From the NCBI GenBank assembly GCA_016785955.1, contig JAEUWH010000029.1, positions 1 through 53,959 on the forward strand: a stretch of 53,959 nt of DNA. Reading direction: 5' to 3'. A model generated the notes under the pieces. That model searched no databases. It saw only the letters and a list, made by a program, of their open reading frames with translations, and was not told the DNA's origin. The translations under genes were made by a program, and so were the position numbers. Within the stretch, counting starts at the first letter, position 1. Each line of letters starts with the position of its first letter. Of this stretch, positions 1 to 53,959 are shown one piece after another. This DNA comes from Pseudobdellovibrionaceae bacterium. GTDB lineage: Bacteria > Bdellovibrionota > Bdellovibrionia > Bdellovibrionales > Bdellovibrionaceae.

Positions 1-117
1 ATAGGTACAGAAGGTGGGCCGCTACCAAGCTTTATTGCGATAAACGATACAGTAATAATTAAATCGTACGACTCTACCTGCAAAAAACTCTATAAATTCA
101 TTTTAACGATAAATTGA
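1..117 (+). CDS. 3' end of a truncated gene (window edge), unknown product
   Basis: Frame 1 is open from the first base to a TGA at 115-117 and gives 38 residues (starting IGTEGGPLPSF, ending KFILTIN) with normal protein-like composition. It is the C-terminus of a gene that begins before the window. It is convergent with the minus-strand gene at 170-1474. The product cannot be named. Confidence 0.45.
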   Translation: MGTEGGPLPSFIAINDTVIIKSYDSTCKKLYKFILTIN

Positions 118-169
118 CCCACGAATTGTTCAAACGAACCAAAAAAATGAATGAGGCCGACGGTGATCA

Positions 170-1474
170 CTAGGGTGATTTCAGTTTTTGGCAAATGTTC
201 ACAAGGTCGCGAGTTTTTAATCGTTCCACGAGATCACGTCGATAGACGATTCCGCCACCAGGTCTGGAAATGATGTCGGGTGACTTAATCAAGTTCAAAT
301 GACTGTCGGGATTCCATTGATCGCGAATTAAATCCAGACACTTCTTTTGCTCTAGCCCCAACGCAATCAGTGCCAGCGTTTCTGGTGACGTGATGGAATA
401 GGCTGGATAGCATGTCAAACTCCAAAGTTTTCCTATTGCAAGGATTGCATTTACTCGGGTGGGATCTGCAGAATTCAGGAGCGCCATTTTGCCGGGTTTG
501 ATTTGATGCGCTCGAATCAACTCAAAACGGTATTGTCCTGAAGGTTCTGTGACCGCATACAGAATCGAGCCATCTTTTTGATAAACGGGATAGTAGGCGT
601 TGCTACCTGGCTGAGTGGCGCTAATTTTTGTTAAAATTTTTGTTTGGCGGTCATATTGGAAAACACTGTATGACATTTCGGCGGCAGGACTTTCAACCCA
701 ATCAATTTCGCCACTCTTATCCTCTTTGAGTTTGTATATAAAGCCATTGGCGCTTAAATGAAAAACTAACTGCTTCGAATCGTAACTGAAGTCAGCTTTG
801 GCCACAAACATCCCTAAATTGTCGACTTCAATACAAGTATTGGTGAGAGTGTCCAATCTCCATATTTTTGAAACTCCTGCAGCGACATCAAAGCCCGACA
901 GTTCCTGGCCTGTCTTAGAAAGCATAGGCATTTTAATATCTCGGCCTTGGCACAATGATAAAACTTCGCTGGCTGGTTCGACTTTCAATTTTGGCTGATA
1001 TGTGACTTTGATTTTCTGGTATTGAATGTCGTTGGCGCCAGCGGCAATGACGCCGTAAATCTCGAATCCGTTCCCCGCGCTGATCAGACCAGTGGATTGA
1101 TAGACCCCTTTCATAGATTCTGAATTATACAGTATCTCGGGGGTGCTGTTACCGCCTAAAATTTCAGAGATCGAATAATAGGCCATTCCCTGATTTTTAT
1201 TAGGAACAGACATCACTGCTTCACCCAAAGGTACAGGATCATAATTGCCCGGCAATTTGGACAGGGCATTTGTATTTAAATCCAGGATGTAGTTTGCGTT
1301 TTGTGACGCAAAACTCACCTTATCAGTGTTTGGAAATACGCGAAAAAAATAGCTGGCTTTAGTATTGATGTTAACAGCCTTTATTTCCGTTAAGGGATTT
1401 ATTTGGCAATAGTTTGGTGATGCATAGGAAATCAGTTGAAAAAAAATGAGCGAGATAATCATGACAAATTTCAT
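170..1474 (-). CDS. Secreted hypothetical protein, possibly beta-propeller-like
   Basis: 434 residues starting with a Sec signal peptide (MKFVMIISLIFFQLISYAS). The mature part is rich in short beta-like segments; several resemble repeating strands that describe a stored state (for example YYSISEIL, GVYQSTGLI), which would suit a propeller or WD-like fold. I recognise no catalytic motif and cannot assign a family. The start overlaps the stop of the upstream 155-residue gene by four bases, so the two are probably translationally coupled. It should be periplasmic or exported. Function unknown. Confidence 0.7.
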   Translation of the reverse strand: MKFVMIISLIFFQLISYASPNYCQINPLTEIKAVNINTKASYFFRVFPNTDKVSFASQNANYILDLNTNALSKLPGNYDPVPLGEAVMSVPNKNQGMAYYSISEILGGNSTPEILYNSESMKGVYQSTGLISAGNGFEIYGVIAAGANDIQYQKIKVTYQPKLKVEPASEVLSLCQGRDIKMPMLSKTGQELSGFDVAAGVSKIWRLDTLTNTCIEVDNLGMFVAKADFSYDSKQLVFHLSANGFIYKLKEDKSGEIDWVESPAAEMSYSVFQYDRQTKILTKISATQPGSNAYYPVYQKDGSILYAVTEPSGQYRFELIRAHQIKPGKMALLNSADPTRVNAILAIGKLWSLTCYPAYSITSPETLALIALGLEQKKCLDLIRDQWNPDSHLNLIKSPDIISRPGGGIVYRRDLVERLKTRDLVNICQKLKSP

Positions 1475-1938
1475 TTTAACCTCTGGATAACATAGTTTTC
1501 AAGTCGTTCGGGTTCATCATAGCCAGGACGAGAAGGATTTAATAGTTGACCATTTTTATATAGAATCAAACTTGGGTAGTGAATTTTCATATTCATGGCG
1601 ATCAATATGCTAGAGTCCAATTTAGGCGAGTGCTCTAAAAAAAAATTATTTTTAGCCGTGGCCAGCACATCGTCTTCCAACGCAGTGGGATCCAGAACAA
1701 TATGCAAAGGTAGATTCAATTTCGCCGCTAAAACGGAAAGCTCTTCGGCACCTAATATAGAAAGGGGCATTCGTGGAGACCACGCGTAAATCAAGCCTGC
1801 GGTGTTTTGCAATCGGCTGGTTTCCAATATGTGTTGCAGGTGCAAATCGCTGAACTCACCACCCGCGGCATGCGCGTAGGCAATTGAAAAGGCTCCAAGT
1901 AAAAAGATTTTAAGCGCAGTCTTCAGGTGTTTCATCAC
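1471..1938 (-). CDS. Small secreted thioredoxin-fold-like protein lacking CXXC
   Basis: 155 residues with a signal peptide ending near AYAHA. The body resembles the thioredoxin fold: a strand (AGLIYAWSP), a helix, a second strand (LHIVLDP) and a cis-proline-like segment followed by a turn (YPSLILYKNGQLL). Where a thioredoxin would carry CXXC the sequence reads SPRMPLS, and the mature protein has no cysteine, so it cannot be a dithiol oxidoreductase. It may be a structural or binding version of the fold. First gene of a coupled pair with the 434-residue secreted protein. Confidence 0.6.
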   Translation of the reverse strand: MMKHLKTALKIFLLGAFSIAYAHAAGGEFSDLHLQHILETSRLQNTAGLIYAWSPRMPLSILGAEELSVLAAKLNLPLHIVLDPTALEDDVLATAKNNFFLEHSPKLDSSILIAMNMKIHYPSLILYKNGQLLNPSRPGYDEPERLENYVIQRLK

Positions 1939-2408
1939 GCACTATTCATATCAATTTTTACGGCCGTCGGCTTGTGCTTCTTGAACGATTTGCAACAATT
2001 ATATCGACGTTTAATAATTAAACACACGTGGGCCCGAAGATTTCCCCGTGATCTTTTCTGTGCTCTTGTTATTGTCTTAGATTTATACAAGTAAAAATGT
2101 TCTTTTTAGCATGCAGTTGCCGTGAACAGATTTTTTGTTACGCCGTTTCACGATGAGACTCGTGTATCAAGCTAATATCAAAGGTACTCTGACTGAAGTT
2201 ATCGAGCCGAATGGTAATGACATGGTAATGATAATAATTCTTTGGTTGCTCATCCGATGCCAGAAGAGACGATTTGTGATCCTGATGCGCACAAATCGTC
2301 GACGAAAGGTGGGGTTCTTAACAAAATCGGGGATAAACTAAAAAATGATGAGGGCCATGTGGTATCCAACCAGTTGGCAGTGGAAGGATAATTGGATGAG
2401 TTTCAATT
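1939..2408. other. Gene-poor stretch with degraded coding sequence
   Basis: This 470-base gap between minus-strand genes holds no intact gene. It contains a degraded plus-strand reading frame (2221-2391), an 11-bp tandem duplication at 2211-2231 (ATGGTAATGA units) and an 11-bp perfect inverted repeat at 2268-2278 and 2290-2300. Nothing clear is seen at 1950-2130 beyond probable promoter sequence for the 155-residue gene. Confidence 0.5.
2221..2391 (+). pseudogene. Degraded reading frame, C-terminal fragment
   Basis: After a TGA at 2218-2220 the frame is open for 56 codons to TAA 2389-2391 and reads like real protein (SLVAHPMPEETICDPDAHK, then GGVLNKIGDKLKNDEGHVV). It has no ribosome binding site. 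Skipping one copy of the upstream 11-bp duplication joins it to another open frame containing NIKGTLTEVIEPNGND, as expected for a gene broken by a frameshifting duplication. Family unknown. Confidence 0.35.
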
Positions 2409-3155
2409 TTAGCGAACACCGAAAATTTTGGTGTCAATAGTGTCCCCTAAATCGAAGGTGCTCCATGCTGTGGGGACGACTCCGGTGGGCGCCAGCTTGC
2501 CATTTTGTCGTAATTGAAAGATTCGTTGAAATTTAAAATCGGCGCGACCGGGAACATGTCCAAGGACTTCATCTATACCTGTTACCACAGCATGATCTTG
2601 ACTGTTAGAATGAACCCAGAGGACTAATTGAGCCTTTGCAGGTTGCAGTTTTTCTCGTTGGCATTGTAACAAGATGGATTCGTAATTCTCGTGTACAAAG
2701 CTCTTTCCACTCGAGCGATAGTTCAGTGATGGTAAAATACTATTCAGTGCTCGTTCATCTTCGGACACAATCCATAATGGTCCTTTTTTTCGAAGAAAGG
2801 CCTGAATAAATTGATGAGGAGAGCTGTCTTCAAATCTTAAAGTTGATGCCACATGCATCCAATCTAACCAATATTGCTTGATGTGTACGGGATCTAAAAA
2901 AGACTTTTCTAGAAGAGCCATTTCTGGTCGCAGACTAGGGTCCTTAAAAAAATCACTTGTGGATAAAATATGAAGAAAGTCCCGTCCTACGCGCAAGTTT
3001 GAATGAAGTGAATCAAAAAAAATAGTGATTTCATCTGAAATTTTTCCATTCATTCCGGCAAGGGCTTCCTGGATTGCAGGTAAAGATGCATGACCTCGCT
3101 GTACATAATCAAATGCCCGCTCAAATAAAAGTATTAATTCTGATTTTATTTCCAC
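2409..3155 (-). CDS. Hypothetical cytoplasmic protein, 248 aa
   Basis: 248 residues, GTG start, no signal peptide and no membrane segment. The N-terminal 80 residues are helical (LILLFERAFDYVQRG, AIQEALAGMNGKI); the C-terminal half alternates strands and helices (GPLWIVSEDE, AQLVLWVHSNSQDH). I recognise no family motif. It starts nine bases after the stop of the large Ig-repeat lipoprotein gene, so the two are probably one transcript and may share a role. Shine-Dalgarno is weak, consistent with coupling to the upstream gene. Confidence 0.65.
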   Translation of the reverse strand: MEIKSELILLFERAFDYVQRGHASLPAIQEALAGMNGKISDEITIFFDSLHSNLRVGRDFLHILSTSDFFKDPSLRPEMALLEKSFLDPVHIKQYWLDWMHVASTLRFEDSSPHQFIQAFLRKKGPLWIVSEDERALNSILPSLNYRSSGKSFVHENYESILLQCQREKLQPAKAQLVLWVHSNSQDHAVVTGIDEVLGHVPGRADFKFQRIFQLRQNGKLAPTGVVPTAWSTFDLGDTIDTKIFGVR

Positions 3156-3164
3156 GCTAATATT

Positions 3165-5585
3165 TTACTGGAACAGCAAATATATGTCTGACAGCTCTCG
3201 CATACCCGCGCAATCGAGTGCGCGAATGTCCAACATATAATTTAAATTTGTATCCGCTTCGTTAACAATTTCCAGCGGTGTCACTGTAGCCGTGCCAAAG
3301 CTACCAAACGGTTTGATCTTGATTGGATTCTCATTAAATAGAATCGAATCTTTGATTGTTGATGAATTCACGGCTGAATCACTAGTCCCGTAGGCCGCAT
3401 AGTGTTCAGATGTTGGATTTATGGCTTTTGGGTACAAACCAATCAATGCAAAATTATCGATTCGGATAGGTGTTGTAGCGTCCATTCCACCAGATAACTT
3501 AACTACGCGAGGGCCGGCCAATACAAAATTCAATTTTGTGCTTCCCATATTATAGGGATCACGATTTAAAATCGAGTTTTCGTGATCTCGGCTGAGTACG
3601 GATTTATCGACTAATTTTGTTATATTTGAGGGGCCATTTGGAATGGCATCGAATAATTTCATTGCATAGCAAACGCCTTCAGATTGTTTGCGAGCAGGAA
3701 TGTTCAGGATACCTGATGTTGGGTCGGCGGCGATTTTTATGACGGTATTGCATTTAAAATCAAGACACTGACCGTTCTCTTTCAATTTATTTCCACAGTT
3801 TACATTGACGGTGACAGTTTCCTGAATAATTTTATCTAACTTGTCTTTACCGGCAACGACGCAAGACATATCTTCACTCACCGTAAAATTAACAGATGAC
3901 ACATCCTGGATAAGATTGCCTGATGTCACCGTCGTTTTATTTGAAAGATTGATACATTTGTATGATGCCTCACGGACTTGTGTCAGCGTGATGTCTAATT
4001 TACCCACGTCGGATTGCTTAATAGGGTTCTTCTCTAAACTTGCTAGGATTTTTGAATCGGGTGTGTTGTCGATGATCCACTCGATACCTGTAGACAGCAC
4101 AGAGTTTCGGGCATTATCAAAAGCTTTTGCAAAAAAGACGTACTTGCCATCGGGTAAGTTTTCGTACTTGGCTGTTTTGTTTGAGCAGTTTATTGTCGCC
4201 CCGTTTAAGCTGCATTGAATTTCGGCGATTCCATTTAAATCTTCCGCATTAATGACGAAAGTCGCTGCGCGGGATTTTGTTCGGGCAGATGGCGCACCAG
4301 TAACAGTGATTACCGGAGCCAATGTGTCCACGACAAATTTATACGATTGAGCGACTGAATGCGCGCCCACTTCGTTAGTGCCGATTACGCTGAATAGATA
4401 TTCTTTGTCGGCGAGTTTTGGATAGCTAAGTGGCGATGAGCACGTCACGGGATTTTTCCCATCCAAGGTGCATGTAAACTTGGAAATGGCCCGCGTTCCG
4501 CTGATACCAGAAAACTCGAACGAAACATCTTTGATGTTTCCGATAGCTGCAGGATTTTTTGTAATTTTCACGCTGGGTACGCTGGCGTCGATTTCTAATG
4601 ATTTCGATGCACCGCTGGTATTGCCAGCCATGTCTATGGCAAGAACTTCGAATTTGTATTCACCGCTGGCCAAATTGGTGTAATTCACTTCTCGTGATAC
4701 GCAACTTTGGTAGGCGGTTTCAACAGGAGACAGCCGGCAACCGACAGACTTCAGTCCACCGGATTCAACAATGTCGATATTGTATTTGGGATTGCGATCG
4801 GCAGTCAAACCCGTGGGGCCATTGATCGTGATTGCGGGAGCTGTTCGATCGACGATAAAAGATTCTGTGACAGGGAGTGATTCATTGCCAGCATTATCTT
4901 TTGCATGAATAACCACAGAGTAATTTCCTTCTTTTGCGAGCGAGTTAAACTCAACGAGTTGGTCGCACATCTGTTCAATGCCATCGGCATCTTTGCAAAA
5001 GCTGACAGCGGCGCCGCTGCCATTCAAATCAAGAACTTGAAACTCGACTTTTACTGACGTGAGTGTTGTATAAGGAGGAGCCGCTTTGGTGATTTCCACG
5101 ATGGGTGGGATGTTATCATGAATAATACTCGCGCTGATACAGTCAGTTTCTGGTGCGCCTTTTTTACGAAACTTTGCATAGACAGAAACATTCGAGTTTT
5201 CACGATTTAGAATCCATGCGCGTTCTGCAGAAAATTGTTCCCAACCCACGTTAGAAGTACAATCGGGAGTATTTGATATTATCATTTCTTGCGCACCAAT
5301 AGTCGCCGAGCTTAAAGTTACGTTTTTTGATTTGGTGTAGAGTTGTCCATTGTTAATGACTAGTGATGGGTTTGAGATCAAGGTTACAGGATCGGGAACA
5401 ACCGGATTGGCTAGGCGATCAGAATCGGGATCGGATCCATTGGGTGTTCGATCGGCATCGCTTGGCTTTTGATTGTTGCCTTCAAGAACAATACTGCCTG
5501 GCTGTCCACAGTTTTGGAAAAATACGCTGATAAATGCGAACGAAACTATGATTGCAAAGACACGAACCATAAGATTTTTTTTCAT
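3165..5585 (-). CDS. Large lipoprotein with tandem Ig-like repeats
   Basis: About 806 residues. The ATG at 5585 is chosen over a TTG five codons upstream because GGGGTGG lies at Shine-Dalgarno distance. The signal peptide ends in a lipobox (FISVFFQNC), so the protein is lipidated and probably on the outer membrane. The middle holds at least five repeats of about 85-90 residues, each opening with a PxVxI-type strand and closing with a YxVxAxDxAGN-type strand before a VDxTAP linker, as in bacterial Ig-like and cadherin-like domains. The C-terminal 250 residues are cysteine-containing and not recognised. An adhesive or surface-exposed structural role is inferred. First gene of a probable operon with the 248-residue protein. 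Confidence 0.8.
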   Translation of the reverse strand: MKKNLMVRVFAIIVSFAFISVFFQNCGQPGSIVLEGNNQKPSDADRTPNGSDPDSDRLANPVVPDPVTLISNPSLVINNGQLYTKSKNVTLSSATIGAQEMIISNTPDCTSNVGWEQFSAERAWILNRENSNVSVYAKFRKKGAPETDCISASIIHDNIPPIVEITKAAPPYTTLTSVKVEFQVLDLNGSGAAVSFCKDADGIEQMCDQLVEFNSLAKEGNYSVVIHAKDNAGNESLPVTESFIVDRTAPAITINGPTGLTADRNPKYNIDIVESGGLKSVGCRLSPVETAYQSCVSREVNYTNLASGEYKFEVLAIDMAGNTSGASKSLEIDASVPSVKITKNPAAIGNIKDVSFEFSGISGTRAISKFTCTLDGKNPVTCSSPLSYPKLADKEYLFSVIGTNEVGAHSVAQSYKFVVDTLAPVITVTGAPSARTKSRAATFVINAEDLNGIAEIQCSLNGATINCSNKTAKYENLPDGKYVFFAKAFDNARNSVLSTGIEWIIDNTPDSKILASLEKNPIKQSDVGKLDITLTQVREASYKCINLSNKTTVTSGNLIQDVSSVNFTVSEDMSCVVAGKDKLDKIIQETVTVNVNCGNKLKENGQCLDFKCNTVIKIAADPTSGILNIPARKQSEGVCYAMKLFDAIPNGPSNITKLVDKSVLSRDHENSILNRDPYNMGSTKLNFVLAGPRVVKLSGGMDATTPIRIDNFALIGLYPKAINPTSEHYAAYGTSDSAVNSSTIKDSILFNENPIKIKPFGSFGTATVTPLEIVNEADTNLNYMLDIRALDCAGMRELSDIYLLFQ

Positions 5586-5608
5586 AGATATCCACCCCAA
5601 AAAAATGA

Positions 5609-5635
5609 ACCTAAACCTAAAACCTAAAACCTAAA
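5609..5635 (-). repeat. Short tandem repeat in the leader of the Ig-lipoprotein
   Basis: Three full copies of ACCTAAA plus one shortened copy in tandem, 24-50 bases upstream of the lipoprotein start codon. It lies outside the coding sequence, between promoter and ribosome binding site. Such tracts can change copy number by slippage. Confidence 0.7.
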
Positions 5636-5880
5636 TACTAAATATAAGTCTAATGGTTTCATAGGGTCAGAGAAACAGATTTAGATTGAATTCCGAAAAT
5701 AAGACAAGAATAGGGCAAGGGCTTGTATCGAGTTGATACGACGACATAAGTCTAAAATAAAGACTCGATGTAAAATGCTTTTGAAGTGTGTTTCTATACA
5801 CGGAAACAATGAGGCCATGAAAACGTCGCCGGCCATTTAAATCGGCGCGTACGACAGTTTGATTGGATGCCTTTAAAACA

Positions 5881-5939
5881 AAAATCCATAAGCATAGGAT
5901 ACTAAAAAATAGGATACTTAAAAATCTCTTATGGATTTT
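5881..5939. repeat. 12-bp perfect inverted repeat with internal direct repeat
   Basis: AAAATCCATAAG at 5881-5892 pairs perfectly with CTTATGGATTTT at 5928-5939. The 35-base loop contains ATAGGATACT twice in direct orientation. There is no T-run where an intrinsic terminator would need one. It could be a recombination or protein-binding site or a structured RNA. Confidence 0.6.
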
Positions 5940-6005
5940 GAGGCTCTATTGCCCTATTGAATCGTACCGGTGCAAGCCGGTGACTTGTTCAGAAGGTTGA
6001 TTCCT

Positions 6006-6215
6006 TTAAGATTTGGTTTCGTTTTTTGTTGCCAGCGGACAACTGCTAAAACCGAGTATGGCATATAGGGGACAGAACCCTACCAGTCCAGTTAAAAGCG
6101 GAACCAGACCCACCAGTCCCCACATTGTCTGAGGTCCGATAACAATCATACTTAATAGTCCTAGGCCGATTAAAACTCGGGCGACTCGATCAAATGTACC
6201 TTCATTTTTTTTCAT
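6006..6215 (-). CDS. DUF2892 (YgaP-type) small inner-membrane protein
   Basis: 69 residues from the ATG at 6215, which has AAGGAG at ideal spacing; an upstream ATG at 6266 has none. The sequence starts MKKNEGTFDRVARVLIG, followed by two hydrophobic helices and the FCPLYAILGFSSCP segment typical of the DUF2892 family. In other bacteria this domain is fused to or encoded next to rhodanese and persulfide genes, as here. It is the last gene of the sulfur operon. Its biochemical role is not established; a membrane partner for sulfane-sulfur handling is inferred. Confidence 0.85.
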   Translation of the reverse strand: MKKNEGTFDRVARVLIGLGLLSMIVIGPQTMWGLVGLVPLLTGLVGFCPLYAILGFSSCPLATKNETKS

Positions 6216-6289
6216 ATTCACTCCTTGCTGTTTTTTTTGAAATCGGCAACTAAGTGCAAATTTCAAAATTGTTTTTTGTAGAGACTGTA

Positions 6290-7147
6290 TTAACTTATGG
6301 GGATGCGTAAGTAGCGTTTTCCATTTTTTGCCGGCTTGGGTAAATGACCGGCATCGATATTCACCTGAACAGAGGGTAACAGCAATTTGGGGGCGGCCAA
6401 GGTGCGATCACGCTCTGTACGGAAACGAAGAAATTCTTCGAGCACCGTATGGGCTTTTAGCTGAATGTTCTCCTTTTTTTCTTCTGCAATCGTTGTCATA
6501 AATTTTAGCGAGCGACCATTGGGAAGGTAGTCATGCCCTGTATAGACTTTTGTGTTTTCAGGCAGTTCATAAATTTTATCATGTATAGAGTGATAAAGGT
6601 CCTTGGCGCTGCCACCAGGGAAGTCGCATCGGCCCGTGCCATAGTCTGGCATGAACAAGGCATCGCCCACAAATATATTGCCGTCAATGTAATAGGAAAC
6701 GCACGCTGGTGTGTGCCCGGGAGTGGAAAGCGTTTTTACTTTTAAAGAGCCGGCCTGGAACTCTTCACCCTCTTTTAGGAGGCGATCAAATTGAGAACCA
6801 TCTGGTTTAAAGTCGTCAGGCAAAAGAAAAACGTCTTTGAAGATTTCTTGAACCTTGGTGATTTTCTCACCGATAGCAATTTGCGCGTTAGGGAAATCAC
6901 GCTTGATAATCTGTGAACCGCTCAAGTGATCGGCGTGGGCGTGAGTTTCTAGAATGTAATGTAGAGTCAGTTTTTGGGTGTGCAAAAAGTCCATTACCAC
7001 TTTGGCGGACTCTTGGCTGGTTTTGGACGATGCCTGATCATAGTCCATCACGGGATCTATCACAAGAGCGTCTTTGGTATTTTCGTCCCAAACGACATAA
7101 GTGAGTGTCCAAGTGTTTTTATCAAAAAATTCTTTAATTTGGGGCAT
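6290..7147 (-). CDS. MBL-fold persulfide dioxygenase (ETHE1/Blh-like)
   Basis: 285 residues of the metallo-beta-lactamase fold. The metal-binding motif is THAHADH (residues 68-74), followed by the second-sphere segment TPGHTPACVSYYI and a late YTGHDY histidine, the pattern of ETHE1-type sulfur dioxygenases and of Blh from bigR operons. Family members oxidise glutathione persulfide to sulfite using a mononuclear iron. Length fits the bacterial branch that carries a C-terminal helical extension. It lies 17 bases downstream of the TauE-type exporter, which would remove the sulfite produced. Cytoplasmic. Good Shine-Dalgarno (AAAGGAG). Confidence 0.9.
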   Translation of the reverse strand: MPQIKEFFDKNTWTLTYVVWDENTKDALVIDPVMDYDQASSKTSQESAKVVMDFLHTQKLTLHYILETHAHADHLSGSQIIKRDFPNAQIAIGEKITKVQEIFKDVFLLPDDFKPDGSQFDRLLKEGEEFQAGSLKVKTLSTPGHTPACVSYYIDGNIFVGDALFMPDYGTGRCDFPGGSAKDLYHSIHDKIYELPENTKVYTGHDYLPNGRSLKFMTTIAEEKKENIQLKAHTVLEEFLRFRTERDRTLAAPKLLLPSVQVNIDAGHLPKPAKNGKRYLRIPIS

Positions 7148-7164
7148 GATCGTTCTCCTTTTTT

Positions 7165-7971
7165 TTACAATGATAGACGGTAGAATTGCTCGATGGTTAT
7201 GGTGAGTCCCATAAGAAAGACGAACCAGCCGAAGGCAATTTTAAGTTTTTGTTCCTGAATTTTATGCGCTATCGATGATCCTGCAACAATGCCAACAATA
7301 GCAATGCTTGCCACTATACTCAAGAGTGGCCATTGGACCGTAAAGCCTCGGGCCAGATCCCCTGCAAACCCAAGAAGGGATTGGGTTGCGATAATCAATA
7401 GTGATGTTCCCACGGCTACTTTCATGGGAAGTCTTGCAAAGAAAACAAGTGCCGGAATAATCAGAAAGCCGCCGCCAGCTCCGACAAACCCCGCGATCAA
7501 ACCAACGATCAAACCTTGAGAGGACAGAAGAAGTGATCGAGTCAGAGGTTTTATTTCGTTTTTTTTAGGCTCGTCACGTTTTTTTATCATTGCGTAGGAG
7601 GCCACGAGCATGAGAGTTGCAAATGCGATCATCACTAGAATATCTTTTGTCAGGATGAATCCCTGAATGTGGATAAGAGTTTCTGGAATTTTTGGAAGAA
7701 TAAGCCCGCGCGAGATATTTACGCCGACGACGCTGGGGATGGCGAACAAGAATCCGGTGTTGAAATCAACATGGCCTTTGCGTATGTACATGAGGCTTCC
7801 CGTGAGGGCGGTTACGCCCACAATAAACAAAGAGTGTCCTGTAGCCATGGTGGGCGAGAGATGGAAAAGATAGACCATAATGGGAACGGTCAAAATAGAC
7901 CCGCCCCCGCCAACGAGGCCCAATGTGATCCCCATGATCAAGCTTGCCGTGTATCCCAAAGCTGCATCCAT
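7165..7971 (-). CDS. TauE/SafE-family sulfite/organosulfur exporter
   Basis: 268 residues with about eight hydrophobic helices and the duplicated family signature (GLVGGGGSILTVPIMVYL near the N-terminus and GFVGAGGGFLIIPALV in the second half). The family (PF01925) exports sulfite, sulfoacetate and related anions across the inner membrane. It lies three bases after the YeeE-type gene and directly before the persulfide dioxygenase gene, which points to sulfite efflux. Start ATG at 7971 with GGGAG upstream. Confidence 0.9.
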   Translation of the reverse strand: MDAALGYTASLIMGITLGLVGGGGSILTVPIMVYLFHLSPTMATGHSLFIVGVTALTGSLMYIRKGHVDFNTGFLFAIPSVVGVNISRGLILPKIPETLIHIQGFILTKDILVMIAFATLMLVASYAMIKKRDEPKKNEIKPLTRSLLLSSQGLIVGLIAGFVGAGGGFLIIPALVFFARLPMKVAVGTSLLIIATQSLLGFAGDLARGFTVQWPLLSIVASIAIVGIVAGSSIAHKIQEQKLKIAFGWFVFLMGLTITIEQFYRLSL

Positions 7972-7974
7972 TGG

Positions 7975-8415
7975 TTACTCCCGCAACCTTATGTAAGGTG
8001 CTGTTAGTTTAAAAAGAATCATTCCGGCCAGCATGGATAGAACAAATAAAACCGCGCGCAGATCGCCAGAGACCAGAGAGGTAACTCCTGGTCCTGGGCA
8101 GAAGCCGCCAAGCCCCCAGCCGAAACCAAAAATCGCAGAGCCAAGGAGCAAGCGCATGGTAATGTCTTTTCGTGAAGGCACATGCCACTGAGAATCGAGC
8201 AGTGGCGAGTGTCGTCGCTTGATAAGGGCATAGCTTATGATATGTACGGTCAGTGCGCCGACCATCACAAAAAGAAGAGATGGATCCCATTCGAAGGGAT
8301 TAAGAAAGCCAATGACCTTCTGCGGTTGGGTCATGCGCGAGATGGCCAGACCAATAGAAAAAATAAAACCGACGATAAAGGCGACAAAGCTTTTTAGGAA
8401 AAAACTATTTTTCAT
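7975..8415 (-). CDS. YeeE/YedE-family transporter, second half
   Basis: 146 residues with four predicted membrane helices. The GGFCPGPGVTSL segment near residue 105 matches the GxCPGP signature of the YeeE/YedE (PF04143) fold. Full-length members such as TsuA import thiosulfate through a path lined with cysteines; here the fold is split over two genes, as often seen beside BigR/SqrR regulators (PmpB-type). Start overlaps the stop of the first-half gene by four bases, giving one-to-one coupling. Confidence 0.88.
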   Translation of the reverse strand: MKNSFFLKSFVAFIVGFIFSIGLAISRMTQPQKVIGFLNPFEWDPSLLFVMVGALTVHIISYALIKRRHSPLLDSQWHVPSRKDITMRLLLGSAIFGFGWGLGGFCPGPGVTSLVSGDLRAVLFVLSMLAGMILFKLTAPYIRLRE

Positions 8416-8843
8416 ATCCTATCTCCGAAAAAGTTCTGCCATATTTGGACGGCGAGGAATCCAAAAAACATAAATGTAATCGTCGCAGCTAAAGATCTGA
8501 GCGAAAATCGACTAAGACCACAAATCGCGTGGCCACTTGTGCAACCACTTCCCATGACTGTTCCATAGCCGACAAGGAGTCCGGCTACGACAATTGTAAT
8601 GAGTCCACGATCTGAGCTATTTAAAAATAACTCGGGAGATGTTTTGTACATAACAAGACCGCCTATAAGCATTCCAAGAACAACCATTGTACGCCACACA
8701 TTATCTTTGTTGGGGCGAGACAGTGTTGCGGCGATGATGCCACTTAAACCGGTCACGCGGCCGTTAAAAAGAAGCATAATTGTAACCGCTAGACCGATCA
8801 GGCTACCGCCAATTAGGGGCGTGAGGGGTGAACTAAATTCCAT
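8412..8843 (-). CDS. YeeE/YedE-family transporter, first half
   Basis: 143 residues from the ATG at 8843, chosen over an upstream start at 8891 because AAGGAGG lies before it. Hydrophobic throughout, with the signature GSGCTSGHAICGLSR around residues 104-118, the cysteine-containing motif of thiosulfate/sulfur transporters (PmpA-type half). It probably forms a heteromer with the overlapping second half to move a sulfur compound across the inner membrane. Confidence 0.88.
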   Translation of the reverse strand: MEFSSPLTPLIGGSLIGLAVTIMLLFNGRVTGLSGIIAATLSRPNKDNVWRTMVVLGMLIGGLVMYKTSPELFLNSSDRGLITIVVAGLLVGYGTVMGSGCTSGHAICGLSRFSLRSLAATITFMFFGFLAVQIWQNFFGDRI

Positions 8844-8856
8844 GGGCTGGGCCTCC

Positions 8857-9213
8857 TTATTTCTTTTTTGCGGTGGGAAATTTTTTTTCATTCCAAAGGA
8901 GCATTCCGCCCTTTAGGTTCACGCATTTTGAAAAACCCAGGCTTCGTCCCTGTAATGTAGCACGCCCCGAACGCGCGCCACTGCGGCAAATAAATACGAT
9001 CTCGTCGTCACGATCATGGTTTTGAAAAAATGCGTCTAGTTCAGGGCCAAGGGTAATCAGCTTTGCCCTTTCAATATGAGACAGCTCGCCGTTAAATTCA
9101 TCGGGGCGCCGAACATCGATGAGGAGGGCTTGATCAATATGATTTTTAAGGTCCTCCGGATTTATCTCTGGAACATCATCGACGATAGTGGCGTTAAAAA
9201 TCTGTTTTTTCAC
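8857..9213 (-). CDS. Rhodanese-like sulfurtransferase
   Basis: 118 residues, a single rhodanese domain. The domain opens with ALLIDVRRPDEFNGELSHI and has the active-site loop CRSGARS with the catalytic cysteine at residue 76. Such proteins pass sulfane sulfur between low-molecular thiols and proteins. GTG start at 9213 with GGAG upstream. It is the first gene of the sulfur operon, transcribed away from the ArsR-type repressor. Confidence 0.9.
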   Translation of the reverse strand: MKKQIFNATIVDDVPEINPEDLKNHIDQALLIDVRRPDEFNGELSHIERAKLITLGPELDAFFQNHDRDDEIVFICRSGARSGRATLQGRSLGFSKCVNLKGGMLLWNEKKFPTAKKK

Positions 9214-9249
9214 TTTTTATCTCCAAAAAAAACTTGTACATTATTTAAT

Positions 9250-9271
9250 CATATTATAATATAATAATATG
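9250..9271. promoter_or_regulatory. Palindromic operator between the sulfur operon and its repressor
   Basis: CATATTAT (9250-9257) and ATAATATG (9264-9271) form a perfect 8-bp inverted repeat with a 6-bp AT spacer. The right arm ends in the ATG of the repressor gene. It resembles the AT-rich operators of BigR/SqrR-type ArsR proteins and would repress both directions. Confidence 0.7.
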
Positions 9272-9583
9272 AAAAGTCAAGACATAATAAAATCCATGAC
9301 CGATTTGAAACGTCGGAGCGAAGAAGTAGCTCTTTTACTTAAACAACTCTCGCATCCTCAACGATTGCTTATTCTTTGTAGTTTGGTTGAGGGTGAAAAA
9401 TCAGTGAGTGAAATCGAAAAAGGCTGCGGCGCTTCACAGTCTTCGGTCTCGCAGTTTCTAAAGGGAATGCGCCTCGAAGGTCTTGTTGGGGCTAGACGTG
9501 AAGGAAAACAAGTTTTTTATAAAATTCAAGATGATCGCGTGCTGAGTTTGATGAAGTCCCTCTATAAAACTTTTTGTGCATAA
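9269..9583 (+). CDS. ArsR-family sulfane-sulfur-responsive repressor (BigR/SqrR-like)
   Basis: 104 residues with an ArsR winged helix: LSHPQRLLILCSLVEGEKSV, then a recognition helix (ASQSSVSQFLKGMRLEGLV) and a wing (RREGKQVFYKI). Cysteines at 37 and 103 are 66 residues apart, the same spacing as Cys41 and Cys107 of SqrR, which form a polysulfide bridge when reactive sulfur rises. C53 is extra. The divergent sulfur operon and the palindrome over its own start codon support a role as autoregulated persulfide sensor. No metal-binding CxC motif. Confidence 0.88.
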   Translation: MKSQDIIKSMTDLKRRSEEVALLLKQLSHPQRLLILCSLVEGEKSVSEIEKGCGASQSSVSQFLKGMRLEGLVGARREGKQVFYKIQDDRVLSLMKSLYKTFCA

Positions 9584-9640
9584 AATTTTTGCGTATTAGA
9601 AAGTTATATAGTTATATGACTACTACATCACAAGGCAGAT

Positions 9641-9728
9641 GCATAGTCATGATCATGATAAGGATCACATGATAAAGACACATGATAAAGACGCATGGTA
9701 GTGATCACATGGTAATGACAGACGCATG
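9641..9728. repeat. Degenerate 13-bp tandem repeat array
   Basis: Successive units ACATGATAAAGAC (9667-9679), an identical copy (9680-9692), GCATGGTAGTGATC, ACATGGTAATGAC (9707-9719) and less regular copies on both sides. The array fills the gap between the convergent ArsR and lytic-transglycosylase genes. The unit contains GGTAATGAC, also found at one end of the 27-bp repeat elsewhere in the window. Confidence 0.6.
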
Positions 9729-9745
9729 CTATGGCCACTCGTTAA

Positions 9746-10480
9746 TCATCTAAACTTCATTAGTTTGGGAATTTGGCAAAGTGGGTAGTACCAAATATGA
9801 TTAGCGATTCTGCCAGCTTTCTTGGCCTGTCCGCGAGGTCTCAGTACATCCCAGTAAGAGCCACTAAAGAAAACTTTTTGCGTGTTTTCAATCTGATCAT
9901 GAAGCATATCTAATGCGCAGGCTATTGAACGAATAGGGCTTTTCGAATCATACCTTCTGCAGTCCCTTGCGTAGTCGTCCTCCCGGCCATAATGGAGTTG
10001 AAAAATACCATAAGCTGTTCCATTTGGTCCTTTCGCTCGGGCGTTGATGTTGCAAGTGCTTTCGAAAAAGACCATAGCATCTACGATCCGTATTAGAATG
10101 ATCTTTTTTTGTTCGTCCTCTAAGTTAGGATAGTTAGGGCAGTACTTGAGAAGATCTGATGCTGCGCCATTTTCAATATTCGTTTCGAACAATTTAGGAA
10201 ATTTCGAAGGATTCAATTCGGCCAGTGCCGAGGATCTCCAGTTTCTGTGCTTGGGGGGCTTAATGCTGAATTCTTCACAATAGTATTTTGAATTTAAAGA
10301 ACTTTGTTCTTGCATCACGGGGGGCGTTTGTTTTGAACCAGGTGTTTCTGCGACAGGTGGGGTGTTGCTTGCTTCAATGTTTTGTTTACTTTGATTGCCT
10401 TGACTGTTTTGATTTTCTTTGGCGCAGGCTACAATCGACAAGCCAATGAGTATGTACAATAAACCTAGGTTTAATTTCAT
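9746..10480 (-). CDS. Lipoprotein with lytic transglycosylase (SLT) domain
   Basis: 244 residues. The signal peptide ends in lipobox SIVAC (Cys19), then a low-complexity Gln/Ser/Pro linker to about residue 65. Residues 125-235 carry the lysozyme-like SLT fold: catalytic Glu140 in FESTCN, then GPNGTAYGIFQLHYG. Such enzymes cleave peptidoglycan between MurNAc and GlcNAc with anhydro-ring formation. As a lipoprotein it would act in the periplasm. Shine-Dalgarno GAAGGG precedes the ATG. A part in wall remodelling is inferred. Confidence 0.85.
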   Translation of the reverse strand: MKLNLGLLYILIGLSIVACAKENQNSQGNQSKQNIEASNTPPVAETPGSKQTPPVMQEQSSLNSKYYCEEFSIKPPKHRNWRSSALAELNPSKFPKLFETNIENGAASDLLKYCPNYPNLEDEQKKIILIRIVDAMVFFESTCNINARAKGPNGTAYGIFQLHYGREDDYARDCRRYDSKSPIRSIACALDMLHDQIENTQKVFFSGSYWDVLRPRGQAKKAGRIANHIWYYPLCQIPKLMKFR

Positions 10481-10628
10481 GATAGTCCCTTCTCACGTGC
10501 AAAAATTATTTTTTAAAACGTTAAGATATAGTCGCCTCAGTTGAAATAAAAAAAACTATTTTGACTCTTGGTGCAAAAAATAAATAAAAATCCCGGCTTC
10601 GTCTTTTCGTATCAAATACGTTGATTAA

Positions 10629-10666
10629 ATCGACCTATACAGGTTGGCTAGATAGGTTGGTAGTGA
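10629..10666 (+). repeat. Variant copy of the dispersed 27-bp repeat
   Basis: Begins ATCGACCTA and ends GATAGGTTGGTAGTGAC, the two ends of the reverse complement of the repeat at 22591 and 43976, but with 13 extra bases between that contain a second AGGTTGG. This suggests an internal duplication in an older copy. Confidence 0.6.
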
Positions 10667-10751
10667 CCTTGGTAAGCACAATAGGAAAAGGTTTCATAGA
10701 GGAATAGATGTCTTAAAATAGGAAATATGAGAAATAAATGTATCGATTAAG

Positions 10752-10768
10752 ATAGACGTCGCGTCTAT
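10752..10768. promoter_or_regulatory. Palindrome upstream of the RCC1-like lipoprotein
   Basis: ATAGACG and CGTCTAT form a perfect 7-bp inverted repeat with a TCG centre, about 110 bases before the lipoprotein start. A dimeric regulator site is plausible; no regulator is identified. Confidence 0.4.
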
Positions 10769-10876
10769 AGCAATTGTTTTCAGTAAGAGAACAGAATTTC
10801 AAAATTAGTGTATCAATATAAGATCTGGTCTTACGAATTTAGTATAAACAGGAGATAATTAAGCGGGGGGATAGGC

Positions 10877-13045
10877 ATGCCTTTTTACGCACGATCTGCT
10901 GCTTATAGGTTTTTATTTTTAATTTCCGCTTTTTTATTTCTAAGTTTATCGTTTCAGAACTGTAGTTCTGGTTTCGAAATTGAAAAAACAAAAAACTCCT
11001 CTGAGGACTCGGGTTCTTCTAATCCACAAGACAGCAGAGTACCCAGCGACTCCAACAATTCTTTTGTTAAGGTAAAAACATTCGGCAGTGGCGAGTATGG
11101 AACGTGTTATCTAAGTTTAAACTCAGAGGTCGAGTGTGAAAATGGAAAAACGGTCTTAAAGTCGTTGGGTCGGGTGGTTGATTTTGTTAGTAACGTGAAC
11201 ACCACATGTGGATTAAACGCAGACGCCAAGTTAACATGCACAGAAACCGCAAACGATGCCATCATCTCGACATTAACTCTGGATAATGTGAAGAACATAT
11301 CCTCAAACTTAATGAACATTTGTGCGGTTACAAATGACAGCAAGGTATATTGTTACTATGGAATTAAAAATAGCACGTTCCAAGAAGTTCCATCGTTGCA
11401 AGGGGCAAAGAAAATAAATTCCAGTTTATGCTCGATCACAAACTCAGATCATATTCGCTGCGCCGTTTTCAATAGTAAAACAAATTCTGTGGAATCTGAA
11501 ATAATTAGTAATGATGTCTACACAGATTTAAAAAGTACGGGCCTGACCTCGCTTCGGGTATGCGCTTTAACCCAACTCGGTAAATTGAATTGTTTCGAGG
11601 TGACGGGAAACTTTCCCAATTCTTATGTGGCCGTCACCACGCCACAATTTGAAAAACCAGTGAAGTCGTTCGCTTTTTCCTATGAAATGAGCTGGGGAAA
11701 CACTTTGTTTTCGACGTGCGTGGTTCAAATTGACGACAAGATATTATGCTGGGGTTACAATTATTCTTATGCTGTTAATCCTTTAAGTGACGTCAAAGAT
11801 ATTGATATACCAATTGAAGTCAGCCAGCAACCCGTTCGGGAAATTTTGAAACGCAGTAATGAAGGTCTGGGTACGTGTTTCGTGTTATTAAATGGTACTG
11901 TCAAATGCAGTTACAATAGCAAATTGGCCTCTGCATTTCCATTTTTAGCTCCGGAGTTTGAAGATACTATTCAGTACATTCCTTTGTATGAAGGGGCTGC
12001 TTTGGATTCTTACAAAGTGAAAACGGATGGGGCTGTCGATTGTAAAAGAACTGTAAGGTGGAGTCTAAATGTAGCGTTACCTCGTGATATTGATCCTTGT
12101 TCGGTCGATGTGACCAACGGGTTTGTTCCATTCGGCGACCTGCGCGGAATTAAAAAAATAGTCAGCGGGAAAGAAAAAAATTACTGGAATTGTGCCCTAC
12201 GGAGTGATGGCAAAGTCAGTTGCTGGGGACGGAGTTCTGTTGCGAATCAATGGGCCAATTATAGCGCTTTAGGAACTAAACAAGCTTCTCCAATGACTCC
12301 TCTTGGTGAAGTGAAAGGGGTTTCAAATGCGGTCGACTTGGTGGGAATGTACAATGGCAACTGTGTTTTGAATAGAATGGGCGAGGTATGGTGCTGGGGC
12401 GAAGGACCATGGAACTTGAGTGCTAACACGATAATTGGTGAAACCACGGAGCCAATTAAATTGACAGAGGGTAGCGGTTTTTCTCATATAGTTAGTTGGT
12501 CGGGATGGTTGCTTTTAGCGGGTATAAAAAACGGTGAGGTTTATCAGGTGAAGTTCAGTACCTCTGCCAGTGCCTTAGATAAATCTACCACGCTAAAGCT
12601 CGCGGGCGGAAATAACTTTAAAACGTTGGTCGCAAAGAAAACATTGCAGGGTGTAAAGTCTTTCGGGCTATGTGGTTTGAATACATTAAATCAAGTGCTG
12701 TGTTGGGATTTTGCTAGTAATAGTGGTGTCTTTTCGGGAGAACCCAAGCTTGTCGCCCAAAATGTGGAATCGTTGTATTCTTCAGAAACGCATATTTGCG
12801 CAGTAACGACAAATAAAAAGCTTCTTTGCTTTGGTTCCGAAAATTTAAATGGCGAGTTGGCAACAGGAGATAAAAAATCGTATGCGGTTCCGGCAGAGAG
12901 CCCGCTTTTTAGTAATGTTCAAAATGTTCTTTTGGGCAGAGATTATACGTGTGTCAGTGAGGGCGGACCAATTGTATGCGTCGGTATTAGGCCATATTGG
13001 AGTCCATCGGTGAACGGAGATTTTCTAGTTAAATACAGTAAATAG
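10877..13045 (+). CDS. Lipoprotein with RCC1-like beta-propeller repeats
   Basis: 722 residues. The signal peptide ends in lipobox SLSFQNC. The mature part consists of repeats of about 50 residues with the RCC1 pattern: a strand containing a cysteine, a short turn with a charged residue and C.G or CWG (for example CALRSDGKVSCWG, CVLNRMGEVWCWG, CFVLLNGTVKC), over the whole length. The paired cysteines could form one disulfide per blade. RCC1-like propellers on bacterial surfaces are binding modules; the ligand is unknown. Start ATG has GGGGGGATAG upstream. Confidence 0.8.
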   Translation: MPFYARSAAYRFLFLISAFLFLSLSFQNCSSGFEIEKTKNSSEDSGSSNPQDSRVPSDSNNSFVKVKTFGSGEYGTCYLSLNSEVECENGKTVLKSLGRVVDFVSNVNTTCGLNADAKLTCTETANDAIISTLTLDNVKNISSNLMNICAVTNDSKVYCYYGIKNSTFQEVPSLQGAKKINSSLCSITNSDHIRCAVFNSKTNSVESEIISNDVYTDLKSTGLTSLRVCALTQLGKLNCFEVTGNFPNSYVAVTTPQFEKPVKSFAFSYEMSWGNTLFSTCVVQIDDKILCWGYNYSYAVNPLSDVKDIDIPIEVSQQPVREILKRSNEGLGTCFVLLNGTVKCSYNSKLASAFPFLAPEFEDTIQYIPLYEGAALDSYKVKTDGAVDCKRTVRWSLNVALPRDIDPCSVDVTNGFVPFGDLRGIKKIVSGKEKNYWNCALRSDGKVSCWGRSSVANQWANYSALGTKQASPMTPLGEVKGVSNAVDLVGMYNGNCVLNRMGEVWCWGEGPWNLSANTIIGETTEPIKLTEGSGFSHIVSWSGWLLLAGIKNGEVYQVKFSTSASALDKSTTLKLAGGNNFKTLVAKKTLQGVKSFGLCGLNTLNQVLCWDFASNSGVFSGEPKLVAQNVESLYSSETHICAVTTNKKLLCFGSENLNGELATGDKKSYAVPAESPLFSNVQNVLLGRDYTCVSEGGPIVCVGIRPYWSPSVNGDFLVKYSK

Positions 13046-13095
13046 CTGTTTCTTTTTAGGGCCTGAGCAATTCATGATGAATCTGTTGGGCCTGT

Positions 13096-13704
13096 TCAAA
13101 AGCTAGAAATTTTATTGGCGTTTGTGTAACTATTAAAAAACCATCCAAGCTCTTTTACTGAAAGTGCGGTTCGACTTTTGGGGCATTCGTCAATTCTTTG
13201 TAAGAAAAATTTTTCCAGATTTGACGGGCCTTGCATAAATTTGTGCCAAACGAGGTTTTGATAGTTTTCTGGTTTTGTGGGTGGGGAACCGATGTAATAA
13301 CCGTACAGCTCAAATGCTCGATACCTTAGTAGGTTTTTTATTTCATCGTCGGTATCTGTCAGTTTGGCAAGAAAGGCCGGCGTGGCGCACAAGTTCGCCA
13401 ATGATGTATAAGATTTAACATCCTTGGAAAGAGCATAGATGTGATTTATTTGAATGTCAGTTTTCTTGATTCCACCATTGGCCCATTCAAAGGCGTGTTG
13501 AGGTCCTGTGTTATCACAAGCCATCAGCATTATACCATTGTACTCAGATATTTTTCCTCGGTTTTTTAAATCACGAATAATCTGAAATATATTTTCATTT
13601 TTAGTTTGTTCGACAATATTAGGATGGGTGAATAAGGTGTATTTTGCGATCAACGAAGATAGGTTTGAAAAACGGTCATCAGTGATCAATTTTTGTAAAT
13701 GCAT
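13096..13704 (-). CDS. HNH-like protein overlapping the start of a lipoprotein gene
   Basis: 202 residues from ATG 13704. The frame stays open to 13995, but that extension is antisense to well-formed lipoprotein repeats, so the shorter start is preferred. Residues around INHIYALSKDVKSYTSLANL followed by CATPAFLAKLTD resemble an HNH (beta-beta-alpha metal) core, with His, central Asn and a later Lys/Asp. The C-terminal part is helical. If real it would be a nuclease-like protein in the cytoplasm. The 5' end overlaps the divergent lipoprotein gene. Shine-Dalgarno is weak. Both gene and family are uncertain. Confidence 0.5.
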   Translation of the reverse strand: MHLQKLITDDRFSNLSSLIAKYTLFTHPNIVEQTKNENIFQIIRDLKNRGKISEYNGIMLMACDNTGPQHAFEWANGGIKKTDIQINHIYALSKDVKSYTSLANLCATPAFLAKLTDTDDEIKNLLRYRAFELYGYYIGSPPTKPENYQNLVWHKFMQGPSNLEKFFLQRIDECPKSRTALSVKELGWFFNSYTNANKISSF

Positions 13705-15658
13705 TTCTATTTTTACTTTTCTGGTATTGACTGCATGCGTAGATGGCGGTGTTTCACTTGGAATTAGTTCGGATAAAGAGGTTTCCGGAATATCAGTTGG
13801 TTCGGGGAATTTAACACCCAGTTTTTCCAAAGACATTGCCGAGTATACGGCCGATGCAGGGTTTTTAGATGAAACTTTTGACGTGACTTTGGATTTGAGT
13901 TCGTCAAAATCAACTTTCCAGGTCAATGGTGTGTCGCCGACGGCTGGGAACACGGTGCGAGTTCCTCTTACGGTTGGTGAAAACAAGGTCGTCATTGTTG
14001 TGACGGCTGAAGATGGAACTCAGAAAACATACACCATCACGGTTACGAAAAGTGGCGCAAGTCCGAATTCAGATTTGCAAACATTGGCACTTTCTTCCGG
14101 AGTTTTAAATCCTAGTTTTACATCAGGTACAAAGTCCTACACATCGTCGGTTTTGTATTCTGTTTCCAGTGTTAATGTGACGGCAACAACAGCCTCAACA
14201 CGGGCTACTTTCACGACTCATGGTCTGTCGGCCATATCGGGAATATCGACGGCAGTAGCCTTGAATGTCGGAGTTAATCTTATACCCCTAGTTGTAACGG
14301 CTCAGGACGGAACGCAAACGACTTATAATGTCAGCGTTACGCGGGCGGCAGCCTCAACAAATGCCGACATTTCGACTTTAAGTTTGTCTTCGGGAAGTTT
14401 ATCGCCAAGTTTTTCGTCATCGGTGACATCGTACGCAGCGACTTTTCCTTATGCCACGTCTAACGTCGGAATCTCGGCAACATTGAGTTCGGGTTATGCC
14501 AGTTTTACAATCAATGGCCAAGCGGCGACATCTGGAAATATTTTGAATGTCGCTTTAGCGGTTGGCGCGAATGTGATCCCCGTTGTTGTGACGGCAGAAA
14601 GTGGAGTTCAGAAAACATATACTTTGACTCTGACCCGGCAAGCCGCCAGTTCCGTTTCGACGTTGTCGGCACTATCGTTGTCGTCAGGAACCTTAGCTCC
14701 GGTGTTCGCTTCAGGAACATCATCATATACGATTGCAATCAGTAATATTCCAGCCAGCTACACGGTGACAGCAACCACTTCAAGTTCGCTGGCCTCGGTG
14801 CAGTACCGCGTGAATAGTGGGGTACTCACTAGTTTAACATCAGGTGTGGCCTCGGCGGCGATCACTCCGAGTGGTGGAGCGAATACTTTGGAAGTTGTTG
14901 TGACGGCCGAGAATAACACCACTCGAACATACACTGTGACGATGACCTATGCGGTTTGTGGGGCCGGTTACTATTCAGACATTGTGAATGGTTGTGAACA
15001 GGTGGGATTGGGATATTATTCTCCGGCCAATGATAATAATAGGTATGCATGCTCGAATATGCCGACAAATGCGCGTTACACAAGCCCGACGGCTTCAACG
15101 GCAAGTTGTCCGTGGAGCTGTAATAATGAATACATTACGACGAATGGCACGACATGTAGCTCTTTCCCGAACGCACGGATTTTAGCGTGTGACGATAATG
15201 AGGTTGCGGTTGGTTTGTATGGGCGAGATGGTTCTATCATTGATAGGCTCGGTGTGCGTTGTGCTACAATTGATGCCAGTGGAAATTTGGGAACTCCAAG
15301 AAATGGCCCGGACTATGGGGGTAACGGAGGAACAGATTTTAATAACTCTGGCGAGTTCGATTGTCCGGCGGGTTATGCGGTCTATCGAGTCGAAGGGAGT
15401 TTGGCCACATATTCATCGGCTCCGAGAACAGGAACCGTATCTTTCCTTTGTAAAAGTGTGACAAATCCCGCGATGAGTGGGGTGTGGAGACCTAATAGAC
15501 CGGACACAGACTTTGGAAATTCGACTGATCGCGGACCGTATTCTTTTGAATGTGGGGTGTCTCCTAATTTATTTGGAGCTTACTTTAATGGAATCATCAT
15601 TGATAATGCGGCTGGAGCGGCCTACACCGGCGATATTCTTGGGGTTACATGTAGGTAA
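13628..15658 (+). CDS. Lipoprotein with four cadherin-like beta-sandwich domains and Cys-rich C-terminus
   Basis: Up to 676 residues. The start is uncertain: GTG 13628 gives a long signal with KRSS, GTG 13682 gives a short one; both lead to lipobox VLTAC. Four tandem domains of about 90 residues follow, each starting (T/S)LxLSSGxLxPSF and ending with VVVTAEDGTQKTYTVTVTR-like strands, the signature of the cadherin-like beta-sandwich domain (PF12733). The last 220 residues have about 14 cysteines and a repeated globular unit (VGLYGRDGSIIDRLGVRC, later SPNLFGAYFNGIIIDN) resembling sugar- or ligand-binding C-terminal modules. A surface adhesin is inferred. Confidence 0.82.
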   Translation: MNKVYFAINEDRFEKRSSVINFCKCISIFTFLVLTACVDGGVSLGISSDKEVSGISVGSGNLTPSFSKDIAEYTADAGFLDETFDVTLDLSSSKSTFQVNGVSPTAGNTVRVPLTVGENKVVIVVTAEDGTQKTYTITVTKSGASPNSDLQTLALSSGVLNPSFTSGTKSYTSSVLYSVSSVNVTATTASTRATFTTHGLSAISGISTAVALNVGVNLIPLVVTAQDGTQTTYNVSVTRAAASTNADISTLSLSSGSLSPSFSSSVTSYAATFPYATSNVGISATLSSGYASFTINGQAATSGNILNVALAVGANVIPVVVTAESGVQKTYTLTLTRQAASSVSTLSALSLSSGTLAPVFASGTSSYTIAISNIPASYTVTATTSSSLASVQYRVNSGVLTSLTSGVASAAITPSGGANTLEVVVTAENNTTRTYTVTMTYAVCGAGYYSDIVNGCEQVGLGYYSPANDNNRYACSNMPTNARYTSPTASTASCPWSCNNEYITTNGTTCSSFPNARILACDDNEVAVGLYGRDGSIIDRLGVRCATIDASGNLGTPRNGPDYGGNGGTDFNNSGEFDCPAGYAVYRVEGSLATYSSAPRTGTVSFLCKSVTNPAMSGVWRPNRPDTDFGNSTDRGPYSFECGVSPNLFGAYFNGIIIDNAAGAAYTGDILGVTCR

Positions 15659-15691
15659 GCCGATTGGTTTAAGTTCCGAGCTTTTGTAAAA

Positions 15692-16930
15692 CTAAGCTGC
15701 CTTCTTGGCTTCCGGGCTATCGAGGGCTTCGAAATCATTTTGAAGGTAGCGGCAGAATCTAATCCAGGCCGAGTCCGTGCTCAATAACTGAATGCCATAT
15801 ATAGAGTCTTTCTCCCACCTTACAACTCCAGCGACTTTTGCGTACGTGTCATTTGTGATTGGGATGGTCAGATGGATCATGCCGTCCAGTGATTCGGAGG
15901 ATAACAATTTAACTCCCGAGTTACTGACATCTAGAACAATCGCAGAAACCGAGGCCTTGTTGTTCAAGTGGCACTGAATATTTACCTGATGACGAACATT
16001 TGATCGGTCAATCTTTCCTTGGATGTCAGGGAAAAAATTTGAAAGGTAGGCAAGCGGGTAGCATGAGACCAAGCCCATTATTTCTAATGTCGAAAGCTCT
16101 TTGAATACTGTCGATCTATCAATAAAGAAGTGTTGCAACATTTTTGGAGTCATTACAGGGTCGGATGATTTGTAAAAGTCTCGATTTGGGAATTCAAAAT
16201 TTAAAGAGGTGTAGTCGTAGAAATACTTATATAAATTTTTTTCATCCGTCTTATGATTATAAAGCTTTATGAACAATTCGTCAGCGCTATGGATGTCGAA
16301 CCATAACCCAATGCCTGGATTGCCGTTAGCGTAGCTGTAATTTCCGACCTTAGCATTTTTTAGCCGTCGAAATCCTAGAAAGCCTTCATAGAAATCCGTC
16401 ATGGAGGGATTAACTGTAATGACAATAGCATCAAGTCGCATGTAACTTTTGACGTAGGCCCAAAAGTATTTTAACAAGGGCAGAAACAGGGCTCCTCTTT
16501 TTTCACGAAATCGGCAATCAATAGCTAAAGACGAAATCTCGGCAATAACTTTATTGTTGTCTAGTACATCACTTATATTAAATGAACTCTCCATTGGAAT
16601 GCCAAAGGTGCTTCTGCGGATTATGGATATGGTGCCAACCACGGTGTTATCAAACAAAGCAATCAAGGTTGTTGTCGTCGGAAGAGCAAAGTACTTTACG
16701 ATACGCATGCCGCTTTCATTCGGTGCCGTATAACCTTTCTCTAAGTACGACTCATGTAGAATGCGATACGCTGAGGAGAGTTCATCCTGAGTGTTCGCCA
16801 CTTTAAATCTAAATCGGCTATCTAAAGTTTTCGGAATATTAAGCTGATTCCTCATGTAGCTAAAACGTAAGCTAGATGGCAGTGAATCGAAAATAGCGCG
16901 AACCAACGGACTTCTTCTACGATCAGACAT
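15692..16930 (-). CDS. FeeM-like N-acyltransferase (GNAT fold) fused to PilZ domain
   Basis: 412 residues. Residues 40-225 follow the GNAT/N-acyl amino acid synthase (FeeM) pattern: RFKVANTQDELSSAYRILHE, VVGTISIIR, then EISSLAIDCRFREKRGALFL and the late strand DAIVITVNPSMTDFYEGFLGF. Residues 305-392 are a PilZ domain with both c-di-GMP motifs intact: R309xxxR313 and DVSNSG (334-339). FeeM enzymes join acyl chains from acyl-ACP to amino acids. The fusion implies that acylation or its output is controlled by c-di-GMP. No signal peptide. Start ATG with GAGGG upstream. Single gene, convergent with the cadherin-like lipoprotein. Confidence 0.8.
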   Translation of the reverse strand: MSDRRRSPLVRAIFDSLPSSLRFSYMRNQLNIPKTLDSRFRFKVANTQDELSSAYRILHESYLEKGYTAPNESGMRIVKYFALPTTTTLIALFDNTVVGTISIIRRSTFGIPMESSFNISDVLDNNKVIAEISSLAIDCRFREKRGALFLPLLKYFWAYVKSYMRLDAIVITVNPSMTDFYEGFLGFRRLKNAKVGNYSYANGNPGIGLWFDIHSADELFIKLYNHKTDEKNLYKYFYDYTSLNFEFPNRDFYKSSDPVMTPKMLQHFFIDRSTVFKELSTLEIMGLVSCYPLAYLSNFFPDIQGKIDRSNVRHQVNIQCHLNNKASVSAIVLDVSNSGVKLLSSESLDGMIHLTIPITNDTYAKVAGVVRWEKDSIYGIQLLSTDSAWIRFCRYLQNDFEALDSPEAKKAA

Positions 16931-17317
16931 AAATTTCCCTCAATCCCCATATCGTCATTAACTTTATAGTAACCTGACTTTACGTGAAATTTCTCGATAT
17001 TTTTAATTTAGTTGTGGGAGTATCTCAAAATAAGAAATATTTTGTATTTTTTTGTCGAAGTTTTATCTCGAAAACAACAATAAAAATCGTGAATCAAATT
17101 GATACGGATTGAAAGAAATTGGCGTTCCTATTCCAATAACAATAACAATGAATCATGTGTGATTTGTTTTTGACGACAACGACAAAATTCAAGTCAGAGT
17201 CGTCACTGAAAACGCCCTTCATTAACTAGGGTAAGCCGATTGATCGGGAAAAACTGATTCGCAGGATTGCGGACAATTGTGCCCGATAAGTTTCGGCTTC
17301 GCCAAGGGAACGTGTTT
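16931..17317. other. Intergenic stretch containing an MNT gene relic
   Basis: 387 bases between two minus-strand genes. The first 170 bases hold the promoter side of the FeeM-PilZ gene and AT-rich sequence; 17161-17219 is a relic of a nucleotidyltransferase gene. The rest shows no supported feature. Confidence 0.6.
17161..17219 (-). pseudogene. Relic of an MNT-type nucleotidyltransferase gene
   Basis: These 59 bases align with 28081-28139, inside the intact MNT gene, with only a few mismatches. On the minus strand they encode GVFSDDSDLNFVVVVKNKS, the nucleotidyltransferase active-site strand, with the second catalytic Asp changed to Asn. No start, stop or remaining domain is present. Confidence 0.75.
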
Positions 17318-17998
17318 TTACTTGATTAAATTTGGTCGCGGTTTGTGATGACTAAAACGGCGATTCTTTTCGCACTTGATGTTTTCATCATAGATAAACA
17401 TGTTCGTTTGGGTTTTCAGATTGTGAAACTCCCCACGCTCCATGCTTTCGCGATCTTGAATTAAAAAATCCTTCAAGCTTAAGTTCGTTGCGCGCAGGCC
17501 GACGACGTCAATGTCGATCTCGCTGCCAATTTGGATGAATCGCAGAACGACCGCTTTGGTTAAAAGCCCATTCGTATTCAAGCGAATTTCAACAAAATTT
17601 GAACTGTTCGCGATTTCACTGAGATCAAAATCGCTAACGCCTTTCAGTTCGTCATTGAAGCGGCTCGAAATTAACGTCGACGAGTAACTTTCACCCGATG
17701 GCAGTTTGGCCGCCAGAGTATTCCAGTAAATGGTGTTCGGTGTTGGCTGCGCCAGGAATGTCTGTGCGCCGGTGAAATTATCGTTCGGGTCAATTTCCGA
17801 AGTGTACTTTATGGCCACGAAAAATTCGCGCGCACCTTCTTTGTACTGCGAAGATATTTGTAACTGAACATGCGGAGCGCTGCTGTTGGACTTAATTGCT
17901 TGCTCACAATACAGATCTTCTGCATCGGGCGAAGGTAGCGACGTCGCCATCGACATCGTGGGTAGGATCAAACTTAAAATAAGACTTAATGATTTCAT
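17318..17998 (-). CDS. Secreted hypothetical protein, 226 aa
   Basis: Signal peptide MKSLSLILSLILPTMSMA, then a mature domain of alternating strands (HVQLQISSQYKEGAREFFVAI, FVEIRLNTNGLLTKAVVLRF) with two cysteines. Not recognised. A good Shine-Dalgarno (GGACGGAG) precedes the ATG. It lies 18 bases downstream of a 40-residue secreted peptide gene, and the pair is divergent from a TIGR02147 regulator. Confidence 0.75.
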   Translation of the reverse strand: MKSLSLILSLILPTMSMATSLPSPDAEDLYCEQAIKSNSSAPHVQLQISSQYKEGAREFFVAIKYTSEIDPNDNFTGAQTFLAQPTPNTIYWNTLAAKLPSGESYSSTLISSRFNDELKGVSDFDLSEIANSSNFVEIRLNTNGLLTKAVVLRFIQIGSEIDIDVVGLRATNLSLKDFLIQDRESMERGEFHNLKTQTNMFIYDENIKCEKNRRFSHHKPRPNLIK

Positions 17999-18016
17999 AG
18001 ACTCTCCGTCCAGATC

Positions 18017-18139
18017 CTACCGTGCGCCGGGAGGAGGTTGCGGGCATTCTGGTTTCAAGTTACACGAACCGTGAAATGCGAATGAGGGGATCGAAACACC
18101 CAGAGATAAAAGTAACGGTAGTACGAGTTTCATTTTCAT
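18017..18139 (-). CDS. Tiny secreted peptide (40 aa), cysteine-containing
   Basis: ATG at 18139 has AAAGGAG at ideal spacing. The product is a complete signal peptide (MKMKLVLPLLLSLGVSIPSFA) followed by only 19 mature residues, FHGSCNLKPECPQPPPGAR, with two cysteines five residues apart and a proline-rich tail. It is followed after 17 bases by the 226-residue secreted protein, so the two form an operon. It is too short for standard gene calling. Could be a secreted signal, a small structural peptide or a leader peptide. No family recognised. Confidence 0.65.
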   Translation of the reverse strand: MKMKLVLPLLLSLGVSIPSFAFHGSCNLKPECPQPPPGAR

Positions 18140-18212
18140 ACGTTCTCCTTTGGTTAAAACGTTTACTTAGGTGGTTTAAGGTGTACGACACTGCGCGCTG
18201 AATTCATATTTA

Positions 18213-18255
18213 TTAAATATATGAAACCTAAATATTATATACTTTAAATATATGA
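18213..18255. promoter_or_regulatory. Direct repeats at the start of a TIGR02147 gene
   Basis: TTAAATATATGA occurs at 18213-18224 and 18244-18255, 31 bp apart (about three helical turns); the second copy contains the start codon. A 12-base match, TAAATATATGAT, also lies upstream of the TIGR02147 gene at 25876. Possible autoregulatory sites. Confidence 0.4.
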
Positions 18256-19079
18256 TTATTTTCGAAATTACGAACTACCGTAAAGGCTTTGGCCGGCTTT
18301 TTAAACAGGAAAAAAAGCTGCGCGGGGCTCGATGGTCGCTGTCTAAATTGGCGGGAAAACTGGGGATTCAGGCCAGTTACCTGACCAATGTAACCAAAGA
18401 ACGCGCCCATTTTTCTTTGGATCAAATATTCCTAGTTGGAGAAGCCTTGGGGTTGAAAGAGGCCGAAACGTATTTTTTGAGTACCCTGATGCAGTACGAG
18501 CGGGCGACCCACCCCCGCTTGAAGAAACGCCTGGGCGAGGAACTGGCGCACATTCGCGGTGAAAATCTGCGCGCCGAGAAAGTCATCACGACCCGGGAAA
18601 GCCCGTTGAGTGAAATCGATCGCGCAAAATATTATCTGGATCCCATGATTGAACTGATGCACATGTTCTTATCGATTGATCATGCGCCCGTCGAGATCGC
18701 CCTAATCGCGGATGCCTGGCAGCTGCCGGAAAAGCGAGTCAGCGACATCATCACGTTCTTGCAAAGCGTGGGATTAATCAAACTGGCGAGCTCTAAATGG
18801 AAAGTCGAAAGCCTTCATCAGCATTTATCTCGGGATTCGTTTTTGACACGACCCCAACAAATGTTGAAACGGATGAAGGCCCTGGAAATGATCCAGAAAC
18901 ACTCGAAAGAAAAAGTCTATTCGTACATGGGCACCATGACCGCCGATGAGGCCACGCGTGAGCAAATTCAAATTCTGTTTCTAAATTTTCTTAAAGAGTG
19001 TGAACTGCTGATTCGGGAGAGTCCCGCCAAGGATATCTACCATATTCAGTTCGATCTATTTCCTTGGATGGTTAAATGA
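18252..19079 (+). CDS. TIGR02147-family regulator-like protein
   Basis: 275 residues of the TIGR02147 family, common in Bdellovibrio. The N-terminal module starts NYRKGFGRLFKQEKK and has a helix-turn-helix-like segment (SLSKLAGKLGIQASYLTNVTK); the middle has a second winged-helix part (LPEKRVSDIITFLQSVGLIKL); the C-terminus ends in the family hallmark YHIQFDLFPW. It is thought to be DNA-binding, but no target is known. No clear Shine-Dalgarno before the ATG. Divergent from the peptide/secreted-protein operon, and its last 24 bases overlap the convergent secreted-protein gene. Confidence 0.85.
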   Translation: MIIFEITNYRKGFGRLFKQEKKLRGARWSLSKLAGKLGIQASYLTNVTKERAHFSLDQIFLVGEALGLKEAETYFLSTLMQYERATHPRLKKRLGEELAHIRGENLRAEKVITTRESPLSEIDRAKYYLDPMIELMHMFLSIDHAPVEIALIADAWQLPEKRVSDIITFLQSVGLIKLASSKWKVESLHQHLSRDSFLTRPQQMLKRMKALEMIQKHSKEKVYSYMGTMTADEATREQIQILFLNFLKECELLIRESPAKDIYHIQFDLFPWMVK

Positions 19080-20291
19080 GGCCAGTCTAAATGCGGCCCA
19101 TTCTTGGCAATATTTCCAAGCTTTACGCACGAATAGGTGCGGGCTATCTTTACCGGCTTCCAGACTCGAGCACATAATATTCATCGACATACGAAACAGA
19201 TCAGGATTACGGCCCGTCGGATCCACTACCTGGTCGGAATTCAAAGATCGGTGCTGCTCGAAATAGTAAGTCGCCATAAAAATAAACGCCTCTTCGTTAG
19301 GAACGCTTTCGGTTTTCTGGTACTCGCCCATGACATCAAACAAGCAATGAGAATCCGCAGTGCCTTTCGTCTTTGCCTCGGCCAGGCAGGCACTCATTTT
19401 TATGCGTATTCGCAGTGTCTGCTGAAGATACATATAGAAATGTCGTTGCGGAGTGAACGGTTCGCCCTTCGATAAAAATTCAGATTTATTGAAGTAGACA
19501 ATATAATCGCCGAAGTATTGAATCAGACTGGTGCGAACAAATTGCTCGGTCGGTGAACGGTACAGGAACATTTCGCGCGGGGGCGTGCCACTGATATCAT
19601 TCGAAAAGAAAATGCGGATAAAGGCGCGCGTGATATCGGAGGTCAGCTGACCGGTCGATTGGCCAAGGACATAAAGTTGTTCGTGCAACATCAACATCGC
19701 CCGATCCGTGATCGAAAGTCGATCGAAGTACTCTTTAACGAAGATAATTTTTAACTTCGGCGCTTCATCGACGGGGCCGTCGCCACGAGCGTTGTTACCC
19801 TCAGAATAACGGACCACCAACTGCACTCGGCGGCAGGTATCGGGAATGGAGTATATGGGTTTTGCGTCTTCTAACAGCTGCAAGTGATCGACTTTTTCCC
19901 AGCTGGCTTGTTTGATCCAATCGGACGTTTGATCCAGGCGATACATGAATAGCGGCAGGCGATCCCGAAGGGCATTTTTAACATTTTCTAAATGAGTCTC
20001 CCAGGTGTCCCCCGGGCGTGCCGTCCAGATAGCGTGCTTCTGTTGATCCATTTCCCAAGATTCCAAAACTTGCAAACGCCCTTTATCTAAAATGGCTTCG
20101 GGTAGGGTGATGTGGTCGTTGAGGTACACATCGGCTGCTTTGGCATCGTTGGCGCTGGTAAAGCAAATCACGCCGCCCCCACCGCCGGAACCGCTGAGGC
20201 CGCCTTTTCCGCCCTTGCCACCCTTTTGTGCCAGTGCCAGAGATGTCAAAAATAAAAACAGTAGGCCCAAAAGCGGGGCTAATCGTGGCAT
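19056..20291 (-). CDS. Secreted protein with Gly-rich N-terminus
   Basis: About 411 residues from ATG 20291 (AGGTGAG upstream; a GTG three codons earlier is less likely). Signal peptide ends SLALA, then a glycine-rich stretch (KGGKGGKGGLSGSGGGGG) before VICF. The middle contains DRAMLMLHEQLYVLG, which looks like a degenerate zinc-peptidase-type helix but lacks HExxH. Six or so cysteines are spread over the C-terminal half. Architecture is typical of lineage-specific secreted proteins. Function unknown. Its 3' end overlaps the regulator gene by 24 bases. Confidence 0.78.
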   Translation of the reverse strand: MPRLAPLLGLLFLFLTSLALAQKGGKGGKGGLSGSGGGGGVICFTSANDAKAADVYLNDHITLPEAILDKGRLQVLESWEMDQQKHAIWTARPGDTWETHLENVKNALRDRLPLFMYRLDQTSDWIKQASWEKVDHLQLLEDAKPIYSIPDTCRRVQLVVRYSEGNNARGDGPVDEAPKLKIIFVKEYFDRLSITDRAMLMLHEQLYVLGQSTGQLTSDITRAFIRIFFSNDISGTPPREMFLYRSPTEQFVRTSLIQYFGDYIVYFNKSEFLSKGEPFTPQRHFYMYLQQTLRIRIKMSACLAEAKTKGTADSHCLFDVMGEYQKTESVPNEEAFIFMATYYFEQHRSLNSDQVVDPTGRNPDLFRMSMNIMCSSLEAGKDSPHLFVRKAWKYCQEWAAFRLASFNHPRK

Positions 20292-20611
20292 GAAACTCAC
20301 CTATAATGCGGTTGCGGGTTTAAAAAATTTATACATAGTGATCTCTGAAAACTAGATGCCTAACTGGCTAGTTAGATAATACGCGACGACGAGACCGTCG
20401 CGATATAGTTTTAAAGAATTAAATTGGTTCAAGGCATTTGCAATAACGTGTTTCATTTTATTTCGAATTCTCATTTTGGTCGTTTCAAAACGGACAAATT
20501 TCATAAAAGTCTAAAATATTGAAAATTGATTAAACTTAATTAGTTTAGCTCCGAATTTCATTTAGGAGTAAATAATGAAGCCAAACGAGGTTGTTGAAAT
20601 CGATAGCTTGG

Positions 20612-20671
20612 TCAGGATGATAGAAATAACAACATAAGCCCTGCAATTGCCAAATTATTCTTTGTCTTCAT
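20612..20671 (-). pseudogene. Signal-peptide-only relic of a small lipoprotein gene
   Basis: ATG 20671 with AGAAGAG upstream encodes MKTKNNLAIAGLMLLFLSS and then TGA. The hydrophobic core and LSS end look like a lipoprotein signal whose lipobox cysteine codon has become a stop (TGC to TGA). The frame then stays open for 17 codons. Could also be a real 19-residue leader peptide. Confidence 0.35.
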
Positions 20672-20683
20672 AAATTCTCTTCT

Positions 20684-20821
20684 TTAATTTTGTTCTGAAT
20701 TATTCCAGATATTTACGTGCTCCCAGCCTTCAACATTTGTAAAAGAATGTTTCAGGCCAGTTTCGTTACTTGTTGCATGTATAAACTGCCGGTCTTGAGT
20801 GTGCAAAAATTTTAAAAATAA
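20684..20821 (-). pseudogene. C-terminal fragment of a secreted or enzymatic protein
   Basis: A 45-codon open frame without start, reading FLHTQDRQFIHATSNETG then VEGWEHVNIWNNSEQN and a stop. Composition is protein-like, and it is followed after 12 bases by the signal-peptide relic, like neighbouring genes in a decayed operon. The family is not certain; the HATSNE segment recalls NlpC/P60-type C-termini, but this is weak. Confidence 0.35.
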
Positions 20822-20827
20822 TTATTG

Positions 20828-20891
20828 ATTTTAATAACTTAGGTGGGATTTTGCCACAATTGTTACAAAACTTAAGCTAAGTTATTAAAAT
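20828..20891. promoter_or_regulatory. 15-bp perfect inverted repeat before a TIGR02147 gene
   Basis: ATTTTAATAACTTAG (20828-20842) pairs with CTAAGTTATTAAAAT (20877-20891); the 34-bp loop contains a further GTGG/CCAC pair. It ends 21 bases before the regulator start codon. Probably an operator pair or a leader hairpin. Confidence 0.55.
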
Positions 20892-20912
20892 AAATTAATA
20901 ATATCTATAAAA

Positions 20913-21440
20913 ATGCACACACAAATGAGGCAGTTCCAGTTAATTAAACAAATCGAATCTTACGCTATTTTAGAGTTACTGGAAATAGAGGATTTTTCTT
21001 TAAATGCCAATGACGTCTCAAGTGCCTTACAAATTGATCTCGAATTTTCAGAATATTTAATTGAACTTCTCAAAAGTCACAACTGGATCAAATATGATTC
21101 AAATTCAAAAAAATGGAAATCAGCTCTTGGGCAAACTACAACGGATCCATTATGTGAAAAAACTAAAGATGCTCGCATAATGCTGATGAAGTCTATTTTA
21201 AATAAAAGTCTTCATAGTTACCTAAGTATTCCCAGAGAATATAGGAGTCATTATGCCAGAACATTTGCAATAGATCGAAGGCTATTAAATCAGTACATAG
21301 AAAAAGTCAGAGCTTTTACAACAGAGTTGGAGAAATGGATTGTTGAGCACAGCCAAGAGCCAAATGAGGTTTATCAAATTCAATTTGGTATGTACCCGAT
21401 CAGTTATTTTTATAAAAATAGTGAGAAGAAAGAGGCATGA
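20913..21440 (+). CDS. Short TIGR02147-type protein lacking the N-terminal domain
   Basis: 175 residues. It matches the C-terminal two thirds of TIGR02147 proteins: a winged-helix-like part (SLNANDVSSALQIDLEFSEYLIELL, then SHNWIKYDSNSKKWK) and the family ending VYQIQFGMYPIS. The usual first domain (YRxFL...SYRxLA) is missing and no in-frame remnant is seen upstream. It is either a natural short form or the product of a deletion. AT-rich compared with its neighbours. No Shine-Dalgarno, and a large inverted repeat sits directly upstream. Confidence 0.7.
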   Translation: MHTQMRQFQLIKQIESYAILELLEIEDFSLNANDVSSALQIDLEFSEYLIELLKSHNWIKYDSNSKKWKSALGQTTTDPLCEKTKDARIMLMKSILNKSLHSYLSIPREYRSHYARTFAIDRRLLNQYIEKVRAFTTELEKWIVEHSQEPNEVYQIQFGMYPISYFYKNSEKKEA

Positions 21441-21763
21441 CGACGGTTCTACAAAGTTTGAATCTGAAAATTTTTATCTCGGTGTGCCTTAGATGTAGAA
21501 CTCCTTTCAGGCGTCTTTTCCTAAACCCGTAACAATTACAACTTTAAGTTGACGGCGTTATATTTCCTGCACATTTTGGGTTTTACTTCTTCAAACCAGT
21601 ACGCATTAATTCGATAATTAATGATTGGTGTTTTTTTTCCTATAGTGTTCTCGTCTGGAGAACAGTAAATCTAGCAACACTCTTGATCGAGTTGACCGCA
21701 CTTCTCGTGTTCGTTAGCTTTCGTTCAACAAAATTCAAATTATAAAACAATATAGGAGCACGT
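21441..21763. other. Intergenic stretch with AT palindrome
   Basis: 323 bases between two plus-strand genes. CATTAATT (21604-21611) and AATTAATG (21616-21623) form an 8-bp inverted repeat, followed 7 bases later by eight T residues: a weak terminator for the short TIGR02147 gene or a regulator site for the next gene. No coding sequence seen. Confidence 0.5.
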
Positions 21764-22585
21764 ATGCGTTTTTTCATCTTGTTTGGAATTTCTTTTGGCC
21801 TAAGTGGTATTGGTTCATTGGCTCATGGCTTTGAGCCGGCCATCCCTGATCTTCTTCAAAAAGCAGTGAAGCAGGTCAAGCAAGAAGTCGAAGATCAAGT
21901 GAATAAAAAAATAGACCCTAAACCCTCGACGAGTGAAACCCGCTCTGGTAATACTAACAACTCGGCTTCAGAAACAAAGTCGGATTCAAGATTGAATGCT
22001 GTCGCTCAGGCTGGAGACGAAACCCAATGGAAAAATGTTCTTAAAAAACATCCCGATTTCAAACTCGTTGAAAAGGGCTATTCTGGAAAACTCGACAGTA
22101 CGAGTTTCGTCGACGTCAAAGTTCAGCAAGGCGCTTATTATGCGTTTCGTGTACGCTTAGCTCCCGGCTCGCGTTGGCGTATCGAACCAGCGCTTGGCAT
22201 ACCAGCACTTCCCCAACCAGGACGTGAACCTATGCCGACGACGATTGGATCTCTAGACTGGGGGCCGTCAGAAGCCATTTTCAGGTTAGGCCCTATAGCC
22301 CAAACCGCGCAGATTTCCGTCGCACCCGTTTACAGCATGCGGACCGAAGATGGCTTAAATCTTGGAACTGGAAGCTATACAATGGAAGTATATAAGCGGG
22401 CAGGCAGCGATGCTGAACGCAAAAAAGACGATACGGCACTTGCGAAATATCGCGAACAGAGCGCCAAAGAAAGAGCCACTCGACGACAAGAAACCTGCAG
22501 CTTGTGTGCAAGTGAATTCACCCAAGCAGACAGAAAGATTTGTCTCCAGAGGCGTGGCCTAGAAATGGGCGACTGTGGTTGGTAA
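21764..22585 (+). CDS. Secreted hypothetical protein with Cys-rich tail
   Basis: 273 residues. Signal peptide ends near SLAHG. Residues 25-75 are a charged, Ser/Thr-rich linker; then comes one globular domain with a jelly-roll-like strand pattern (VDVKVQQGAYYAFRVRLAPGSRWRI, YTMEVYKRA), then a basic helix and a C-terminal cysteine cluster (CSLCASEF...C...C). Not recognised. The last residues could form a disulfide knot or bind metal. TAGGAG ribosome site upstream of ATG. Confidence 0.75.
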   Translation: MRFFILFGISFGLSGIGSLAHGFEPAIPDLLQKAVKQVKQEVEDQVNKKIDPKPSTSETRSGNTNNSASETKSDSRLNAVAQAGDETQWKNVLKKHPDFKLVEKGYSGKLDSTSFVDVKVQQGAYYAFRVRLAPGSRWRIEPALGIPALPQPGREPMPTTIGSLDWGPSEAIFRLGPIAQTAQISVAPVYSMRTEDGLNLGTGSYTMEVYKRAGSDAERKKDDTALAKYREQSAKERATRRQETCSLCASEFTQADRKICLQRRGLEMGDCGW

Positions 22586-22590
22586 GTGTC

Positions 22591-22617
22591 TGTCATTACC
22601 AACCTATCTAGGTCGAT
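22591..22617. repeat. Dispersed 27-bp intergenic repeat, copy A
   Basis: Identical over 27 bases to 43976-44002. Its last 20 bases are ACCAACCTATCTAGGTCGAT, with a palindromic core ACCTA/TAGGT. It lies between the stops of two convergent genes. Confidence 0.8.
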
Positions 22618-22713
22618 ACGGCAACGATATGGCAACGATGATCTTAAAAACTCTTGAATTTCAAAAAACCTGTCATTTTTAGTTAAAATGAGCTGTATCG
22701 CCGCATGAAAAGC

Positions 22714-23253
22714 TTATTGAACTTTACAATTTGGAAGCATTGAGGACGCTGTTTTTATAGAGTTATAAATAGCCAAAACTCCACGTCCTTCAGTTTCGCG
22801 CGGCGCTGACCGGCCAACAAGTTTAAAAATTTCAACTTTATCCGACGTCATTTTGTTCGCCTCATATAACTCTACCGCTGTTCCACAGAATGTAGACGCT
22901 AAATCCGCACCACACGAAAGATGCATAACAATCAATAACTCGCCCGCCTTAACTGAATCTGGGTCAAATTGATTTTGCATTACGGGGGTTAATGTATATC
23001 CCTTATCTATGAATGAACGAATACTGTCATATTTAAGCCTGTCAGCCGACTTGAACGCTGATGGTCGTTTCCCTGACGTATCGATAAACCAATCAGGCAC
23101 CAGGCTTGGGGCGCTTGCTGTCATCGTTTGAGCATTTAATGTTCTAAGACTCAAAGAAATCTTGGCATTACAGGTACTGTGCAAAATGGGACGAGCCTGG
23201 GCCCACAAGTTAACGGTGAACAGTGTCGCTAAAATCAAAATACCTTTTTTCAT
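22714..23253 (-). CDS. Secreted hypothetical protein, 179 aa
   Basis: Signal peptide MKKGILILATLFTVNLWAQA, then a mature domain with four cysteines (HSTCNAKISLSLRTL, HLSCGADLASTFCG, LPNC) and mixed strands and helices. No family recognised. Strong ribosome site (AAAAAAGGAAG). Convergent with the Cys-tail secreted protein gene across a dispersed repeat. Confidence 0.75.
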   Translation of the reverse strand: MKKGILILATLFTVNLWAQARPILHSTCNAKISLSLRTLNAQTMTASAPSLVPDWFIDTSGKRPSAFKSADRLKYDSIRSFIDKGYTLTPVMQNQFDPDSVKAGELLIVMHLSCGADLASTFCGTAVELYEANKMTSDKVEIFKLVGRSAPRETEGRGVLAIYNSIKTASSMLPNCKVQ

Positions 23254-23435
23254 AAGCTTCCTTTTTTAAGTCGTTGAAATTTATTTGGACTAATTTCCAT
23301 TGTTATTCACGGCGTTTGAGGTTTGTGACTATATAGTAGTAATTTATTTTGTCTCAAACAACGTTTCCTTAAGTAAAGATTGTTATAGAGCTTGAAATTA
23401 ATTTCATTAATGTATTGGGTTTAGACAAGAAAAGT

Positions 23436-23487
23436 GTCCACAGATTAAACAATCAAACCCGTTAATTTTGTGTTTTAATCTGCGGAC
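23436..23487 (-). terminator. Terminator-like hairpin, minus strand
   Basis: GTCCACAGATTAAA (23436-23449) and TTTAATCTGCGGAC (23474-23487) form a 14-bp stem; the single mismatch becomes a G-U pair in RNA from the minus strand. On that strand the stem is followed by ACTTTTCTTG. It would end transcripts coming from the beta-propeller gene. Confidence 0.45.
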
Positions 23488-23647
23488 GATCATCAACGTT
23501 TGAAAAACTTCAAAGGAGTCAATGAGCTGAGCCGGGTGCGGCAGGCCCTCTGGTAAATAGTTTCCTCAAATTTTAGTTAAGTTTCAAAAAAAATATCTAC
23601 TGACAAGAAAAATCTTGATCGAAAAGGTTCACCCCGGAAGCTCTTTT

Positions 23648-23796
23648 AAAACTCTGCTGCATCTGTAAAGGGTAGGCAGGTTTCATGATGTCCGCAGTTA
23701 CCCCGGTTACCCCAAGAGAATGTTTTTTCAGAAAATAAAGAAGCAGCGAAACAAGAACACACAATTAGGAAATAGTAGAAATTTGCATGAATACCT
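23648..23796 (-). pseudogene. Possible small secreted peptide gene, broken or with rare start
   Basis: A frame open to TAA reads HANFYYFLIVCSCFAASLFS then EKTFSWGNRGNCGHHETC and LPFTDAAEF, i.e. a signal-like hydrophobic part and a short Cys-containing mature part. The only start in frame after GGATCGAGG is ATT; the nearby ATG is out of frame and stops after seven codons. Either a frameshift has broken it or it uses a rare start. Confidence 0.35.
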
Positions 23797-23826
23797 CGAT
23801 CCTTGATTTATCATATCAAGGATCGA
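23796..23826 (-). promoter_or_regulatory. 12-bp hairpin over a ribosome binding site
   Basis: TCGATCCTTGAT and ATCAAGGATCGA form a perfect 12-bp stem with a 7-base loop. On the minus strand its 3' arm contains AAGGA, the only Shine-Dalgarno for the small ORF below. It also lies 17 bases after the beta-propeller stop, so it may limit expression of the downstream peptide or protect the mRNA end. Confidence 0.45.
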
Positions 23827-23842
23827 AAAATTTAAGCAGTAG

Positions 23843-25672
23843 TCACCATTGTAATCCCGGCTCATAACAGAATCCTGACGGACGCGCCGTAAACATCTGC
23901 TCAGAAATAGTAGCTAAGGTTTGAGGATTATGAGTCATTAAGCCAAACTGCGAAATCGTGATCAGCTTATCATCTAGCATAATGATACGGTTGATATCTG
24001 ATGATCCATAGGACCAGCCGTTGTATAGCATCGATCCACAATTGTATTGAGTGCGCCATTTGCTATGCGATATGCGACCCAGTTCAGTTAACTGTCCTGA
24101 GGCGTATCGATATATTTGTGCGCCGGCGAAACCAACGGTCGTGCCCCAAGAGAATCGATCGTTCGCATAAGGATTGGTAAGCTCAACGACAGGCAAGCCA
24201 ATTAGTCCAGTGCCTGAATCATAAAGTAGAGCGTGAGAATCAATTGTGGCATCAGAGTAAGACCCTCGTACGCCGTAAGAAAAAACATTTTTGCGGATTG
24301 GATTGTTACTTTGGCCGACATCGAAAAGGGAAATTTGTACACCAGCTTGTCGCGCGGTTCCTTGTGAATCTTGCGTATCATAGCCAACGCCCAACATGTG
24401 ATGGTTCATCAAAGGACGCAAGTGAGTTGAAAACCCTGGAACTTTCAGTTCACCCAGTTGCTGAATATTGTTTCGATTGCTTAAATCAAAAATAAATAAA
24501 GGATCTGTGATTCTGAAAGTTACAACATAAGCTAGATCACCGACAAAACGAACAGACTGAATGGATTCGTTTGCGCCGAAAGGATTTGATTCAGCCGTTT
24601 GTGTTAGTTTTCCATTTCTTTCGGAAAAAACAAGCAGGTGATTTATTTGGTTGGTATTGGCCGGTAAAATATTCGTCACGGTATTAGCAGCTGGCATTAC
24701 GCTGGTTTCAGAAATGGTCGTTGCAATAGCCAATTTGATTCCATCGTTATCCGCATATTCATTCATCGCCCAACGATCTTTGATAGCTCCGTTGTACGTC
24801 GCGACAGAATTTAAGCTGATGGAATCAGAGGTCCATTTAATCTGTCTGATATGTGAAGGGAACGTATAGTATGAATTACTTGCCAGATAGAGCGCATTTG
24901 CTGACATGTAGATAAGGTTCGTGTAGCCCGCAAATCCAGTCGACGAAGGCACTTTGCTAAAATCATCAAGCTGAATGTTATAAAGCAATGTCAAACCGCT
25001 CGTGTATATATTGGTTTGTGATTGATAAATTTCGTTACAGTTTGGAGACACAATAGTTTGATTGGGGTTTATAGTTTCTTCGCTCGCAATACTTAAATAC
25101 GAATAGGAATTCGCCATTACGATCAGCTGATCACCATGTCTACGAACATCGTCAAATAATCCCTCAAGAACGTATTCTTTTCTTAGCAGCAAAGACGTAG
25201 CATCATAGATACTTACTTTCGTAGTTAGATAGTCACTTGAAGCAATAACGATGACATACTGATCGTCCACAAATAGTGTATTCTTGTTCGAAGATTCCAA
25301 CATTACGATTTGCGAACGTTGAAATGACCCGCGACTGAAAACTTCTAAACTGTTTTTTCGAAGTACAAACAAGTTATGGCGATTAGCTAAAACGCGATCA
25401 CTCTCCAAAACAGAGGAAGATTGGTTGTCATAAATTTGTGTATTTGGCGCCGAACCCGAGACGGGTATGGCGGCATCGGCAGAGATAGGCATCACATTCA
25501 TATACATGGTACTAGCCGCATTTGCCGTTGCACGCAGTTCCGCACAGTTTGAGAATTTCAGTATTTCTGTTGTAAACACGCCTTGGTTTGAATTGTCTGA
25601 TCCACCAAAGCCTCCGCATCCTATAAGATACAAAGCCGATAGCGAGAGCAGTGTCTGAAGTAATGGTTTCAT
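23843..25672 (-). CDS. Lipoprotein with beta-propeller domain (PF09826 type)
   Basis: 609 residues. Signal peptide with lipobox YLIGC. The long extracellular part matches the secreted beta-propeller family (COG4880): FVLRKNSLEVFSRG, YVIVIASSDYLTTKVSIYD, then VRFVGDLAYVVTFRITDPLF, and ELKVPGFSTHLRPLMNHHML near residue 400. Members are exported proteins of unknown ligand. Excellent Shine-Dalgarno (GGGAGG). Divergent from a TIGR02147 regulator, with a palindrome between them. Confidence 0.82.
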   Translation of the reverse strand: MKPLLQTLLSLSALYLIGCGGFGGSDNSNQGVFTTEILKFSNCAELRATANAASTMYMNVMPISADAAIPVSGSAPNTQIYDNQSSSVLESDRVLANRHNLFVLRKNSLEVFSRGSFQRSQIVMLESSNKNTLFVDDQYVIVIASSDYLTTKVSIYDATSLLLRKEYVLEGLFDDVRRHGDQLIVMANSYSYLSIASEETINPNQTIVSPNCNEIYQSQTNIYTSGLTLLYNIQLDDFSKVPSSTGFAGYTNLIYMSANALYLASNSYYTFPSHIRQIKWTSDSISLNSVATYNGAIKDRWAMNEYADNDGIKLAIATTISETSVMPAANTVTNILPANTNQINHLLVFSERNGKLTQTAESNPFGANESIQSVRFVGDLAYVVTFRITDPLFIFDLSNRNNIQQLGELKVPGFSTHLRPLMNHHMLGVGYDTQDSQGTARQAGVQISLFDVGQSNNPIRKNVFSYGVRGSYSDATIDSHALLYDSGTGLIGLPVVELTNPYANDRFSWGTTVGFAGAQIYRYASGQLTELGRISHSKWRTQYNCGSMLYNGWSYGSSDINRIIMLDDKLITISQFGLMTHNPQTLATISEQMFTARPSGFCYEPGLQW

Positions 25673-25746
25673 TAAACCTCCCTTTGCACCTAGTATCGTT
25701 ACAGCTATGATTTTTCTCGAGAGAAATAGAGGGTCGAGACAATAAA

Positions 25747-25769
25747 AACGTATACAATTAGTATACGTT
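25747..25769. promoter_or_regulatory. GTATAC palindrome between divergent genes
   Basis: AACGTATAC (25747-25755) and GTATACGTT (25761-25769) form a perfect 9-bp inverted repeat with 5-bp spacer. Another GTATAC lies at 25836-25841. Located between the beta-propeller gene and the TIGR02147 gene; a likely operator. Confidence 0.6.
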
Positions 25770-25875
25770 AATAATGCTAAATATATGATATTGCGTGATA
25801 TTTATAATTATAGTGTAGAATAAGACTTATAAATAGTATACACTTGTCTTAAAAATCCGATATACTAAATAAGGC

Positions 25876-26721
25876 ATGAGGAAATTAAAAAGTCAGATAA
25901 ATCTATATTCCTATAAAGACTATCGCGATTTTTTAGCTGATAAAATTAATGAGCGTAAACAGCTAAAATTAAATGCGTCGTATAGATGGTTAAGTTCACG
26001 AGCTGGATTTACTTCGCCCAATTTTTTACATTTAGTGATTACAAAAAAACGTCATCTATCTGGTGACAGTATTGATCGTGTAGCCGAATTATTTGATTTA
26101 ACAAAAGAGCAGATAAAATATTTCCGCAGTCTAGTTCATTTCAACAAAGCAAAAACACCATCTGAAAAGGAACATTATGCCGCCGAGATTTTATCGAGTG
26201 GATCGTTCAATAAAGCCTATCCGTTAAGTCGCGATCAATTTGAATACTATGCACAGTGGTACCATATTCCTATTCGCGAAATGCTAACCTTAAAAAATTC
26301 TGAAAGAACAGCTCAAGACATTGCGAATGCTATGGTTCCCGGAGTGAGCAAAATGGAAGTGGAACAAGCCTTGAGTGTATTGCAAAGAATGGGTTTGCTT
26401 CAAAAGTCAGGTGATACTTACAAAGCCAGTGAGCAAAGTGTGGAGACCGGTGAAAACTTCTCTAACTATGGAGTTGTCGCTTATCACAAAAAGATGATTC
26501 AGCTGGGAGCCGAAGCCTTAGATCGCTTTCCTTCGAACGAACGCGAAATTTCAAGTGTTACCATTGGCTTATCTGAAAAGAATTTTCAAAAAGCAAAAGA
26601 GATGATTGTGGAATTCAGATCCAAATTGATGGCTATTTCAGATGAAGACCAGAATCGCGATCAAATCTATCAATATAATTTTCAAGTTTTCCCGCTATCT
26701 CGCCGAAAAGGAAGTAAATGA
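25876..26721 (+). CDS. TIGR02147-family regulator-like protein
   Basis: 281 residues, full family architecture: YKDYRDFLADKINERKQ, then the helix-turn-helix-like SYRWLSSRAGFTSPNFLHLV, the middle domain LSRDQFEYYAQWYHIPIREM, a second winged helix (SKMEVEQALSVLQRMGLLQ) and the ending YQYNFQVFPLS. Stop overlaps the next start by four bases (ATGA), so it is co-translated with a small lipoprotein. The divergent beta-propeller lipoprotein and the GTATAC palindrome suggest it controls both. Confidence 0.87.
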   Translation: MRKLKSQINLYSYKDYRDFLADKINERKQLKLNASYRWLSSRAGFTSPNFLHLVITKKRHLSGDSIDRVAELFDLTKEQIKYFRSLVHFNKAKTPSEKEHYAAEILSSGSFNKAYPLSRDQFEYYAQWYHIPIREMLTLKNSERTAQDIANAMVPGVSKMEVEQALSVLQRMGLLQKSGDTYKASEQSVETGENFSNYGVVAYHKKMIQLGAEALDRFPSNEREISSVTIGLSEKNFQKAKEMIVEFRSKLMAISDEDQNRDQIYQYNFQVFPLSRRKGSK

Positions 26722-27191
26722 AAACACTGTTCTGCTTAGTATTTTTATTGATTTTATCTGCTTGTTCCGGCGACGGCACCAATACCGGGAATCCAACTGT
26801 TGACGGATCAACACCGAACAGTGGTCAAATGCCAGTCACAGGGAACGAATCACAGATTTTAGCAAATGCTTTATGTAATAAAATCGCAGCTTGCTTTACA
26901 TCTTCATCAGAGGCCACGTGCAAAGCACAGGTTCCAACATTAGCAAATTTTACTGACGAGATACTATTGAATCCACCGTACACAACGTTAAATGACTTAG
27001 AGACGGATGTTCAGAATAAGACATTTACATTTAATTCGGCGTCGCTGAATACATGTTTGAATAGCATTGCTAATTTGTCATGCGGAGATTCACTGGTGAC
27101 AAGCTCGTATTCGACGTCATCACCAAGCAGTTTTTCTAACATATATAAATTGTTCCGTGCTAGCTCGCATTGCTTGTCGTTGAAGTATTAG
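26718..27191 (+). CDS. Small Cys-rich lipoprotein coupled to TIGR02147 gene
   Basis: 157 residues. Lipobox LILSAC, then GDGTNTGNPTVDG, a spacer often seen in deltaproteobacterial lipoproteins, and a helical domain with six cysteines (LCNKIAACFTSSSEATC, CLNSIANLSC, HCLSLKY). The mature domain resembles small disulfide-rich helical lipoproteins of unknown role. It overlaps the regulator gene by four bases. Confidence 0.78.
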   Translation: MKTLFCLVFLLILSACSGDGTNTGNPTVDGSTPNSGQMPVTGNESQILANALCNKIAACFTSSSEATCKAQVPTLANFTDEILLNPPYTTLNDLETDVQNKTFTFNSASLNTCLNSIANLSCGDSLVTSSYSTSSPSSFSNIYKLFRASSHCLSLKY

Positions 27192-27208
27192 CGTTTTCCT
27201 AACTCCCA

Positions 27209-27225
27209 CCCGCGCTGAGCGCGGG
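27209..27225 (+). terminator. GC-rich hairpin after the lipoprotein gene
   Basis: CCCGCGC and GCGCGGG form a perfect 7-bp stem with a TGA loop, 18 bases after the stop at 27191. No T-run follows, so it is terminator-like or 3'-protective rather than a classical intrinsic terminator. Confidence 0.5.
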
Positions 27226-27488
27226 CCGATTCTCAGAATAAGTTAAACTCGATTCGATTTTTTTCTTTCCAAAAGACTAATACTATCAATAGTAAACACT
27301 CACCTCGGCTCTTAAATGACGGTACAAATGGGCAAACTTAACCCGATAGCTTGGCAGAGTATTCTGTTAGCGTGCCGGAAAAATGTATCGTCGGAAAAAT
27401 TTAATTTTCTTCTTAACATTCTAAATTTTAGAGTGGCGGCATTGCTATGCCTTAATAAAGCCTGGGAGCTAAGACCAGAAATCTATTT

Positions 27489-27514
27489 TTTCCTTACAGA
27501 CGTCTGTAAGGAAA
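27489..27514. repeat. Bracket palindrome, copy 1
   Basis: A 26-bp perfect palindrome with core CCTTACAGACGTCTGTAAGG, flanked by TTT/AAA. The same core recurs at 28280-28309 on the other side of the MNT-HEPN genes. Confidence 0.85.
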
Positions 27515-27519
27515 TGGCT

Positions 27520-27930
27520 TTATGATGAGGTGTTAGCCTGGGCCCAATCCGCAACCTTTCGGGCTGTAGTTAATGCAGTTTCAATTTCTTCTGTTGTGAG
27601 AGGAGTCTGTCCCTCTTCATAACGACGAACGGTTGCAAAAGGATTCAGCTCAGTCAGCCCAAAGCCCTCTGGGGGCATTTTATCGTCAGGCAAAAGAGCA
27701 ACTAAAATTCCCAAGTCATGAACGATAGGGAAAGCAATTTGAAGATGAACGAGCACGGCTTTGATATATTTCTCGACGGATTGTTGAACTAAAAAAACAA
27801 TGTTCTCAGGTCGGCCTAATTTCGCTTTTGATAGGGCCACGGAGGAGTCCAAATCCCCCGCCGCAATTTTCAAAAGTTCTTTGGAGTATTCCTTTTTGTA
27901 GAGCCGCTTTTTTAGGTTCGGAGGAGTCAT
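27520..27930 (-). CDS. HEPN-domain protein of an MNT-HEPN module
   Basis: 136 residues, all helical. NIVFLVQQSVEKYIKAVLVHLQ followed by PIVHDLGILVALLP is the core of the HEPN domain (PF05168), and ATVRRYEEG is the usual late RY segment. The RX4-6H motif of toxic RNase HEPN proteins is not obvious, so RNase activity is uncertain. ATG overlaps the TGA of the MNT gene (ATGA), so the two proteins are made together and probably form a complex as toxin-antitoxin partners. Confidence 0.85.
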   Translation of the reverse strand: MTPPNLKKRLYKKEYSKELLKIAAGDLDSSVALSKAKLGRPENIVFLVQQSVEKYIKAVLVHLQIAFPIVHDLGILVALLPDDKMPPEGFGLTELNPFATVRRYEEGQTPLTTEEIETALTTARKVADWAQANTSS

Positions 27931-28268
27931 CGAAGTTTTTTCCCGTGATGAAAAGCATCAAAGCAGACTCCACCAAAATCTTTTCGCTCGTCAAAAGAGG
28001 CTTTCGTTTTGAAAATCCAATCAATCGCAATATCAGTGAAGCGAGGAGCGTAAACTTCTTTTTGAAGCTGTTTGATGTCGGATTCGTTTTTGACGACAAC
28101 GACAAAATCCAAGTCAGAGTCGTCAGTGAAAACACCTTCCACCGCAGAACCAAAAAGATAAGCTTCCAAAATTAAATTTTGTGAAGGAATGGCGTTCAAA
28201 ACTTCCACGGCTTTTTTTTGAGCCCATTGGTTCATCGCTGGATTTGGAATCATTTTTAGCAAGCCCAT
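27927..28268 (-). CDS. MNT-type minimal nucleotidyltransferase
   Basis: About 113 residues from ATG 28268 (AAGGTGG upstream). Active-site pattern YLFGSAVEG, then DDSDLDFVVVV and the third Asp in TDIAIDWIF: the GS...DxD...D signature of polymerase-beta-like nucleotidyltransferases. In MntA-HepT systems this protein AMPylates the HEPN partner and neutralises it. The order (MNT first, overlapping HEPN) fits. Its ribosome site lies directly beside the bracket palindrome, so the promoter must be in or beyond it. Confidence 0.87.
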   Translation of the reverse strand: MGLLKMIPNPAMNQWAQKKAVEVLNAIPSQNLILEAYLFGSAVEGVFTDDSDLDFVVVVKNESDIKQLQKEVYAPRFTDIAIDWIFKTKASFDERKDFGGVCFDAFHHGKKLR

Positions 28269-28279
28269 TTTCACCACCT

Positions 28280-28309
28280 TTTTTCCTTACAGACGTCTGT
28301 AAGGAAAAA
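28280..28309. repeat. Bracket palindrome, copy 2
   Basis: 30-bp perfect palindrome, same 20-bp core as at 27489, with five T and five A on the flanks. It begins one base after the 3' CCA of tRNA-Arg. There is no T-run on the 3' side in either direction, so it is not a standard terminator. Confidence 0.85.
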
Positions 28310-28310
28310 C

Positions 28311-28387
28311 TGGTGACTCCACCAAGAATCGAACTTGGAACCCCGTCCTTAGAAGGGACGTGCTCTATCCAATTGAGCTATGGAGCC
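28311..28387 (-). tRNA. tRNA-Arg (anticodon UCU)
   Basis: Starts GGCTCCATAGCTC; acceptor pairs GGCTCCA with TGGAGTC, the anticodon loop CTTCTAA gives UCU, the T-arm contains TTCGATT, and CCA is encoded. All arms fold. It is next to the bracket palindrome at its 3' end, the usual place for integration of mobile elements. Confidence 0.93.
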
Positions 28388-28756
28388 ACACTTGCCGAAA
28401 TTATAATGGAATTTAATCTTTATAGCAAGAACGAGGGTTTTTACGATACGCCACAAGTGAGGGCGTGTCATCCATTTTTTTTTGAAAAAATTAATCTCCA
28501 ACTCAGGCTCGGTTGAGAATTGCCTGTCGTCTTGGTCGTATTTCAACATCATCATTTGGTGGGGCATGGGGCCCGCCGCCTGTTGAACATCCTTCCAATG
28601 AAGTTTTCGGTGAGCATTGGTGATGATGAGTGTCCGCCGAAAATCATGCGACGAGTGACCAAGCTTTTTCAGGATTTTATTCACCTTCTTGTTCAAGGTG
28701 TTCGGGTGCATGGGGACAATTTGTTGAATTAGAACCCATGCCTCTTTTGCGTCCAT
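28388..28756 (-). pseudogene. Tyrosine recombinase (integrase) remnant
   Basis: The frame begins inside a truncated tRNA and reads HPNTLNKKVNKILKKLGHSS, then HDFRRTLII, and KDVQQAAG followed by MMMLKYDQ. This matches the C-terminal catalytic region of phage-type integrases (H-x-x-R box and tyrosine). The usual GH before the tyrosine is GP and the N-terminal domains are missing. The frame runs on into the tRNA-Arg gene. It is the relic of an element that used this tRNA site. Confidence 0.65.
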
Positions 28757-28759
28757 ATT

Positions 28760-28800
28760 CCAGTAAAGGCAATTGCTCTATCCAACTGAGCTACGGTCGC
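28760..28800 (-). pseudogene. Truncated tRNA-Arg-like gene (5' half)
   Basis: GCGACCGTAGCTCAGTTGGA and the following GAGC form a normal acceptor 5' strand and D-arm. After ATTGCCTTTACTGG the sequence changes into the integrase remnant, so the anticodon arm is imperfect and the T-arm and 3' end are absent. Confidence 0.7.
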
Positions 28801-28900
28801 TTCTTAGAAAACATTCAACTGTCAAATTCAATGATATGCCTCAGTTTTTTTATTTGTCTGTCGGCCTAAATGCTTGAATCTATTCTTTATTTCTTCTTAA

Positions 28901-28925
28901 AACCTGAATGTACTACGTTCAGGTT
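28901..28925 (-). terminator. Intrinsic terminator overlapping the yihY-like stop codon
   Basis: AACCTGAA and TTCAGGTT form an 8-bp stem around a 9-base loop; on the minus strand it ends GGTTTT. The stop codon of the membrane-protein gene lies in the 5' arm. Confidence 0.55.
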
Positions 28926-29710
28926 GGGAGCTGCTTGCTTAGAATTTTCTTTTGAATGGCGCTGCCTAAAGCTGTTCCGATCAACACGATTTGCCATATT
29001 CCCAATATCCAAAACAAGATCAGTGGAATAGCAGCGAGTGAACCATAAAATTTGTTCATGTAGAATGCCTTTTGCGCGATCAAGGTGAAGCTCTTTTGCA
29101 AGATTGTGATGCATATGCAAGAGAAGCTGGCGGCAATGAATGCCACTCGCTTGAGTACGCGATCGGCTGGGAACATTTTGTAAACCAAATATAAAAAAAT
29201 GAACATCGCAAGGCCATCCATTAAAATGGTGTACTGGCGAGCGAGTGGTCGTACCGTTTCCAATGAACGTACGCCTACGTATACCGCGAGCATGCTGGGG
29301 AAAATCAACAGAGCACACCAAATAATCAAAAATCTGTGGTGTACCGGCCTGGAAACATCATTCGACCAAATTCTTTGAATGCCTTTTTCCATATCACTGA
29401 ATAGACGCCATGAGGTAAAGAACAGGATAATCACGGCCGTCGTTCCGATCGTTTGTGCCTGGACTTTTTCTAATACCAAATGGATCCATTGTGAAACCTC
29501 GGCACCCATGGCCTCTTTTACGTAACGCAGTAAAAATCGCTCGATTCGGGGAACTAAATAGTCGATGCCGCCGATCATCTTAAACGTCACTAAGCACAGG
29601 GCCATGAACGGAATTAAACTCAGTAAGGTCGTAAATGCCAATGAACTAGAGATCCAACGGATATCACCGCTGCGTAATTTTTCATAAACATCTTTCGCTA
29701 TATCACGCAA
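28919..29710 (-). CDS. YihY/BrkB-family inner-membrane protein
   Basis: 263 residues with six hydrophobic segments. SSSLAFTTLLSLIPFMALCL at residues 21-40 is the family signature; FYGSLAAIPLILFWILGIW near the C-terminus is the second. Often annotated RNase BN by old error; function is not established, and transport or envelope roles have been proposed. TTG start at 29710 with AAGGACGG upstream; no better start is available in frame. Confidence 0.88.
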   Translation of the reverse strand: MRDIAKDVYEKLRSGDIRWISSSLAFTTLLSLIPFMALCLVTFKMIGGIDYLVPRIERFLLRYVKEAMGAEVSQWIHLVLEKVQAQTIGTTAVIILFFTSWRLFSDMEKGIQRIWSNDVSRPVHHRFLIIWCALLIFPSMLAVYVGVRSLETVRPLARQYTILMDGLAMFIFLYLVYKMFPADRVLKRVAFIAASFSCICITILQKSFTLIAQKAFYMNKFYGSLAAIPLILFWILGIWQIVLIGTALGSAIQKKILSKQLPT

Positions 29711-29766
29711 AACCGAACCGTCCTTGATTTCAATTTACGCTTTAGAACCTGAGTATAAAATTTCAA

Positions 29767-30654
29767 CTAGCTTAAAGTGTAACGTTGCTCGACCGCAAAA
29801 TCACCATTCATTTCTTTAATTTTAGCTAAATCACAATAAGGGTCGTGCTCGAAAAATAGGTAGGCATTTTCTTTCGCGGCTTGACCAAGGTACTTGGATT
29901 TCTCTTCAATCAAAAGCAACGGGTTTAAATCGTAACCCATCAGCCAAGGCAATCGCACGTGTGAGCTTGTCGGAACCACATCCCCGCAGTACACCACGGT
30001 CGTTTTTCCATCTGTGATATGGACCATTTGATGGGCCTCGGTGTGGCCATTTGAAATCCAAGTCGAAATGCCAGGAATGATCTCGCTAGGACCATCCAAC
30101 AACACTAAGACTTTGGCATCGATCAGAGGTTGAAAGTTTGCTGCAAAATACGAAGCCTTCTCGCGTAGGTTTGGGTTTTGTGCAACAGTCAAATTTCTTT
30201 TCTGCACATAATATTTCGCGTTCGGAAAGGTTGGCGTCAACTGGCCGTCTTTGCTGGTGACCCCGCCGCCCGCATGATCGAAATGCAAATGGGTCAGAAT
30301 CACGATGTCAATATTCTCAGGGCTCAAACCTTGTTTCTTTAGCGAAGCCAGAAGGCTTGAACCACCGGACTCGATTTTGTAAATTTCCGCAAACTTAGTT
30401 CCTAATTTTTCGCCATATTTATCAATAAAATCTGCGCCATTTCCGCAATCAATCAGGATATTTTTTTTCCCTTTCAGTAGCAAGCCACGAGCTTCCATTC
30501 GTATACGATTTTTTTCATCGGCTGGGTTTGACTTTTCCCACAGAACTTTCGGGACTGTGCCAAACATCGCGCCTCCGTCCAGGCCGAATTCGCCGGTGGG
30601 GACGGGGAGCAATTCGTAGTCACCAATTTTGAGTTTGATCGGAGTAATATCCAT
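29767..30654 (-). CDS. MBL-fold metallohydrolase
   Basis: 295 residues from ATG 30654 (AAAGGAG upstream; the upstream start at 30702 is not needed). THLHFDHAGG is the zinc-binding HxHxDH motif; ISNGHTEAHQMVHI and VYCGDVVPTSSH supply later ligands. The arrangement is that of the lactonase/glyoxalase-type MBL group. The substrate is unknown; it could be a lactone or thioester. It follows the PlsC-type acyltransferase gene after 13 bases, so a lipid link is possible. Confidence 0.85.
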   Translation of the reverse strand: MDITPIKLKIGDYELLPVPTGEFGLDGGAMFGTVPKVLWEKSNPADEKNRIRMEARGLLLKGKKNILIDCGNGADFIDKYGEKLGTKFAEIYKIESGGSSLLASLKKQGLSPENIDIVILTHLHFDHAGGGVTSKDGQLTPTFPNAKYYVQKRNLTVAQNPNLREKASYFAANFQPLIDAKVLVLLDGPSEIIPGISTWISNGHTEAHQMVHITDGKTTVVYCGDVVPTSSHVRLPWLMGYDLNPLLLIEEKSKYLGQAAKENAYLFFEHDPYCDLAKIKEMNGDFAVEQRYTLS

Positions 30655-30667
30655 AAAATCTCCTTTT

Positions 30668-31411
30668 TTAAGCGTCGAAATTAATGTGCTGATCGTCCGC
30701 AAAAATGTCCGGATTGATCGAGGTCACCCACTCTTTATAAGCCTTATACACTTTGTCGATGGGTGCCGGCGGGAACACGGGGCCTACATGAATCGTCAGT
30801 TTTCCCGGGCGAGCCCATGGGGTTCCTTTAGGCATCAATTTCGTATTGCCATCTAAGTATAAAAATAAAATGGGTGTCTTGGTTTTCTCGGCAAAGACCG
30901 AAACTCCACGCTTGAATTCGTGAATTTTTCCATCCGGTGTGCGTGTTCCTTCGGGAAACAAAATCAACCAAATGCGATCCAGTTTGGTCAGCATCTGAGT
31001 AATTAAATTAATAGCCTCGCCTTTGCGATCTTTACGATCAATCGGAATGGCGCCCAAGCAATGTTGCGAGAAAAATGTAAAGAATGCGTTGGAAAAAAAA
31101 TAATCTTTCGCTGCGGCAATGTAAAGATTCAGCCAGTACTGAGAGGGAATCGAAGCCGCAATCGATGTTGCATCTAAATGGCTGCCATGATTCGAAATAA
31201 TTAACAAGCGTGGATATTGCTTGTAGACCGAATGATAATCACCTTTGACTTTCAATCGTATGTAAAATGTAAAGACAACTTTTAAATATACAGACCAAGC
31301 AAAGCGGAAAAACATGCTGGTCCAATCATAAGCGCGTGTGAACAAAGGCAGATGCTTTAAATATGTCGGCAACTGAGTCCACTGTTCGTTCTCGTATTTC
31401 CAATCGCGCAT
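30668..31411 (-). CDS. 1-acylglycerol-3-phosphate acyltransferase family (PlsC-like)
   Basis: 247 residues. Acyltransferase motifs are clear: SNHGSHLDATS (HX4D), FFSQHCLGAIPIDRKDRKG, and LFPEGTRTPDG. Members transfer an acyl chain to lysophosphatidic acid at the inner membrane to form phosphatidic acid. It lies next to the CdsA-like gene, whose substrate is phosphatidic acid, so the two are consecutive steps in phospholipid synthesis or in a side branch. Confidence 0.88.
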   Translation of the reverse strand: MRDWKYENEQWTQLPTYLKHLPLFTRAYDWTSMFFRFAWSVYLKVVFTFYIRLKVKGDYHSVYKQYPRLLIISNHGSHLDATSIAASIPSQYWLNLYIAAAKDYFFSNAFFTFFSQHCLGAIPIDRKDRKGEAINLITQMLTKLDRIWLILFPEGTRTPDGKIHEFKRGVSVFAEKTKTPILFLYLDGNTKLMPKGTPWARPGKLTIHVGPVFPPAPIDKVYKAYKEWVTSINPDIFADDQHINFDA

Positions 31412-31420
31412 GCTATTCCT

Positions 31421-32341
31421 TTATTGAATCCAAACCATTACGTAATAGTAAATCGGTGCTACGAAAATCAGGCGGTCAATCCGTTGTAAAAAATCACCAC
31501 GGCCAATGATGAATGGGCCGACAATTTTTACGCCCGCATCGCGACGAACCACTGTCATCACAAGGTCTCCAAGCAACCCTCCTAATGAGGCCACCAGACC
31601 TGTGGTGTACCAGTATTTGTCAGATTGATCTGGCAATAACCACCGCATGAATCCTGCAAGCACTAGCGTTAGTATAACGGAAACGACTGTTGATCCTAGC
31701 GTACGTTTAGGATCAATGCGTTTAAACAAACGAAATGATCGAAAATAGCGAGAAATTGCCAAATTTGTATTGTCGCAAAACTCTGTCAAAACGATCAAAT
31801 ACATAATTTGGTATAGACCTTTTTCTAGATTTAAAATCAGTCCCAAATGCATGAAAGACCAGCCCAAGAAAATGAATGCCAGTAAAGTCAGGGAGATGTA
31901 CTGAATCATGCGTTTATAATTATCGCGCATCAAGGGCACCAAACAACTGATGCCCAGAACGATAATTGGCATTTGGTTGTATAATGAAACCGAATTGTAG
32001 AACGAACACACACCCAAACCATAAATGCCCAAATAGCAAATGATCACAAAGTAATTTCGGTGATACATTCCCATAATTTGAAAAAATGCTTTGGCTCCGT
32101 ACACTGACATCAACGTCAAAACAATAAGCGGTGCGGGATTAGGAAATGAGAAAATTACGAACATGATCGGAGCTACAAATAGCCAAGATTTGATGCTAGC
32201 CCATGCGCCTTTAAAGTAAAAATTTTGAGTTCGAAATAAGTAAACGATCAAACCCGAGCCAAAAATAATTGCTAATACGATCAGCGCTGTTTGTCGAAAA
32301 ATAGGATCCGTGAAAAGCAGTGAATGATTTAAGAGTTCCAT
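31421..32341 (-). CDS. Phosphatidate cytidylyltransferase-like protein (CdsA family)
   Basis: 306 residues, about eight membrane helices. The C-terminal signature is VVRRDAGVKIVGPFIIGRGD followed by FLQRIDRLIFVAP, a variant of the CdsA motif (KRxxxxKDxGxxxPGHGGxxDRxDS): Arg-Asp and the final DR are kept, while PGHGG is changed to IGRGD. It resembles the YnbB-type branch that sits beside PlsC-like genes. CTP-dependent activation of phosphatidic acid is the likely reaction. Confidence 0.85.
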   Translation of the reverse strand: MELLNHSLLFTDPIFRQTALIVLAIIFGSGLIVYLFRTQNFYFKGAWASIKSWLFVAPIMFVIFSFPNPAPLIVLTLMSVYGAKAFFQIMGMYHRNYFVIICYLGIYGLGVCSFYNSVSLYNQMPIIVLGISCLVPLMRDNYKRMIQYISLTLLAFIFLGWSFMHLGLILNLEKGLYQIMYLIVLTEFCDNTNLAISRYFRSFRLFKRIDPKRTLGSTVVSVILTLVLAGFMRWLLPDQSDKYWYTTGLVASLGGLLGDLVMTVVRRDAGVKIVGPFIIGRGDFLQRIDRLIFVAPIYYYVMVWIQ

Positions 32342-32343
32342 GG

Positions 32344-33702
32344 TTAACTTTCAGTAATTTTTAAATCTTTAATTTTTTTGTACAAATTAGATCGAGACAC
32401 TTTTAAATATCGGGCGGTCTCGTCGATGTCAGTGTGAAATTGTTTGAGTGCAGTTTCAATCATTTTCTTCTCGAACGCCTTCAAGACAAGCTCCAATCCA
32501 TCATCTAAATTGTAATTTTCAGATACAGAACGTATATCTATGGTTTTACTCTTGGTGTCCAGTAAAGATGACACATCTGTCGCACGAATTATAGGCAATG
32601 GTGACGCTAAACACAGCTGTTCGACAATACGTTTGAGTTCGCGCACATTTCCAGGCCAACGGTAACTTTTTAAAAGCTCGATGGCCTCTGGCTCAAGAGT
32701 TTTATTCTTAAATGGTCGTTCAATCTCTAAAAAATGGTTCACGAGTTCCGGGATGTCTTCGGTGCGTTCACGCAAAGGGGGAATGTTAATTTTCTGAGCA
32801 CTTAAGCGATAATATAAATCTTCACGAAATTCGCCTTTTTTGATCATCTCGGTCAGCAATCGATTTGAAGCGACGATGGTTCGTACGTTCACACGTACTG
32901 TATCTTTGGCCCCCACGCGACGAATTTCACCGGATTCAAGAAAACGTAAAAGTTTGGTTTGGAATGACAGTGGCATCGCCTCGATTTCGTCTAAAAATAA
33001 ATCACCACCGTGAGCGGCTTCCGCTAGGCCCATTTTATGGCTATCAGCCCCGGTGAAGGCGCCTTTGACATGACCAAACATCTCGCTTTCAAACAGGTTT
33101 TCCGGGATACTGGACGAGTTCACGGCGACAAAAGGACGCTCGCTTTCCTGATTGTGTAAGAGGCTGGCTAATACTTCCTTTCCAGAGCCGGTCTCGCCTT
33201 CGATCATGATGGATTTGCGTTCACCCTTCAGCTGTGCAACGTGTTTGAGGATTTTTTGACTCGTCAAAGAACTGCCAACCCATCGAGGTGAATGCTTGCC
33301 ACGATTGTAGAAATCAAAATTACGAATTTGGCAATGAGCCAAGATTTTGTCCACGGTCGAAAGAAGTTCTTCTTTCGACAGCGGTTTCGCTAAAAATTTT
33401 TGAGCTCCCGCAATCAAGCATGCTTCCATCGTCTTGCGATCCAGGACTCCAGACATTGCGACGATCTCGATTTGTGAGTCGCGCTCCGCCAATTTTTTAA
33501 TCACGTTGATCCCAATTGGTGCATTGATGTCAGCGGTTAGGTGCATATCCACAAAAGCCGCATGAAATAGAATATCGGTGGGTACACGCTGATAGTCTTG
33601 AATATTGTATAGACGCCAAGGCTTGGTGATCAGTGTTTTAAATATTTGATGAATCAAAGGATCATCATCGACAACGAGCAGATTAAATTCTGGAATTTTC
33701 AT
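32344..33702 (-). CDS. Sigma-54-dependent response regulator
   Basis: 452 residues: receiver (acidic VDDDP, phospho-Asp52 in FVDMHL, Lys106 in FLAKPLS), AAA+ domain with Walker A GETGSGKE, the sigma-54 contact loop GAFTGA and Walker B GGDLFLDE, and a Fis-type DNA-binding end (IDETARYLKVSRSNLYKKIK). It activates sigma-54 promoters when phosphorylated. No kinase gene is adjacent. It precedes the cdsA-like gene by two bases and is probably the first gene of the lipid operon. Confidence 0.93.
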   Translation of the reverse strand: MKIPEFNLLVVDDDPLIHQIFKTLITKPWRLYNIQDYQRVPTDILFHAAFVDMHLTADINAPIGINVIKKLAERDSQIEIVAMSGVLDRKTMEACLIAGAQKFLAKPLSKEELLSTVDKILAHCQIRNFDFYNRGKHSPRWVGSSLTSQKILKHVAQLKGERKSIMIEGETGSGKEVLASLLHNQESERPFVAVNSSSIPENLFESEMFGHVKGAFTGADSHKMGLAEAAHGGDLFLDEIEAMPLSFQTKLLRFLESGEIRRVGAKDTVRVNVRTIVASNRLLTEMIKKGEFREDLYYRLSAQKINIPPLRERTEDIPELVNHFLEIERPFKNKTLEPEAIELLKSYRWPGNVRELKRIVEQLCLASPLPIIRATDVSSLLDTKSKTIDIRSVSENYNLDDGLELVLKAFEKKMIETALKQFHTDIDETARYLKVSRSNLYKKIKDLKITES

Positions 33703-33839
33703 TTCGACAGTGTGCCTGCTGAGTCATGTATTCTAAATCATTAATGCAAAGAGTTAGTCATTTTTGTCGAGTGAATACGTTAGGAAAAATCCTTCAGTAA
33801 AGTCAGATTCTACACTAAGATTTATAGCCAGGAGTTCTT

Positions 33840-35045
33840 ATGGAAAAAATCAAAGTTTTGCTTGTTGAAGGAATTCACGCCATCGCAAAGGCTCGCCTAG
33901 AAGAAGAGGGTTGCGAGGTCGATCTGATCAGCTATGCTCCGGACGAGAACGAGTTAATTGAAAAGTTAAAGGGTTATAATGTTCTGGGCATTCGCTCGAA
34001 AACGGAAGTGACCAAGAAGGTTTTGGATCAGTCACCGCATGTTTTGACGATCGGTGCATTTTGTATCGGCACCAATCAAATTCAACTGTCGCACGCAAAG
34101 TCAATCGGGACTCCTGTTTTTAATGCACCCCACGCCAATACACGCAGCGTGGCCGAGCTAGTGATCGCAGAAATGATCTCGCTGTCTCGGCAATTGGGCG
34201 ATCGAAATATGAAAGCTCATCAAGGGGATTGGATTAAGTCCGCTGATGGCAGTCGGGAAGTTCGTGGTAAAACATTGGGCATCGTGGGCTATGGGCATAT
34301 TGGTAGCCAGTTGTCGATCATGGCCGAAGCCATGGGCATGAAGGTGATTTTTTACGATATTGTTAAAAAACTTCCTCTGGGAAATGCAAAACCAAAACGC
34401 ACGTTAGCCGAGCTTTTAGAAGCTTCAGATTTTGTTTCTTTGCATGTTCCCGAAACACCACAAACTAAAAATATGATCACCAGCAGGGAAATAAATTTGA
34501 TGAGAGCTGGCAGCTATTTGATCAACGCCAGCCGAGGGACGGTGGTGGTGATCGAAGATCTGGCGGTGTCCATCAAGTCAAAACAGTTAGCGGGGTGTGC
34601 GATTGACGTATTTCCTGTCGAGCCGTCATCTAACAAAGAAAAATTTGTATCGCCCTTGCAGGGATTGCCTAATGTGATTTTAACTCCGCATATTGGGGGC
34701 TCGACGGAAGAGGCGCAGTACTCGATTGGTTTAGAGGTCGCAGAAAGTTTTCGAAAATTTTTGAAAACGGGTACAACCGCAGGTTCTGTGAACTTCCCTC
34801 AAGTGGAACTGCATCCTGTTGATGGCATTACGCGTATTCAAAATGTTCACAAAAACGAACCCGGGGTTTTGGGCGAAATCAACGGCATCATTTCTAAATA
34901 TGGGGCTAATATCCAGGGACAGTTTTTATCCACAGACGAAAACATCGGTTATCTGGTGATTGATATCGAAAATATGAAATCTGAAAAGCTTGTGGAAGAG
35001 ATCCAGAAATCATCGCGCAGTCTGCGTACACGAGTGATCTTTTAA
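33840..35045 (+). CDS. serA: D-3-phosphoglycerate dehydrogenase
   Basis: 401 residues, similar in length to E. coli SerA. Rossmann motif GYGHIG near residue 150, catalytic Arg in ASRGTVV, His in TPHIGGST, and the substrate loop RSKTEVT. The C-terminal 75 residues (NEPGVLGEINGIISKYGANI) are an ACT domain, which in this type mediates serine feedback inhibition. First step of serine synthesis from 3-phosphoglycerate, cytoplasmic. CAGGAG before ATG. Confidence 0.95.
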   Translation: MEKIKVLLVEGIHAIAKARLEEEGCEVDLISYAPDENELIEKLKGYNVLGIRSKTEVTKKVLDQSPHVLTIGAFCIGTNQIQLSHAKSIGTPVFNAPHANTRSVAELVIAEMISLSRQLGDRNMKAHQGDWIKSADGSREVRGKTLGIVGYGHIGSQLSIMAEAMGMKVIFYDIVKKLPLGNAKPKRTLAELLEASDFVSLHVPETPQTKNMITSREINLMRAGSYLINASRGTVVVIEDLAVSIKSKQLAGCAIDVFPVEPSSNKEKFVSPLQGLPNVILTPHIGGSTEEAQYSIGLEVAESFRKFLKTGTTAGSVNFPQVELHPVDGITRIQNVHKNEPGVLGEINGIISKYGANIQGQFLSTDENIGYLVIDIENMKSEKLVEEIQKSSRSLRTRVIF

Positions 35046-35074
35046 GATTAGGAGACTGTCGGACTATCTGGTTT

Positions 35075-35605
35075 TTAGGGACGAATCTGAAACAAATAGA
35101 TTGTCTTCATCGTGTGTTCGTCCAGGCGATGATAGATTTCGATGACGTCTTCGGGCGGTGATTGTCGACGATCGTAAAATTTTTCTTTTGTTTTGCGGTA
35201 GACCTTCATGGGGCCGATCGCCGGTGAACCCATGAATTCGGCTACGAAGTAATGTCCTTTAGGGATAGTTTTAAATTTAAAATCATTTGGTAAGTCCGTG
35301 TAGACGTGATCGACAATGCAACCCACATGGGATTTTAAACGTTCATGTTCAACGACATCCGGATCGTCAAGAAAGTGGCCAAAACTTTTGCTGCAATCGA
35401 TATTATTTTGCTTAGCCCAAGCCTCGACTTTTTCGAGTGAATCTAAAATTTTATGATAGGGTCCGATGTGCTCTAAATACACAAAATGCATTTCGGGTTG
35501 TTCTTGTTCCGTGATAACAACGTCTTTAAAAAATCCCATTTTGATGGACGCCCATACAAAAATTCCCATAATGAACAGGGCCATGCCCAGAAATATAACT
35601 CTCAT
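35075..35605 (-). CDS. Membrane-anchored GyrI-like protein
   Basis: 176 residues from ATG 35605, which overlaps the stop of the upstream thioredoxin-like gene (ATGA). One N-terminal transmembrane helix (VIFLGMALFIMGIFVWASI), then a domain of the GyrI/AraC-effector type: MHFVYLEHIGPYHKI at the start and IPKGHYFVAEFMGSP near the end. The domain binds small molecules in regulators; here it is anchored facing the periplasm. Ligand unknown. Confidence 0.78.
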   Translation of the reverse strand: MRVIFLGMALFIMGIFVWASIKMGFFKDVVITEQEQPEMHFVYLEHIGPYHKILDSLEKVEAWAKQNNIDCSKSFGHFLDDPDVVEHERLKSHVGCIVDHVYTDLPNDFKFKTIPKGHYFVAEFMGSPAIGPMKVYRKTKEKFYDRRQSPPEDVIEIYHRLDEHTMKTIYLFQIRP

Positions 35606-36156
35606 TGCTTTTTCCACTTGATGGAGCACCCCATGGCCGGGGTTTGTTTCTGTGGAAATTGGTCACTGACAAGCAATTCATCTACGGCTTGTAATAGTTC
35701 GCGTTGTGTGACTAAAGAGGGCTCTTTCCAATTATCGTCCAAGCGTCCGCGATAGGCCAATTGGGATTGTTTGTTATAAACAAAAAAATCAGGCGTGCAA
35801 ACAGCACCGAACACCTTCGCGACAGATTGTGATTCGTCATGCAGGTAGGGGAACGAATATTTTTTTGCGTCCGCACGTTTCTTTAGCTCTGGGAACGCGT
35901 CATCGGGATAGCTGGCCGAATCATTCGCGCAAATCGCAACCAGCCAGACGTTTCGTTTTTTTAAATCATGGCCGAGCTGGATCAAACGATCTTCGATCGC
36001 CTTGACGTAGGGGCAATGATTGCAAATAAACATGACGACGAGGGGGTTGCCATTCTGGAAATCTTTTAATGAATAAGTGCGACCGTCTGTTGCTGGTAAA
36101 GTAAAATCAGGAACAGGTGTGCCCAGTTCATCTTGGGGCGTGTAGGTTAAAGCCAT
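35602..36156 (-). CDS. Thioredoxin-fold redox protein (AhpC/TSA-like)
   Basis: 184 residues. PVPDFTLPATDGRTYSL is the peroxiredoxin-like opening; FICNHCPYVKAIEDRL holds a CNHC motif at the active site; GAVCTPDFFVYNKQSQLAYRG contains the cis-proline. This matches the widespread thioredoxin family with CxxCPY. No signal peptide, so cytoplasmic. Partner is unknown. Confidence 0.85.
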   Translation of the reverse strand: MALTYTPQDELGTPVPDFTLPATDGRTYSLKDFQNGNPLVVMFICNHCPYVKAIEDRLIQLGHDLKKRNVWLVAICANDSASYPDDAFPELKKRADAKKYSFPYLHDESQSVAKVFGAVCTPDFFVYNKQSQLAYRGRLDDNWKEPSLVTQRELLQAVDELLVSDQFPQKQTPAMGCSIKWKKQ

Positions 36157-36168
36157 GGTGCCAGTCTC

Positions 36169-36906
36169 CTATAGTTGATTCCAGGGGATTTTGTTTCCGT
36201 TCGTCAGCAGATCCCCGTTTTCAGAAACATCGTCATATTTGGATTTCAATAATGTCAGGCGATTTAATAGTTGTTTCAAATTTTCGCGGTCGGTAGAGCT
36301 GAGTTCTTCGCTTGCCAGTTGAGCGGCTTCGGTCAATTCGAAAAAAAACCGATCTAGAAAACGAACCCAGTCCTGTCCCAGTAACGGCAAATGTTTGGGC
36401 ATTTCATCCACTAAACTGGTGGCATTGGGAACCTCGGCGGGCGGACGTAAAACATTTAATCCCAAGCCAATAAATGTGCTGATTTCATTTCCTTGAGTGA
36501 CCGTTTCAATCAAGAGCCCAGCACATTTTTTATCGCCAATATAAACATCGTTTGGAGCTTTCAAGGCGAAGGGAATGTATACCCACGTGCTTTGCAAAGC
36601 CTTTACAAGTGCCATTCCCACGCGGGACGGAAATGTAACAGCCGGGTTTTCATTCAGATAAAAACACCAGGTGCTTAGCAAGGCGGCGCCTTTTTCAGTA
36701 GTCCAAGTATTTTGTCCGCGTCCACGGCCTAGTGTTTGTTGATCGGCTAGGTACAACGAGAAATCATTTTCTCCCAAACCTTGCTCTTTAGCGATCGAGT
36801 TTGTGCTGGACACGGATTCTCGGTAGATGCACGGAATCTGCGAATTCTGCGCCCAGGCATAGGTCATTTTACCAATCAGAATATCATCCAGGGGGGACTC
36901 GGACAT
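36169..36906 (-). CDS. birA: Biotin-[acetyl-CoA-carboxylase] ligase
   Basis: 245 residues, catalytic domain only (no DNA-binding N-terminus). ESVSSTNSIAKEQG, GRGRGQNTW (biotinyl-AMP loop), LKAPNDVYIGDKKCAGLL and IGLGLNV are the diagnostic motifs. Attaches biotin to the carrier protein of acetyl-CoA carboxylase. Lacking the HTH, it cannot act as a repressor of biotin genes. Follows nadC after nine bases. Confidence 0.92.
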   Translation of the reverse strand: MSESPLDDILIGKMTYAWAQNSQIPCIYRESVSSTNSIAKEQGLGENDFSLYLADQQTLGRGRGQNTWTTEKGAALLSTWCFYLNENPAVTFPSRVGMALVKALQSTWVYIPFALKAPNDVYIGDKKCAGLLIETVTQGNEISTFIGLGLNVLRPPAEVPNATSLVDEMPKHLPLLGQDWVRFLDRFFFELTEAAQLASEELSSTDRENLKQLLNRLTLLKSKYDDVSENGDLLTNGNKIPWNQL

Positions 36907-36915
36907 GGAAACTCC

Positions 36916-37743
36916 TTACTTTTTTTGCCAATCAAATTGCAAACTGACATCCGCTACGGGCGCCGAGTGGGTCAATGCGCCGACCGAGATAAAATCGATC
37001 CCCACCCGAGCCACTTCGGGAACTCGAGCCAAGCTCATGTTGCCGCTGGCTTCCGTTTCGATCGTATCGGGAATCAGCGTGCGTGCTTGGACCAGTGTGG
37101 GGGTGTCCATATTATCCAAAAGAATGCGCCGAACGTTCAATGACACCGCGATTTTAACTTCGTCCAGGGTGCAGGCTTCCACTTCGATATCTAAATTTGA
37201 ATTTTTTCGCACGCGCTGGACGGCTTGTTGAATGCCACCCATCACGGCGATATGATTGTCTTTGATTAAAATCGCTGTCGACAAATTCATACGATGATTA
37301 TAACCGCCACCATGAACCACGGCGCGTTTTTCTAAATCACGATAGCCGGGTAATGTTTTACGCGTATCCAAGATACGTGTTTTTGTTCCCGCCACAGCAT
37401 CAACAAATCGGCGCGTGTGGGACGCGATTCCTGACAAATGTCCCAGAAAATTTAAAGAGACGCGTTCGCCCTTAAGAATCTGAATCAGATCGCCTTCCAG
37501 TGAACAAATATTTTGTCCTTTCAAAATCCGTTGACCCTCTTCAAAGTGCCATTTAATTTTGGCATTGGGTTCGAGCAACATCATCGTGCTTTCGAATGGA
37601 AGCAATCCTGACAGAACAATATCTTCTTTGGCTTTTAAGACGGCTTTGCCGAGCTTTGGGGTTAGTCCCAGGGAATCTGTTGTCACGTCGCCCGTGGGCA
37701 TGTCTTCTTTGATTGCGGCTTTAATTAAATCATTTAATAACAT
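36916..37743 (-). CDS. nadC: Nicotinate-nucleotide pyrophosphorylase (carboxylating)
   Basis: 275 residues, family length. DTRKTLPGYRDLEKRAV, HGGGYNHRMNLS and ILIKDNH are the quinolinate-phosphoribosyltransferase signatures; EVEACTLDEV and VGALTHSAPVADVSL close the active site. Converts quinolinate and PRPP to nicotinate mononucleotide in NAD synthesis. Shares a transcript with birA and possibly with the receiver-protein gene upstream. Confidence 0.94.
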   Translation of the reverse strand: MLLNDLIKAAIKEDMPTGDVTTDSLGLTPKLGKAVLKAKEDIVLSGLLPFESTMMLLEPNAKIKWHFEEGQRILKGQNICSLEGDLIQILKGERVSLNFLGHLSGIASHTRRFVDAVAGTKTRILDTRKTLPGYRDLEKRAVVHGGGYNHRMNLSTAILIKDNHIAVMGGIQQAVQRVRKNSNLDIEVEACTLDEVKIAVSLNVRRILLDNMDTPTLVQARTLIPDTIETEASGNMSLARVPEVARVGIDFISVGALTHSAPVADVSLQFDWQKK

Positions 37744-37763
37744 GCCGCTATTAATAGGGAACT

Positions 37764-38831
37764 TTACGGTTCTTGCAACAACTTTTTGATCTCTTCACGA
37801 ACAACTCGTTCTGTGATCTCGGGCAATAATGACCAGCAGATTTTTTCGGCGATTACGCGGACTTCCTCGCGAAAGATTTTTTCTTGAGTTTTTGCATCCA
37901 GTGGAATGTTGGAAAGAGCCGGCACTGCAAATTCAGGACTCGTCTGGCGAGGGGTACTTGTGGCTACGCTTTGTGGCGGTGAAACGGGCTTCGAGGGATC
38001 TAGATGGGTTCCCTCAACTTCCTCGTCTGAAAATATGATTTCTTCAAAGCTATCCGTGATTTTGCGTTTAGCTTTCATTAGGTCTTCTTCCGCTAACACC
38101 CCAGCCGTCGCGTTTGCATTGATACTTGGGGATTGTGGATTGAGCGGGCGTAGATTATTCACAGGATCGGCTTGCCATTCGTCAGGACTTTCAAGATCAA
38201 CTTTATTGTCCAAGGATGGTGCATCCAGCGGCATTTTTTTATGCAACGGCACTTGTGCGAAATCCTCGTTCTCTTCGGTTAATTGCAGTTCATCGGGCAG
38301 GATCGAGTCTTCAATAATGTAGTCGCCGCTTTGCTCGGGAATATTAAAATTAGGTATCTGCGGAGGTTTTACATTTTTTCGTGCTTCGGCTGATTCCCTG
38401 CGATAGTCCTTGATGGAATCGATCTCGTCAAAATTTAAAAAGGAGCTAATTGGATGATTGACTGTTTTTGGGCTGAGTTCTTGCACGATAGAACGCAGGG
38501 TTTCGACTTCGAATGGTTTCTCTAAACGTTTATTGGCTGCTGACTCGCGCGCTTTATTCTCGTCAATTCCCATCAGGGAGTTCCACAGCAAAACGACGGG
38601 TGTTTTGTTTAAATCTGGATCCTTTTTGATATCCCGGGCGACGTCGTAACCTGATTTTTTAACCAGTAGTACATCAACAAAAATAATATCAGGCTGAAAA
38701 ACTTTGGCGATAGGGATGACATCTATGCCCACAGGTACAGCTTTGACCTCTACGGAATAGTCTTGCAGTGCCAATTGAATTACTTTTTTGATCGTTGGAC
38801 TCTCGTCAGCCAACAAGACGCGCAAAGCCAT
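37764..38831 (-). CDS. Receiver-domain protein with long acidic linker
   Basis: 355 residues. Residues 1-120 are a receiver: LLADESP (D9), phospho-Asp53 in IIFVDVLLVKKSG, Lys in KRLEKPF. Residues 130-300 are a low-complexity, acidic Pro/Ser-rich linker; the last 50 residues are amphipathic helices (EEVRVIAEKICWSLLPEITE, then RVVREEIKKLL). The same architecture occurs in myxobacterial and Bdellovibrio motility-type regulators. No DNA-binding output. Divergent from the LptG-like gene. Confidence 0.85.
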   Translation of the reverse strand: MALRVLLADESPTIKKVIQLALQDYSVEVKAVPVGIDVIPIAKVFQPDIIFVDVLLVKKSGYDVARDIKKDPDLNKTPVVLLWNSLMGIDENKARESAANKRLEKPFEVETLRSIVQELSPKTVNHPISSFLNFDEIDSIKDYRRESAEARKNVKPPQIPNFNIPEQSGDYIIEDSILPDELQLTEENEDFAQVPLHKKMPLDAPSLDNKVDLESPDEWQADPVNNLRPLNPQSPSINANATAGVLAEEDLMKAKRKITDSFEEIIFSDEEVEGTHLDPSKPVSPPQSVATSTPRQTSPEFAVPALSNIPLDAKTQEKIFREEVRVIAEKICWSLLPEITERVVREEIKKLLQEP

Positions 38832-38880
38832 GTATTAAGTAAATAAGGATTTTTTTAACGAGTCAAGCCATAATCATCGA

Positions 38881-40029
38881 GTGAATAGGATCGATCGGTA
38901 TATCGCCAGACACTTTATTGGATTTTTCTTCGGTGGCATGTTGGTGTTTCTCACTGTTTTTCTTGCTATCGACATACTGTCTACATTTGTTAGTTATCCC
39001 GGTACGGCGGTTGATCAGTTGGTTAAATATTATCTGTTTTACGTTCCTGATATATTCCAAAAAATGATCCCAGTGTCCTGTTTATTAGGCACAATTCTGT
39101 GTCTTTCTAGTTTAAACAAATCTAACGAGCTGATTGCTCTTTTTGCGGCTGGTTACAGTCTGCTTCGAGTTTCGGCGCCGATTATTTTTTTGGTGGTCCT
39201 GCTTTCGGGACTTAGTTTTGTTCTCAGTGACCGAATTATTCCGTCATTAAATCGTCAGAAAAACTACATTTACTATCATGATATTAAAAAGAACCCGGGT
39301 ATGTTTTCGATCGTTAAGACCAATCGAATTTGGTATCGTTCGAAAAACGAGATTTTCAATATCAAGACGTTGAATATTGAAGGGGACAAGGCTCAAGGAT
39401 TAACGTTGTACACATTTGATGACGATTGGAATTTACAGAGAATGATCACGGCCGACGATGTCGATTTGAAAACGGAAAAACGGGCGGCTGAAGTGACGCC
39501 GGCGAGTCCTCATCCACCCGCGGCGGCGGCCTCTCGAGAACAATACCAATGGTATTTGCGCAACGGCACGGTGACCGTGTTTTACAAAGATTCTAGTTTC
39601 CCGCTGACGTCGACATTTAAAAATAAAACCATTGTCATGAACGAAGAGGCGCAAGACCTGCAAAGTAGCGGGCAGACCTCGGAAATGCTATCACAGAAAG
39701 AGCTGGCCAGGTTTATTAGCAAAAACAAGGAAGCCGGGTTGGATACGATTCGTTATGAGGTTGATTATCACGCTAAAATTGCGTTCGCATTCGCGGGATT
39801 GGTTATGACGATTTTAGGGATTCCTTTTAGCGTGTCTCGGGGGCGTTCGGGAGGGGTCATGTTACAGGTGGGCGTTTGTATAGGACTTGTGTTTTTATAT
39901 TGGATCTTCTATAACTCGTCCATCACGTTGGGTAATCACGGCCATCTTCCTCCGGTGTTTGCGGCTTGGACTCCTAATCTGGTGATGATTGGGCTGGGTC
40001 TAGGCTTGATCGTGCAAACGAAAAAATAA
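38881..40029 (+). CDS. LptF/LptG-family permease
   Basis: 382 residues, six transmembrane helices in the YjgP/YjgQ arrangement: two pairs at the ends, with a periplasmic beta-jellyroll domain (about residues 130-260). DRYIARHFIGFFFGGMLVFL at the start, and IPFSVSRGRSGGVMLQVGVC near residue 315 mark the family. It extracts lipopolysaccharide from the inner membrane together with LptB and LptC. More LptG-like than LptF-like, but I would not fix the symbol. The periplasmic loop has an unusual Pro/Ala insertion. GTG start. Confidence 0.88.
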   Translation: MNRIDRYIARHFIGFFFGGMLVFLTVFLAIDILSTFVSYPGTAVDQLVKYYLFYVPDIFQKMIPVSCLLGTILCLSSLNKSNELIALFAAGYSLLRVSAPIIFLVVLLSGLSFVLSDRIIPSLNRQKNYIYYHDIKKNPGMFSIVKTNRIWYRSKNEIFNIKTLNIEGDKAQGLTLYTFDDDWNLQRMITADDVDLKTEKRAAEVTPASPHPPAAAASREQYQWYLRNGTVTVFYKDSSFPLTSTFKNKTIVMNEEAQDLQSSGQTSEMLSQKELARFISKNKEAGLDTIRYEVDYHAKIAFAFAGLVMTILGIPFSVSRGRSGGVMLQVGVCIGLVFLYWIFYNSSITLGNHGHLPPVFAAWTPNLVMIGLGLGLIVQTKK

Positions 40030-40053
40030 ACTGATTATAAATAAGGAATCATT

Positions 40054-40635
40054 ATGAGTGTGCTGGAAATTTTAACCTACCCCAACCCACGCTTGCGTGA
40101 AGTTTCGGCTCCGATTGAGATTTTTGACGAAAAGTTAAAAAAATTAACTGAGGACATGATTGAAACGATGTACGCAGCCCATGGGATAGGTCTGGCGGCT
40201 CCGCAGGTGGGGGTTCTTCAGCGAGTCGTGGTTATAGATACACGACCAAAAAATGAGGACGGTCGTCGATATGATAATGACGAAATGGCCGAGCTGGAAA
40301 AGGCGATTCCTCAGCCCCTGGTTTTGATTAATCCAAAAATTGTTAAAGGTGTTGGCTCTACTACATTTGATGAAGGCTGCCTGAGTGTTCCGTCATTCTA
40401 TGAAACGGTCGAACGTAAAGAAGTGATCGAAGTGGAAACGTATGATTTAAAAGGCAATAAATACAGCTTTAAAACGGATGGTTTGTTGGCGATTTGCATT
40501 CAGCATGAGCTGGATCATTTAGAAGGCAAGTTGTTCATTGATCGTATCAGCTTCTTAAAAAGTAAAAAAATCAAAGGCCAAATTCAAAAGCACGGCTACC
40601 CTGAAAAAAAAGAAAAGTCTGAAGTAAAAAAATGA
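40054..40635 (+). CDS. def: Peptide deformylase
   Basis: 193 residues. All three motifs present: GIGLAAPQVG (44-53), EGCLSVP (107-113, Cys109) and QHELDHLEG (150-158, zinc His and catalytic Glu). Removes the N-formyl group from new proteins. Contains a 20-residue acidic insertion after residue 65. Overlaps fmt by four bases. Confidence 0.96.
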   Translation: MSVLEILTYPNPRLREVSAPIEIFDEKLKKLTEDMIETMYAAHGIGLAAPQVGVLQRVVVIDTRPKNEDGRRYDNDEMAELEKAIPQPLVLINPKIVKGVGSTTFDEGCLSVPSFYETVERKEVIEVETYDLKGNKYSFKTDGLLAICIQHELDHLEGKLFIDRISFLKSKKIKGQIQKHGYPEKKEKSEVKK

Positions 40636-41585
40636 AGAAACTTAAAGTCTGTTTTTTGGGAACCCCACAATTTGCAGCAGTCAGTTTAAAATATTTGCTG
40701 AGTGACCCCGACTATGAGGTGGTGGGCGTGGTGACGCAGCCAGATCGACCGGCGGGGCGAAAATTGCAGATGACCGCCAGCGATGTCAAGGTGTTGGCAC
40801 GGGAACATGGACTACCTGTATTGACACCAGAAAATTTACGCAAAGAGCCCGAGGTTTTGCAGCAGGTAAAGTCTTGGAGTGCTCAAATTGCGGTGGTTGT
40901 TGCTTTTGGACAGATTTTGAACGACGAGTTTTTGGGCAGTTTTGAGTACGGAGCGGTGAATATTCATGGTTCACTTTTGCCTAAGTGGCGGGGTGCGGCT
41001 CCCATTCAGCGATCCTTGCAGAATGGTGATCGTGAAACTGGTGTGGCATTACAAAAGATTGTAAAGCAGCTGGATGCGGGCGATGTTATCGGTGTTCGCA
41101 GAATCCAAGTTCAAGACGATTGGAATGCGAATTTTATGTATGCAAAGCTAGCTGAAATGGGAACAGAGTTGCTGAAGTTTGATCTAAAAGATTTTGTATA
41201 CGGAGCTTTGATTCCGGTTAAACAGGATGAATCGGCAGTCACTGTTGCTAAGAAGATTGATAAATCAGAAGCGGAAATAAATTGGAATTTGTCCAGTGAG
41301 GCCATTCATAATCAAGTCCGAGCATTTTCGATGGGGCCAGGTAGTTTTACTTGGTTTAATGAAAAAAAAATAAAGATTCACAAAACGTGTGTAAAGAATA
41401 AATCTGATGTCGACCCGACCAGAAATGGCTTCGTGGTGGGTATGGAAAAAGAGACTTTTTTTGTTCAATGTGGGCAGGGTCTTCTTGAGGTGTTAGAGGT
41501 TCAACCGGAGTCACGTAATCGGATGAGTAGCGCCGATTTTTTAAAAAGTCATTCTGTTGAAAATAAAATGAGGTTTGGAAAATGA
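40632..41585 (+). CDS. fmt: Methionyl-tRNA formyltransferase
   Basis: 317 residues. FLGTPQFAAVSL at the start, IHGSLLPKWRGAAPIQR with the catalytic Asn/His, and KQLDAGDVIGVRRI mark the 10-formyl-THF-binding domain; the C-terminal OB domain follows residue 210. Formylates initiator Met-tRNA. ATGA overlaps with def upstream and rpe downstream. Confidence 0.96.
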   Translation: MKKLKVCFLGTPQFAAVSLKYLLSDPDYEVVGVVTQPDRPAGRKLQMTASDVKVLAREHGLPVLTPENLRKEPEVLQQVKSWSAQIAVVVAFGQILNDEFLGSFEYGAVNIHGSLLPKWRGAAPIQRSLQNGDRETGVALQKIVKQLDAGDVIGVRRIQVQDDWNANFMYAKLAEMGTELLKFDLKDFVYGALIPVKQDESAVTVAKKIDKSEAEINWNLSSEAIHNQVRAFSMGPGSFTWFNEKKIKIHKTCVKNKSDVDPTRNGFVVGMEKETFFVQCGQGLLEVLEVQPESRNRMSSADFLKSHSVENKMRFGK

Positions 41586-42214
41586 AAAAAATTTCTCCTA
41601 GCTTGTTAGCGGCTGATTTTGCGAATATAGAACGTGAAGTTAAAAAGGTGGCGGAAGCTGGGGCTGACTTTCTTCATCTTGATATTATGGATGGGCATTT
41701 CGTGCCGAATTTGACATTTGGTCCGCCGATTGTGGCCGCGATTAAAAAAGTGTCCACAATTCCGCTTGATGTTCACCTGATGATTGAAAAGCCTGAAAAA
41801 TACGTCGATGAATTTATAGCGGCGGGCAGCGATTATTTGACTATTCATGTAGAATCCACAGAGCAAACAGCTGAACTTTTAAAGCATATCCGTGCCAAAG
41901 GTGTAAAAAGTGGTTTGACTCTGCGGCCACGTACGCCAATCGAAAGTATCAAAGAGTTTTTGCCGCTGTGTGATTTGGTTTTAGTAATGACGGTCGAGCC
42001 CGGGTTTGGTGGTCAGAGTTTTATGATGGATCAGCTGTCCAAAATTGATTGGTTGAAAAGTCATCGTCAGCAAGCCGATTTAAATTATTTGATCGAGGTC
42101 GATGGCGGTGTAAGTAACAAGACTCGGCCGTACTTAGACAATGCCGACGTTTTAGTTGCGGGTACTTATGTTTTCAAAAACGACTATACTTTGGCTATTC
42201 AGTCTTTACGTTAA
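41582..42214 (+). CDS. rpe: Ribulose-phosphate 3-epimerase
   Basis: 210 residues, a TIM barrel. ISPSLLAADFANIE, HLDIMDGHFVPNLTFG (metal-binding His and Asp), MTVEPGFGGQSF and EVDGGV are the family motifs. Interconverts ribulose-5-P and xylulose-5-P in the pentose phosphate pathway. Start overlaps the fmt stop. Confidence 0.96.
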   Translation: MKKISPSLLAADFANIEREVKKVAEAGADFLHLDIMDGHFVPNLTFGPPIVAAIKKVSTIPLDVHLMIEKPEKYVDEFIAAGSDYLTIHVESTEQTAELLKHIRAKGVKSGLTLRPRTPIESIKEFLPLCDLVLVMTVEPGFGGQSFMMDQLSKIDWLKSHRQQADLNYLIEVDGGVSNKTRPYLDNADVLVAGTYVFKNDYTLAIQSLR

Positions 42215-42236
42215 TTTCAAAAATTCAAGGATACGT

Positions 42237-43922
42237 ATGTCTATTTATTTAGTCCTGTTGGTTTTTATTGGGCTATTATCTTGTCCCTCGGGAAATGCCC
42301 AGGACAATGAAAAGATTTTGCGGATCGGCATTGGTCAAGAATTTGATTCGTTGAACCCTCTAGGTACGGCGATGCTGTCTGCAATGTATACATACAACTT
42401 GGTTGCGCGTAATTTTGTTAGCCTGGATCATGATATGAAGTGGCACCCTCAATTGGTGGAAAAGATTCCGTCATTTGAAAATAAACTTGCGGAAATTAAA
42501 ATGGTTGGTGGTGCTAAGAAATTGATTTCTATTTGGCCTATTCGTAAGAATGCGAAATGGGGCGATGGTCAGGATCTTACCTGCGAGGATGTGAAGTTTA
42601 CTTGGATAGTAGCCCAATCGAATTTTGTAACCGTGGTCAATCGAGACTCGTACTGGGATATCGAAGCGGTGAGCTGTGATCCTCAGAAACCCAAACGTGT
42701 GGAGTTGGTGCATAAGAATATAAAATGGGATTTTTCACGACTGTACCAATTTTATATTTTACCTAAGCATTTAGAGGAACCTGTTTTCAAGAAATTTGGT
42801 TCCAAGAAAGAAGGCATGGATCGAAACAGTCATTATGTGAAAGATCCCATAAACCCAGGTTTGTATAGCGGTCCTTACCTGATGGCTGAAGTGAAACTGG
42901 GCAGCCATATCTTGCTTAAGAGAAATCCATTTTTTTTTGGTAAGAAACCATATTTTGATAAAATATTAGTTCAGGTTATTGCGGACACGGCCGCATTAGA
43001 AGCAAGTATTCTGTCCAAACAGATTGATATGATCTCTACGATTGGTTTAAATATGGATCAAGCGCTGGCACTGGAAAAACGAATTGTAAAAGAAAATCTT
43101 CCATTCGAAGTTCGCTATGTCTCGGGATTTACCTATGAGCATATGGAGCTTAAAATGGAGAATCCAATTTTATCGAGTAAAAAAATTCGTAAGGCCTTGG
43201 TGATGGCCATTGATCGAAAAAAAATGGCAGAAGCGTTGTTCGAAGGAAAGCAGATGGTAGCGCCACATTTTTTGTCACCGCGTGATCCTTGGTTTGCAAA
43301 ATTGCCGAGTCAATTAAAACAACCGCTGGGATATTCAAAAAAAGGGGCCGAGAAATTGTTGGAAGAAGAAGGGTGGGTGTTGAGCGAGGATGGCTATCGA
43401 TACAAAGGCGGTAAAAAACTTTCTGTTGTGTACTCGACAACAGCGGCGAATCGTTTGCGAGAGAACGTACAAACCTATATTGCTGATCAGTGGAAAAAAG
43501 TAGGTATTGATACTGTCGTAAAAAATATGCCGGCCCGAACATTTTTTTCAGAATTTTTGACTCATCGTAAATATGAAGGCACGGCGATGTTCTCGTGGAC
43601 GTTCTTGCCTCAGTGGACGCCTTTGAAATTTTATTCTTCCAAATCTATTCCAAAAGAATCTAATGGCTGGGCGGGGCGAAACTATCCCGGGTTGGACAAC
43701 AGACGAATGGACGAATTGCTGGAGCAGCTCGAGCTAGAGATGATCGAATCCAAGCGACAGAAAATAATCAATGAAGTTGTCGAAATATACACATCGGAAC
43801 ATCCTACGATTCCATTGTACTATCGTGTAGATGTTTCCGTGGTGCCTAAAAAACTAAAAGGCTATTACATAAGTGGTAATCAGCAGCTGGAAACATTATT
43901 TGTCGAGAATTGGCATTACTGA
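42237..43922 (+). CDS. Peptide-type ABC transporter substrate-binding protein
   Basis: 561 residues from ATG 42237 (AAGGAT upstream), 22 bases after rpe. A longer frame starting inside rpe is rejected because this start gives a proper signal peptide (SIYLVLLVFIGLLSCPSGNA). The mature part follows SBP_bac_5 (OppA/DppA type): IGQEFDSLNPLGTAML, FTWIVAQSNFV, YSGPYLMAEVKLGSHILLKR. Binds oligopeptides or similar ligands in the periplasm. No permease genes nearby. The LLSC could also act as a lipobox. Confidence 0.9.
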   Translation: MSIYLVLLVFIGLLSCPSGNAQDNEKILRIGIGQEFDSLNPLGTAMLSAMYTYNLVARNFVSLDHDMKWHPQLVEKIPSFENKLAEIKMVGGAKKLISIWPIRKNAKWGDGQDLTCEDVKFTWIVAQSNFVTVVNRDSYWDIEAVSCDPQKPKRVELVHKNIKWDFSRLYQFYILPKHLEEPVFKKFGSKKEGMDRNSHYVKDPINPGLYSGPYLMAEVKLGSHILLKRNPFFFGKKPYFDKILVQVIADTAALEASILSKQIDMISTIGLNMDQALALEKRIVKENLPFEVRYVSGFTYEHMELKMENPILSSKKIRKALVMAIDRKKMAEALFEGKQMVAPHFLSPRDPWFAKLPSQLKQPLGYSKKGAEKLLEEEGWVLSEDGYRYKGGKKLSVVYSTTAANRLRENVQTYIADQWKKVGIDTVVKNMPARTFFSEFLTHRKYEGTAMFSWTFLPQWTPLKFYSSKSIPKESNGWAGRNYPGLDNRRMDELLEQLELEMIESKRQKIINEVVEIYTSEHPTIPLYYRVDVSVVPKKLKGYYISGNQQLETLFVENWHY

Positions 43923-43975
43923 CACGCATGAGTCGTGCATGTTATGCGTATCTAAACCTTGAGGCGTATAACTAA

Positions 43976-44002
43976 TGTCATTACCAACCTATCTAGGTCG
44001 AT
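43976..44002. repeat. Dispersed 27-bp intergenic repeat, copy B
   Basis: Identical to 22591-22617 over 27 bases. It begins directly after (3' of) the minus-strand stop at 44003 and lies between convergent genes, like copy A. Confidence 0.8.
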
Positions 44003-44626
44003 TTAGGGATGCCAAATATATAAAATCGAGCCTGCGCGAATTTTGTTAATGAGTGCTTTGGCGTGTTTGATTTCGACGGCTGGGCAGCCAAAGCTGCGGC
44101 CGATCTTGTTTTGTGTCGTGGCTATTTTAGGACTTACATAGTCTGCACCATGAATCACGATGGCTCGCGCGTAGGCATTTGAATTTGAAGCCTCGAGTCC
44201 TTTGAGTCGTAGACTCAATCCATTTTCCCCATAGTATGTATTTTCTGTCAGGTAAAAACCCAGCGACGTTGCATTGGAGTTGGGCGTGTTGGAAAATTTT
44301 TCGGCGTAGCCATCGTGGTTAGTGTCAGAACCGCGCCCATGAGCTACCAGATAGCTTTCGACATTTCCTGTAGGCATATGAATCAGAAATAGGCGAGGTT
44401 GTGATGAAATGCGAGAGGCATCAAAAATACTAATGTATTCTTTGTTGGGAATTTGGTTCTTATACAATTCGAAATAGGCTAAAGCCTTTTTTTTGGCCAT
44501 TGCTGGAATTTTGTCATGTCGATCGATCGCCTCATAGTTGCTGAGATCGATGGTTTCGAACCAGGTACGGGCGTGCGCCGTGAACCACAATAAGGTACAC
44601 ATTGTAAACACTAGGATAGAAGGCAT
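44003..44626 (-). CDS. L,D-transpeptidase-like secreted protein (YkuD_2 family)
   Basis: 207 residues. Signal peptide up to AHA. The catalytic region HGADYVSP then GRSFGCPAVEIKHA has the histidine and cysteine of the murein L,D-transpeptidase family (PF13645). Earlier motifs LFLIHMPTGNVESYLVAHGRG and GFYLTENTYYG fit. Should act on peptidoglycan in the periplasm. The Shine-Dalgarno is weak. Confidence 0.88.
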   Translation of the reverse strand: MPSILVFTMCTLLWFTAHARTWFETIDLSNYEAIDRHDKIPAMAKKKALAYFELYKNQIPNKEYISIFDASRISSQPRLFLIHMPTGNVESYLVAHGRGSDTNHDGYAEKFSNTPNSNATSLGFYLTENTYYGENGLSLRLKGLEASNSNAYARAIVIHGADYVSPKIATTQNKIGRSFGCPAVEIKHAKALINKIRAGSILYIWHP

Positions 44627-44849
44627 TCTTTTATGTTAGGACAGAAAAACGGGCGCAAGAATCAGTTTTCAATAGTACGGCTGTGACGGAAAATAGATTG
44701 AATTTGAGGTTTTTTTGAACTATCAAACTAGATCAAAATCGAGTTGATGCTCCATCTTAAAACTGACCATCATCTCGACCAACGTCTTAAAGCGCGTGTG
44801 AAGAGGGCATGATGTTCACATCACGGCTTTGTAGGAAATCGGAGTAGTC

Positions 44850-46379
44850 ATGATTATCGACGGTCAATCTATCACAGTTGAAAATTTGTTCCTGGCGGCC
44901 ACAGATTTTAAAACCAAGTTTGAATTAGATCCCAAAGCGCGAAGAAAAATGGAAGCCTCTCGTGAGTACATCGAAGGGAAACTTCGCAATGGCGATGTTA
45001 TGTACGGAGTCAATACCGGTTTTGGTGCCTTTTCTAGTGTGCGAATTTCTGACTCGGAAATCGAGACATTGCAAAAAAATCTGATCCGTTCGCATTCCGC
45101 AGGGGTGGGTGATTTTTTTTCGAAATGGCATTCACGGGCGATGATGATTTTGCGCGCAAACGCATTGGCTACAGGTCACAGCGGTGTTCGCAGTGTTTTG
45201 GTCGATAAAATTATCGAATTTCTAAACAACGATATCGTTCCCTGCATCCCTTCACAAGGGTCTGTTGGGGCCAGTGGTGATCTGGCGCCCCTGTCGCATT
45301 TAGCCTTGTCTTTGATAGGCGAAGGCCTGGCATGGAAAAATGATCACGTGGTGCCTGTGACGGACGTGTTGGCACAAAAGAAAATCAAGCCGCTTGAGCT
45401 GAAAGCGAAAGAGGGCTTGTCGTTGATTAATGGGTGCCAGGTGATGACTGCTATTGGTATGCTGACATTGCATCAAGTGGGAGACCTTTTAAAAATCGCC
45501 GATGTATCTGGGGCATTGTCCTTAGAGGCACTGAAAGGTTCGCGCAAAGCGTTTGATCCGTTGATTTCGGCGACGCGCGCGCATGCGGGAGAGGCCAAAA
45601 CGGCTCGCAATCTCAATCGGTTGTTGACTCAAACCAGTCCTATTGGTGAAAGTCACCTGAATTGTGGACGCGTGCAAGACGCCTATTCATTGCGATGTAT
45701 GCCTGCCGTGCATGGTGCGGTTAAAGATACCTATCAATTTGTGAAGAAAGTTCTAGAAACAGAAGCCAATTCATCTACGGACAACCCGTTGGTCTTTCCC
45801 GAAGAGGGAAAAATCCTTTCGTGCGGAAATTTTCATGGCATGCCGGTGGCGTTCAGCCAAGACTATGTGGGCATCGCGCTGTCCAGCTTGGCCTCTATCA
45901 GCGAGTGTCGAATTGCAAAACTCATTAACCCGGCGATGTCCGACTTGCCAGCGTTTTTGATCAAAGACGGTGGCTTGCAATCGGGTCATATGATCGTACA
46001 GGTGGCGGCCGCCTCGTTAGTCAGTGAAAACAAAGTTCTGGCTCACCCGGCCAGCGTGGATACGATTCCGACCTCGGCAGATAAGGAAGATCACGTCTCG
46101 ATGGGGACCATCGCGGCACGTAAAGGCACACAAATTCTGCGTAATGCGCAAAATGTATTTGCCATGGAATTGTTATCAGCGACTCAAGGTTTGGATCTGT
46201 TGGCGCCACTGCAAACGTCGGAGCCTCTTGAAGCCATCAAAGGCTTTATTCGCGAGACGGTCCCTTATGCGGAAAAAGATCGTGTGTTTTCATACGACAT
46301 CAATCGTATTTTTGAAATGATTCAATCTCGTCAGCTTGTCACATTTATCGAATATGAAGTTGGGGAACTCGAAATATAA
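44850..46379 (+). CDS. hutH: Histidine ammonia-lyase
   Basis: 509 residues, normal length. [14 protein letters not shown] places the self-cyclising Ala-Ser-Gly (MIO cofactor) at 141-143, as in Pseudomonas Hut[11 protein letters not shown] is the inner tyrosine loop. Deaminates histidine to urocanate. Followed by hutU after 49 bases; hutI and hutG are not in this window. Confidence 0.96.
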
Positions 46380-46428
46380 TTTATCAGCTCGCCCGTCGGG
46401 GCGACCAAGTGAAAAGGGGAGCGTCCTT

Positions 46429-48087
46429 ATGGTCAAACAAGGAAAACGTGTGGTGAAAGCGCCAACAGGAACACAATTGCACTGCAAAGGCTGGTTGCAA
46501 GAGGCGGCCTATCGCATGATTCAAAATAATTTGGATCCCAGTGTGGCAGAGCGACCCGAGGATTTGATTGTCTATGGAGGCATTGGCAAAGCGGCCCGTA
46601 ACTGGGAAAGTTTTGATAAAATTTTAGAGGCTCTGACAAAGTTGGAAAACGACGAGACCTTGATTGTGCAGTCGGGAAAACCGATCGGTATCGTGCGCAC
46701 ACACAAGGATGCGCCACGCGTGTTGTTGGCAAACTCTAATCTGGTGCCTAATTGGGCCACCTGGGAACATTTTCACGAACTGGATAAAAAAGGTTTGATG
46801 ATGTTTGGTCAGATGACGGCGGGAAGTTGGATCTACATTGGAACGCAAGGGATTGTTCAAGGAACGTACGAAACATTTGTCGAAGCCGGTCGTCAGCATT
46901 TTGGGGGTGATCTGTCGGGCAAAGTGATTTTGACGGCGGGCCTAGGTGGTATGGGTGGGGCTCAGCCATTGGCCGGCGTGTTTGCTGGTGCGATCGTCTT
47001 GGCGGTCGAAGTGGATCCGACACGTATACAAAAACGATTAGATACAAAATACGTCGATGAAGTGGCGACAGATCTGGATGATGCCTTAGCGCGAGTAAAA
47101 AAATATCAGGGGACGAAAGAGGCTAAATCGATTGCATTGTGCGGGAACATGGCGACGGTGATTCATCAATTACTGGATCGCAATTTCAAGCCTGATTTGC
47201 TGACGGATCAGACGTCGGCACACGATCCTTTGATTGGGTATATTCCCGAGGGGTTGTCGTTGAATGAAGCCGATGAACTCCGTCAGAAAAATCAAAAACA
47301 TTATCTCGAGCGGGCCTATCAGTCGATGGCCAAGCATGTTCGTGGGATGTTGGAATACCAAAAACGTGGTGTGATCACGTTCGATTATGGAAATAATATT
47401 CGCGCCCGTGCTCAAGAGGCCGGTGTCACAAATGCATTTGATTTTCCCGGTTTTGTTCCCGCTTTTATCCGGCCACTTTTTTGTAAGGGCAGCGGTCCGT
47501 TCCGCTGGGTAGCGCTTTCTGGCGATCCCCAGGATATCAAGGTCACGGACGAAGCGATTAAAAAACTATTTCCGCATAAAAAACATTTATTGCGCTGGCT
47601 AGAGATGGCGCAAGAAAGAATTGCGTTTCAAGGTTTACCTGCACGAATTTGTTGGCTCGAATATGGCGAGCGCGTACAGGCGGGTTTGTTACTGAATCAA
47701 CTGGTGAAAGACGGCAAAGTCAAAGCCCCGATTGTTATTGGTCGTGATCATCTGGACTGTGGAAGTGTGGCGTCTCCGAATCGGGAAACGGAAGCCATGA
47801 AAGATGGCAGCGATGCGGTCTCTGATTGGCCACTGTTGAATGCGATGGGAAATGTTGCGTGTGGCAGCACGTGGGTCAGTTTGCATCATGGTGGTGGTGT
47901 GGGCATGGGATTCTCGCAGCATTCGGGACAGGTGATCGTGGCCGATGGAACGGATGAGGCGGCGGCCCGCTTAGAACGAGTGCTTACATTTGACCCGGCC
48001 ATGGGCGTGTTTCGTCATGTGGATGCTGGTTATGAGGACGCAAAAGTCGTTGCGAGAGAACGCGGAGTTAAAAGCCTATGGGTTTAG
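46429..48087 (+). CDS. hutU: Urocanate hydratase
   Basis: 552 residues from ATG 46429 (GGGGAG upstream); a longer frame starting inside hutH is rejected. [20 protein letters not shown], then [14 protein letters not shown] (NAD-binding), and [20 protein letters not shown] are diagnostic. Adds water to urocanate in histidine degradation. In one transcript with hutH. Confidence 0.96.
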
Positions 48088-48166
48088 TATTAAAATTATT
48101 TGGTGTTTGTACTTTGGTGTTCATGTGATGGCGAGCGATCGGACCGACGATATTTTTAACGCTCTG

Positions 48167-48230
48167 AACGCTGGACTCAAAATCTGCTGCTCTCACGGGC
48201 GTGGGGGCTCAAGTCCCTCTACCCGCACCA
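48167..48230 (+). pseudogene. Degenerate 3' half of tRNA-Leu(CAA)
   Basis: ACGCTGGACTCAAAATC, a variable arm and GTGGGGGCTCAAGTCCCTC then ACCCGCACCA match the 3' half of a tRNA-Leu. The 5' half with GCGGGT is missing, the anticodon stem does not pair, and T54 of the T-loop is C. It marks the edge of a foreign segment. Confidence 0.7.
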
Positions 48231-48239
48231 AATTTTTAA

Positions 48240-48371
48240 AAGACCTATTCAAACTATGAAGACCAACCCGAAAAGGTTATCAACATCTATAAAAATCTTG
48301 ATGATGAGGAAGATGACTTTTTCAAAAAATCATCTTTAAGAAACGGGGCTAAGAAATTGGCCCCATTTTGA
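48240..48371 (+). pseudogene. C-terminal gene fragment
   Basis: An open frame without start, reading YSNYEDQPEKVINIYKNLD then DEEDDFFKKSSLRNGAKKLA and a stop at 48371. Charged, protein-like composition. It begins 10 bases after the tRNA-Leu remnant. Family unknown; a leftover of the inserted element. Confidence 0.4.
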
Positions 48372-48372
48372 C

Positions 48373-48684
48373 TTAACTGACTTTCTTAGGTTTCACAGAA
48401 ATATCAAGCCCCAAAACATCTAACATTTTTGTAAGGCTCTCAAGCGTTGGGTTCCCATCTTCTGATAGCGTCTTGTAAAGTGTTTCACGGTTTAGGTTTG
48501 TTTCTTCTGCGAAGTTTTTAAATCCACGAGCCTCTGCCACATGGCGAAGGGCTACTAATATGGCTTTAGAAAACCCTTGGTTATCTTCAATCGTAGTTTG
48601 AACATACTCCGCTTGGGCTTTGTCATCACCTTTTAATGATTCAACAACCCACTCATCATAAGAACGACTTGCTTTTTCATTCAT
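48373..48684 (-). CDS. Xre/HigA-type addiction module antidote
   Basis: 103 residues from ATG 48684 (AGGAG upstream). SYDEWVVESLKGDDKAQAEY at the start and the HTH ARGFKNFAEETNLNRETLYK followed by SEDGNPTLESLTKMLDVLG are typical of the antidote family paired with Gp49-like toxins. Binds DNA and neutralises its toxin. Here the toxin gene is truncated, so it is an orphan antitoxin. Confidence 0.88.
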   Translation of the reverse strand: MNEKASRSYDEWVVESLKGDDKAQAEYVQTTIEDNQGFSKAILVALRHVAEARGFKNFAEETNLNRETLYKTLSEDGNPTLESLTKMLDVLGLDISVKPKKVS

Positions 48685-48850
48685 GGTTTTTACTCCTGTA
48701 ATCAGCAAGATTTCCAACACTCACACCCGCAAGGCGGGCTTGAACCCTTCTAACCGTTGATGGGTCTCTTAGGTCTTTGACCCATTCTTCAAAGGGTCTT
48801 TTACCATTTTCTGTTTCATAGATGCGAATACGTCGAGGTTTAACTTCCAC
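48677..48850 (-). pseudogene. Truncated RelE/HigB-type (Gp49-like) toxin gene
   Basis: GTG 48850 opens a 57-codon frame: VEVKPRRIRIYETENGKRPF, then EEWVKDLRDP and RVQARLAGVSVGNLADY, the N-terminal half of the addiction-module killer family. The expected C-terminal half (the catalytic GYR..F and GGDKSTQ region) is missing; the frame ends RSKNHE inside the antidote start. An internal deletion has inactivated it. Confidence 0.7.
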
Positions 48851-48936
48851 ATTTTAGAATGTAGCATATAAACTACAGATAAATCCACAGTTTTCTTTAG
48901 GGCGATTTTACGAGGCTTTAAGGACAAAAATAAACC

Positions 48937-48959
48937 CCCTTACAGGCATCTGTAGGGGG
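48937..48959. repeat. Imperfect palindrome related to the bracket palindrome
   Basis: CCTTACAGGCATCTGTAGG, within runs of C and G, differs from the bracket core CCTTACAGACGTCTGTAAGG at a few positions. It lies between the toxin relic and another gene fragment. Confidence 0.5.
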
Positions 48960-48974
48960 GGCAAAGGGGGGCAA

Positions 48975-49094
48975 CTAAGCGACCTTTTTACGGTGAGAAT
49001 ACCAAAAAGAAATATCAATGATGACGGACTCAAGGTCTTTATCCAATTCATCACCATCACCCACTTGAGCCATCACTTTATCAAAAGTGGCTAA
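48975..49094 (-). pseudogene. Short C-terminal gene fragment
   Basis: Open minus-strand frame LATFDKVMAQVGDGDELDKD then LESVIIDISFWYSHRKKVA and a stop. Starts ATG or GTG near 49073 are present but without ribosome site. Probably a remnant of an element gene; family unknown. Confidence 0.4.
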
Positions 49095-49164
49095 CTATTA
49101 AGGACTATTCTTCTTGAAATGACCACGGTATAGTGGTATATTGGTAGTTATCAGGAGGTGTTTT

Positions 49165-49434
49165 ATGGGTGCCCGTAGAACATTTAAAGGCCAAGTTCAT
49201 GTCCGTCTCTCACCAGAGGCACACGAAGATGTGGCCAAGGAAGCTTTTGAAAAAGGAACTTCCATCAGTGGCATTGTCGCCCAATCTTTAATGATTAGAC
49301 GAGCATTGAGAAACATTGACCCCTGGAAGACCGTGGCTGAAATCCGTGAAGCTAACAAGAGCGTGGACCCTGAAGGCCTGGAAGCCGACATCACCAAGGC
49401 CCTCAAAGCCGTGAGAAAGAAAGCCCGTGCCTAA
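49165..49434 (+). CDS. RHH-type antitoxin (HicB-like C-terminus)
   Basis: 89 residues from ATG 49165 with AGGAGG upstream. GQVHVRLSPEAHEDVAKEAF followed by EKGTSISGIVAQSL is a ribbon-helix-helix DNA-binding unit; the C-terminal helices would cover the toxin. Overlaps the PIN gene by eight bases. Autorepression of the pair is expected. Confidence 0.85.
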   Translation: MGARRTFKGQVHVRLSPEAHEDVAKEAFEKGTSISGIVAQSLMIRRALRNIDPWKTVAEIREANKSVDPEGLEADITKALKAVRKKARA

Positions 49435-49858
49435 ACCGCTTCGCTTGGTGGTGGATACAAACATCATTGTGAGCGGACTTATCACCAAAGGCACACCACC
49501 AGCGAAAGTCTTGGACGCCGTTCACACAAAAAAAATCACTCTTCTCATCTCTGATGAAGTTCTTACCGAATATCTGCGGGTCTTGGAATATCCCCATATC
49601 CGTAAATATAAGAAAATCACGGACGAAGCTATTGGCCACCTCACCGCTCTTTTTATCAATGAAACCGAACGGGTGGAAGTTCTCACCGAAATAACGAAAA
49701 GTCCCGACCCTGACGACAACAAGTTTCTCTCTCTTGCTGTGGATGGACAAGCTGACTACCTTATCACGGGCGACAAAGCCGACCTACTTTCACTCAAAGA
49801 AATATCAGGAATTAAAATCATCACGGCAAAACAAGCCATGGAAAAACTCAAGCTCTAA
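49427..49858 (+). CDS. PIN-domain toxin (COG1569 family)
   Basis: 143 residues, GTG start overlapping the antitoxin end. Acidic residues in RLVVDTNIIVSGL, SDEVLTEYLRVL, SPDPDDNKFLSLA and YLITGDK form the PIN nuclease site. Family members are metal-dependent RNases neutralised by the RHH partner. Length is normal and no residue is missing. The frame continues open after the stop codon, see next entry. Confidence 0.9.
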   Translation: MPKPLRLVVDTNIIVSGLITKGTPPAKVLDAVHTKKITLLISDEVLTEYLRVLEYPHIRKYKKITDEAIGHLTALFINETERVEVLTEITKSPDPDDNKFLSLAVDGQADYLITGDKADLLSLKEISGIKIITAKQAMEKLKL

Positions 49859-50014
49859 AAAGAACAAAGTTTTAATAAGTGCCTTGAGCGTTGGTTTGAA
49901 TCCAATGATGAGGCCCCAAGGCTTTCAGAGGATGACTTCGCACTGTCCACCAAGAAGCGGGGCCGTGCATATCGCTGGACAAATTTAAAAGACTGTCTGG
50001 ACTATATCTGGTAA
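49859..50014 (+). pseudogene. C-terminal gene fragment after the PIN gene
   Basis: Directly after the PIN stop the same frame runs 51 codons: NKCLERWFESNDEAPRLSED, then STKKRGRAYRWTNLKDCLDY and IW before TAA. No start. Protein-like, basic and Trp-rich; probably the end of a gene from the inserted element. Confidence 0.4.
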
Positions 50015-50078
50015 TGACCCGCTCTGACTTTTTCTATTCCCTGAACTAACGCCACGTAATCGGCTCTCATTGTCTTTG

Positions 50079-50885
50079 TCAAAAGAAAAGCTGTAGGCCG
50101 GTCTTGATGCCGTTACGTTTGATATCTGTCCTGATCACTCCCTCAAGGTCCATTGCATTGGGGCTGGGGTTACTGTTTTTTTGGATCTCTTCAAACCAGT
50201 AACCAAAGATACGAATAAATTGAAAATCGATAAATACTCCGGCTTGTTGCTGGTACCCGGTAACGTCGCCAAAGTTAGCATCAGGGAACGGTTGAAATTG
50301 TCGGTAATAGCCATTCAGGCCGAAATAGCGGCTGAGATAGATTTGCAAAGACACTTGGGCGAATTGATTCCGAAGAATGCTTGCCGGAGTCAAACCCGAA
50401 AACGTGCGGGTGCGTTGTCCATAGTGCAAGGTTAACGAGCTGCTTTGGAGAGAATCCCCGAATAAACGAAAATTGAACAAACCATTGAGGTCGTTTTCAC
50501 GTTCGCTGTCGCGCTTTTCGTAGTCAAGCGTGAGGCCAAAAATTTTAGCGTAAGCCGAGACTTCGAGGGAGGGTACGGTGTACTCGTTGGTTCCGGAAGA
50601 GACAGTTTTCTTGTAATTGGTATGTGTCCCTAAAAGACTAAATTCAAAGGGCGAAGACGAGTTCATCGCCAGCCACATGTCCATCATTCGGTTACGATCT
50701 TTTTGCGCCAACCATTCGGCCAACGTCCATCGCGACCCTTCGCGTTTTTTAGCGCGCTCGGAAAGATTAAATGAGCCGCTACTTTGGGCATAACTTTGGA
50801 TCGAGACAATGCTCAGGGCAAGCAGCAGGCTCAGCGGCCATTGAGCTAATCTGGAATAAAAATTTTTTTTCTGTTTTTGTATCAT
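50079..50885 (-). CDS. Outer-membrane beta-barrel-like protein
   Basis: 268 residues from ATG 50885 (AGAGG upstream). Signal peptide ends SIQSYAQ. The mature protein shows alternating hydrophobic strands (FEFSLLGTHTNYKK, LEVSAYAKIFGLTLDYEKR, SSSLTLHYGQRTRTF) and ends in LQLFF, the terminal aromatic of BAM substrates. About eight to ten strands. Function unknown. A 14-bp tandem duplication (50918-50945) lies in its leader. Confidence 0.78.
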   Translation of the reverse strand: MIQKQKKNFYSRLAQWPLSLLLALSIVSIQSYAQSSGSFNLSERAKKREGSRWTLAEWLAQKDRNRMMDMWLAMNSSSPFEFSLLGTHTNYKKTVSSGTNEYTVPSLEVSAYAKIFGLTLDYEKRDSERENDLNGLFNFRLFGDSLQSSSLTLHYGQRTRTFSGLTPASILRNQFAQVSLQIYLSRYFGLNGYYRQFQPFPDANFGDVTGYQQQAGVFIDFQFIRIFGYWFEEIQKNSNPSPNAMDLEGVIRTDIKRNGIKTGLQLFF

Positions 50886-50917
50886 CACACCTCTTATATA
50901 TTTCGCTTCTAATCATT

Positions 50918-50945
50918 TTGATTTTATCATCTTGATTTTATCGCC
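50918..50945 (-). repeat. 14-bp tandem duplication in a gene leader
   Basis: TTGATTTTATCATC followed by TTGATTTTATCGCC, two near-identical units 33 bases upstream of the outer-membrane protein start. Confidence 0.5.
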
Positions 50946-51093
50946 TTGCCTTACGATCGCATCTCTTTATTTTATAGAGCATTTTCGGTATTAAGAAGAT
51001 GTTGCAAAATAACACCAGTTATTAAACAATAGGGGCGGGTATCAAAATTAAAACCTCTCGAAACTGATTCATTTTGATAAAACGGAGCGAACT

Positions 51094-52182
51094 ATGTCAT
51101 CACCAGAGTCATTTTTAAATCATACGTATCACGTCCACAATTTGGATCCTGTCTTGTTGCCGATATACGGTAATATCGGTATTCGCTGGTATGGCCTCTC
51201 GTACATGGTGGGATTTATTTGTTCGTATTTTTTAATTCGTTGGTTATGTGAAAAACAAAAAATGGGATTAACAAAAGACATGGTCGCTGATTTTGTGACC
51301 TATTGTGCGATCGGGACGATGGCCGGTGGACGTCTGGGGTATTGTTTATTTTATTCTCCAGATTTGTTTATCAAATTCAAACCTGACTTTCCTTTTTGGG
51401 GTGTTTTAGCGGTGAACGAAGGTGGAATGGCCAGCCATGGAGGCATGATTGGCATCGTGGTCGGCGTGTGGTTATTTGCGCGTAAGTACGGCATTAGTAC
51501 GTTGTATTTATTAGATCTTGTGTGTGTCTGTGGGCCGATCGGAATATTTTTTGGTCGTCTGGCTAACTTTATCAATGGCGAGTTGGTTGGTCGTCCGATT
51601 CAAAGTTTTGTCTCGTGGGCCGTTAAATTTCCAACCGACATGTTATCATGGACTATTCACGACCGAGACAAATATGCGAGCCTATCAAATATTTACCAAA
51701 CGCTGGGTGGCAGTCTGGATCAGTGGAAAACATGGGTGGATACGTTCGATGCGTTTTCGATCGGCCAAATGAATTCGTTTATTAACCGCTTAATTGTAGA
51801 AACTCATAGTCACAATCAAGAGGTTTTGAAAGTCATCGAGCCTCTTTTGATTCCGCGTCACCCTTCGCAATTGTACGGTGCGCTTTTAGAAGGTTTGTCG
51901 GTTTTCATAATCTTGTTTCTTATGTGGAGAACTCCTAAAAAATTGGGCGTGATTGCGGCCAGCTTTGGTGTTTTGTATTCTATCGCTCGCGTGATCGTTG
52001 AGTTCTATCGTATGCCCGATGCTCATATCGGTTTGCAACTGTTTGATTTATCCCGAGGTCAATGGCTCAGTATAGTACTGGCCTGTATCGCTTTAGTCTT
52101 GGGAGTGCTATGGAATCGGACGGTGACCGTTGTGGCCCCCGGGTGGGGACGCGTGGAATCTATTCGTCTTTCCAGAAAATAA
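51094..52182 (+). CDS. lgt: Prolipoprotein diacylglyceryl transferase
   Basis: 362 residues, longer than the usual 260-290. IGIRWYGLSYMVGF, NEGGMASHGGMIG and GRLANFINGELVGR (154-167) are the Lgt signatures; RHPSQLYGALLEG follows at 255. The part between these two motifs is about 35 residues longer than in E. coli. Transfers diacylglycerol to lipobox cysteines, needed for the many lipoproteins in this window. Inner membrane. Stop is seven bases from the convergent lysS stop. Confidence 0.95.
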   Translation: MSSPESFLNHTYHVHNLDPVLLPIYGNIGIRWYGLSYMVGFICSYFLIRWLCEKQKMGLTKDMVADFVTYCAIGTMAGGRLGYCLFYSPDLFIKFKPDFPFWGVLAVNEGGMASHGGMIGIVVGVWLFARKYGISTLYLLDLVCVCGPIGIFFGRLANFINGELVGRPIQSFVSWAVKFPTDMLSWTIHDRDKYASLSNIYQTLGGSLDQWKTWVDTFDAFSIGQMNSFINRLIVETHSHNQEVLKVIEPLLIPRHPSQLYGALLEGLSVFIILFLMWRTPKKLGVIAASFGVLYSIARVIVEFYRMPDAHIGLQLFDLSRGQWLSIVLACIALVLGVLWNRTVTVVAPGWGRVESIRLSRK

Positions 52183-52189
52183 TCGGAGT

Positions 52190-53665
52190 TCAGTCGTTTT
52201 TTGGTTTAGAGAGTGGGAACAGCACACAGTCTTTGATGTTCTCACAGGCCGTAAGGAACTGCACCAATCGCTCGATACCAAAACCCCAACCTGATATGGG
52301 TGGCATCCCGTACTCCATCGCAATTACGTAGTCATCTTCTTTCACCATGGCATCCTGATCGCCACGTTTTTGCGCTTGGGCTTGAAGCTCTAAACGCTTT
52401 GCTTGTTCGATGGGATCGACAAGTTCAGAGTAGGCATTCACGATTTCAACGCCATTGACCACGACCTGAAAACGATCTGTCAGTTGGGGATTGTTGTCGT
52501 TCGCGCGGGCCAGTGGAGACAAATCAATCGGATGCGACACCAAGAACGTTGGTTTAATCAATTTAGGACGACTGACGCGTTTGTATAACAAGTCGATCAA
52601 GTTACCACGGCCCAGAACATGAACGTTGGGCTCTTCTAAATTGATTTTCAATCGTTTGATTTCTGCCAGCAGCAGCTCGGCCGTTGGAAATTGGTCGATG
52701 TCCAAATCGATATCTCGTTTGAGCAGTTCACGGAACGTAACAGTTTCCCACTCTTCAGAAAGATCGAGTGTGTGTTTACCACTGGTAGAGTTTTCCAAAA
52801 CCACGACATGATTGCCCGACATTTTGCTTACGATGTGTAACATCAGTTCGCGCATCAGTTTCATGTTGTCTTGGAAATTCCAGTAGGCCGAGTAGCCTTC
52901 GACCATGGTGAATTCCTGCAAGTGATTCGGGCCGATACCTTCATTGCGGAAACAACGGGCAATTTCAAATACGTGGTTGAACCCGCCCACGATTAAACGT
53001 TTTAGATAGGTCTCAGGAGCAATTCGTAAATAAAAATCCGCATCCAAAGCATTGTGATGAGTTTTAAATGGGCGTGCCAGTGCGCCCGACGCCTGAGCCT
53101 GTAGAACTGGAGTTTCGACTTCGATAAAACTGCGGTCTTCCAAGAAACGACGAACCTCGCGAACCACCGTTGTTCTGAACAACATGCGCTGTTGTGTTTC
53201 AGGGTTAACGATTAAATCCAAATAACGTTGACGATAGCGAGACTCGATATCCGTCAAGCCATGCCATTTTTCAGGAAGGGGACGTAAGCATTTTCCCAAG
53301 AATGTGTACTGTTTCACTTGCAGCGTTTTTTCATTTTTCTTAGTCGTGAATGTACTGCCTTTCACGCCAATAAAATCACCAATATCGATTTGCGAAAGAA
53401 TCTCGTCATATTTTTCAAGATTATCAGCCTTCATGCAGATCTGATATTTAGCGTGAATGTCTTGAAGTGTGGCAAATGTTAAACGGCCAATTTGACGAAT
53501 CGCCGTCAGGCGACCGGCCACGGCCACCGCTTCGGTCGCATCCTCTAGTTTGCTTGCTTCGGCCAGGGTATGAGTCGTTTCATAACGATCGGGATACGCA
53601 CGAATTCCTGCGGCCGAAATTTTCTCTAATTTTTCACGTCTAACGATCTCTTGTTCAGAAAGCAT
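52190..53665 (-). CDS. lysS: Lysyl-tRNA synthetase, class II
   Basis: 491 residues. N-terminal OB domain (AGRLTAIRQIGRLTFATLQD), motif 2 CFRNEGIGPNHLQEFTMVE and motif 3 GWGFGIERLVQFLT. Charges tRNA-Lys. Start ATG 53665 has AAGGAG upstream (minus strand). A promoter-like TATAAT lies near 53770 in the leader. Confidence 0.97.
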   Translation of the reverse strand: MLSEQEIVRREKLEKISAAGIRAYPDRYETTHTLAEASKLEDATEAVAVAGRLTAIRQIGRLTFATLQDIHAKYQICMKADNLEKYDEILSQIDIGDFIGVKGSTFTTKKNEKTLQVKQYTFLGKCLRPLPEKWHGLTDIESRYRQRYLDLIVNPETQQRMLFRTTVVREVRRFLEDRSFIEVETPVLQAQASGALARPFKTHHNALDADFYLRIAPETYLKRLIVGGFNHVFEIARCFRNEGIGPNHLQEFTMVEGYSAYWNFQDNMKLMRELMLHIVSKMSGNHVVVLENSTSGKHTLDLSEEWETVTFRELLKRDIDLDIDQFPTAELLLAEIKRLKINLEEPNVHVLGRGNLIDLLYKRVSRPKLIKPTFLVSHPIDLSPLARANDNNPQLTDRFQVVVNGVEIVNAYSELVDPIEQAKRLELQAQAQKRGDQDAMVKEDDYVIAMEYGMPPISGWGFGIERLVQFLTACENIKDCVLFPLSKPKND

Positions 53666-53936
53666 GAACGACTCCTTAAAAAAGTAAGCGGAAGCTATTT
53701 GGTTACTATGTAAGGTATTAGGATGTCACCCGTTTTTTGGGTTTCCGGGCCGCAATCGGGTGTCTAAATTATAATAATGCGCATGCGAGAAGCATTTTTC
53801 GTTTTTACGTAAATTTGGCAGGTTCACGGGATTTTAACGGGGTATTTAGAGAGAAGTGAGTCAAAAATTGTCCATCCGAAGGCCTTATGATTTGATTTTG
53901 TTACTACGCAACTTCAAATTAAAGGAGTTCCAACGG
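53666..53936. promoter_or_regulatory. Divergent promoter region of lysS and the next gene
   Basis: 271 bases without coding sequence. A CACCCG/CGGGTG inverted repeat lies at about 53727-53762, and TATAATAATG at 53770. AAAGGAG precedes the plus-strand start at 53937. No riboswitch recognised. Confidence 0.35.
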
Positions 53937-53959
53937 ATGGACTTTCCAAGAATTATCAC
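53937..53959 (+). CDS. 5' end of a gene cut by the window (possibly aminotransferase)
   Basis: ATG 53937 with AAAGGAG at correct spacing, encoding MDFPRII up to the window end. Some class I aminotransferases begin with a similar MxFPRIxRLPPYVF sequence, but seven residues cannot settle it. Confidence 0.4.

Follow-up and report, generated by a model that had tools for sequence, protein, structure and literature searches.

The window, the whole stretch of 53,959 nucleotides that was analysed (genome G000; related genomes carry numbers of the same kind), contains on its reverse strand a pair of overlapping MNT and HEPN genes that is enclosed by two palindromes and lies beside a complete tRNA-Arg(UCU) gene. 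An initial annotation of this DNA had described these elements and had missed an integrase remnant and a second, split tRNA beside the module. The features of the locus, in order of coordinates, are:

27489-27514, no strand assigned: downstream palindrome (hairpin), 26 bp and perfect, with a decayed counterpart in G064
27520-27930, minus strand: HEPN gene, Class II (Pfam PF05168, E=2.6e-15; alignment)
27927-28268, minus strand: MNT gene, a minimal nucleotidyltransferase with a GSX10DXD motif (Pfam PF01909, NTP_transf_2, E=4.7e-9)
28280-28309, no strand assigned: upstream palindrome (hairpin) between the CCA of the replacement tRNA and MNT, 30 bp and perfect, kept in G003, G049 and G064
28311-28387, minus strand: element-borne replacement tRNA-Arg(UCU) (ARAGORN; Rfam, 66 bits; whole-genome pattern searches)
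28400-28428, minus strand: promoter-like TTGCTA-17-TATAAT upstream of the replacement tRNA (10/12 matches; chance alone would give about two in the region)
28508-28765, minus strand: C-terminal remnant of a tyrosine recombinase (integrase), 72% identical to the final portion of G049's 383-aa integrase
28766-28800, minus strand: 5′ half of the host tRNA-Arg(UCU), an attL remnant broken after ...GCCTT in the anticodon loop (comparison with G005 and G001)

The MNT and HEPN reading frames overlap by 4 bases, and MNT starts at an ATG at 28268, preceded by a Shine-Dalgarno-like AGGTGG at 28274-28279. Pfam matches to PF01909 and PF05168 confirmed the MNT-HEPN identity first proposed for the pair. With PF05168 beside PF01909, GSX10DXD present and RX4HXY absent, the pair is by its domain and motif content a Class II HEPN/MNT module, a class defined in 2020, when its biochemistry was unstudied (PMC7641770). 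It shares with the described modules the same neighbouring genes, GSX10DXD in MNT, the lack of RX4HXY and the invariant HEPN tyrosine, and differs from them in standing behind a tRNA and a conserved hairpin and in being flanked on both sides in two genera. The RX4-6H motif was absent from all four HEPN sequences compared. The type VII MntA-HepT systems (Class I) have the same two-gene order and the same pairing of a nucleotidyltransferase with a HEPN protein, but their HEPN proteins and the present one fall into different Pfam families; because the RX4HXY RNase motif is missing and the NCBIfam MntA score of 27.7 is under the cut-off of 60, the pair is, by these markers, not a member of that family. 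Substitution rates indicate strong purifying selection on both genes, with dN/dS of 0.05-0.13 for MNT and HEPN (about 0.1 for MNT against G003 and G049; G064's MNT is left out of these figures) and dS of 0.6 for MNT and 1.5 for HEPN between G000 and G003. Searches of solved structures gave no match for HEPN and a weak one for MNT, and no viral homologues of HEPN were found. A 24-residue fragment at 17154-17225 (minus strand), 67% identical to the MNT protein, may be the relic of a second MNT.

The two perfect palindromes were reported to enclose the pair with an identical core, and both copies of the 20-bp core CCTTACAGACGTCTGTAAGG (27492-27511 and 28285-28304) are indeed exact. The reported ends also hold: the downstream palindrome lies 5 bases from the HEPN stop (27520-27522) and the upstream one is 1 base off the CCA of the tRNA-Arg(TCT). 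From the MNT ATG the upstream palindrome is 11 bases away. The direct repeat common to both is 29 bp long (27486-27514 = 28279-28307). They are the window's only perfect palindromes with arms of at least 9, and the longest arm in 40 Markov-simulated windows was 10. A search of the whole G000 genome returned the two exact core copies and no third; allowing up to 3 mismatches added one weak site, and a reversed-pattern control likewise gave one. No core with up to 2 mismatches was present in five other genus members. The window's only other direct repeat of at least 24 bp is an exact 27-bp repeat at 22591-22617 and 43976-44002. No Rfam match besides the tRNA was obtained at the locus, and the folding z of the upstream hairpin was about -5 to -6.

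The palindromes are not canonical terminators, because no T-run follows either stem, as had been noted; its absence holds on either strand, and a terminator scan reported neither palindrome. Nor is the palindrome a common terminator or a dispersed repeat. A scan of 84,980 species genomes produced 90 loci, of which two had full hairpins, both at tRNA/MNT-HEPN loci in Bdellovibrionaceae MAGs, UBA5009 (= G064) and UBA2316 (= G003), and a terminator or repeat of wide occurrence was rejected with the full hairpin confined to such loci.

The half tRNA at 28766-28800 matches the intact tRNA-Arg(TCT) of G005 exactly over 30 bp, and is similar to that of G001. In both of these genomes a yihY/BrkB-family neighbour gene is followed by the intact tRNA-Arg(TCT), and because the same neighbour adjoins it there, the broken half is the host's original gene. 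When viewed by eye, the intact tRNA-Arg(UCU) genes of G001:C81 (L046), G005:C7 (L047), G065:C47 (L059) and G002:C56 (L053) were seen to be flanked by recombinase-like genes. From its surroundings, the tRNA-Arg(UCU) of relatives seems to be an integration hot spot.

The integrase remnant of G000 has been joined to the tRNA half by a deletion, and the GHTTH of its relatives reads GPMPH. An integrase search recovered fuller copies in G049 and G003, and both genomes have the same order: the host tRNA-Arg(UCU) 5′ half (...CCTTCTAAG), the integrase, a complete and divergent tRNA-Arg(UCU), the hairpin, MNT and HEPN. The 383-aa protein of G049 matches PF00589 and PHROG integrases; no homologues were found in viruses or plasmids. 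In G000, G003 and G049 the host tRNA 5′ half stands alone at the attL side, shortened in G000. The single contig of G049 shows both ends of the element, with the attL core at L040:7850 and, about 9.1 kb further on, the attR core at L040:16947, where the host tRNA 3′ half lies; CCTTCTAAG begins the 3′ half at attR, and a complete tRNA is present at neither junction. G000, G003, G048 and G064 are draft genomes; attL only was seen in G003 and, truncated, in G000, and attR was not found among the 124 contigs of the G000 draft. Among the ORFs of the 9.1-kb element the integrase is the sole clear PHROGs match, a weak replication-initiator match was returned by Pfam, and no structural phage genes were recognised with either collection.

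These comparisons show integrase-driven insertion into the host's only tRNA-Arg(UCU), with the element supplying its own copy behind the integrase. The tyrosine integrase placed the element inside the anticodon loop of that gene by way of the 9-bp core CCTTCTAAG; since the insertion cut the loop with only this core, neither junction rebuilds the tRNA. A complete tRNA-Arg(UCU) came with the element, directly behind the integrase gene. In G000 a later deletion took what remained of the host tRNA together with most of the integrase, so that the element's tRNA is the only copy found there. We consider it likely that a tRNA-dependent integrative element left this locus behind as its domesticated remnant, an account that includes the linkage of the pair and the RNA roles of the hairpins proposed below.

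One complete tRNA-Arg(UCU) per genome was detected in G000, G003 and G049, in each case the element's, with a pattern that does not depend on the D-arm (G049 alone is not a draft). The replacement tRNAs of G000 and G003 are identical at 79/79 positions, though MNT and HEPN have diverged at synonymous sites. AGA and AGG together account for 6.3 of every 1000 codons in the long ORFs of the window, and the replacement tRNA is therefore very likely needed. Because the element cut the only host tRNA for these Arg codons and supplied its own copy, the cell now probably depends on the element's leftovers, and loss of the remnant would be lethal through the reading of AGA and AGG. MNT and HEPN would be carried along by linkage, since the tRNA to which they are linked would be essential. 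No promoter-like site lies between the replacement tRNA and MNT in the window, and the pair is probably transcribed from the tRNA promoter.

Elements with related integrases were found at other tRNA genes. In G274 a tRNA-Thr(CGU) is split and a complete tRNA-Thr(CGU) lies directly 3′ of the related integrase, with no other complete copy found in that genome; in G082 a tRNA-Arg(CCU) is split and a complete tRNA-Arg(CCU) again lies directly 3′ of the integrase. In G005 and G137 an intact tRNA-Leu(GAG) adjoins the integrase and there is no second tRNA. In G048, as in G000, a deletion has joined the tRNA half to the integrase and left the replacement tRNA, so that the two genomes represent, on their sequences, two independent-looking cases of domestication. 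The complete element tRNAs are thus tRNA-Arg(TCT) in G000, G003, G049 and G048, tRNA-Thr(CGT) in G274 and tRNA-Arg(CCT) in G082.

The integration strategy matches the tRNA-dependent lysogeny described in phages by Guerrero-Bustamante & Hatfull 2024 (PMC10865867): a tyrosine integrase sits at the junction, and a short common core lies within a tRNA gene that is rebuilt at neither attL nor attR. The present elements differ in their host phylum, Bdellovibrionota, in the isotypes Arg(UCU), Arg(CCU) and Thr(CGU), in carrying the replacement tRNA directly behind int, in that no phage structural gene was recognised in the G049 element, and in that G000 and G048 keep the tRNA with a truncated integrase. 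Replacement of a tRNA by phage-related sequences has also been described in Sinorhizobium meliloti (PMC11476347). Canonical tRNA-targeting genomic islands (Islander, PMC4383910) likewise have a tyrosine integrase beside their tRNA target, but they restore the split gene from island sequence, whereas here the tRNA is destroyed and a whole second gene replaces it. No report of tRNA-dependent integration in Bdellovibrionota was found in the literature searched; what appears to be new is the occurrence in this phylum and at these isotypes, the constant order of int and tRNA, the remnants kept after domestication, and a Class II HEPN/MNT pair linked to a hairpin. A mobile element would here have made itself indispensable by destroying an essential tRNA and then replacing it. 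One integrase family uses three tRNA genes, Arg-UCU, Arg-CCU and Thr-CGU, and an end state is visible in which the integrase is dead and the borrowed tRNA is kept.

The upstream hairpin is kept in four genomes of three genera (G000, G003, G049 and G064), four sequences on which its conservation and role are judged. Its stem is TTTTCTTACAG / CTGTAAGAAAA, in which a T-A pair has become C-G in G000 by compensated change, and its loops are ACGT, ACGC, ACCGT and ACAGC, that is 4 or 5 nt. At all four loci it lies a few bases 3′ of a tRNA-Arg(UCU) CCA and before an AGGTGG Shine-Dalgarno-like site, and the tRNA bodies ahead of it differ. Downstream of the HEPN stop, G064 retains a decayed second palindrome (21/26 bases, 0/500 shuffles); a second palindrome is absent after the HEPN stop in G003 and G049. 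The hairpin-MNT-HEPN module of G064 stands behind the 3′ half of the host's own split tRNA-Arg(UCU), the halves being on C83 (5′) and C59, so the module need not accompany the element's tRNA. A D-armless tRNA-like candidate in G064 was rejected as a decoy, being this 3′ half with its 5′ half on C83. At the end of contig G064:C83 (L058), some 110 bases past the split host tRNA, a second tRNA-Arg(UCU) starts, which is probably another replacement tRNA. Short contigs of G084 with mixed integrase and MNT pieces look like assembly chimeras and were excluded.

The G048 element has the replacement tRNA and neither hairpin nor MNT-HEPN, and related MNT-HEPN pairs in G047, G048 (C173), G067, G139 and G129 have neither tRNA nor hairpin. 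Because hairpin and pair are missing together in G048 and the related pairs are without the hairpin, the two come together behind the tRNA, and the comparison supports the view that hairpin, MNT and HEPN behave as a unit behind tRNA-Arg(UCU).

The initial annotation had read the module as an inserted cassette, and part of this stands: the module lies in a site-specific, now decayed element, and hairpin and pair behave as a unit. The reading of the palindromes as recombination ends gains no support, since the integrase and the att core CCTTCTAAG explain the insertion. It is nonetheless conceivable, if doubtful, that hairpin-MNT-HEPN-hairpin is a small mobile module of its own, with palindromic ends recognised in trans as folded single-stranded or as double-stranded DNA, which inserts behind tRNA-Arg(UCU). 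The genes of G000 have a copy on either side, and in G064 a second copy persists in decayed form; the module occurs behind two different tRNA-Arg(UCU) genes and is missing behind the G048 replacement tRNA; and the loop varies in length, as hairpin-recognising enzymes might tolerate. Against it, no transposase or recombinase lies between the palindromes, where MNT and HEPN are the sole occupants, no target duplication was seen, and G003 and G049 have no second copy. Nor was any other gene pair enclosed by this palindrome found in G000 or among the 84,980 species genomes.

Operator sites, the other function first suggested, have lost ground because the distance between half-sites varies, being 0 or 1 bp. 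The palindrome would on that account bind a dimeric regulator of the pair, either MNT itself or a TetR-type repressor, which we regard as improbable. A strong conserved dyad TTACAGAC..GTCTGTAA does lie directly before MNT, and the Shewanella MNT SO_3165 binds its own promoter, which contains two palindromes (PMC4621449). However, G003 and G064 each have an imperfect half-site, the site is downstream of the likely promoter with little promoter room between it and MNT, the related pairs of G047, G048, G067 and G139 lack the palindrome, and a downstream copy would be unexpected of an operator.

The variable loop length favours a folded strand over a two-half-site operator, and we propose, with less assurance than for the insertion itself, that the palindromes act as RNA hairpins. 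The upstream hairpin would part the tRNA from the mRNA, either by keeping trimming out of the MNT leader or by adjusting how strongly MNT is translated, and the downstream hairpin would serve as a cap at the 3′ end of the transcript. Such a cap cannot be essential, as G003 and G049 do without the downstream palindrome. We lean somewhat towards an RNA role where tRNA and mRNA meet, ahead of an origin of the palindromes as module boundaries, the main rival; an operator is less likely.

It would be a further step, and a very improbable one, to see in tRNA-Arg(UCU), hairpin, MNT and HEPN one operon-like functional unit whose pair senses or targets the processing or 3′ end of the essential tRNA, so that the element takes over the tRNA and then guards it. 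The hairpin does lie shortly 3′ of the tRNA-Arg(UCU) CCA in 4/4 loci with differing tRNA bodies, and type VII HEPN toxins have been implicated in tRNA digestion (PMC11586414), but the Class II HEPN is without the RNase motif and related MNT-HEPN pairs occur without any tRNA. Integrases of this family also have replacement tRNAs where the pair is missing, so integration by itself suffices to explain the tRNA. Since a conserved hairpin ties this Class II HEPN/MNT pair to the tRNA ahead of it, both how the pair is regulated and whether it is connected with the tRNA can be tested directly.

Elsewhere in the window, positions 48167-48231 (plus strand) resemble the 3′ half of a tRNA-Leu(CAA) that ARAGORN does not recognise and have the appearance of an attachment site used by another integrative element. 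Positions 48246-48343 (plus strand) match, with 88% identity across 98 bp, the end of a 105-aa ORF from the tRNA-splitting element of G049; by this similarity the segment is a remnant of a related element beside the tRNA-Leu fragment. A small ORF at 48373-48684 (minus strand), of antitoxin-type appearance and named by eye, adjoins the element remnant.
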